Assembly (NCBI GenBank): GCA_030740435.1 | Contig: JASLXG010000091.1 | Location: forward strand, 1-33,269 | Direction: 5' to 3' | DNA length: 33,269 nucleotides | Source: Alphaproteobacteria bacterium | GTDB lineage: Bacteria; Pseudomonadota; Alphaproteobacteria; UBA2966 | Shown here: positions 1 to 33,269 of the stretch, piece by piece | Position numbering within the stretch: position 1 is the stretch's first letter | Layout: every line of letters starts with the position of its first letter | The notes under the pieces: generated by a model | What the model was told of the DNA's origin: nothing | Databases searched by the model: none | What the model saw: the letters and a program-made list of their open reading frames with translations, nothing else | Position numbers and translations under genes: made by a program

Positions 1-1
1 C

Positions 2-337
2 GAAGCCTGGCTCGATGAGCGCCGAGGCACAGGCGGTTTCATGAAGGACTTTGCCAAGGGGCTGAACCGCTTCATCTCGCGCGGTCAAATCACCCCGGGC
101 TGGGTCAAGCGTCACCAGCGCCTGGCGGCGGTAAGGAATCAGGCCAAGGGCGAGCCCGAGGTCGAGGTCTACGCACGCTCCTCGATCGACGCGCAAGAGG
201 CGGCCTGGCTGACCGCCCAGATCAAGCAGGACGGCGTGCTCGACGACAACGAACGCGCGCTGCTGGCCCACATCAGGGCCACGGCCACCGACATCGACGC
301 CACCCTCGAGCCCCTGCTCACCGAGGCCGAGGTCTAA
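2..337 (+). CDS. Unrecognised protein, C-terminal part (gene runs off the left edge)
   Basis: The reading frame is open from base 2 through an internal ATG at 41 to the TAA at 335-337, so the visible 111 residues are probably the end of a longer protein. There is no convincing ribosome-binding site before the ATG at 41. The visible part is a basic stretch (KGLNRFISRG, WVKRHQR) followed by an acidic, helix-rich C-terminus containing DGVLDDNERALLAHI. That piece looks like a TerB-like or EF-hand-like helical segment, but this is only a loose resemblance. I do not recognise the family. The NUDIX gene starts 27 bases downstream on the same strand, so the two may be cotranscribed. Confidence 0.55.
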   Translation, partial: EAWLDERRGTGGFMKDFAKGLNRFISRGQITPGWVKRHQRLAAVRNQAKGEPEVEVYARSSIDAQEAAWLTAQIKQDGVLDDNERALLAHIRATATDIDATLEPLLTEAEV

Positions 338-353
338 TACCGTAACTTTCTTC

Positions 354-359
354 GGAGGT
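354..359 (+). promoter_or_regulatory. Ribosome-binding site fixing a GTG start
   Basis: GGAGGT lies five bases before the GTG at 365. It decides in favour of this non-ATG start for the NUDIX hydrolase, because no ATG in the frame has a comparable signal. Confidence 0.8.
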
Positions 360-364
360 AGTTC

Positions 365-1189
365 GTGAAACCCAAGGATTTTTCCCACGTCGAGCCCAAG
401 CCGGCGGCCACCGTGCTGTTGGCCCGCGACGGTGCCGATGGCATCGAGGTATTCCTGGTCAAACGCCATCACGATATCGAGTTCGCCTCGGGTGCCCTGG
501 TCTTTCCCGGCGGCAAGGTCGAGGCGGGCGACACCGACGGCGCACTGCGGACGGCCTGCGAGGGTGCCGAGGGAATTGATGATGGCGACCTGGCGCTACG
601 CCTGGCGGCCTTGCGCGAGACCTTCGAGGAATGCGGCGTGCTGCTGGCCCGGCGGCGCGGCGGCGCCGACCTGATGGATGGCGACGAACTGGCGGCGCTG
701 GAGCCCTGGGCCGGGCGCCTGCACCGCGGCGAGGCCGGGCTTGCCGAGTTCGTGGCGGCCGAAGATCTCGTGCTGGCGCTCGACGGGCTGGTTCATTTCG
801 CCCACTGGATCACGCCGCCGCTGGTGCCCAAGCGCTTCGATACGCATTTCTTTTTGGTGGCGGCGCCGCCGGGACAGGTGGCCGTGCACGATGGCAGCGA
901 AGCCGTCGATTCGATCTGGGCCCGGCCGGCCTGGACTACGGCCGAAGCCGATGCCGGACGCTGCCGCCTGGTCTTCGCCACCCGCCTCAACCTGGAAAAG
1001 CTGGGCCGCTCCGCCACCGTCGCCGAGGCCATCACGGCGGCCCGAAATGCCCCCGTGGTCACCGTGCGGCCCCAGCTCGAGAAATTCGAGGACGGTATTC
1101 GCACCATGCGCATCCCGGAAGAAGCGGGCTACGGCGGCGCCATCTTCGAGGTCACCAACAAGCCGGCCATGGCGGTCAAAGCGTCATAA
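365..1189 (+). CDS. NUDIX hydrolase, NUDT19-like
   Basis: A 274-residue NUDIX-fold pyrophosphohydrolase. The NUDIX box is split by an insertion: FPGGKVEAGD near residues 47-56, then RETFEECGV near residues 84-92, giving the Mg2+-binding REXXEE glutamates. This expanded box and the total length fit the NUDT19/RP2 branch, whose animal members hydrolyse CoA and acyl-CoA. The bacterial substrate is not known from sequence, so CoA or nucleotide-type diphosphates are an inference. It starts at GTG behind a strong GGAGGT. Its stop codon overlaps the end of the convergent sulfotransferase gene by six bases, leaving no room for a terminator between them. Confidence 0.85.
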   Translation: MKPKDFSHVEPKPAATVLLARDGADGIEVFLVKRHHDIEFASGALVFPGGKVEAGDTDGALRTACEGAEGIDDGDLALRLAALRETFEECGVLLARRRGGADLMDGDELAALEPWAGRLHRGEAGLAEFVAAEDLVLALDGLVHFAHWITPPLVPKRFDTHFFLVAAPPGQVAVHDGSEAVDSIWARPAWTTAEADAGRCRLVFATRLNLEKLGRSATVAEAITAARNAPVVTVRPQLEKFEDGIRTMRIPEEAGYGGAIFEVTNKPAMAVKAS

Positions 1190-2353
1190 CAGCCTGATCG
1201 CCGGCACGCCGCCTCGCCGGTCGCGCCACCACCAGCCAGCGACGTCGCGGCGTAGCGCCAGGTAGGCGGCGAACGAGGGCCGGCCGGCGCGCCAGAGCCG
1301 CCATTCCATGCCAAAGGGCAGAGGCCAGAGCAGGAAGACCAGAGCCTGTATCAGGCGGCTGCCGACCCAGCCGGGCCGCGGGTAATCCCAGGCCCGGTAC
1401 TTGTCGGCCAGCAGCGTTCGTATTCTCAGGCGGTCGAGGGGGCTATAGAGGCCGTCGGGCGCAGCCGCCATCGTCCCCCGGAAGCCGGCCGCCAGGGAGC
1501 CGTCGGTCGAGACCTGGGCCCAGGGCCGGCCGTCGAAGGTACTTTCCAGCAAGGCCTCGTGCCAAGGCAAGTCCAGCCAGGCGCAGATTTTCTCGATGGT
1601 TTGGCGGGGCTCCGCGTGCAAGTCTTCCAGACGCACGCCGCGGCAGTTGGCCTCGTCCCACTGGGCCAGGCGATCGAGGTCACCGGCGGTCAATTTCGGG
1701 GCCCTGGTGGACCTGAGGTTGCGGGCACCGCTGAAGATCGGCTTGGCGTGGTAGATGCTGCGGATCAGGGCCATTGCCGCCAGGTCCGGGGCCGGGCCGT
1801 CGCGCTCCCAGGCCAGGCGGAACCAGGACGCCATGGCCGCCAGGGGCTCGCGCAAGCTGTGCAGGAACCTGAGATCATTGCCGAAATCCTCCAACAGGCC
1901 GTCGACCGCGAAGATCAGCGGATTGTGGGCCTGGAAGACGATCCAGGGGCGCTGCGAGGCAAAGTCCCGGCCCTGGGCCTCGGCGTAGGCGGCGAAGACG
2001 GCCTGGAAGAAGAATTTGCGCGGCGCGGGCTGGTCCTCGAAATCGGGCCCGTACGCCCGCAGATGAGCCTCCAGGGCCGCCGCGAAGGTCTCTCGGGCCA
2101 CCCCCCAGTGGTCCGCCGCGGGCTCGAAAAGGGCGCCGTAGCGGTCACAAAAAGCCCTCACCTGGGCCGCTGCCGGCCGCGCCGCCACGCCGTCCCAGAA
2201 GGGGTAGAAATCGTGCAGGTGCTCGGCCGGCACGGTCAGCACGTCGGGGTGGGAATCGAAAAGGCTTTGCAAAAAGACCGAGCCCGATCGGCCGTAGTAG
2301 AAGATGGCGACGACCCGCTCGAGGGTGCCGGGATCGATCGGCCGGCCGCTCAT
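1184..2353 (-). CDS. Sulfotransferase family protein
   Basis: A 389-residue cytoplasmic-type protein of the PAPS-dependent sulfotransferase superfamily. The 5'-phosphosulfate-binding loop is at residues 19-36 (YYGRSGSVFLQSLFDSHP), and a later LHSLREPLAAMASWF segment fits the 3'-phosphate-binding region. The acceptor cannot be told from sequence. The frame is open further upstream, but the ATG at 2353 is chosen because it overlaps the stop of the ACR3 gene as ATGA (2350-2353), a typical translational coupling. Coupling of a sulfotransferase to an arsenite pump is not a standard arrangement, so cotranscription may not mean common function. A C-terminal hydrophobic segment (ALVFLLWPLPFGMEW) could associate with the membrane. 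Confidence 0.8.
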   Translation of the reverse strand: MSGRPIDPGTLERVVAIFYYGRSGSVFLQSLFDSHPDVLTVPAEHLHDFYPFWDGVAARPAAAQVRAFCDRYGALFEPAADHWGVARETFAAALEAHLRAYGPDFEDQPAPRKFFFQAVFAAYAEAQGRDFASQRPWIVFQAHNPLIFAVDGLLEDFGNDLRFLHSLREPLAAMASWFRLAWERDGPAPDLAAMALIRSIYHAKPIFSGARNLRSTRAPKLTAGDLDRLAQWDEANCRGVRLEDLHAEPRQTIEKICAWLDLPWHEALLESTFDGRPWAQVSTDGSLAAGFRGTMAAAPDGLYSPLDRLRIRTLLADKYRAWDYPRPGWVGSRLIQALVFLLWPLPFGMEWRLWRAGRPSFAAYLALRRDVAGWWWRDRRGGVPAIRLL

Positions 2354-3402
2354 GGCGGGTTGGCCAGCCCGCGCCGCACCGAGGGCGCGCTTTCGTACCA
2401 GGCCCGGCTGCCATTCACGATGCGCACCACCGAGAGCATCACCGGCACTTCGATGAGCACGCCGACCACGGTGGCCAGCGCCGCCCCGGATTCGAAACCA
2501 AACAGGCTGATGGCCGTCGCCACCGCCAACTCGAAGAAATTGCTGGCGCCGATCAGGGCCGAAGGCCCGGCCACGCAATGGGCCTCGCCGCTGAGCCGGT
2601 TGAGCAGATAGGCCAGGCCGGAATTGAAGTAGACCTGGATGACGATGGGTACGGCCAGCATGGCGATGATCAGGGGCTGGTTCAGGATCTGCTCGCCCTG
2701 GAAGCCGAAAAGCAGCACCAGCGTGGTCAACAGCGCCAGCAGCGAGAGCGGCTGCAAGCGCCCCTGCAGCCGCGCCAGCGCCGCCTCGCCGGCGGCGATG
2801 GAACGCCGGCGCAAGGCCTGGGCCAACAGCACCGGCACGACGATATAGAGCCCCACCGAGAGCAACAGCGTCTGCCAGGGCACGGCAATGGCGGAAAGGC
2901 CGAGCAAGAGCGCCACGATGGGGGCGAAGGCAAAGACCATGATGATGTCGTTGAGCGCCACCTGGCTGAGGGTGAAGTGGGGCTCGCCGTCACAGAGGTT
3001 GGACCAGACGAAGACCATTGCCGTGCAGGGCGCGGCGGCCAGCAGGATGAGGCCGGCGATATAGCTCTCGAGCTCCGCCGTCGGCAGGTAGGGGGCAAAC
3101 AGGCCGGCGATGAAAAGCCAGCCCAAAAGCGCCATGGAGAAGGGCTTGACGGCCCAGTTGATGAACAGGGTGACGCCGATACCGCGCCAGTAATCGCGCA
3201 CCCGATGAAGTGCCCCGAAATCGATCTTGACCAGCATGGGCACGATCATCAGCCAGACCAGTCCGGCCACCGGCAGGTTGACCTGGAAGGCCTCGGCCGC
3301 GGCGATGAGGCGAAACAGCCCGGGAAACAAATTACCCAGCGCCACCCCGGCAACGATGCAGAGAGCAACCCACAGGGTGAGAAAACGCTCGAAAATCGAC
3401 AT
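2350..3402 (-). CDS. acr3: ACR3-family arsenite efflux permease
   Basis: A 350-residue inner-membrane protein with about ten hydrophobic segments, matching ACR3 carriers, which extrude arsenite (sometimes antimonite) using the proton gradient. The diagnostic AAAPCTAMVF with conserved Cys126 in TM4 is present. So are the late ASNFFELAVA segment with its glutamate and the closing VVGVLIEVPVML stretch. No arsR, arsC or other ars gene is beside it. The promoter would lie between this gene and the DUF4340 gene end at 3425, which leaves only 22 bases, so it may be read through from the ABC export genes upstream. The downstream partner is the sulfotransferase, coupled by a 4-base ATGA overlap. Confidence 0.9.
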   Translation of the reverse strand: MSIFERFLTLWVALCIVAGVALGNLFPGLFRLIAAAEAFQVNLPVAGLVWLMIVPMLVKIDFGALHRVRDYWRGIGVTLFINWAVKPFSMALLGWLFIAGLFAPYLPTAELESYIAGLILLAAAPCTAMVFVWSNLCDGEPHFTLSQVALNDIIMVFAFAPIVALLLGLSAIAVPWQTLLLSVGLYIVVPVLLAQALRRRSIAAGEAALARLQGRLQPLSLLALLTTLVLLFGFQGEQILNQPLIIAMLAVPIVIQVYFNSGLAYLLNRLSGEAHCVAGPSALIGASNFFELAVATAISLFGFESGAALATVVGVLIEVPVMLSVVRIVNGSRAWYESAPSVRRGLANPP

Positions 3403-3424
3403 GTCAGCCGATATAGGCCGCAGG

Positions 3425-4486
3425 CTACTTTTTGTCGTCTTTTTTCTTGATCACGTCGGCCAGACGCTGCTTCAGCGTGGTGACCTTCCAGTCGGGGATC
3501 TCGAACACCCAGCCCTGTCCGCGGGCGTTGATCTCGGCCGCTTCCTTGACCGCATCATGGTCTTTGGCGCCCTCTTTCTTCTCGCCGCTGGCAGCTATGG
3601 TGGCCCAGGCCTTGTCGCCCTCGACGACGAAAGCGAGCTTCACGGTGAGGCCGTCGAAAGTGGTCATCTCGACGCTGATCGTCTTATCGACGGCCAACAC
3701 CTTGTTGGCCGCCTGGCGGGCATCGCGCAGCTCGAAATCATCGAAGGGCCGCAGATAGGCGTCGGCCGTGGCTTTCTCACGCACCGCCTCGCCCTCGGGC
3801 AGGTTGAGCAGGCGGGCGTCTTTCTGCTCGGCATTTTCCTTGCCCACCACAATCGTCTCGCCGTCCGGGTGCTTGACGCTGACCCGGGCGACGCGGTCTC
3901 GGTCGACGTCGAAGAGCCCCTTCACCAGCCAGCCGTCGGGGGCGCTGTCGGCGTTGATCTCGCCCTGGGCCAGCCAGGCCTGGTCCTCGCCGTCGCGGCG
4001 CAGATAAATGCCGCGGCCGGCCTCGCTGCTGCCCAGTTTGCTCTTGCCGATGACGAGGCCGGCGATGACCTGGCCCTGGGCATCCAAAAGCCGCAGGCGC
4101 TTGGCCTCGGAATCGGCCGAGGGATCGTCGAGATCGAGCACCGCCAGGCGGTCGCGCCGCTTGGTCTTGGCCTGGCGCAGCTCGAGCTCGCCCAGGCTGA
4201 TGATCAGACCGCTGAGCTTGGCCGCCTCGACGGCATAGCCGTCGCTTTCCTTGAGCGTCCAAGCCGCTCCCCCGCCTTTCCCCGTGCGCTCGAAGGTCAT
4301 GGTTCGGCCGCCGCTCTCCAGCACCACCGAGCTGATCCCACTCGCCTTGTCGGCAAGGCCCGGGAAAAGTTTCTCACCTCTAGCCATCGTGGCCAGGGCG
4401 GGGCGCTGGTTATTAAGCGCCAGGCCCGCCGCCACACTGGTGAGTAACGCCACCAGGGCCAGGATGGCTACCGTTTTGGGCTTCAT
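3425..4486 (-). CDS. DUF4340 domain protein, accessory to Gld-type ABC system
   Basis: A 353-residue protein with one N-terminal membrane segment (residues about 7-25, VAILALVALLTSVAAGLAL) and a long periplasmic domain of repeated beta-rich units (LESGGRTMTFER, VLDLDDPSADSEAKRLRLLD). The features fit DUF4340, a domain usually encoded directly after a GldG-like gene. Its start overlaps the stop of the GldG-like gene as ATGA at 4483-4486, which supports stoichiometric production. The C-terminus is very lysine-rich (KKKDDKK). The molecular role is unknown. A part in a membrane complex with the ABC transporter is inferred from the operon. Confidence 0.8.
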   Translation of the reverse strand: MKPKTVAILALVALLTSVAAGLALNNQRPALATMARGEKLFPGLADKASGISSVVLESGGRTMTFERTGKGGGAAWTLKESDGYAVEAAKLSGLIISLGELELRQAKTKRRDRLAVLDLDDPSADSEAKRLRLLDAQGQVIAGLVIGKSKLGSSEAGRGIYLRRDGEDQAWLAQGEINADSAPDGWLVKGLFDVDRDRVARVSVKHPDGETIVVGKENAEQKDARLLNLPEGEAVREKATADAYLRPFDDFELRDARQAANKVLAVDKTISVEMTTFDGLTVKLAFVVEGDKAWATIAASGEKKEGAKDHDAVKEAAEINARGQGWVFEIPDWKVTTLKQRLADVIKKKDDKK

Positions 4487-6432
4487 GCCGTCCTCCCCGG
4501 CGCCGGGCGCCGACGGCGCAGCACGGCGGCCACCACGGTGGCGATACCGAGCAGCAGCGGTATGGCCGCTATGTTGAAGAACTTGAGCCAGGAATCGAGG
4601 GACTCGATATCGGCCCTCAGGGCCTGCTGGACGTCGCGAAGACCGCGCCGGACGACCACCATTTCCTGGCGGAACTTTTCGATCTCGCGCTTGGCCTCGG
4701 GCGGCAGGATGGCCTCTCCCTGGGCCTTTTCGCCGCCCTTGAGGCGGGTCAGTTTCCGCTGGATCTCCTGCAGGCTTTTGAGCAGCGTCTGCTCGCGCGA
4801 GCGGAAGCGGGCTTCCGCATCACGGCGGATCTCGTCCACCATAGTGAAGGGCCGCGAGGTTTGGCCCCGGCCCCTGAGCCCGACCAGGGCCTCGCTGCCG
4901 CTCAGGTTATCCAGTGCATTGATCAGGAAATCGACGTTGTTGGAGATCGGCACCAATACCTTCTGGCCGAAGAAGTCGCGCTGGCTGACCCAGAACTCGT
5001 CATAGAGCATGTCGACGTCGGCCACCACGATGACGTTGATGGGCCCTTTCGAGGCCGCCAGGTGGGCCGCCTTCGCGGCCTTTTCGTTTTCATCCTTGGC
5101 GGCTTCTTCCTTGGCGTCTGTTTTCTTCTCCGCCTCCTTGGCTTTGGGCGGGCCCTCGGGAAAGGCGCTTTTGACCGGGCCGGTCAGGCGGGCGGCCAAG
5201 GCCAGGCGCTTGTCGCCGTCCTTATAGGCGCGCAGCAGCCCCAGCGGGTCGGGGCGCATGCCGATCACCTGCACGGTGTCGATGGGCATGGCCCGGGCCC
5301 CGGTCTGGACCAGCGGCGCAAAGCTGGTGCCGGCGGCGGGCACGGGCTCGAGGATACCGGCGGTGGCCATGATCATCTGCCGGATGTCGCCGCTGACCAC
5401 GTCGTCCTGCTCGAAGTGGCGCTGCATCAAATTCAGCCAGACCACGTAGTCGGCCACCACCGGCCGGTTGCCGCCGGGCGCGTTGACGCGCTGGGCAGCG
5501 TCGCGGTCGCCCACCACCTTGTCCTTGACCAGGCGCGCCCCCCAGGCCTCGAGCAGGCGGTTGAAGTCGGAGACGGCGTCGGGCAGCCGCATGCCGGAAA
5601 GCGCCTGGACTTCGGCGTTGGGGTCGACGAAGACGATGACCTTGCCGCCGCCCAAGACGAACTGGTCGATGGCGTATTTGAGGATATCGTCGAAGCCCTT
5701 GGGATGGATGATGAGCAGCAGGTCGGCATCATCCGGCACCTGCTTGTCAAATATGGTCATGGGCCGCACATCGAAGAAATTGCCGATCTGCTCGGTGAAC
5801 AGCCAGGGCGGCGCCGGCCGGCCGGCCCGGCCGGCCCCCAGCACGGGCAGCGACGAAAGCACCGCCAGCACCTTCTTTTTGGGATTGGCCAGGCGGTGGA
5901 TCAGCGAAGTCAAATCGTATTCCACGAAGCGCTCGCGCTCGGCGTTGAAAAACGGCACCACCTCCTGGCCGTCGGTGGAGTTGCTGGCGACCAGGCCGAA
6001 ATAGCCGAGATCGCCCGAATCGCCCAGCGGCACCCCCTGCAGGCCCGAGGCCACGGCCCGGTCCTCGACGTCGGTGAAGGGCTGGGGATTGCGGATGTCG
6101 AGCTGCAGGCGGCCACCCGAAAGGTCGGCGTAGCGTTCCAGCAACTCGCGCACGCGGTTGTAGAAGTTGGCGTGCAGCGGGCTGCGTTGGCCCAGGCCGT
6201 CGGAAAAATAGAGCTCGACCGCGATGGGCTCGTCGATGGCCGCCAGCACCGTACTGGTGCCCGGCGACAGCGAATAGAGCTCGTCCTCGGTGAGATCGAG
6301 CTGCCACGAGGTGAAGGCCGCGTTGGCCAAAACGTTGACGCCGAGGAAGATGATCGCCGCCAGCGCCAAGCCCACCAAGGCCAGGCGCCGGCGCTGGCTG
6401 TCGCTGCTGCTATCCATGCCCGCTATCGCCAT
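4483..6432 (-). CDS. GldG-like ABC-type transport auxiliary protein
   Basis: A 649-residue membrane-anchored protein. It has an N-terminal membrane segment at about residues 17-37, a long extracytoplasmic region, a coiled-coil-prone stretch rich in E, K and R (about residues 540-610), and a C-terminal membrane helix (about 622-643) followed by an RRRRPAPGR cytoplasmic tail. The layout and the core with PFFNAERERFVEYDLT and FVDPNAE match the GldG/ABC_transp_aux family. A charged low-complexity insert with many A, E and K residues lies near 430-460. The start is three bases after the permease stop. In Bacteroidetes, GldG works with GldA and GldF in gliding and secretion. In proteobacteria the substrate is unknown. 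Confidence 0.85.
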   Translation of the reverse strand: MAIAGMDSSSDSQRRRLALVGLALAAIIFLGVNVLANAAFTSWQLDLTEDELYSLSPGTSTVLAAIDEPIAVELYFSDGLGQRSPLHANFYNRVRELLERYADLSGGRLQLDIRNPQPFTDVEDRAVASGLQGVPLGDSGDLGYFGLVASNSTDGQEVVPFFNAERERFVEYDLTSLIHRLANPKKKVLAVLSSLPVLGAGRAGRPAPPWLFTEQIGNFFDVRPMTIFDKQVPDDADLLLIIHPKGFDDILKYAIDQFVLGGGKVIVFVDPNAEVQALSGMRLPDAVSDFNRLLEAWGARLVKDKVVGDRDAAQRVNAPGGNRPVVADYVVWLNLMQRHFEQDDVVSGDIRQMIMATAGILEPVPAAGTSFAPLVQTGARAMPIDTVQVIGMRPDPLGLLRAYKDGDKRLALAARLTGPVKSAFPEGPPKAKEAEKKTDAKEEAAKDENEKAAKAAHLAASKGPINVIVVADVDMLYDEFWVSQRDFFGQKVLVPISNNVDFLINALDNLSGSEALVGLRGRGQTSRPFTMVDEIRRDAEARFRSREQTLLKSLQEIQRKLTRLKGGEKAQGEAILPPEAKREIEKFRQEMVVVRRGLRDVQQALRADIESLDSWLKFFNIAAIPLLLGIATVVAAVLRRRRPAPGRTA

Positions 6433-6435
6433 GGC

Positions 6436-7170
6436 CTAGTCCGCCCGCTTGAGGTCGACGATGACGACGTTGGCGCCGAGCCAAAAGACGATCATCGAAA
6501 GGAAGAAGACCAGGTCGCGGAAATCGATCACGCCCTTGGTGATGGCCTGGAAGTGGGTCAGGAAACTGAGCGAGGCGACCAGATCCACCAGCGCCCGCGG
6601 CGCCCAGCCCTGGAAGAAGCTGAGAACCAGCGCCATGCCGCTCATGGTGAAGAGGAAGCACACCGTGGCCGAGACGATGAAGGCGATGACCTGGTTCTTG
6701 GTCAGGGCCGAGATGCACGAGCCGATGGCCAGGAAGGCGCCGGCCATGACCAGACTGCCGAGATAGCTGGCCAGCACCACGCCGTTGTCGGGATCGCCCA
6801 GCAGGTTGACCGTGATCCACATGGGAAAGGTCAGCACCAGAGCCAGGCCGATGAAAGCCCAGGCAGCGAAGAACTTGCCCAGCACCGCTTGCGCCGTCGA
6901 GATGGGCAGCGTCATGAGCTGCTCCACCGTGCCGGTCTTGCGTTCCTCGGCCCACAAGCGCATGGCCACCGCCGGTACCAGCAGCAGGTAGAGCCAGGGG
7001 TGGTAGCCGAAAAAGCTGCCGAGGTCGGCCTGGCCGCGCCCGAAGAACTGGCCGATATAGAAGGTAAAGGCACCGGTCAGCGCCAGGAAGATGACGATGA
7101 AGACGTAGGCCAGTGGCGTCGAGAAGTAGCTTCGCAGCTCGCGTTTGGCGATGACCCGGATATTACGCAT
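6436..7170 (-). CDS. ABC-2 type permease, GldF-like
   Basis: A 244-residue polytopic inner-membrane protein with about six hydrophobic segments. It has the ABC-2 permease pattern: an amphipathic N-terminus (AKRELRSYFSTPLAYVFI), a cytoplasmic loop with EERKTGTVEQLMTLP that contacts the ATPase, and further helices. This EXRXXGTXEXLLTXP-type loop is typical of GldF and NosY-like permeases. The start overlaps the ATPase stop by eight bases (7163-7170). It forms the membrane channel of the export complex with the ATPase upstream and the GldG-like and DUF4340 proteins downstream. Confidence 0.9.
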   Translation of the reverse strand: MRNIRVIAKRELRSYFSTPLAYVFIVIFLALTGAFTFYIGQFFGRGQADLGSFFGYHPWLYLLLVPAVAMRLWAEERKTGTVEQLMTLPISTAQAVLGKFFAAWAFIGLALVLTFPMWITVNLLGDPDNGVVLASYLGSLVMAGAFLAIGSCISALTKNQVIAFIVSATVCFLFTMSGMALVLSFFQGWAPRALVDLVASLSFLTHFQAITKGVIDFRDLVFFLSMIVFWLGANVVIVDLKRAD

Positions 7171-8125
7171 GGCCGGCCTCCGGATCGCCGCCGGTGATCT
7201 GGCGAAAGACGTCGTCGAGGCGCCCGCGCTCGACCGTCAGCTCCTCCACGGCGATGCCTTGGGTCCGGATTACCCCGGCCACGGCCGCCGCCAAGTCCTG
7301 GCCCGGTGCCGGCAGCACCCGCAAGCGCACCGCGCCGGAGGCCATGTGGGCCACCTCCAGGCTGGCAACCCCATCCAGACCGACCAGCGCCGGGCGCAAT
7401 TTGCCCTCGTCGGCGTGCGCCACGACCAGCGCCACGGCGTTGTGCTCGGGCAGCCTGGCCTGCAGCTCCTCGGCCGTGCCATCGGCCAGCAGGCGCCCGG
7501 CGGCGATGATCACGGCCCGGCTGCACACCGCCTCGACCTCCTCGAGAATATGGGTCGAGATGATGATGGCCTTTTCGGCTGCCATTTCCCGGATCATCGA
7601 ACGCACATGGTGCTTCTGGTTGGGATCGAGGCCGTCGGTGGGCTCGTCCAGGATCAGCACCTCGGGGTCGTGCAGGATCGCCTGGGCCAGGCCGACGCGG
7701 CGTTTGAAGCCCTTGGAGAGTGTTTCTATGCGCTGGCCGACGACGCTTTCCAGCGACACCGTGCCCAGCGCCTTTTCCACCCGCTGGCGCCGCTCGGCAC
7801 CGTCGAAGCCACGCACCTCGGCGATGAAATCGAGGAAGCCGGCCACCGTCATGTCGCCATAGGTCGGCGCGCCCTCGGGCAAGTAGCCCAGGCGCTGCTT
7901 GACGGCGATGGGCTCGGCGACCACGTCGTGGCCGCAAACCAGTGCCCGGCCCGAGGTCGGCGGCAGATAGCCCGCCAGCATCTTCATGGTGGTCGATTTG
8001 CCGGCGCCGTTGGGCCCCAGGAAGCCCAGCACCTCGCCGCGCCCGACGCTGAGGTCGATGCCGTCGACGGCGGCCAGGGAGCCGTAGGTCTTGGTCAGCC
8101 CCTGCAAGGCGATCATCTCAGACAT
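7163..8125 (-). CDS. ABC transporter ATP-binding protein, GldA-like
   Basis: A 320-residue ATPase, first gene of the four-gene export set. Walker A is GPNGAGKST at residues 37-45, the signature region is LSKGFKRRVGLAQAI, Walker B is VLILDEPTDGLDP, and the switch histidine is in IISTHILEE. Residues beyond about 220 form the extra C-terminal domain common in CcmA/GldA-type ATPases. It powers the ABC-2 permease encoded immediately downstream. A promoter is expected in 8126-8278, but I see no clear hexamers on the minus strand there. Confidence 0.92.
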   Translation of the reverse strand: MSEMIALQGLTKTYGSLAAVDGIDLSVGRGEVLGFLGPNGAGKSTTMKMLAGYLPPTSGRALVCGHDVVAEPIAVKQRLGYLPEGAPTYGDMTVAGFLDFIAEVRGFDGAERRQRVEKALGTVSLESVVGQRIETLSKGFKRRVGLAQAILHDPEVLILDEPTDGLDPNQKHHVRSMIREMAAEKAIIISTHILEEVEAVCSRAVIIAAGRLLADGTAEELQARLPEHNAVALVVAHADEGKLRPALVGLDGVASLEVAHMASGAVRLRVLPAPGQDLAAAVAGVIRTQGIAVEELTVERGRLDDVFRQITGGDPEAGHA

Positions 8126-8278
8126 TATCGCTTCCCGTTGCGCTTGACAGGCCGGTCTCCGCGCCCGCTACTGCCATGAGGATCGGCGCCCCACCAAGCC
8201 GTGAGCGAGGCGCCAGCAGGCGCAATATAGTCAACGCCCGGCGGCGATCAAGTGCCTTTGGTGGGAAGGCGCGGCGGC

Positions 8279-9211
8279 CTATTTCGTCCGCACGCCCTGA
8301 GGATCGAAATTCAGCTCCAGCACCCGCCAGGCGGCGAACTGGCCGGCCGGCATTTCATAGGGCGAGCAACGCATGACAGCGCGCAGCGCGCGGTCGGCGG
8401 TGGGCAGGAACAGATCACTGCCGGCCTGGCTGCCGGTGTTGCGGCTCAGCACCTGGGGCGTGCTCCTGAGGTTGCCGTCGCGGCGCAACTTCACCCGCAC
8501 CTTGATCACCGGCTGGCGGGCCGCGCCACTGCCCGGCGGCGCCTGCCAGCAGCCGCTGACCTGCTGGCCCAGCGCCTTGGCCAGGGCGCCCTGCGGCACG
8601 CTGCTCTGGGCCGCGGAGCTCTGGGCCGCCGGTGCCGGGGCACTCGAAGCCCGGGCCTGGGGCGCGGCCCGGACCTGCGGCGCGGCCTGGGCCGGGGGTC
8701 TGGCCCTGGCCCTCGCCCCTTTCATGACCTCCGACATGCCACCGCCCAGGACGGCGGCACCGGCCATCTCGGCGGCACCGCCGACGATTTCCTCGAAGGC
8801 GCCGCGCAAACGGCTCAGCATGCGCCGCATCTGGGCCTGGTTGCCATCATGGTAGAGCTCCTTGCGGGCCACCTTGGTATCGCCGTCGTAGTCAAAATTA
8901 TCGACCAGCACCTTGGCGCCAAGGGGGCCGAGCAGAACGCTGAACAGCAGCGTGTCCTTGCCGCCGGCCTGGGCCTTGACGTCGGCGGTATCGAAGACGA
9001 AACGGAAAAAGCGGGTGATCTCGGCAACCGTCAGATGGTCGTCGCCGGTGACGTCGACCAAGGTCCAGAGATCGCTCTCGCAGTTCGCCTTGCCGGCTTC
9101 GCAATCGGCGATCAGGCGCTCGAAGTCGCTCGCCATGGCGGCTTTGGCGCCACTTGGCAACAACAGCACCAGAAACAGCGCCGAGGCCATGGCAACGGCT
9201 TTCCCGGTCAT
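8279..9211 (-). CDS. Secreted EF-hand protein with TolA-like C-terminal domain
   Basis: A 310-residue exported protein of unusual architecture. Residues 1-24 are a signal peptide (hydrophobic ALFLVLLLPSGAKA). Two canonical 12-residue EF-hand loops follow, D53-E64 (DVTGDDHLTVAE) and D107-E118 (DYDGDTKVARKE), which should bind Ca2+. Residues about 165-208 are an Ala/Pro/Gln/Arg/Ser linker. Residues about 212-308 look like the C-terminal domain of proteobacterial TolA: CW near 221, VRVKLRRDGNL, RALRAVMRCSPYEMP, and a final AWRVLELNFDP, with Cys221 and Cys282 placed for the family disulfide. The start at 9211 is chosen for its GGAGAAG ribosome-binding site, and an upstream in-frame start adds 12 residues with no signal. 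It lacks the long helical TolA domain II, so it is not a normal TolA. A calcium-responsive envelope role is inferred. Confidence 0.75.
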   Translation of the reverse strand: MTGKAVAMASALFLVLLLPSGAKAAMASDFERLIADCEAGKANCESDLWTLVDVTGDDHLTVAEITRFFRFVFDTADVKAQAGGKDTLLFSVLLGPLGAKVLVDNFDYDGDTKVARKELYHDGNQAQMRRMLSRLRGAFEEIVGGAAEMAGAAVLGGGMSEVMKGARARARPPAQAAPQVRAAPQARASSAPAPAAQSSAAQSSVPQGALAKALGQQVSGCWQAPPGSGAARQPVIKVRVKLRRDGNLRSTPQVLSRNTGSQAGSDLFLPTADRALRAVMRCSPYEMPAGQFAAWRVLELNFDPQGVRTK

Positions 9212-9290
9212 CGTCTTCTCCTTTTGCCCCGCCGCCTCTTTTAGCACATTTCGCGGCCCTGCCGTCAGGCGCCATCGGCGGCCCTCGGTT

Positions 9291-9746
9291 TTACCCCAAT
9301 CGATAGCGAAAATCGCAACACGTCCCGCCGCTCATCAGCGTCTCGCGCCGCTCGAAGGCGACGCCCATGCCCTCCGCCATGGGCTCGTCGGCGCGACAGG
9401 CCAACAGGGGCCCCAGCTCTCGGGCCCCCAGCTTTTCCAGATGTTCGGCGTAGGCACAGCGCCGCACGTCGAAGCCGAACTCCGTCTCGTCCTCGCCCAG
9501 CGTTTGGTATTCAAGGGCGCCGCCCGCAGCAAAGGCTTCGACGCCGCGCTGCATGCTTTGGCGGTCGACCCGGCCGGCCGCCGCCAGGCGTTCGCCATGG
9601 GCCCGCGCCTCGGCATCCAGCACCTCGGCCACCAAGGCATCGGCCGTGGCCTCGCCGAGCTCCGCCCTGAGACGGCGCAGCAGCGGCACCAGCAGCGCCA
9701 TCTGGGCTTTGAAACGATCGAACTGGGTGAAATTGCTCTCGGCCAT
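9291..9746 (-). CDS. L-2-amino-thiazoline-4-carboxylic acid hydrolase family protein
   Basis: A 151-residue soluble protein resembling the ATC hydrolase family, which is named for an enzyme opening the thiazoline ring on the way to L-cysteine. The family marks seen are a helical N-terminal half, the central FGFDVRRCAYAEHLEKLGARELGPLLACRAD region (quoted in two parts: FGFDVRRCAYAEHL and LGPLLACRAD), and the terminal SGGTCCDFRYR. Many family members are uncharacterised, so the exact reaction is open. The ATG at 9746 is favoured over one eight codons upstream because GGAGGG precedes it. It diverges from the Mo-oxidoreductase operon across a 259-base region. Confidence 0.7.
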   Translation of the reverse strand: MAESNFTQFDRFKAQMALLVPLLRRLRAELGEATADALVAEVLDAEARAHGERLAAAGRVDRQSMQRGVEAFAAGGALEYQTLGEDETEFGFDVRRCAYAEHLEKLGARELGPLLACRADEPMAEGMGVAFERRETLMSGGTCCDFRYRLG

Positions 9747-10005
9747 TGTCGCCCTCCGCCAACTCTTCAATTTGCCAAGCGTCAGTTCAGCCTAGCGTAT
9801 TTCAGGATTGACAAGAAATGCGGCGGTTCGAAAACCGTGATTTTATTGGCCAAACCCGTCCGCGACAGTTTGCCGCAGGACACCTTGTCGCATTGTGATT
9901 CCCCGCTTTTTGCCGAAATATCCCCCTGCGATTCCCAGAAACTTTATCGCGCTTGCGCTCGCGCTAACGCCGCGATCGCACTTCAACAACGAACGGGAGC
10001 GGGTG
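9747..10005. promoter_or_regulatory. Divergent intergenic region upstream of the Mo-oxidoreductase operon
   Basis: These 259 bases separate the leftward ATC-hydrolase-like gene from the rightward operon, so they should hold both promoters. A TTGACA hexamer lies at 9808-9813 on the plus strand, but the base 17 positions on begins a poor -10 (AAAACC). A small hairpin, CGGTT-CGAA-AACCG, is at 9824-9837. I found no convincing FNR-type TTGAT-N4-ATCAA site. The region is more AT-rich than its surroundings. Confidence 0.4.
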
Positions 10006-10758
10006 ATGTCGTCCACCACAACAGAGAAACGACTTTCTCGCCGCGACGCTTTGCGAGGAGCCGGAGCCGGCGCGGTTGCCGCGACGGTGATTGCGGCCAC
10101 GCCTCGCCAGGCCTCGGCGGCCGCCACGTCGAAACCCCACTTCGGCATGGTCATCGATACCCGGCGCTGCATCGGTTGTCATTCGTGCTCGGTAGCCTGC
10201 AAGGCCGAGTTCGACACCCCCTTGGGGTACACCAGGTCGTGGGTCGAATACGTCGAGAAGGGCAATTTTCCCAATGTCAGCCGGGCCTTCCTGCCCCGGT
10301 TGTGCAACCACTGCTCGGATCCTCAATGCGTCAGCGTCTGCCCCACCGGGGCGACCTGGAAGCGCGACGAGGACGGTATCGTGGTGGTCGACGCCGAGGT
10401 TTGCATCGGCTGCAAGTACTGCCTGCAAGCCTGCCCCTACGACGCCCGCTTCATCAATCCCATCTCGGGCTCCGCGGACAAGTGCGATTTCTGCCTGCAC
10501 CGCACCACCAAGGGCACGGCACCGGCCTGCGTCACCACCTGCATCGGCCGGGCCCGGGTGTTCGGCGACCTCAACGATCCCTCGAGCGAGGTGGCCCGCC
10601 TGATTGCCGGCAACAACGTCACGGTGCTGCGCAAGGACATGGGCACCAAGCCCAACGTCTACTACATCAACGCCGATCATTCCGACGAAGCGGACGCCCG
10701 CCATTCCGGACAATACATCCGGGTGACGACGCATCGCCGCGAGAAACAGAGGAGGTAA
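10006..10758 (+). CDS. TAT-exported 4Fe-4S subunit of PsrB/TtrB/NrfC type
   Basis: A 250-residue electron-transfer subunit. It opens with a twin-arginine signal (LSRRDALRGAGAGAVAA, residues 10-26) ending near QASA (about 35-38), so it should be exported folded. Sixteen cysteines in four groups (55/58/61/65, 100/103/108/112, 133/136/139/143, 160/163/175/179) fit four [4Fe-4S] clusters, as in PsrB, TtrB and NrfC. It should pass electrons between the NrfD-type membrane subunit and the Mo catalytic subunit encoded next. The ATG at 10006 puts the TAT motif near the N-terminus. A longer frame back to 9895 adds residues with no family character. A TAT signal on the Fe-S subunit itself is typical of TtrB and NrfC rather than DmsB. 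Confidence 0.88.
   Translation: MSSTTTEKRLSRRDALRGAGAGAVAATVIAATPRQASAAATSKPHFGMVIDTRRCIGCHSCSVACKAEFDTPLGYTRSWVEYVEKGNFPNVSRAFLPRLCNHCSDPQCVSVCPTGATWKRDEDGIVVVDAEVCIGCKYCLQACPYDARFINPISGSADKCDFCLHRTTKGTAPACVTTCIGRARVFGDLNDPSSEVARLIAGNNVTVLRKDMGTKPNVYYINADHSDEADARHSGQYIRVTTHRREKQRR
10751..10755 (+). promoter_or_regulatory. Ribosome-binding site overlapping the end of the preceding gene
   Basis: GGAGG sits within the last codons of the Fe-S subunit gene, just before its TAA (10756-10758) and five bases before the ATG at 10761. It decides the NrfD-type start and suggests coupled translation. Confidence 0.85.
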
Positions 10759-10760
10759 TC

Positions 10761-11726
10761 ATGACAGAGGGATTGACCTGGGGGTTTCCCGTCATCGCCT
10801 ATCTGTTCTTGGCGGGTTTGGGTGCCGGGGCGCTGACGGTCAGCGCTTCGATGTTCCTGCGGGGCGGAGATCCGCAACGCGGTATGCACGTCGATACGGC
10901 ACGCTACGGAGCCTTTCTGGCGCCCGTGCCGATCATCATCGGCTGCGGCTTCCTGATCTTGGAACTTGGGTCGTTCGAGGCGGGGCATATGTTCCGCTTC
11001 TTCAACCTCTACCTGGTGATGAACTTGTCGCCGATGTCGGTCGGCACCTGGTTGCTGACGGCCTGCATCATCATCAGTCTGGCCTATGCCTACACCTATC
11101 TGAAGGAGGCCCCGGGCCTGACGCAGGAGCAGCGCTACACCTGGCGCCGCCTGCTGTCCTGGATCGCCATTCCCTTCGGCATTGCCACGGCGGTCTATAC
11201 CGGCATCCTGCTGGGCGCCATGCCGGCGCGGCCTTTTTGGAACTCGCCCATCCTGGCCATGCTGTTCCTGCTGTCGTCGCTGTCGACGGGGGTGGCGGCG
11301 ATCCTGCTGCTGCGCGCGCTGTTCCCCTCGAACCGCTTCGATCCCGAGACCGAGCGCCAGTTCAACAACTCGGGCTACATCCTGACCTCCACGGACACCA
11401 TGCTGATCGGCTTCGAGTTGCTGGTGATCTTCCTCTTTGTGATGTTCGCGCACCTCACGGTGGGTAACGTCAAGGAGGCGGTCAGCGTGATCCTGGCGGG
11501 CGGCCAGTTGGCCAACTGGTTCTGGTTCGGCGTGGTCATCGTCGGGCTCTTGCTGCCGGCCCTGATCGAGCTCTACTACGTGATTCCCAGATTGGTCTTC
11601 CACGGCGAGTTCGTGGCGCCGCGGGGAATGGAGATCGTGGTTCCGATCGCCATCCTCATCGGTGGCTTCATGCTGCGCTACGTGGTGGTCGTAGCCGGTC
11701 AGATTACCGGCCCGATCGGGCTCTAA
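10761..11726 (+). CDS. NrfD/PsrC-type membrane subunit
   Basis: A 321-residue inner-membrane protein with about eight hydrophobic segments. It belongs to the NrfD/PsrC/TtrC family, which exchanges electrons with the quinone pool and anchors a periplasmic Fe-S/Mo complex. The opening FPVIAYLFLAGLGAGALTVS is characteristic (quinol-site region in PsrC), and ARPFWNSPILAMLFLLSSLS is also family-like. No haem-binding CXXCH is present. It lies between the Fe-S and catalytic subunit genes, giving the B-C-A order found in ttrBCA. The ATG at 10761 follows a strong GGAGG. A much longer open frame upstream, back to 8913, is an artefact of GC-rich DNA. Confidence 0.9.
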   Translation: MTEGLTWGFPVIAYLFLAGLGAGALTVSASMFLRGGDPQRGMHVDTARYGAFLAPVPIIIGCGFLILELGSFEAGHMFRFFNLYLVMNLSPMSVGTWLLTACIIISLAYAYTYLKEAPGLTQEQRYTWRRLLSWIAIPFGIATAVYTGILLGAMPARPFWNSPILAMLFLLSSLSTGVAAILLLRALFPSNRFDPETERQFNNSGYILTSTDTMLIGFELLVIFLFVMFAHLTVGNVKEAVSVILAGGQLANWFWFGVVIVGLLLPALIELYYVIPRLVFHGEFVAPRGMEIVVPIAILIGGFMLRYVVVVAGQITGPIGL

Positions 11727-11737
11727 AGGAGGCTGCT

Positions 11738-14257
11738 ATGTCTACGCGAAGAGATTTCCTGAAGCTCGGTGCCGCGGCAACGACGGCGGCGCTGGCAACG
11801 GGAGGCGTCTTGACTGCCCAAAGCGCCTCCTTTGGTGAAGGCAAGGACTACTCGCCCCAGACCGGACGGGAACGCCAGCCCGTGCCGTCGACCTGCTGGC
11901 AGTGCGTCTCACGCTGCCCCATCGTCGGCTACGTCGAGAACGGCCGCCTGGTCAAGATCGAAGGCCAGCCCAACTCGATCCGCACCGAGGGCAAGATCTG
12001 CGCCAAGGCCCAGGCCGGGGTCAACCAGGTCTACGATCCCGACCGCATCCTCTATCCCATGCGCCGCGTAGGCCTTCGTGGCGAGGGCAAGTGGAAGCGC
12101 GTGAGCTGGGACGAGGCCCTGACCGAGGTTGCCGGGCGCTTGAAAAAGCTGCGCGACGACGGCCATCCGGAAAAATTCATGTTCCACTACGGACGCATGA
12201 AGGCCTCATCGTCGAAGCTGATCAAGAGCGTGTTCCTGGCCAATTACGGCACCAGCACCATCGGCAACCACACTTCGATCTGCGAAGGCGGAAAGTGGAC
12301 GGCGCAGGAGCTGACCTGGGGGTCGCACTATGACAACTGGGACTTCGACCACACCAAGTTCGTGCTCAACTTCGGCTCCAACTGCCTCGAGGCCCACACC
12401 AACCACACCGCGGTGGCCCATCGCCTGGCTCGGGCCATCGTCGACCGCAACGTGCGTATGGTGAGCTTCGACGTCAGGCTTTCCAACACCGCCGCCAAGT
12501 CGAGCGAGTGGGTCCCCGTCAAGCCCGGCACCGACGGTGCCGTGATGCTGGCCATGTGCAACGTCATCATGGAAGGCGGCCTCTATGCCGGCGAGGGCGA
12601 GGACTTCCTGCAATTCGTCAAGGTGACGAAGGGCCCGAACCCCCCGGTGGCCGACAAGATCGCGGCCCTCAAGGCGCACCTGGCCCAGTACACGCCGGAA
12701 TGGGCGGAAAAGCAAAGTGGTGTCCCGGCCAAGATGATCCGGGAAATAGCCGTCGAATTCGCCACCACCAAGCCGGCCGTGCTGATCACCTATCGCGGTG
12801 CCGTGGCCCACGTCAACGGCAACGACACCGAACGGGCGGCGCAAATGCTGGCTTCCATCACCGGCAACGTCGACAACCCGGGTGGGCGCTGCAAGGCCGT
12901 CGGCCCCAAGTGGAAATATCCCAAGGGCCCGAAAAAGAAGCCCAAATCGAAGAAGCTCAAGATCGTCGACGGCTTCAAGGGCCAGGCCAAGCTGCCGACC
13001 CATCACATGAGCCATCACGTGCTCAAGGTGATCAAGGACGGCAGCCAAGGGCGGCCCGAAATCTACATGTGGTACTGTTATGCGCCGGTCTATTCGAACG
13101 GCGATGTGAAGGAGAACATCGAGGTTCTCAAGGACGAGCCATTGATCCCCTTCACGGTCTGCGTCAATCCGTTCTACGACGAATCGGCGGCGCTGGCCGA
13201 CATCATCCTGCCCGACGCCACCTACCTCGAGCGCTGGGATTGGGAGGACATGGTGTCACCGGCACAGATCCCCGAGTACTACATCCGCCAACCCATGGTG
13301 AAGCCACTGGGCGAGGTTCGGGATTTCGCCGACGTCACCTGCGAACTGGCCGAACGCATGGGCTTCCCGCTGGGCATCAAGAACAAGGAGGAGTTCGTCA
13401 AGGCCTCATGCGAAAAGACCAAGGCGGTGAAGGCCGCCGGCGGCTTCGAATTCATTCGCAAAGCCGGCGTCTTCAGCGAAGCCGGCGCCCATCCCAAGTA
13501 CTTCTCGTACCGCAAGACCGTGAAGCCCGAGGCCTACGAGCATGATGGTGTCATCCTCGACCAGGCCACCGGCGTCTACTGGAACTGGAAGAAGGCCAAG
13601 GTCAAGTCCGAGGAAGAAGCCCGGGCCAAGGGTTATGCCCACACCAAGAAGTCCTACAAGGCCTACGTCGGCCAGCGTATCGGCGACAAGGTCTACAAGG
13701 GTTTCAAGCCGGACAAGGTGAACAAGTCGGGCTTCATGGAGCTCTACTCCGAGATCATGGAGGACAAGGGTCTGAATCCCCTGCCCATCTACCGGCCCAT
13801 CGCCGAGCACCAGAAGATGGGCCAGGGCGAGCTCATCCTGACCACCTTCAAGGTCAACGTGCAGGTCCATTCGCGGACACAGAACTGCAAGTGGCTGACC
13901 GAGATCTATCACGACAATCCGGGTTGGATTAACCCGGCCACGGCCGCCGGCCTGGGCATTGGCCATGGCGACAAGATCAAGGTCACCTCGGAGATCGGCG
14001 AGATCGAGACCAAGGCCCACGTCACGCCCGCGGTGGTACCCGGCGTCATCGCCATCTCCTTCCACTGCGGACACTGGGAATACGGACGCTACGCCTCGGG
14101 CAAGAAGTCGCCCGTCGGCGCCAAGGATCCCAGTGACAAATTCAAGTGGTGGTCCAGCAAGGGTGAGCACCCCAACTGGATCATCCCCAACCGGCCCGAT
14201 CCCATCAACGGCCAGCAGGCCTGGATGGATACCGTGGTCAAGGTGGCCAAGGTCTAG
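11738..14257 (+). CDS. Molybdopterin oxidoreductase catalytic subunit (PsrA/TtrA/ArrA-like)
   Basis: An 839-residue TAT-exported Mo-bisMGD enzyme of the DMSO-reductase superfamily. The signal MSTRRDFLKLG begins the protein. Cysteines 53, 56, 60 and 88 (CX2CX3CX27C) bind the [4Fe-4S] FS0 cluster. NHTSICEGGK places Cys182 as the likely Mo ligand, as in the polysulfide/thiosulfate/arsenate branch rather than Ser (DMSO reductase) or Asp (NarG). Later blocks (GNVDNPGG near 376-383, ADIILPDATYLERWDWED near 487-504) fit the molybdopterin domains. A lysine-rich insert at 391-408 (KWKYPKGPKKKPKSKK) is unusual. The length is close to ArrA/ArxA and shorter than TtrA. The substrate, and the direction of catalysis, cannot be read: sulfur oxyanions, polysulfide or arsenic oxyanions are all possible. 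AAAGGAGG precedes the ATG. Confidence 0.85.
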   Translation: MSTRRDFLKLGAAATTAALATGGVLTAQSASFGEGKDYSPQTGRERQPVPSTCWQCVSRCPIVGYVENGRLVKIEGQPNSIRTEGKICAKAQAGVNQVYDPDRILYPMRRVGLRGEGKWKRVSWDEALTEVAGRLKKLRDDGHPEKFMFHYGRMKASSSKLIKSVFLANYGTSTIGNHTSICEGGKWTAQELTWGSHYDNWDFDHTKFVLNFGSNCLEAHTNHTAVAHRLARAIVDRNVRMVSFDVRLSNTAAKSSEWVPVKPGTDGAVMLAMCNVIMEGGLYAGEGEDFLQFVKVTKGPNPPVADKIAALKAHLAQYTPEWAEKQSGVPAKMIREIAVEFATTKPAVLITYRGAVAHVNGNDTERAAQMLASITGNVDNPGGRCKAVGPKWKYPKGPKKKPKSKKLKIVDGFKGQAKLPTHHMSHHVLKVIKDGSQGRPEIYMWYCYAPVYSNGDVKENIEVLKDEPLIPFTVCVNPFYDESAALADIILPDATYLERWDWEDMVSPAQIPEYYIRQPMVKPLGEVRDFADVTCELAERMGFPLGIKNKEEFVKASCEKTKAVKAAGGFEFIRKAGVFSEAGAHPKYFSYRKTVKPEAYEHDGVILDQATGVYWNWKKAKVKSEEEARAKGYAHTKKSYKAYVGQRIGDKVYKGFKPDKVNKSGFMELYSEIMEDKGLNPLPIYRPIAEHQKMGQGELILTTFKVNVQVHSRTQNCKWLTEIYHDNPGWINPATAAGLGIGHGDKIKVTSEIGEIETKAHVTPAVVPGVIAISFHCGHWEYGRYASGKKSPVGAKDPSDKFKWWSSKGEHPNWIIPNRPDPINGQQAWMDTVVKVAKV

Positions 14258-14271
14258 CCGCCGCGGCGTTT

Positions 14272-14308
14272 GGTGGGTCCGGGAGCCTTCCCGGGCCCAC
14301 CTTTTTTT
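14272..14308 (+). terminator. Rho-independent terminator of the Mo-oxidoreductase operon
   Basis: A 13-base-pair GC-rich stem with one G-U pair (arms GGTGGGTCCGGGA and TCCCGGGCCCACC), a short loop and seven T residues. It begins 14 bases after the catalytic-subunit stop and should end the three-gene transcript, leaving the TorD-type gene with its own promoter or dependent on readthrough. Confidence 0.9.
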
Positions 14309-14355
14309 GCCCCCTGCCCTTCCCAGCGACCGCTCGGCGGACCTATCATTCGGCC

Positions 14356-15000
14356 ATGAAAAACGACGAGCCGGCCCACATCGCCGCCCAGCGCGCCAAT
14401 CTCTACGGCTTCCTGGCCACCCTCTTTCGCGCCGAACCCGATGTCGAGCTGATTCACCGGCTGGCCGATGCCGACTACATCACGCTGCTGCGCGCCGCCG
14501 GAGCCGATCTCGAGGCCGCCTACTTCCAGCGTCCCGAGGCCGAGGTGCTGGAGGAACTGGCGGTCGAATACACCCGCCTCTTCATCGGCCCGGGCAAGCA
14601 CGTCTCGCCCCACGCCTCGGCCAACATGCCCAACGAAGGCGGCACGCTGTGGGGCCGGAGCACCAGCGACGCCGTGGCACGGATCCGCGAGGCCGGCCTC
14701 GACTACGACCCCGACTACCATGGCCTGCCCGATCACGTCAGCGTCGAGTTCGAGCTCATGGCGGCGCTGGCCGGCCGCGAGGCCGAGGCCTGGCGGGCCG
14801 GCGAGGAAGAGGCGGCACTGAGCCAGCGCCGACTCCAGGCCTCGTTCATCGAGGAACATCTGGGCCACTGGCTACCCGAATTCTGCCGCCGCATCATCGA
14901 GCAGGCGGAGCTGGCGCTCTACGGCGAGATGGCCAAGCTGACAGCCGCCTTCCTCGAAGCCGAACGCGCCGACCTGGCGGGCGAAAGCGGCGCCGGCTGA
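14356..15000 (+). CDS. TorD/DmsD-type molybdoenzyme chaperone
   Basis: A 214-residue all-helical cytoplasmic protein of the TorD family. These proteins bind the TAT signal of a Mo enzyme and hold it until the cofactor is inserted. Family marks are EYTRLFIGPGKHVSPHAS (about residues 72-89), GLDYDPDYHGLPDHVSVEFELM in the middle with the PDH-(I/V)-S-X-E-(L/F) motif, and a helical C-terminus. It almost certainly serves the catalytic subunit encoded just upstream. The start codon has no clear Shine-Dalgarno sequence. Its TGA (14998-15000) directly abuts the stop of the convergent radical SAM gene. Confidence 0.85.
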   Translation: MKNDEPAHIAAQRANLYGFLATLFRAEPDVELIHRLADADYITLLRAAGADLEAAYFQRPEAEVLEELAVEYTRLFIGPGKHVSPHASANMPNEGGTLWGRSTSDAVARIREAGLDYDPDYHGLPDHVSVEFELMAALAGREAEAWRAGEEEAALSQRRLQASFIEEHLGHWLPEFCRRIIEQAELALYGEMAKLTAAFLEAERADLAGESGAG

Positions 15001-16170
15001 TCAGCGCCGGGAAAGGTCCGCCGCCAGGGCCTGGGCCCGTGGTGCGGCGTGGGCGAAGAAGCGGCGGTAGGAGGGGCAGAGGTAGCTCAAGGCACCGCCG
15101 CCGCCGTCTTGGGCCACGAAACGGTGCTTCGGACAATCGCCGCCACAGTGCGCCAGATGCGCACACGCCCGGCAAGCGGCCGGCAACCCGGTCTCCTTGG
15201 CGGCCCCGAAGCGGCACTGCCCCGGGCTCGCCGCCAATTCTGCGAAAGAGCGTTCAGTGACGTTGCCCAGCCGGTGTTCGGCATCGACGTAGTGGTCGCA
15301 GGCATAGAGATCGCCGTTGTGCTCGAGAGCCAGCGCCCGGCCGCAGCGGGCGGCGTGGACGCACTGGCCGGGGGGCGCGCCGAGGAAGTGGCCGACCAGG
15401 GATTCGAACGCCATGACGTAGGCCCGGCCCACGTCGCGGCCCTGCCATTCGTCGAACACGGCCGCGAGGAAGCGCCCGAAGCCCTCGGGCGGTACCGACC
15501 AGGGCGCGATTTCCGTTGCCTCCTTGCCGGGCAACGCCAGGGTGCCGTCGGGCCGCAGGCGTTCGACCAGCGGGATGAACTGCATGACCTCGACGCCGGC
15601 GCGCCGCAGGAAGCGGTAGATGCGCCGGCCCTCGCGCACATTGCCGCGATGTACCACGGTCAGGGTGTTGACCGCGACGCCGCGCTCAAGCATCAGGTCC
15701 AGGGCGCGCCGCGTGCGTTCAAAGGTGGGCCGGCCCTTGCGGTCGCGGCGGTAGCGATCCGTCAGCGTCCGCGGCCCGTCGATGCTGAGTCCCACCAGGA
15801 TGCCGGCCTGGGCCAGATAATCGGCCCAGGCCTCGTCGATCAGGCTGCCGTTGGTCTGCAGCGAATGTTCGAGCCCCACGCCGGCGGGGCGGATGCGCTC
15901 GGCCAACTCGACGGCGCGGCGCAAAAAGTCGAGCCCGGCCAAGGTCGGCTCGCCGCCCTGCCAGCAGAGCTGCACGTTGCCTGCCGAGCCATCGAGAATA
16001 CCGCGCAAAAAGGCCTCCAGCACCGGCTCCGGCATGAGCAGCCGGGCCGGCTTGGGATAGAGGGTTCGCTTGGCGGTATAGAAGCAGTAATCGCAATCGT
16101 AGTTGCAGGCCGGCCCCACCGGCTTGACGATGACGTGCCAGCCCGCTGCCGGGTCCGCAGGCAGTTTCAG
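15001..16170 (-). CDS. Radical SAM/SPASM enzyme, anaerobic sulfatase-maturase (anSME) type
   Basis: A 389-residue protein if it starts at CTG 16170. CNYDCDYC (Cys22, 26, 29) is the radical SAM CX3CX2C cluster motif, followed by WQGGEPTL and LQTNGSLID. The C-terminal SPASM domain has CGRALALEHNGDLYACDHY, CRACAHLAHCGGDCPKHR and YLCPSYRRFF, matching anSMEs that convert Cys or Ser to formylglycine in sulfatases. No sulfatase is in this window. No ATG or GTG precedes the essential cluster within the frame. Only TTG codons about 60 codons upstream, inside the acyl-CoA dehydrogenase gene, or CTG codons are available. CTG at 16170 overlaps the upstream TGA as CTGA, with GGGAG just before it, and aligns with the usual anSME N-terminus. 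The maturase family is clear, but the target is unknown. Confidence 0.8.
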   Translation of the reverse strand: MKLPADPAAGWHVIVKPVGPACNYDCDYCFYTAKRTLYPKPARLLMPEPVLEAFLRGILDGSAGNVQLCWQGGEPTLAGLDFLRRAVELAERIRPAGVGLEHSLQTNGSLIDEAWADYLAQAGILVGLSIDGPRTLTDRYRRDRKGRPTFERTRRALDLMLERGVAVNTLTVVHRGNVREGRRIYRFLRRAGVEVMQFIPLVERLRPDGTLALPGKEATEIAPWSVPPEGFGRFLAAVFDEWQGRDVGRAYVMAFESLVGHFLGAPPGQCVHAARCGRALALEHNGDLYACDHYVDAEHRLGNVTERSFAELAASPGQCRFGAAKETGLPAACRACAHLAHCGGDCPKHRFVAQDGGGGALSYLCPSYRRFFAHAAPRAQALAADLSRR

Positions 16171-17306
16171 AACTCCCGCAAACGCGCGAAGCGGTCGCGG
16201 TGGAAGGCGGCGTCGCCGAAGCTCTGCTGGGCCACCCGGGCGCGCTTGAGGAAGAAGCCGATCTCCTCCTCGTCGGTCATGCCGATGCCGCCGTGCAGTT
16301 GCACCGCCTCGCTGGACACCAGCTCGAAGGCGTCGCAAAGCTTGGCCTTGGCGCAACTGGCCAGCTCGGCCACGTCGCCCCGGCCGGCATCAAGGGCATC
16401 GAGGCCCTCCATGACGATGGATTTCGAGAGCTCGATCTCGTTGAACATCAGGGCCGCGCGGTGCTTCAGCGCCTGGAAGGAGCCGACGGGCACACCGAAC
16501 TGCTGGCGCACCTTGAGATATTCGATGCTGCGCTCGAAAGCCTCGGAAATGCTGCCCAGCATCTCGGCCGAAAGCGCGATGCGGGCCCGGTCCAGGAGAT
16601 CGTCGAGCAGCCCGGCAGCGCCGCCGATCTCGCCCAACACGGCCTCGGGCCCCACAGTGACGCCATCGAATGAGATACGGGCGGCGTTGCGGCTGTCGAC
16701 CATCATGGTCCGGGTGCGTTTGATGCCAGCGGCGTCGGCCGGCAGTAGAAACAGCGACACGCCCTCGTCGTCGGCCGGGCCGCCGGCCGTGCGGGCCGCC
16801 ACGATGAGTCGGTCGGCGACGTGGCCATCAAGCACGAAGCGCTTCTCGCCGCTGATCCGGAAGCCGCCGTCGACCGGCCCGGCCCGGGTGGCGACATGGC
16901 GGGGGTCGTGGTGCGCTCCCTCCTCGTGGGCCAAGGCCAGCAACAACTCGCCAGCGGCCACGGCCGGCAGCAATTCACTCTGTTGCGCGGCCGAGCCGCC
17001 CAGTTGCAGCGCCGCCGCCCCGATCACCGCCGTGGCCAGCAGCGGCGTGGCGGCCAGGGTGCGCCCTGATTCTTCCAGCACCAGGCCCATGGCCAGATAG
17101 CCGAGCCCGGAGCCGCCGTATTCCTCGGCCACCAGGATGCCGGCAAAGCCGAGCTCCGCCATGTCGCGCCACAGCGCCGGCGAATAGCCCAGCGCATCGC
17201 CCTCGTCGCGCAGCGCCCTGAGCGACGCCACGGGCGCCTCCGCGGCGAAAAAATTGTGCGCCGTGTCCTTGATCAGGACCTGTTCCTCGTTCAGTACCAA
17301 GGCCAT
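16167..17306 (-). CDS. Acyl-CoA dehydrogenase (second of a pair)
   Basis: A 379-residue FAD-dependent acyl-CoA dehydrogenase. It has the helical N-terminal domain, the EEYGGSGLGYLAMGLVLEE stretch, a mid beta-barrel (FRISGEKRFVLDGHVADRLIV), and the C-terminal helical domain with RQQFGVPVGSFQALKH and AVQLHGGIGMTDE. It introduces an alpha-beta double bond into an acyl-CoA and passes electrons to ETF. The start at 17306 is preferred to one ten codons upstream because it matches the family N-terminus and is preceded by GGTGGGG. It follows the first dehydrogenase by 13 bases. Paired genes like this often encode alpha2beta2 enzymes acting on steroid side chains or other bulky acyl-CoAs, which is an inference here. 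Confidence 0.9.
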   Translation of the reverse strand: MALVLNEEQVLIKDTAHNFFAAEAPVASLRALRDEGDALGYSPALWRDMAELGFAGILVAEEYGGSGLGYLAMGLVLEESGRTLAATPLLATAVIGAAALQLGGSAAQQSELLPAVAAGELLLALAHEEGAHHDPRHVATRAGPVDGGFRISGEKRFVLDGHVADRLIVAARTAGGPADDEGVSLFLLPADAAGIKRTRTMMVDSRNAARISFDGVTVGPEAVLGEIGGAAGLLDDLLDRARIALSAEMLGSISEAFERSIEYLKVRQQFGVPVGSFQALKHRAALMFNEIELSKSIVMEGLDALDAGRGDVAELASCAKAKLCDAFELVSSEAVQLHGGIGMTDEEEIGFFLKRARVAQQSFGDAAFHRDRFARLREF

Positions 17307-17319
17307 AGCGCTGCCCCAC

Positions 17320-18507
17320 CTAGTCCGGCAGGCCAAGGACGCGCTTGGCGATGATGTTGAGCTGAACCTCCGAGGTACCGCCCTCGATCGAATTGCCCTT
17401 GGAGCGCAGCCAACTGCGGGTGAGGTTGAGCTCGTCGTCCGCGAAGCCTTCGCCCTCCCAGCCCAGGCCCTGGAAGCCCGTGCACTTCATCATCAGCTCC
17501 ATGCGTCGTTTATTATGTTCCGTGCCGTAGTACTTGAGCATGGCCGAGGTGTGGCCCGGACCGCCGGCCTTGGCTTCTTCGCCGGCACGTCTGAGCGTCG
17601 CGGCGAAACAGCGCGAGTTGATCTCCTGGCGGGCGATCTCGTCGCGCAGCACGGCATCGGCGATGCCGCGGTTGTCGACGCCGACATATTCCTTGGCCAG
17701 GCCGTCCAAGGACAACTCCGACGAGCCGATGGCCCGGCCCATGCCCATGGACGAAATCATGGTGCGCTCGTGCTGCAACAGCCGCTTGGCGATCTCCCAA
17801 CCGCCGTTCAGGCGCCCCACCAGGTTCTCCTTGGGCACGGCCACGTCATCGAAGAAGGTTTCGCAAAACGGCGAGGAGCCCGAGATCAGCTTGATGGGAC
17901 GGGTGCTGACGCCTTCGCTGGCCATGTCGAAGAGCAGAAAACTTATACCTTCGTGCTTTTTAGAGCTGTCGGTGCGCACCAGGCAGAAGATCCAGTCGGC
18001 CTTGTCGGCATAGCTGGTCCAGATCTTCTGGCCGTTGACCAGATAGTGATCGCCGCGGTCCTCGGCCTTGGTCTGCAGACCCGCCAGGTCCGATCCGGCG
18101 CCGGGTTCGGAATAGCCCTGGCACCAACGGATCCGGCCGGCCACGATCTGCGGCAGGTGCTCCCGCTTCTGGACCTCGCTGGCGAGCTCGAGCAGCACCG
18201 GCCCGAGCATCCAGAGACCGAAGCTGAACAAGGGAGGGCGGCACTTGAGGCGGTCCATCTCAACCTGCAGAATCCGGGCCTGGTCCTTGTCGAGACCGCC
18301 GCCGCCGTATTCCCGAGGCCAGGTCGGCGCCGTCCAGCCCTTGGCGGCCATGCGTTCGAGCCAAGCCTGCGAATCGGGGTTGACGAAGACCGGCTTGCGC
18401 CCGCCCCACACGGTTTCCTCCTCCGGCATCGGCGTGCGGCAACTGTCGGGGCAATTGGCCTCGAGCCAACTGCGGCTCTCGTCGCGGAACTGATCGAGGG
18501 ATGACAC
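17320..18507 (-). CDS. Acyl-CoA dehydrogenase (first of a pair)
   Basis: A 395-residue acyl-CoA dehydrogenase, first gene of a three-gene minus-strand operon. It shows WPREYGGGGLDKDQ, the FAD/substrate loop WCQGYSEPGAGSDLAGLQT, the beta-domain VNGQKIWTSYADKADWIF, and a C-terminal EGGTSEVQLNIIAKRVLGLP, where flavin-contacting residues of the family lie. The GTG at 18507 is chosen because GGAG lies six bases upstream and the protein then begins at the family N-terminus (SSLDQFRDESRSWLE). The frame stays open to 18747 with no family character. With the next gene it probably forms a heteromeric dehydrogenase. The substrate is unknown. Confidence 0.9.
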   Translation of the reverse strand: MSSLDQFRDESRSWLEANCPDSCRTPMPEEETVWGGRKPVFVNPDSQAWLERMAAKGWTAPTWPREYGGGGLDKDQARILQVEMDRLKCRPPLFSFGLWMLGPVLLELASEVQKREHLPQIVAGRIRWCQGYSEPGAGSDLAGLQTKAEDRGDHYLVNGQKIWTSYADKADWIFCLVRTDSSKKHEGISFLLFDMASEGVSTRPIKLISGSSPFCETFFDDVAVPKENLVGRLNGGWEIAKRLLQHERTMISSMGMGRAIGSSELSLDGLAKEYVGVDNRGIADAVLRDEIARQEINSRCFAATLRRAGEEAKAGGPGHTSAMLKYYGTEHNKRRMELMMKCTGFQGLGWEGEGFADDELNLTRSWLRSKGNSIEGGTSEVQLNIIAKRVLGLPD

Positions 18508-18594
18508 AGTTATCTCCTGCCCGGGAAAGGGAAACGGCTGGCCACAGGGCCTATTGTAGACGGGATTCGGAGCGAATGCTTTACTGCCGGCTAG

Positions 18595-18741
18595 GCCCCG
18601 TTCCTGGCCCAGACCGCCTGGCTGGTCCGGACCTGCCACGCCAACCCGCCGGCGCCGGGCATCGAGGCCGTACGCCTGCCCGGCCAGCGCGCGCTGGAGT
18701 ACAGGCGTAGCGCCCTGCCCCGCCCCCTGACGCCAAAATAG
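18595..18741 (+). pseudogene. Remnant of malate/L-lactate dehydrogenase (Ldh2-type) C-terminus
   Basis: The plus-strand frame ending at TAG 18739-18741 encodes about 48 residues including HANPPAPGIEAVRLPGQRAL. That closely recalls the C-terminus of the YlbC/Ldh2 NAD(P)-dependent malate/lactate/ureidoglycolate dehydrogenase family (PPAPG-X-(D/E)-X-(I/V)-X-LPGE). A stop at 18592-18594 closes the frame upstream, and no rest of the gene is nearby, so this looks like a deletion remnant. It is not a working gene. The resemblance is from memory of the family and rests on a short segment. Confidence 0.4.
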
Positions 18742-18746
18742 GAACA

Positions 18747-18885
18747 AAAGCGTCCGCGTCCCCTTAATTAAGAATCGTTAATGCGGCGGCGTTGACTTCG
18801 TTAAGAAAGCGTCCGCGTCCGTTAAGAAAGCGTCTGCGTCCCCTTAATTAAGGAATGTTAATGCCGTTTTGTTGAATTGGTAAAG
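18747..18885. repeat. Diverged 59-base direct repeats with TTAATTAA cores
   Basis: Copies at 18747-18805 and 18827-18885 align over their whole 59 bases, both starting AAAGCGTC(C/T)GCGTCC and carrying CCCCTTAATTAAG followed by GTTAATGC-type sequence. Between them is a truncated third copy (18806-18820, AAAGCGTCCGCGTCC). The TTAATTAA core is palindromic. The layout resembles REP-like or small non-autonomous elements that multiply in proteobacterial genomes. No transposase is in the window. Confidence 0.7.
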
Positions 18886-18899
18886 CCCTAGCCCTTGCC

Positions 18900-19757
18900 C
18901 TATCCGCTGGCGCGGTCGGTGTCGACGACCGGCAGTTCGGGGCCTTGGAAGCGGCGGTCGTGGCCCAGCGCCGGGATCATGGCCCGGGCCTCGTCAGAGG
19001 CCGCCAGGTCGATCTCGGCGCTGATCACGCCGACCTCCGTGCCGGCCTCCGCCACCACCTTGCCCCAGGGATCGACGATCAACGAATGGCCGTAGGTCTG
19101 GCGTTTGCGGGGATGCCGGCCGCACTGGGCCGGCGCCACCACGAAGCAGCCCGTCTCGATGGCCCGGGCGCGCAACAGCGTGTGCCAGTGGGCCTCGCCC
19201 GAGACCCGGGTGAAGGCCGCCGGCACCGTCAGCAGCCGCGCCCCGGCCTGGGCCAAGGCGCGGTAGAGGTAGGGAAAACGCACGTCGTAGCAGACCGTCA
19301 GGCCGACCAGGCCCCAGGGCGTAGCCGCCAGCACGGCCCGGTCACCGGGCTCGAAGGTCTTCGATTCGCGGTGCACTTCGCCCTCGGGCAGGTCGACGTC
19401 GAACATGTGGATCTTGTCGTAGCGGGCGGCGATTTCCCCCTCGGCGTCGAAAAGAAACGAACGCGGCGCCACGCGCCCGTCGGCCGAGCCCACGCCCAGC
19501 GTGCCGGCCAGCAGCCAGACCCCGGTCTGGCGCGCCAGTTCGGCGCAAGCGGCGACGGCCGGGTGCTCGGCCTGGGGCACGGCGCTGGCCCTCAGGTCGG
19601 CCGCACTTTCAGCCATCAGGGCGCTGTTCTCGGGCAGCGTCACGAGGTCGGCGCCGCCTGCTTGAGCCTGGCGCACGAGATCGCCGACGCTGGCCAGGTT
19701 GGCGGCCATGTCGGGACCGCTGTTGAGCTGCACGCAAGCCACCGTCAGTTTGCTCAT
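18900..19757 (-). CDS. Carbon-nitrogen hydrolase, Nit1/Nit2-like nitrilase family
   Basis: A 285-residue cytoplasmic amidase of the nitrilase superfamily. The catalytic triad is visible: Glu43 in TLPENSALM, Lys115 in RYDKIHMFDVDLP, and Cys156 in GLTVCYDVRFPYLYRAL. The motif spacing and length fit Nit1/Nit2-type enzymes, which remove deaminated glutathione or omega-amides. Which of these applies is not settled by sequence. Its ATG overlaps the grxC stop as ATGA (19754-19757), so production is coupled to glutaredoxin. That pairing is consistent with a glutathione-repair role. Confidence 0.88.
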   Translation of the reverse strand: MSKLTVACVQLNSGPDMAANLASVGDLVRQAQAGGADLVTLPENSALMAESAADLRASAVPQAEHPAVAACAELARQTGVWLLAGTLGVGSADGRVAPRSFLFDAEGEIAARYDKIHMFDVDLPEGEVHRESKTFEPGDRAVLAATPWGLVGLTVCYDVRFPYLYRALAQAGARLLTVPAAFTRVSGEAHWHTLLRARAIETGCFVVAPAQCGRHPRKRQTYGHSLIVDPWGKVVAEAGTEVGVISAEIDLAASDEARAMIPALGHDRRFQGPELPVVDTDRASG

Positions 19758-20014
19758 GCGCCGGCTCCCAGCAGGCCATCCAACTCGCCGTCGAAGTCGA
19801 GCTCATATAGCTCGTCGCAGCCGCCGACGTGGCGTTCGCCGATGAAGATCTGGGGCACCGTGTGGCTGCCGGCCCGTTCCATCATGCGCCGCCGGGCCTC
19901 GGCATCGGCGCTGACGTCGATCTCGTCATAACCGACGCTTTTCTTTTCCAACAACCCCTTGGCCCGCCAGCAAAACGGGCAGTAGGGCGTCGTGTAGATC
20001 ACCACGTCGTTCAT
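19754..20014 (-). CDS. grxC: Glutaredoxin 3
   Basis: An 86-residue glutaredoxin reducing disulfides and mixed glutathione disulfides with electrons from glutathione. The dithiol active site CPFC is at residues 12-15, followed by the TVPQIFIG cis-proline motif (52-59) and GGCDEL (64-69) for glutathione binding. The start at 20014 has a strong GGAGGT seven bases upstream. A longer open frame to 20578 overlaps comF and has no family character. It is coupled to the downstream nitrilase-like gene, and comF ends 20 bases upstream, so comF-grxC-nitrilase probably form one operon, an order common in alphaproteobacteria. Confidence 0.93.
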   Translation of the reverse strand: MNDVVIYTTPYCPFCWRAKGLLEKKSVGYDEIDVSADAEARRRMMERAGSHTVPQIFIGERHVGGCDELYELDFDGELDGLLGAGA

Positions 20015-20034
20015 CCGCCACCTCCGGCCGCCAA

Positions 20035-20805
20035 CTATATAGGGTCGCTGTTGGGCCGAACAACCCGGGCCACGGTGAGCACCCGCACCTCGCCGGCACC
20101 GCCCCGCAGCAGCACCCGGGCGCAAGTGCGCACGGTGGCACCGGTGGTCATGACGTCGTCGACCAGAACCACGGTGCGGCCCAAGGCCTGCGCCCGGCGC
20201 CCGGCCGGCAGCACGATGGCGCCTTCGAGGTTGCGAAAACGCGCGCTGCGGCTGAGGCCGCCCTGGGGCGGCGTCGGCCGCTTGCGCTGCAAGAGATCGG
20301 GCACGAATTCCAGACCGCTGGTCCGGCCCAGCGCCTGGGCCACCAGGGCGGCTTGGTTGTAGCGCCGGGCAAACAGCCGGCGGCGGTGCAGCGGCACCGG
20401 CACCACCACGTCGGCACCAGGCAAGAGCTCCGCCCCGGCCCGGGCCAGCCAGCGCCCCAGGCTGGGCGCCAGGTCGGTTCGGTCGCCGTGCTTCAGCGCC
20501 AGGATCAGGCCGCGGCTGGCCTCGTCGTAGCGCAACGCCGCCCGGGCGGCAGCGAATTCCGGCGGCTCGCGGGCGCAACCACCACAGAGCGCCCCGGGCC
20601 CCTGGTCATAGGCGAAGGGAAAGCCACAAACGGCGCACATCGGGCCGTCGAGGAACGTGAGCTGGCGCCAGCAGCCGGCGCACAACTGGCCCTGCGCGTC
20701 GACCGCGCCGCGGCAGGCCAGGCAGCGCGGCGGCAAGACGATATCGAGCGCCGGCAGCAAGATCCGCGAGGCCCGCGAGAGCAGTGTGGCAGCCATAAGT
20801 TGCAT
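20035..20805 (-). CDS. comF: ComF-family phosphoribosyltransferase-like protein
   Basis: A 256-residue protein with an N-terminal zinc-ribbon-like region, Cys pairs in PPRCLACRG, LCAGCWRQL, CAVCGFPF and CGGCAREPP, and a C-terminal PRTase fold with the PRPP motif VVLVDDVMTTGATV. ComF proteins are needed for late steps of DNA uptake in naturally competent bacteria and often appear outside competence loci, as here. The first ATG at 20805 is used, and another three codons in is equally possible since neither has a Shine-Dalgarno sequence. It diverges from the methyltransferase gene, with two hairpin repeats in between. Confidence 0.87.
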   Translation of the reverse strand: MQLMAATLLSRASRILLPALDIVLPPRCLACRGAVDAQGQLCAGCWRQLTFLDGPMCAVCGFPFAYDQGPGALCGGCAREPPEFAAARAALRYDEASRGLILALKHGDRTDLAPSLGRWLARAGAELLPGADVVVPVPLHRRRLFARRYNQAALVAQALGRTSGLEFVPDLLQRKRPTPPQGGLSRSARFRNLEGAIVLPAGRRAQALGRTVVLVDDVMTTGATVRTCARVLLRGGAGEVRVLTVARVVRPNSDPI

Positions 20806-20831
20806 CTAAGCGGGCTGGGCCGCGCCGAGTC

Positions 20832-20895
20832 AATGCAGAGAAATCCTGCCGCCAAGCGGCAGGAATGCAGAGAAATCTTGCCGCCGAGCGGCAGG
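20832..20895 (+). repeat. Two tandem 32-base hairpin repeats in a leader region
   Basis: Two copies of a 32-base unit (20832-20863, 20864-20895) differ at two positions. Each carries an 8-bp inverted repeat with a 3-base loop. In the first the arms are CCTGCCGC and GCGGCAGG, a perfect match, and in the second there is one G-T pair. The right arm of the second hairpin contains the AGG of the likely ribosome-binding site of the methyltransferase (start 20904). Confidence 0.85.
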
Positions 20896-20903
20896 AATGC
20901 CAT

Positions 20904-21818
20904 ATGGCCGGCATGTCCGACGACCACCTCATCTTCGATCGTGGCGCCCTGCGGCGCCATCGCGAGCGCGCCGCGGCCGGCTTCGCGGACTTCGATTTCC
21001 TGGCCCGCGAAGTGGCGATTCGCCTCGGCGAACGCTTGGCCGACGTCACCCGACGCTTTCCCCGCGCCCTCGATCTGGGTTGCCTGAACGGCACGCTGAG
21101 CCGCGCCATCGCCGGCCTGGGCGGCATCGAAAGCATCGTGCGCTGCGATCTCTCGGCGGCCCACATCGCCGCCGCCCGGCGCCTGGGCGGTGGCAACGGC
21201 CTAGACCTGGTGGCCGACGAGGAATTTTCGCCCTTTGCCGAGGCCTCGTTCGACCTGGTAGTCAGCGGCCTGGCGCTGCACTGGGTCAACGACCTGCCAG
21301 GCACGCTGGCCCAGATCCGGCGCTGCCTCAAGCCTGACGGCCTCTTTCTGGCAACCTTTCTGGGCGGCGACACGCTGAGCCAGTTGCGCGCCGCCCTGGT
21401 CGAGGCCGAGAGCGAGCAGAGCGCCGGGGCCAGTCCGCGCGTCTCCCCCTTTGCCGACGTGCGCCAGGCCGGCGACCTTCTCATCCGGGCCGGATTCGCC
21501 CTGCCGGTGGCCGACGTCGACAGCCTCAGCGTCAGCTACGGCGACGCCCTCGGCCTGATGCGAGATTTGCGCGGCATGGGCGAGAGCAACGCCCTGGACG
21601 GACGGCGGCGGAACTTCACGCCGCGAAAGCTGCTGTGGCGCGCCGCCGAGCTCTACCGCCAGCGCTACGCCGACAGAGAGGGCCGCCTGCCGGCGCGCTT
21701 CGATATCATCACCATCACGGCTTGGGCCCCGCACCCCTCGCAGCCCCGGCCGGCGCGGCCCGGCAGCGCCACGGCCAGCCTGGCCGATGCCTTGGGCGAA
21801 GTCGGGGGCGGGATCTGA
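20904..21818 (+). CDS. SAM-dependent methyltransferase, BioC/NDUFAF5-like
   Basis: A 304-residue class I methyltransferase. SAM motif I is ALDLGCLNGTLS (about residues 47-58), then RCDLSAAHIAAARRLG, and FDLVVSGLALHWVNDLPG as motif IV/V, a combination typical of alphaproteobacterial BioC-like proteins related to mitochondrial NDUFAF5, which hydroxylates a complex I subunit. The opening FDRGALRRHRERAA also fits that group. Whether it methylates malonyl-ACP or acts like NDUFAF5 is not settled. The start at 20904 follows AGGAA by six bases. An in-frame ATG at 20865 lies inside the repeat and is less likely. Confidence 0.82.
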   Translation: MAGMSDDHLIFDRGALRRHRERAAAGFADFDFLAREVAIRLGERLADVTRRFPRALDLGCLNGTLSRAIAGLGGIESIVRCDLSAAHIAAARRLGGGNGLDLVADEEFSPFAEASFDLVVSGLALHWVNDLPGTLAQIRRCLKPDGLFLATFLGGDTLSQLRAALVEAESEQSAGASPRVSPFADVRQAGDLLIRAGFALPVADVDSLSVSYGDALGLMRDLRGMGESNALDGRRRNFTPRKLLWRAAELYRQRYADREGRLPARFDIITITAWAPHPSQPRPARPGSATASLADALGEVGGGI

Positions 21819-21854
21819 GACGGCGTTTTGCCGCCTCCGAGAACCGTCGCAGGT

Positions 21855-22424
21855 TCACGTTTTCGGGCCTGCCGCCGCCTCGGGATGCGCCAAGCGCCAC
21901 TCCTGCCAGTCGAGATCGGAACTGCTTTCCAGGGAAAGCTCCCCGTGCCCAGCCAAATGATCGAGGAAAAGCACCAGGTTGTCCTCCGCGTAACGGGCGC
22001 TCGGTACGATCATGCCGTCGAACTCGAGAAAATGAGCGGCGGCACCGACTTGCCGGCAGCGCAGATAATCGAGGGAGCGGTAGGTTCGGGTGTCGACGCC
22101 GAGCGCTTCCAGTTGGCCAACGTCCGCCAGGCGCAGCGTCCGGCCGGTCTTCACACCGAGGGTGTTCAGACATACCGGCCGTGAGGGAAAAACCGATTGC
22201 CGGGAGAAATGGAAATGGATTTCCGCGACGGCAGCGACCGGACCGAGACTGGTATAAAGGACTTCGAACAGCTGCGGCGGTGCCCAGCGCCCACCGGCCA
22301 GGCTGCCGGCCAGAGGATCGCGTTCACGCCATGTGACACGATAAGCATTGCCGGCAAAGGCAATGGGCTCCTGGACGCTCAGGGCGTCGATCAGATCCCG
22401 CTCATGGACGTGGCTACTGGCCAT
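21855..22424 (-). CDS. RES-domain toxin of a toxin-antitoxin pair
   Basis: A 189-residue RES-family protein. The family pattern is clear: YRVTWRERDPLAGSLAGGRW (R29 to W47), with Arg46 of GGRW, Tyr57 in EVLYTSLG and Glu68 in AVAEIHFHF as likely active-site residues. RES toxins such as MbcT break down NAD+, and ParT ADP-ribosylates PRPP synthetase. It is encoded 26 bases after its antitoxin on the same strand, the usual order for Xre-RES modules. A serine in the C-terminal half is also expected in the active site, and SLESSSDLDW offers several. All expected residues seem intact, so it is probably functional. Confidence 0.88.
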   Translation of the reverse strand: MASSHVHERDLIDALSVQEPIAFAGNAYRVTWRERDPLAGSLAGGRWAPPQLFEVLYTSLGPVAAVAEIHFHFSRQSVFPSRPVCLNTLGVKTGRTLRLADVGQLEALGVDTRTYRSLDYLRCRQVGAAAHFLEFDGMIVPSARYAEDNLVLFLDHLAGHGELSLESSSDLDWQEWRLAHPEAAAGPKT

Positions 22425-22450
22425 GCGGTAATCGCCGCCCGAAACCGGCC

Positions 22451-22789
22451 TCAGATGTAGACGTTGTCCGCGAGCTGCTCGATGACTTCCAGGACTTCCT
22501 CGATCTTGCCTTCCTGGATCAATTCGGCCGGCTTGCGGCCGTCGAGCAGCTTGTGGCGCGAATAGAGCCAGAGACGGGCTTCGTCCGGGGTATAGAACTC
22601 AGCCAGTTGGTCGACGACGTATTCGAGCTCCACGAGCAGGAGCTGCGACGACCGGTGTGGCGAAGCCTTGCCGGTGTTCCAGCGCGACACCGTTGCCGGC
22701 GACGTACCCAGAACATTGGCCACGTCCACGGCATTCATGCCGCCGCGATCGCGCAGGGCCTCAATTTTTCGAGCAATTATGTTACTCAT
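22451..22789 (-). CDS. Xre/MbcA/ParS-type antitoxin (DUF2384)
   Basis: A 112-residue antitoxin. An N-terminal helix-turn-helix (about residues 17-40, VDVANVLGTSPATVSRWNTG) would bind the operator, and the C-terminal part (ARLWLYSRHKLLDGRKPAELIQEG) is the DUF2384 toxin-binding region that blocks the RES active site. It precedes the RES toxin gene. A palindrome and a near-consensus promoter lie just upstream, so negative autoregulation is likely. Confidence 0.9.
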   Translation of the reverse strand: MSNIIARKIEALRDRGGMNAVDVANVLGTSPATVSRWNTGKASPHRSSQLLLVELEYVVDQLAEFYTPDEARLWLYSRHKLLDGRKPAELIQEGKIEEVLEVIEQLADNVYI

Positions 22790-22833
22790 TGCGCTTCAAA
22801 TACCTTTTTGATGCACAAACGTCTTACATTTTG

Positions 22834-22859
22834 ATTTCATATTTGACTATATATGAAAT
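22834..22859. promoter_or_regulatory. Palindromic operator of the toxin-antitoxin module
   Basis: A perfect inverted repeat with 9-base arms (ATTTCATAT at 22834-22842 and ATATGAAAT at 22851-22859) around an 8-base spacer. It overlaps the predicted -10 element of the promoter and lies 45 bases before the antitoxin start, the expected place for antitoxin binding. Confidence 0.7.
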
Positions 22860-22876
22860 TCTCCGCCAGATATCAA
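22848..22876 (-). promoter_or_regulatory. Sigma70-type promoter of the toxin-antitoxin module
   Basis: On the minus strand TTGATA (22876-22871) and TATATA (22853-22848) are separated by exactly 17 bases. The -10 falls within the palindrome, which would explain repression by the antitoxin. Confidence 0.6.
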
Positions 22877-22917
22877 GCCCGATTCCACCGGCCAACTTAA
22901 TTATAACATGTTGAATT

Positions 22918-23325
22918 CTAAAGAAAATCCCGCAACATGGCGACCAGCGGCTTGTCGGCGGGCGGCATGTCGTAATCGGCCATCTCGCGCGGCCGCAGCC
23001 ATTTCAACTCCTGGCCCTCGCGGGCCCGCGGCCTGCCCTGCCAGACGCGGCAGACGTATAGCGCCATCAGCAGGTGAAAATCGGCATAGTCGTGCGAGGC
23101 GAAGGTGAAGGGGGCGAGGCAGGATTCGGTGACGTCGATGGCCAGCTCTTCGGCCAGTTCGCGGATCAGCGCCGCTTCCGGGGTCTCATCCGCCGCCAGC
23201 TTGCCGCCGGGAAATTCCCAGAGCCCGGCCAGGGCCTTGCCGGCCGGGCGGCGCGCCAGCAGCACCCGATCGTCGGCATCGACCAGGGCGGCGGCGACCA
23301 CCAGCTGGATGGGCTTGGCTTTCAC
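22918..23325 (-). CDS. mutT: MutT-type NUDIX pyrophosphatase
   Basis: A 135-residue NUDIX enzyme. The box GGKLAADETPEAALIRELAEEL matches GX5EX7REUXEEXGU (residues about 41-62). It probably hydrolyses 8-oxo-dGTP and protects DNA from oxidised precursors, as MutT does. The short length and the opening VVAAALVDADDRVLLARRP fit this. It starts at GTG, overlapping the argJ stop as GTGA (23322-23325), so it is translated with argJ. Confidence 0.85.
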   Translation of the reverse strand: MKAKPIQLVVAAALVDADDRVLLARRPAGKALAGLWEFPGGKLAADETPEAALIRELAEELAIDVTESCLAPFTFASHDYADFHLLMALYVCRVWQGRPRAREGQELKWLRPREMADYDMPPADKPLVAMLRDFL

Positions 23326-24602
23326 GAACGATAGTCCGCGTTGATCGAGATGTAGCCATGCGTCAGGTCGCAGGTCCAGACCGTGAAGCGGCCGCGGCCG
23401 ACGCCGACGTCGACGGCAATTTCGATCTCGTCGCCCTTCATGTAGGCCGCCACCGGGGCCTCGTCGTAGCCCGGCACGGCCAGGCCGCGCCTGGCGATCT
23501 CGGTGCCGCCGATGGCGATGCCAAGGCGGTCGCGGTCGGCCTTCTCGCCCGCTTTGCCCACCGCCATGACGATGCGGCCCCAGTTGGGATCGCAGCCGGC
23601 GATGGCGGTCTTGACCAAGGGTGAATTGGCGATCGAAAGGCCGATCTGCCGCGCCGCCCGGGCCGATTCGGCGCCGCGCACGTTGACGGTGACGAATTTG
23701 CCGGCGCCTTCGCCGTCGCGCACGACCTGCTGGGCGAGATCGGTCAGCACCTCGCCCAGCTTGGCCCGGAAATCCTTGAGGCAGGGATCAGTGGTGGATT
23801 TGACCGGCCGGTGGCGCGGCCCACGGGCGGTGGCGAACAGCAGCACCGTATCCGAAGTCGAGGTGTCGCTGTCGACGCTGATGGCGTTGAAGGAGCGCGC
23901 GTTGGCCGCCACCAGGCAGCGTTTGAGCACGGCTGCGGGCAGGCGGGCATCGCTAAACACGAAAGCCAGCATGGTGGCCATGTCGGGCGCGATCATGCCC
24001 GAGCCCTTGGCGATGCCGGCGATGGTCACCGGCCGGCCGCCGATCTCGGCTTGGCGACTGGCTCCCTTGGGGAAGGTGTCGGTGGTCATGATGGCCTCGG
24101 CCGCCGGCTTCCAGGCGCCCGGCTTGAGGCGACGCTTAAGTCCCCCCAGCACCCGGGTGATGCGCTGATCGGGCAGCTTCTCGCCGATCACCCCGGTCGA
24201 GGCGACGAAGACCTGGCCCGGCTGGCAGCCCACGGCCTGGGCCGCCGCCCGGGCCGTACGTTGGACGGCGGCCAGCCCGGCGGCGCCTGTGAAGGCGTTG
24301 GCGTTGCCGGAATTGACCAGCAGCGCCCGGGCCCTGCCGCCGCGCAGGGCGGCGCGGCACCAGTCGACCGGGGCGCTGGCGGTTTGCGAACGCGTGAAGA
24401 CGCCGGCCACGGTGGTGCCCGGTGCCAGTTCGGCCAGCATGACGTCTTTGCCGGCGCGGCCCCGTACAGCGGCGCTGGCGGCGGCCAGCCTGAGGCCGGC
24501 GATCTCCGGCAGTGGGCCAAAGCGGGCCGGTGCCAAAGGCGATCTGGCCGGCGCCGCCGGGGCTAAGGATTTGGCGCCTTTGCGCCTGGATTTGCCTGCC
24601 AT
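23322..24602 (-). CDS. argJ: Glutamate N-acetyltransferase / amino-acid acetyltransferase (ArgJ)
   Basis: A 426-residue bifunctional ornithine acetyltransferase of the cyclic arginine pathway. It moves the acetyl group from N-acetylornithine to glutamate and may also use acetyl-CoA. The self-cleavage site is in KGSGMIAPDMATMLAF, where cleavage before the Thr of MATM gives the alpha and beta chains and the nucleophile. Other family blocks are NSGNANAFTG, STGVIGEKLP, SVDSDTSTSD and NWGRIVMAVGKAG. The ATG at 24602 is chosen for GGAGAA upstream. The frame runs open to 25157 into secA antisense. The first ~25 residues are an extra basic tail rich in K, R, A and P not needed for the fold. Confidence 0.92.
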   Translation of the reverse strand: MAGKSRRKGAKSLAPAAPARSPLAPARFGPLPEIAGLRLAAASAAVRGRAGKDVMLAELAPGTTVAGVFTRSQTASAPVDWCRAALRGGRARALLVNSGNANAFTGAAGLAAVQRTARAAAQAVGCQPGQVFVASTGVIGEKLPDQRITRVLGGLKRRLKPGAWKPAAEAIMTTDTFPKGASRQAEIGGRPVTIAGIAKGSGMIAPDMATMLAFVFSDARLPAAVLKRCLVAANARSFNAISVDSDTSTSDTVLLFATARGPRHRPVKSTTDPCLKDFRAKLGEVLTDLAQQVVRDGEGAGKFVTVNVRGAESARAARQIGLSIANSPLVKTAIAGCDPNWGRIVMAVGKAGEKADRDRLGIAIGGTEIARRGLAVPGYDEAPVAAYMKGDEIEIAVDVGVGRGRFTVWTCDLTHGYISINADYRS

Positions 24603-24680
24603 CGCCGTTCTCCGTCTGGTTGCCTCGAGCCGGCCCCTACTATACAGCGGGCAAGCCGCCCACAAGGTGCTGCTTGGCCC

Positions 24681-24713
24681 GTGGCCGCCCCGTGGCCGCC
24701 CCGTGGCCGCCCT
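24681..24713. repeat. Three tandem 11-base repeats
   Basis: GTGGCCGCCCC occurs three times in a row (last copy ending in T) between argJ and secA. It is a short slippage-type repeat in the divergent leader region, and its function is unclear. Confidence 0.8.
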
Positions 24714-24810
24714 ATGGTTTTCGCATCGTTGACACTGCCAATCCCTGCCCTTATGTCTCAGGTCGGCCGGCCGCGGCGCCGGTTTATTTGCACCTTCCCC
24801 GAGGCTTTGC

Positions 24811-27525
24811 ATGATCGGCTCGCTGGCAAGAAAGATCTTTGGCACGGCCAACGACCGCGTGCTGCGCGAGCTCGAGGGCCCGGTGGCCGAGATCAACGCC
24901 CTGGAGCCCGAGCTCGAGGCGCTCAAGGACTTCGAACTGCGGGCCCGCACCGACTGGTTCAAGGAACGCCTGGAAGCCGGCGAAAGCCTCGACGACTTGC
25001 TGGTCGAAGCCTTCGCCACGGTGCGCGAGGCCTCCAAACGCACGCTGGGACAGCGCCACTTCGACGTCCAGTTGCTGGGCGGCATGGTGCTGCACCAGGG
25101 CCGCATCGCCGAGATGGCAACCGGCGAGGGCAAGACCCTGGTGTCTACGCTGCCCATCTACCTCAACGCCCTCGAGGGCCGCGGCGTGCATCTGGTCACG
25201 GTCAACGACTACCTGGCCCAGCGCGACGCCGAGTGGATGGGCGAGATCTACAGCTTCCTGGGCCTCAGCGTGGGCTGCATCGTGCACGGCCTCGACGACG
25301 ACGAACGCCGCGTCGCCTATGGCGCCGACGTGACCTACGGCACCAACAACGAATTCGGCTTCGACTATTTGCGCGATAACATGAAATTCGCGCTCGAAGA
25401 CATGGTACAGCGCGATTTCGGCTACGCCATCGTCGACGAGGTCGATTCCATCCTGATCGACGAGGCGCGCACGCCGCTGATCATCTCCGGTCCGGCCGAG
25501 GACTCGTCCGAGCTCTACCACCAGATCGACCGGATCATCCCCAAGCTCGGTGAGGACGACTTCGAGCTCGACGAGAAATCGCGCACGGTTTCGCTCAGCG
25601 ACGACGGCGTCGAGCACGCCGAGGAGCTGCTCAAGGACAGCGGCTTCCTCTCCGAGGGCGGACTCTACGACATCGCCAACGTTTCCGTCGTCCACCACGT
25701 CAACCAGGCGCTCCGGGCGCACAAGCTGTTTGCCGCCGACACCGACTACATCGTCAAGGACAACAAGGTCATCATCATCGACGAATTCACCGGCCGCATG
25801 ATGGAAGGCCGGCGCTATTCCGAGGGCCTGCACCAGGCGCTCGAGGCCAAGGAAGGCGTCTCGGTGCAGCAGGAAAACCAGACCCTGGCCTCGATCACCT
25901 TCCAGAACTACTTCCGGCTCTACGAGAAACTGGCCGGCATGACCGGCACCGCCGCCACCGAGGCGGCCGAGTTCGCCGACATCTACAAGCTCGAAGTGGT
26001 GCAGGCACCGACCAACCTGGTCTGCATCCGCGACGACGCCGACGACGAGGTCTACCGCACGGCCGAGGAAAAATACCAGGCCATCATCGAATTGATCGAG
26101 GACTGCCAGGAACGCGGCCAGCCCATGCTGATCGGCACCGTCTCGATCGACAAGTCGGAGGAACTGGCAGCCAAGCTCAAGGAGCGCCAGATCCCGCACA
26201 ACGTGCTGAATGCCCGCTACCACGAACAAGAAGCGCAGATCATCGCCCAGGCCGGCCGCACCGGCGGCATCACCATCGCCACCAACATGGCCGGCCGCGG
26301 CACCGACATCCAGCTCGGCGGCAACCCCGACATGCGGCTGCGTATCGAGCTCCCGGACGACGCCGACGAGGCCGGGCGGGCCGAACTCGAGGCCACCATC
26401 GCGACTGAGACGGCGACCGAGAAGGCAGAGGTCATTGCCGCCGGCGGCCTCTACGTAGTGGGCACCGAGCGCCACGAAAGCCGGCGCATCGACAACCAGT
26501 TGCGCGGCCGTTCGGGCCGCCAGGGCGATCCCGGGGCCTCCAGTTTCTATCTCAGCCTGGAAGACGACCTGATGCGCATCTTCGGCTCCGAGCGCATGGA
26601 CTCGATGCTGCAGAAACTCGGCCTCCAGGAAGGCGAGGCCATCGTCCACCCCTGGATCAACAAGGCGCTCGAGAAAGCCCAGCAGAAGGTCGAGGCTCGC
26701 AACTTCGACATCCGCAAGAATTTGCTGAAGTTCGACGACGTGATGAACGACCAGCGCAAGGTGATCTACGAGCAGCGCATCGACCTGATGCGCGCCGAGG
26801 AGGTCAGCGAGACCATCGCCGACATGCGCCACGACGTCATGGAAGGCCTGGTCAAGCGCCATATTCCCGAAAAAGCCTATTCCGAGGAGTGGCAGACAGA
26901 GGCCCTCGAGAGCGAACTCGAGCGGGTGCTGGGGCTGAAGCTGCCGATCGGGGAATGGGCCGGCGAGGAGGGCGTCGCCGAGACCGAAATAGAAGAGCGC
27001 GTGCAAGCCGAGGCCGACCGGCGCATGGCCGAAAAGGCGGCCAACTACGGCCGCGAGCTGTGGCGCCTGGTGGAGAAGAACCTGCTGCTGCAGCTCCTCG
27101 ACCAGCACTGGAAGGAGCACTTGCTCTCGCTCGACCACCTGCGCCAGGGCATCGGCCTCAGGGCCTATGGCCAGCGCGATCCCCTCAACGAATACAAGCG
27201 CGAGGCCTTCGACCTTTTCGAAACCACGCTTTCTGGCCTTCGCGAACAGGTGACGACGCTGCTGGCCCACGTCGAGCTGCACCTCGACCAGGACCAGCCC
27301 ATTCCCGAACGCGAGGCCCCCAGCGCCACCCTGGAAAGCCACTTCGATCCGATATCGGGCGACGACCAGATGGCCGAACTCGAACTGACCGCCGCCTTGG
27401 CGCCCCCGCGGCCCAGCGAGCCCGATCCCCAGGATCCCGCCACCTGGGGCAAGGTGCCGCGCAACTCGGCCTGCCCTTGCGGCTCGGGCAAAAAGTACAA
27501 GCACTGCCACGGCCGCGCAGCCTAG
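24811..27525 (+). CDS. secA: Preprotein translocase ATPase SecA
   Basis: A 904-residue SecA, the motor that drives unfolded preproteins through SecYEG. It shows Walker A in [15 protein letters not shown] (about residues 100-113), the DEAD-like [16 protein letters not shown], the preprotein-crosslinking region, [19 protein letters not shown], the motif VI region ([20 protein letters not shown]), and the helical scaffold [19 protein letters not shown]. It ends in [14 protein letters not shown] (residues about 885-898), the zinc motif that contacts SecB. Length is normal for alphaproteobacteria. GAGG precedes the ATG. In many relatives a peptidyl-prolyl isomerase gene lies between argJ and secA, but here there is none. 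Confidence 0.97.
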
Positions 27526-27561
27526 GGCTGATTTTGGTATGCGGGTGCGGCCCGCCGGGGG

Positions 27562-28596
27562 TCAGGGCTCGAGCAGCACCTTGCACTGGTCGCCGGGGGT
27601 TTTCAGTTCTTCGAAAGCCGCCGAAAAACCCGCGAAATCGACGAAGTGGCTGGCCATGGCGCCGGGATCGATACGTCCCGCGGCCAGCATGTCGAGGGTG
27701 AATTCGAAGTCCTGGCGGCGGTAGCAATAGACGTACCTGAGAGAAAGTTCCTTGGTGATGGCCTTGGCCGGAATGGTGGTGTCGGGCGCCATGCAGACCC
27801 CGGCCACGACGATACGGCCATATAGCGGCGCGTAGTCCATGCAAAGCTGTTGCGAGCCCGGCACGCCGACGCAGTCGAAGATGACGTTGGCCCGGCTGCC
27901 GGCCACCTCCTTGCAGGCGGCGACGACGTTCTCCGAACTGGCATCAATACAACGGGTAGCGCCGAAGCCGGCGGCGGCCGCGGCGCGGGCCGGCGAGAGG
28001 TCGGAGACGCAGACCTGGCGGGCGCCAAAAAAACGCGCCCACAGCGTCACCGCGGCGCCGATGGGGCCGGCGCCGACCACCAGCACGGCGTCGCCGGGCT
28101 GCAGCCCCGCCGCCTCGACGGCGTGAAGGCCGACGGCCAGGGGCTCGACCAGGGCGCCGGTACGATAATCGACACTCTCGGGCAGCCGCATGGCCTGGTC
28201 GGCGCCCACCCGCAGGTATTCGGCATAGGCGCCAGGGAGCTTGCCCAGCCCCGTGGACACGACGTCTTTGCAGCGGTGGCCGTGGCCGCTCAGGCACATC
28301 TCGCAGCGGCCGCAGGAAAGATAGGGCAGCGCACAGATGCGCTCGCCCTCGCGCCAGCCCTCGACACCGGCGCCCAGGGCTACGATATCGCCGGCGAATT
28401 CGTGGCCCAGGATGGTGCCCTCGGCCAGCGGTGTCATGCCGCCAGCACGGTCGCGCACCTGGGCCATATGCAGGTCCGAGCCGCAGATGCCCGAGGTCCG
28501 GACGCGCAACAAAAGCTCACCCTCCAGGGGCTCGGGATCGGCCACCGTCTCGATCGCCAGGGGCTCGTCGGGAGCCTTGAACACCGCCGCTTTCAT
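27562..28596 (-). CDS. Zinc-dependent alcohol dehydrogenase (MDR family)
   Basis: A 344-residue medium-chain dehydrogenase. Catalytic zinc ligands lie in GICGSDLH (Cys38 region) and GHEFAG, and the structural zinc site is the four-cysteine lobe CGRCEMCLSGHGHRC. The Rossmann motif is VVGAGPIGAAV. The pattern fits the threonine/sorbitol/glucose dehydrogenase branch acting on polyols or sugar-like alcohols with NAD(P)+. The exact substrate is unknown. The start at 28596 has GGAGGTG upstream, and an earlier in-frame start adds 12 residues with no family match. It converges on secA with 36 bases between the stops. Confidence 0.9.
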   Translation of the reverse strand: MKAAVFKAPDEPLAIETVADPEPLEGELLLRVRTSGICGSDLHMAQVRDRAGGMTPLAEGTILGHEFAGDIVALGAGVEGWREGERICALPYLSCGRCEMCLSGHGHRCKDVVSTGLGKLPGAYAEYLRVGADQAMRLPESVDYRTGALVEPLAVGLHAVEAAGLQPGDAVLVVGAGPIGAAVTLWARFFGARQVCVSDLSPARAAAAAGFGATRCIDASSENVVAACKEVAGSRANVIFDCVGVPGSQQLCMDYAPLYGRIVVAGVCMAPDTTIPAKAITKELSLRYVYCYRRQDFEFTLDMLAAGRIDPGAMASHFVDFAGFSAAFEELKTPGDQCKVLLEP

Positions 28597-28673
28597 GCCG
28601 CACCTCCACTTCGACCAGATCCAGGGTGGCACGAAAAATGGACGGGCTCAATCGGGCCCAGCGGCGCCTTAAA

Positions 28674-28964
28674 TTAAGTCAGGGAAACCACCGCCGCCAG
28701 AGCGGCGATGCCGAGCACTATCATGCCGCCAAGCCGGATGGTCAGTTTGTCGGAGAGCGCGGCCAAGTCACGTTTCAACTCGGTCTCGAGTTCCTTGAGG
28801 TCCTGCTTTGTTGCAGCCTCCAGTTCCTTGAGGTCCTGCTTAGTGGCCAGGGAATCGGAAACCACCGAGACCAGGGCTTCCGCCTGCACCCGGGCTTGGT
28901 CATGGGTGAAGCCGGCGGCCTCGAGTCTCTCAGCGTAAGCCAACGTGTCGAAGGCGATAGTCAT
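28674..28964 (-). CDS. CCDC90/DUF1640-type small coiled-coil membrane protein
   Basis: A 96-residue protein. Residues 1-40 resemble the DUF1640 start (FDTLAYAERLEAAGFTHDQA), about 41-72 form a charged coiled coil containing two tandem copies of TKQDLKELE, and 77-95 are one membrane helix (GGMIVLGIAALAAVVSL). The family is related to the mitochondrial CCDC90/MCUR1 proteins and is common in alphaproteobacteria and phage-like islands. Its bacterial role is not established. There is no clear ribosome-binding site. The two DNA repeats (about 28790-28845) show the coiled coil grew by duplication. Confidence 0.8.
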   Translation of the reverse strand: MTIAFDTLAYAERLEAAGFTHDQARVQAEALVSVVSDSLATKQDLKELEAATKQDLKELETELKRDLAALSDKLTIRLGGMIVLGIAALAAVVSLT

Positions 28965-29023
28965 GGTGGAAGTTTACGTGCCAAAGCGCTGCAAAACAAC
29001 GCCCAAGGGCCGCCTCGCGGCCC

Positions 29024-29425
29024 TCACGGGGGATCGATATATGGCTTGATGTCCAGCAACGGCGTGCCATCTCGGCAATCGAGGGCGCTTACCGTAAGCA
29101 CGTTCCCCTCCACTTTCAGAAGCTTCACGGTGCTCAAGGCGATGGGGTTTGGACGCATGGGGGAACGTAGCGCAAAAACGCCGAATTTCTCCTTGGTTTC
29201 GGACCACCTGGGAACTCTCTGCAAGGCGGAGCGGTCGGCTTCGTCAAACCAATAGAGAACTTGGATACGGCTATTGTCCTCAATGCCTTTCAGCGCTGGC
29301 AACATTTCCGGGTCCAGCACAATCCGGGACACGCCGTTTTTCGGGCGTGCCTGGCCAGGACATTCCGCGACGGTTTTGCAGGCTGTCCGTATCGTGCCGA
29401 TGAAGTGAACTGTAGCAGAGTTCAT
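29024..29425 (-). CDS. trmO: tRNA m6t6A37 methyltransferase TrmO (TsaA-like)
   Basis: A 133-residue protein of the TrmO/YaeB family, which methylates N6-threonylcarbamoyladenosine at position 37 of certain tRNAs using SAM. Family marks are FIGTIRT near the start, then VLYWFDEADRSAL, and the key FALRSPMRPNPIALSTVKLL followed by ALDCRDGTPLLDIKPY. It lacks the C-terminal extension of E. coli TrmO (about 235 residues), as many short bacterial and archaeal homologues do. The ATG at 29425 gives the family N-terminus. The upstream frame to 29485 runs through the hairpin terminator and is not coding. Confidence 0.88.
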   Translation of the reverse strand: MNSATVHFIGTIRTACKTVAECPGQARPKNGVSRIVLDPEMLPALKGIEDNSRIQVLYWFDEADRSALQRVPRWSETKEKFGVFALRSPMRPNPIALSTVKLLKVEGNVLTVSALDCRDGTPLLDIKPYIDPP

Positions 29426-29446
29426 TTGTCGGGATCCCTTGCCAGC

Positions 29447-29477
29447 AAAAAAAAGGCCGGGCTCAAAAGAGCCCGGC
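29447..29477 (-). terminator. Rho-independent terminator of the candidate small RNA
   Basis: On the minus strand a perfect 9-bp GC-rich stem (arms GCCGGGCTC and GAGCCCGGC, at 29469-29477 and 29456-29464) with a TTTT loop is followed by eight T residues (29454-29447). It could end a short transcript from the hairpin-rich region or readthrough from lysR, and it shields trmO from both. Confidence 0.92.
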
Positions 29478-29630
29478 AAGTTCAACAGGGAGGCAATACG
29501 TCTGGGAGACGTATCGGACCGGCAAAAATGCGCTCCGGTCCGGTTCCGGGTGTTGCGCCCGGAACAGAACGAATGCTGCGATGCAACATCCGCCGTGGCC
29601 TATAGATGGGGTTACGGGCGGCAAAAGACC
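29447..29630 (-). ncRNA. Candidate small RNA of stacked hairpins
   Basis: No gene fits this region, yet on the minus strand it holds abutting perfect or near-perfect hairpins: 29543-29565 (8-bp stem), 29515-29542 (8-bp) and 29496-29514 (8-bp, CCC loop), plus one at 29573-29589 (7-bp with one G-U) and a possible outer stem at 29590-29621. A strong terminator follows. Two CUCCC/CCUCCC motifs, one in the loop at 29504-29508 and one in the linker at 29488-29493, are complementary to Shine-Dalgarno sequences, as in several alphaproteobacterial trans-acting RNAs. The 5' end is estimated from an AATATA element near 29636-29640 and is uncertain. I could not match it to a known family by eye. Confidence 0.5.
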
Positions 29631-29648
29631 ACCATATATTGTGCAAAT

Positions 29649-29673
29649 CAGCTATGCGTCTAATGCATAGCTG
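29649..29673. promoter_or_regulatory. Inverted repeat between lysR and the candidate small RNA
   Basis: Perfect 9-base arms (CAGCTATGC and GCATAGCTG) with a 7-base spacer lie 15 bases beyond the lysR stop codon and just upstream of the estimated small-RNA start. It may be an operator or a weak lysR terminator (no T-run follows). Its spacer reads TTAGAC on the minus strand, a possible weak -35. Confidence 0.5.
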
Positions 29674-29688
29674 GGAACGGGTGCCTTC

Positions 29689-30579
29689 TCAGAAATGCCA
29701 CTCGGCCACTTTGCGGATCAAGAAATCCCGGAAAATTCCGATTCTAAGGGAATCACGCAATTCCTCGGGATAGACGAAATAGGTGTCGAATTGAGGACCT
29801 TCGAGGTCCGGTAATATCTGCGTGATGCGGTTGTTGCCCCGCACCATATAGTCCGGAATGGCGCCGATGCCGACGCCGGATTCGACGGCCAGCAGCAGGC
29901 CGTAGACGTTGTTGACGCGCAGCACCGGCCGGCGGCTGGCGGGATCCGCGGTACCGGCGGCGATCAGCCAGTTGACGTTGGCGATGTAGGACGGTGCCTC
30001 CTCGCCGTAGATGATCAGGCGGTGGTGGTCCAGGTCCTCAGGCCTTTGCGGCGTGCCGAAGCGCTGCAGGTATTCCGGCGCGGCGTAGACGTGGTGATGG
30101 AAGGTCATCAGCTTGCGCTGCACCAGGTCGGGCTGTACCGGCAGGCGCATGCGGATGGCGACATCGGCCTCGCGCATGGAGAGGTCGAGTTCCCTGTCGG
30201 TGACCACGATGTGGACGTTGATGTCGGGGTAATGCTCGAGAAACTCGCCGATGCGCGGCGTCAGCCAAGTCGAGCCGAAGCCGACGGTGGCCGAGATGGT
30301 CAATTCGCCGCTGGGCTTTTCCTTGGCCTCGGTAAGCAGCGCCTCGGTCATGGCGATGCGAGCCGACATCTCGTGGGCGGCACGGAACAGCGTCTCGCCC
30401 TGGGCCGTCAGCTTGAGGCCCCGGGCGTGGCGGTGGAAGAGCAGCACGTTGAGGTCTTCCTCCAGCGCCGCCACCTGGCGGCTCACCGCCGACTGACTGA
30501 GGCTCAAGAGCTCACCGGCATGGGTGAAGCTGCCGGCATCGGCAACGGCGTGGAAGATTTTTATCTTGTTCCAGTTCAT
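29689..30579 (-). CDS. LysR-family transcriptional regulator
   Basis: A 296-residue regulator. The winged HTH occupies residues 1-60 (KIFHAVADAGSFTHAGELL, SQSAVSRQVAALEEDLNVLLF), followed by a linker helix and a periplasmic-binding-like effector domain starting near residue 90 (GELTISATVGFGSTWLTPRI). The N-terminal helix and effector domain fit the LysR type that acts as a tetramer and binds a small coinducer, which is unknown here. It sits 17 bases after trxB on the same strand, so it is probably cotranscribed with thioredoxin reductase. A role in redox or sulfur response is only an inference. Confidence 0.9.
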   Translation of the reverse strand: MNWNKIKIFHAVADAGSFTHAGELLSLSQSAVSRQVAALEEDLNVLLFHRHARGLKLTAQGETLFRAAHEMSARIAMTEALLTEAKEKPSGELTISATVGFGSTWLTPRIGEFLEHYPDINVHIVVTDRELDLSMREADVAIRMRLPVQPDLVQRKLMTFHHHVYAAPEYLQRFGTPQRPEDLDHHRLIIYGEEAPSYIANVNWLIAAGTADPASRRPVLRVNNVYGLLLAVESGVGIGAIPDYMVRGNNRITQILPDLEGPQFDTYFVYPEELRDSLRIGIFRDFLIRKVAEWHF

Positions 30580-30596
30580 GGCCGAATTCCGGCCAT

Positions 30597-31568
30597 CTAC
30601 TCGGCCGCCGCGGCGGTTTCAGCAGCCTCCTTGGCGGCGACGAACTTTTCCGCCTCCAATGCCGCCATGCAGCCGGTGCCGGCCGCCGTCACGGCCTGGC
30701 GGTAGATCTTGTCCTGGACGTCGCCGGCGGCAAAGACGCCGGGCACGCTGGTGGCCGTGGAATCGGCCGCGGTGACGATGTAGCCCTCATCGTCCATCTC
30801 GACCTGGCCCTGGAAAACCTCGGTGGCCGGGGCGTGACCGATGGCCACGAAAACACCGTGTACGGCGAGCTCGCTGCGGGTTTCGGTCTTGACGTTGCGC
30901 AGCCGCACCGAGGTGACACCGGGCGGGTCTTCGTCGCCCATGATCTCCTCGACCACACTGTCCCATGCGACGTCGATCTTGTCGTGCTCGAGCAGGCGGC
31001 GCTGCAGGATCTTCTCGGCCCTGAGCTCGTCGCGCCGGTGAACCAGCGTCACCCGGTCGGCGTGATTGGTGAGATAGAGCGCCTCCTCGACGGCGGTGTT
31101 GCCGCCCCCCACCACCGCCACCTCCTTGCCGCGGTAAAAGAAGCCGTCGCAAGTGGCGCAGGCCGAGACGCCGAAACCCTGGAAGCGGCCCTCGCTCTCC
31201 AAGCCCAGCCAGCGCGCCTGGGCGCCGGTGCTGATGATCACGGCATCGCCGCTGTAGCACGCCCCCGAATCGCCTACGGCCTGGAAGGGCCAGGCTTTGA
31301 GGTCGACCCCGACGATGATGTCGTCCGCCATCTCGGTGCCCACGGCCCGGGCCTGGGCCTCCATCTGCTCCATCAGCCAGGGGCCCTGGATGACCTCGGC
31401 AAAGCCGGGGAAGTTCTCGACGTCGGTGGTGATGGTCATCTGGCCGCCGGGCTGCAGGCCGCGCACCACCAGGGGCTCGAGCCCGGCCCGGGCGGCATAG
31501 ATCGCCGCCGTATAGCCGGCCGGCCCGGAACCGATGATGAGGACCTTGCTGTGCTGGGTAACGCTCAT
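30597..31568 (-). CDS. trxB: Thioredoxin reductase
   Basis: A 323-residue flavoprotein that reduces thioredoxin with NADPH. FAD-binding GSGPAG is at residues 13-18, the redox-active disulfide CATC at 137-140, the NADPH-binding GGGNTAVEEAL near 154-164 with VHRRDELRAEK downstream, and the second FAD motif GVFAAGDVQD near 283. It has the short Ala/Glu C-terminal tail (KEAAETAAAAE) often seen in alphaproteobacteria. lysR follows after 17 bases. Confidence 0.96.
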   Translation of the reverse strand: MSVTQHSKVLIIGSGPAGYTAAIYAARAGLEPLVVRGLQPGGQMTITTDVENFPGFAEVIQGPWLMEQMEAQARAVGTEMADDIIVGVDLKAWPFQAVGDSGACYSGDAVIISTGAQARWLGLESEGRFQGFGVSACATCDGFFYRGKEVAVVGGGNTAVEEALYLTNHADRVTLVHRRDELRAEKILQRRLLEHDKIDVAWDSVVEEIMGDEDPPGVTSVRLRNVKTETRSELAVHGVFVAIGHAPATEVFQGQVEMDDEGYIVTAADSTATSVPGVFAAGDVQDKIYRQAVTAAGTGCMAALEAEKFVAAKEAAETAAAAE

Positions 31569-31650
31569 GGTTCGATAACCCCGGGTTGGCCGATGGCTTG
31601 ATGGCTCAGTATGTATAACCTAGCGCTTGGCGCCGCAAGGGATGGGCGGG

Positions 31651-32616
31651 TTAGAAGCCCAGGATGCGCCGGACTTCGGCTGCCACCCGGGCGGTGTCGT
31701 CGGGAGGATCGTATCTCCAGTTTTCCAGTTGGCCGCGGAAGGGGCGGGTGATGCCGCCCTGGCGCATCATGTCGTGAAAGGCGCGGAACTTGTGGTTGCC
31801 GCCTTCGAGCTCGAAGACGTGGACCGGCTTGCCCGTGCTGGCCGCCTCGGACACCATATTCACCGAATCCGCGGTCACCACGATAGCGTCGGCCAGCCCC
31901 AGATAGGCGAAATAGGGGTTGGGCTGGCGGCCGTCCCAGATCACCGCCGGCTGGCCCTCGAGGGCCTGGCGCAATACCGCTTCGTTGGCCGCCCCGGTGC
32001 GCCGCGAGGTGGTGACGAGAAGGCCGGCGCCCTGGCGGCCGAGCGCCCCCAGGCCGGCGGCCAGCTCGTTCGTGGCGGCCGCTGTCAGGCGATAGCATGT
32101 GTTCGTGCCGCCGACCAGCACCGCCACCAGAGGCCGCGGCAGATGGCTGAGCTCGGCCTCCAGGCGGGCCGCCTCGGCGGCCAGCAGCGCCGCCGTCAGG
32201 CGGTGCAGCGAGCCCAAGGTGGCGATGACGTTGGCACCGCTCAGGCCGTCGTGCCGCGGCGCCGCCACCAGGTCGAAGTGGCGAAGCGGGATGCGCGGGT
32301 TCTGGAGATGCACGTTGCACCGCGCGCCGGCCCGCCGGATGGCCAGGCTGTAGGGCACGGAGCGCCGGCCGCAGCTGATCACCAGGTCGGGCCAGGGCGG
32401 CGCCAGGCTATCGCTGTCGGCTCCCAGTGCGGCCAAGGGCAGCGGCCACAGGTTGCCCGGCAGCCAGGTCCAGGGCGGGCGCGGGCGCAAGCGCTTGACC
32501 TCGGTCTCCAGCCCAATCGCCTGGGCCAGGCCGAGCGCCGGGTTTTCATTGCCGGCACTGCCGTCGCTGACGACCCAGCAACGGCCGGAAGGGTTGGATG
32601 GAGTGTTGGCTGTCAT
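31651..32616 (-). CDS. ELM1-family (DUF1022) protein
   Basis: A 321-residue protein of the ELM1/DUF1022 family. The opening CWVVSDGSAGNENPALGLA, the middle VISCGRRSVPYSLAIRR and HLQNPRIPLRHFDLVAAPRHD, and the C-terminal VVTADSVNMVSEAASTGKPVHVFEL are family marks. The fold resembles GT-B glycosyltransferases (MurG-like). The plant ELM1 acts in mitochondrial fission, and the bacterial role is unknown. The ATG at 32616 gives the family N-terminus. An upstream frame to 32724 lies in the AT-rich promoter region of the divergent AsnC gene. Confidence 0.85.
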   Translation of the reverse strand: MTANTPSNPSGRCWVVSDGSAGNENPALGLAQAIGLETEVKRLRPRPPWTWLPGNLWPLPLAALGADSDSLAPPWPDLVISCGRRSVPYSLAIRRAGARCNVHLQNPRIPLRHFDLVAAPRHDGLSGANVIATLGSLHRLTAALLAAEAARLEAELSHLPRPLVAVLVGGTNTCYRLTAAATNELAAGLGALGRQGAGLLVTTSRRTGAANEAVLRQALEGQPAVIWDGRQPNPYFAYLGLADAIVVTADSVNMVSEAASTGKPVHVFELEGGNHKFRAFHDMMRQGGITRPFRGQLENWRYDPPDDTARVAAEVRRILGF

Positions 32617-32673
32617 GATGGTGGATGTCTGCTGCCCATTGTCGCCCCTTGGCTTTGGCCTTCGGTAATAATA

Positions 32674-32702
32674 TTGTGGCCGGCGTGAAATAAAATTATA
32701 GA
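32674..32702 (+). promoter_or_regulatory. Probable promoter of the Lrp/AsnC gene
   Basis: TTGTGG (32674-32679) and TATAGA (32697-32702) are separated by 17 bases in an AT-rich pocket, 46 bases upstream of the regulator start. Lrp-type regulators usually repress themselves, so binding sites may be here, but I cannot define them. Confidence 0.45.
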
Positions 32703-32747
32703 ACGCGGGACGACCGAGAGGCACGGCGATCCCGCCCGCGAGGCTGC

Positions 32748-33221
32748 ATGGCCAAAGTCAAGCTCGACGCCATCGACCGCGGGATCCTGAGGATCCTGCT
32801 GGAAGACGGCCGCATCACCAACGTCAAACTGGCCAAGGGCGTCGGCATCTCGGCGCCGCCCTGCCTGCGCCGGGTGCGGGCGCTGGAGGAAGCCGGCTAC
32901 ATCAGCGGCTACCATGCCGAGGTCAATGCCGAGGCGCTGGGCTTCGGCGTCACGGTCTTTGCCCTGGTCGGACTCAACAGCCAGGCCGAGCCCGATCTCC
33001 TGGCTTTCGAGAAGCTGGCGGCGAGCTGGCCCCTGGTGCGCGAATGCCACATGCTGGCGGGGGAGAACGATTTCCTGCTCAAGGTCACGGCCGAGGACTG
33101 GGACAGCTACCAGACCTTCCTGACCACCGAGCTGACGGCGGCACCCAACGTCTCCCACGTCAAAAGCTCGCTGGGCATCCGCACCTCGAAGAAGGTCGCC
33201 GGCGTACCCATCGACACGTAA
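32748..33221 (+). CDS. Lrp/AsnC-family transcriptional regulator
   Basis: A 157-residue regulator. An N-terminal HTH (DAIDRGILRILLEDGRITNVKLA, then ISAPPCLRRVRALEEAGYI) is followed by the RAM/AsnC ligand-binding domain (about residues 66-150), with VRECHMLAGENDFLLKVTAED as the core family segment. The family senses amino acids and forms octamers. The ligand here is unknown. GAGG lies five bases before the ATG. The final 48 bases of the window after its stop hold no recognisable gene, only a short GC-rich stem-like stretch. Confidence 0.92.
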   Translation: MAKVKLDAIDRGILRILLEDGRITNVKLAKGVGISAPPCLRRVRALEEAGYISGYHAEVNAEALGFGVTVFALVGLNSQAEPDLLAFEKLAASWPLVRECHMLAGENDFLLKVTAEDWDSYQTFLTTELTAAPNVSHVKSSLGIRTSKKVAGVPIDT

Positions 33222-33269
33222 GCTTTTGTCGCTCACGGCGGCGGAGCTGCGCTCCGCTGCCTGCGCGGG

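Follow-up and report, generated by a model that had tools for sequence, protein, structure and literature searches.

A very probable gene for an unnamed small regulatory RNA switched on by the adjoining LysR-type regulator, in the trxB-lysR locus of an alphaproteobacterium

The window, a 33,269-nt stretch of an alphaproteobacterial genome, very probably carries on its minus strand a gene for an unnamed small regulatory RNA that is switched on by the adjoining LysR-type regulator. We consider it likely that positions 29596-29449 encode a stand-alone, trans-acting sRNA of the Shine-Dalgarno (SD)-blocking type, under the control of an LsrB/VtlR-type regulator and equivalent in position to AbcR and SorY. 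In rhizobia, Agrobacterium, and Brucella, AbcR is known for its control by LsrB/VtlR, and in Rhodobacter SorY is known as an sRNA of photo-oxidative stress; no link between the two was found in the open-access literature searched. The initial annotation had proposed a small RNA here and had overlooked both the trxB-lsrB/vtlR-sRNA locus, home of AbcR1/2 in Rhizobiaceae and of SorY-like RNAs in Rhodobacteraceae, and the LsrB/VtlR box in the promoter.

The predicted transcript comprises four stable hairpins in a row and, after them, an intrinsic terminator (Table 1). Three of the hairpins, of 8 bp each, adjoin one another directly with no intervening base (29565-29496), and all these elements lie on the minus strand where the initial annotation, made from the sequence alone, had placed them. 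This strand folds far more stably than shuffled sequence, as testified by a free energy of -87.3 kcal/mol for the 201-nt region 29640-29440 against -63.1 +/- 4 kcal/mol for its dinucleotide shuffles (z = -6.05, 0 of 200). For the predicted 148-nt transcript z is -6.8, with 0 of 500 shuffles as stable, and z is still -4.4 (0 of 500) when the terminator is left out. Pairing is less firm in the ensemble for H2 than for the other hairpins. The transcript, at first put at ~180 nt from position 29630, probably starts near 29596 and would thus measure ~148 nt. No conserved ORF extends over the hairpin region, in keeping with the earlier claim that no ORF explains it; just short TTG-start ORFs cross, with no sign of coding. 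Two CUCCC-containing anti-SD stretches had also been pointed out, in the H1 loop and in the linker, and both are predicted to be exposed in the fold ensemble of the transcript: the CCC of the loop is unpaired with p = 1.0 and UCCCUGUUGAACUU of the linker with p = 0.7-1.0, the leading GCC reaching just 0.33. The anti-SD sequence within the linker, CCUCCCUGUU, is common to SorX, SorY, and suhB/MmgR.

Table 1. Features of the sRNA locus, in window coordinates and in the order of transcription.
Feature	Position	Strand	Sequence and basis
trxB, thioredoxin reductase (context gene, conserved synteny)	30597-31568	-	NCBIfam TIGR01292, 404 bits
LysR-type regulator, LsrB/VtlR orthologue, predicted activator	29689-30579	-	Pfam HTH_1 and LysR_substrate; trxB neighbour
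Regulator dyad	29650-29672	-	AGCTATGC-ATTAGAC-GCATAGCT, core ATGC-N7-GCAT
LsrB/VtlR-type box	29645-29657	-	GCATAGCTGATTT, fits GCAT-N3-TG-N3-T
Predicted -10 element	29603-29608	-	CATCTA, by the conserved TATNTT block; predicted for this genome
Predicted sRNA transcript, ~148 nt	29449-29596	-	Start A29596 from promoter logo, end from terminator; fold z = -6.8
H4 (hairpin 4, 5'-most)	29573-29589	-	AUGUUGC-AUC-GCAGCAU, 7 bp, extended in fold
H3 (hairpin 3)	29543-29565	-	GUUCCGGG-CGCAACA-CCCGGAAC, 8 bp, N7 loop; fold
H2 (hairpin 2)	29515-29542	-	CGGACCGG-N12-CCGGUCCG, 8 bp; fold
H1 (hairpin 1)	29496-29514	-	AUACGUCU-CCC-AGACGUAU, 8 bp, 3-nt loop; whole ACGUCUCCCAGACGU
Anti-SD stretch CUCCCA, across loop and closing pairs of H1 (position given is that of H1)	29496-29514	-	ACGUCUCCCAGACGU; sequence and fold
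Linker, single-stranded, second anti-SD stretch	29478-29494	-	GCCUCCCUGUUGAACUU
Intrinsic terminator, hairpin and U-run	29448-29477	-	Hairpin GCCGGGCUC-UUUU-GAGCCCGGC (29477-29456), 9 bp; fold

The stretch 29600-29672 holds the promoter and the regulator box, in which the LsrB/VtlR box overlaps the dyad. Of 125 non-redundant intergenic regions between lysR and the core, 93 contain ATGC-N6-9-GCAT (1.6 expected from mononucleotide shuffles) and 35 the exact form GCAT-N3-TG-N3-T (1.9 expected). The latter is the LsrB/VtlR consensus, and in the abcR1 promoter of S. meliloti the box lies at -61 to -49 (PMC8844928). Alignment of 113 loci on the dyad gives GCAT-RGCTGNNTTTG, then TATNTT at +45 to +50 and a CA step at +56/57; with the predicted start taken at +57, the box of these loci would fall at -61 to -49, a suggestive agreement with the published S. 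meliloti position. The dyad is also present in the abcR promoters of S. meliloti and R. leguminosarum, and 10 of 24 RNA copies unlinked to lysR have retained it (0.3 expected).

This promoter bears on the alternative that the RNA is mainly lysR read-through, a 3'-UTR-derived product freed by RNase E, on the pattern of R. sphaeroides SorX, which derives from ompR-1. The RNA does lie on the same strand as lysR, 100-200 nt past its stop codon, and the best Rfam near-match of the window is SorX (RF02784; 38.0 bits over the full model, gathering threshold 46.6 bits), itself a 3'-UTR product. Yet a conserved activator dyad and a -10 element stand between lysR and the RNA, the dyad persists at unlinked copies, and SorY and AbcR1 have promoters of their own, all of which makes a read-through origin unlikely.

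In a genome of the same genus, the full 193 nt are 88% identical. More distant relatives retain chiefly a 3' module, made up of the hairpin ACGUCUCCCAGACGU, a few bases, CCUCCCUGUUNNACUU, and the terminator, and the hairpins ahead of it differ in sequence. The module turns up across the Alphaproteobacteria other than Rhizobiales, in most cases immediately downstream of the same LysR gene and often in the order trxB-lysR-RNA. Its core pattern was found in at least 119 stretches from named Alphaproteobacteria, with hosts that include Azospirillum, Roseomonas, Thalassospira, Kiloniella, Reyranella, Magnetovibrio, and many Rhodospirillales MAGs; 107 of 141 core loci lie downstream of an orthologue of the window LysR, and several others are near contig ends. 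A second sample, drawn class-wide with LysR rather than the RNA as its anchor, comprised 80 loci, with the exact core in 25, variants in many others, and trxB upstream of lysR in 64.

Over 94 lysR-anchored loci, the promoter-to-linker stretch has a median fold z-score of -3.3 (78% below -2), compared with -0.09 (4% below -2) for downstream control segments of equal length; it usually contains three to four hairpins, and at 73 of the 94 loci at least one loop bears a CUCC/UCCC motif. The H2 position commonly holds a hairpin of lineage-specific sequence, an H3-like hairpin, CGGGCGCAA, is present in some relatives as judged by eye, and a minority of lineages have an H4-like UGYUGC-nnn-GCARCA hairpin close to the 5' end. 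The linker motif CCTCCCTGT is nearly invariant. Compensatory changes in relatives were what the initial annotation had looked to as a check on the stems; in 57 aligned 3' modules, 12 of 14 pairs are substituted on both sides, including 6 of the 7 pairs of H1 and pairs of the terminator. The fraction of cells that are paired is 77.9%, against 70.2% in shuffled and 29-48% in slid alignments, and the covariation is 0.256, against 0.145 and 0.07-0.14, respectively. RNAalifold returned no consensus structure for this 57-locus alignment, and the named structure was therefore the one counted; the covariation figures cover the 3' module. The sequences of H2-H4 are specific to lineages, and aligned over the full length with MAFFT the 5' hairpins matched too loosely for covariation to be assessed.

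A covariance model, R1, has matches in 91 of 190 genomes of the class at E <= 0.001. At E <= 1e-6, 58 of 84 matches (56 genomes) sit 135-735 nt downstream of LysR on the same strand, 5 are within 12 kb of it, 10 are elsewhere, and 11 belong to genomes without an entry in the LysR list used; some of the loci counted with the model were also part of its training set. No strong match adjoins lysR in ~40% of the sampled lysR genomes. The RNA is missing from plasmid-borne LysR copies of A. brasilense Sp7, Tistrella, Microvirga, and Methylobacterium, with neither it nor a strict dyad downstream at L254 (A. brasilense Sp7 p2), L255 (Tistrella pTM3), L252, L253, and L257. The genome of the window itself has a second 3'-module copy at G000:C198:8414-8486 (L260; GCCTCCCTGTTGAACTTGCC... 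terminator), which scores 32 bits with R1, adjoins an apparent MmgE/PrpD-like gene, and is kept in the sister genome (L027), and a third, weak one at G000:C64:5193-5269 (28.8 bits).

Such weak partial copies, together with the differing sequences of H2-H4 among lineages, would be expected of a REP-like repeat cluster or of chance inverted repeats in which the terminator alone is functional. This reading is very improbable in view of the fold z-scores across the 94 loci, the fixed order of the hairpins relative to promoter and terminator, and the pair substitutions in H1; close repeat copies of the array are, moreover, absent from the genome. A cis-acting leader or attenuator of trmO, the ATG of which lies ~22 nt beyond the end of the terminator, is the least probable of all, as trmO follows the RNA just in the window and its sister genome, unrelated genes take that place in other genomes (arsR in Rhizobiaceae), and the conserved part is the upstream lysR.

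The stand-alone sRNA gene thus preferred occupies the position of two named RNAs. The window LysR is 49% identical to an R. leguminosarum protein annotated as VtlR. In Agrobacterium the gene order is trxB-vtlR-abcR1-abcR2 (PMC7486931), and in S. meliloti and R. leguminosarum it is trxB-vtlR-ar15-ar15-arsR. Two ar15 copies (97-127 bits) are present downstream of LysR in each of these two species, in Shinella, and in another Sinorhizobium; the dyad and the box were found in S. meliloti, R. leguminosarum, and Sinorhizobium K101, and the box in Shinella. In one Rhodobacteraceae-like family, 35 of 41 genomes have SorY matches. Among the 20 best SorY loci, 19 adjoin the LysR orthologue and the exception retains the dyad; roughly half of the loci checked have a strict dyad, at about -110 to -121 relative to the linker. 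The named organism Paracoccus pantotrophus has a SorY match in the same LysR-linked arrangement. The window RNA has good sequence similarity to the SorY-like RNAs, which model R1 recognizes with E-values of 2e-6 to 2e-9, two such loci being in its training set; similarity to ar15 is not demonstrable (best 13 bits). The three RNAs, AbcR, SorY-like, and the unnamed one, therefore share one locus and one promoter logic, and their common slot suggests that a single ancient circuit of regulator and RNA spans the class.

Rfam has no family for the window RNA: the whole window gave no match at the gathering level, which leaves the initial description of the RNA as undescribed in place. By the families' own thresholds it is not a member of ar15, SorX, SorY, or suhB, and it is built like AbcR and SorY. 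The ar15 model (RF02345, threshold 40 bits), which represents AbcR1/AbcR2 (alpha-r15) of Rhizobiales, found no match in the window even at E <= 5, whereas the same kind of search yields 97-127 bits in Rhizobiaceae. An ar15 scan of 190 genomes of the class gave zero matches, with just 18 candidates scored per genome and the positive controls also silent. The window RNA nevertheless has in common with AbcR1/AbcR2 the slot directly downstream of trxB-vtlR/lsrB, the dyad and LsrB box upstream of the start at an equal predicted distance, the M1 motif CUCCCA in a hairpin loop (GUCUCCCAGAC in H1, of which CCC alone is predicted to be fully unpaired), and, between this hairpin and the terminator region, a further anti-SD stretch. 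It differs in its linker, where CCUCCCUGUU stands at the position equivalent to GUUCCC, the M2 motif between hairpins 1 and 2 of AbcR, and in being a single copy with extra 5' hairpins, whereas AbcR1 and AbcR2 form a tandem pair. In Brucella, target repression by AbcR is mediated by M1 (CUCCCA), which lies in a hairpin, and by M2, which lies between hairpins (PMC5461406); the two exposed C-rich stretches of the window RNA match their positions. At two loci of one family (f43), L147 and L152, lysR is followed by two or more tandem RNA copies in which several hairpin loops carry CUCCC, as does a terminator-like loop of L152; the arrangement parallels the AbcR1/AbcR2 pair.

SorY (RF02651, Rhodobacterales) has the same 3' module of CCUCCCUGUU, NNACUU, and terminator, its own promoter and, in the sampled Rhodobacteraceae, the LysR neighbour and the dyad; it is shorter (83-position model), whereas the window RNA has four hairpins and CUCCC in a loop. 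The window scores 34.5 bits over the full length of this model, below its gathering threshold of 111 bits. That cut-off looks far too strict, as none of the 35 Rhodobacteraceae-like genomes in which the model matches over its full length passes it (best 78.6 bits). SorX has a similar 3' half and, in R. sphaeroides, comes from another locus, the 3' UTR of ompR-1, for which reason it was dropped as a resident of the lsrB slot. suhB/MmgR (RF00519; 34.8 bits, gathering threshold 41 bits) has the same CCUCCCU linker between hairpin and terminator and another 5' hairpin, and shares an Rfam clan with ar15. BjrC1505 was rejected at 16.4 bits over its full length, below gathering. Elsewhere in the genome, at G000:C102:8969-9081, there is a weak full-length ar14 match (35.9 bits, gathering threshold 58.8 bits). 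A near-threshold sul1 RNA match at L011 1423-1475 on the minus strand (35.3 versus 36.2 bits) is antisense to the hairpin array and is probably a mirror of its inverted repeats.

In the proposed mechanism, the LsrB/VtlR-type LysR encoded upstream would bind the dyad (29672-29650) and activate transcription of the sRNA. The CUCCCA of the H1 loop and the CCUCCCUGUU of the linker, predicted to be exposed, would then, by analogy, pair with the ribosome-binding sites of several mRNAs and repress their translation, probably with the assistance of Hfq. The mRNAs of uptake systems would be the likeliest class of targets, since it is on transporter mRNAs that AbcR and SorY act. In this genome, ACAGGGAGG-N3-9-ATG occurs at six real ORFs, two of which encode solute-binding proteins, one SBP_bac_8 and one LivK-like Peripla_BP_6. 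Over seven genomes, 9-nt complementary ribosome-binding sites showed no enrichment of solute-binding proteins, since these make up 6 of 24 target ORFs against 4 of 20 ORFs with a control pattern that was a single arbitrary choice.

A redox-linked role had been suggested at first from the neighbouring lysR and trxB. Support for it is indirect, in that SorY and LsrB are redox-linked in other species; for the window the link is weak, because its LysR has zero cysteines. Oxidation is sensed through cysteines by the LsrB of Agrobacterium (PMC11975290). A thiol switch is thus excluded in the window LysR, and another input is needed. Cysteines are likewise lacking in 110 of 204 aligned LysR orthologues, although C-terminal truncation of some matches could conceal a few.

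The chances are about even that a single ancestral sRNA gene gave rise to AbcR, to SorY, and to the unnamed hairpin-array RNAs of Rhodospirillales, Acetobacteraceae, Azospirillaceae, and others. On this view the gene would have been coupled to an LsrB-type regulator from the early Alphaproteobacteria onwards, and its promoter box would have stayed fixed while the body of the RNA was rebuilt hairpin by hairpin. Should one regulator-linked locus be common to AbcR, SorY, and the unnamed family, results obtained with each model would yield predictions for the others. Rfam would then gain a family that it now lacks and that is found in dozens of alphaproteobacterial families, and a conserved reporter promoter would make it possible to test what LsrB/VtlR senses outside Rhizobiales.
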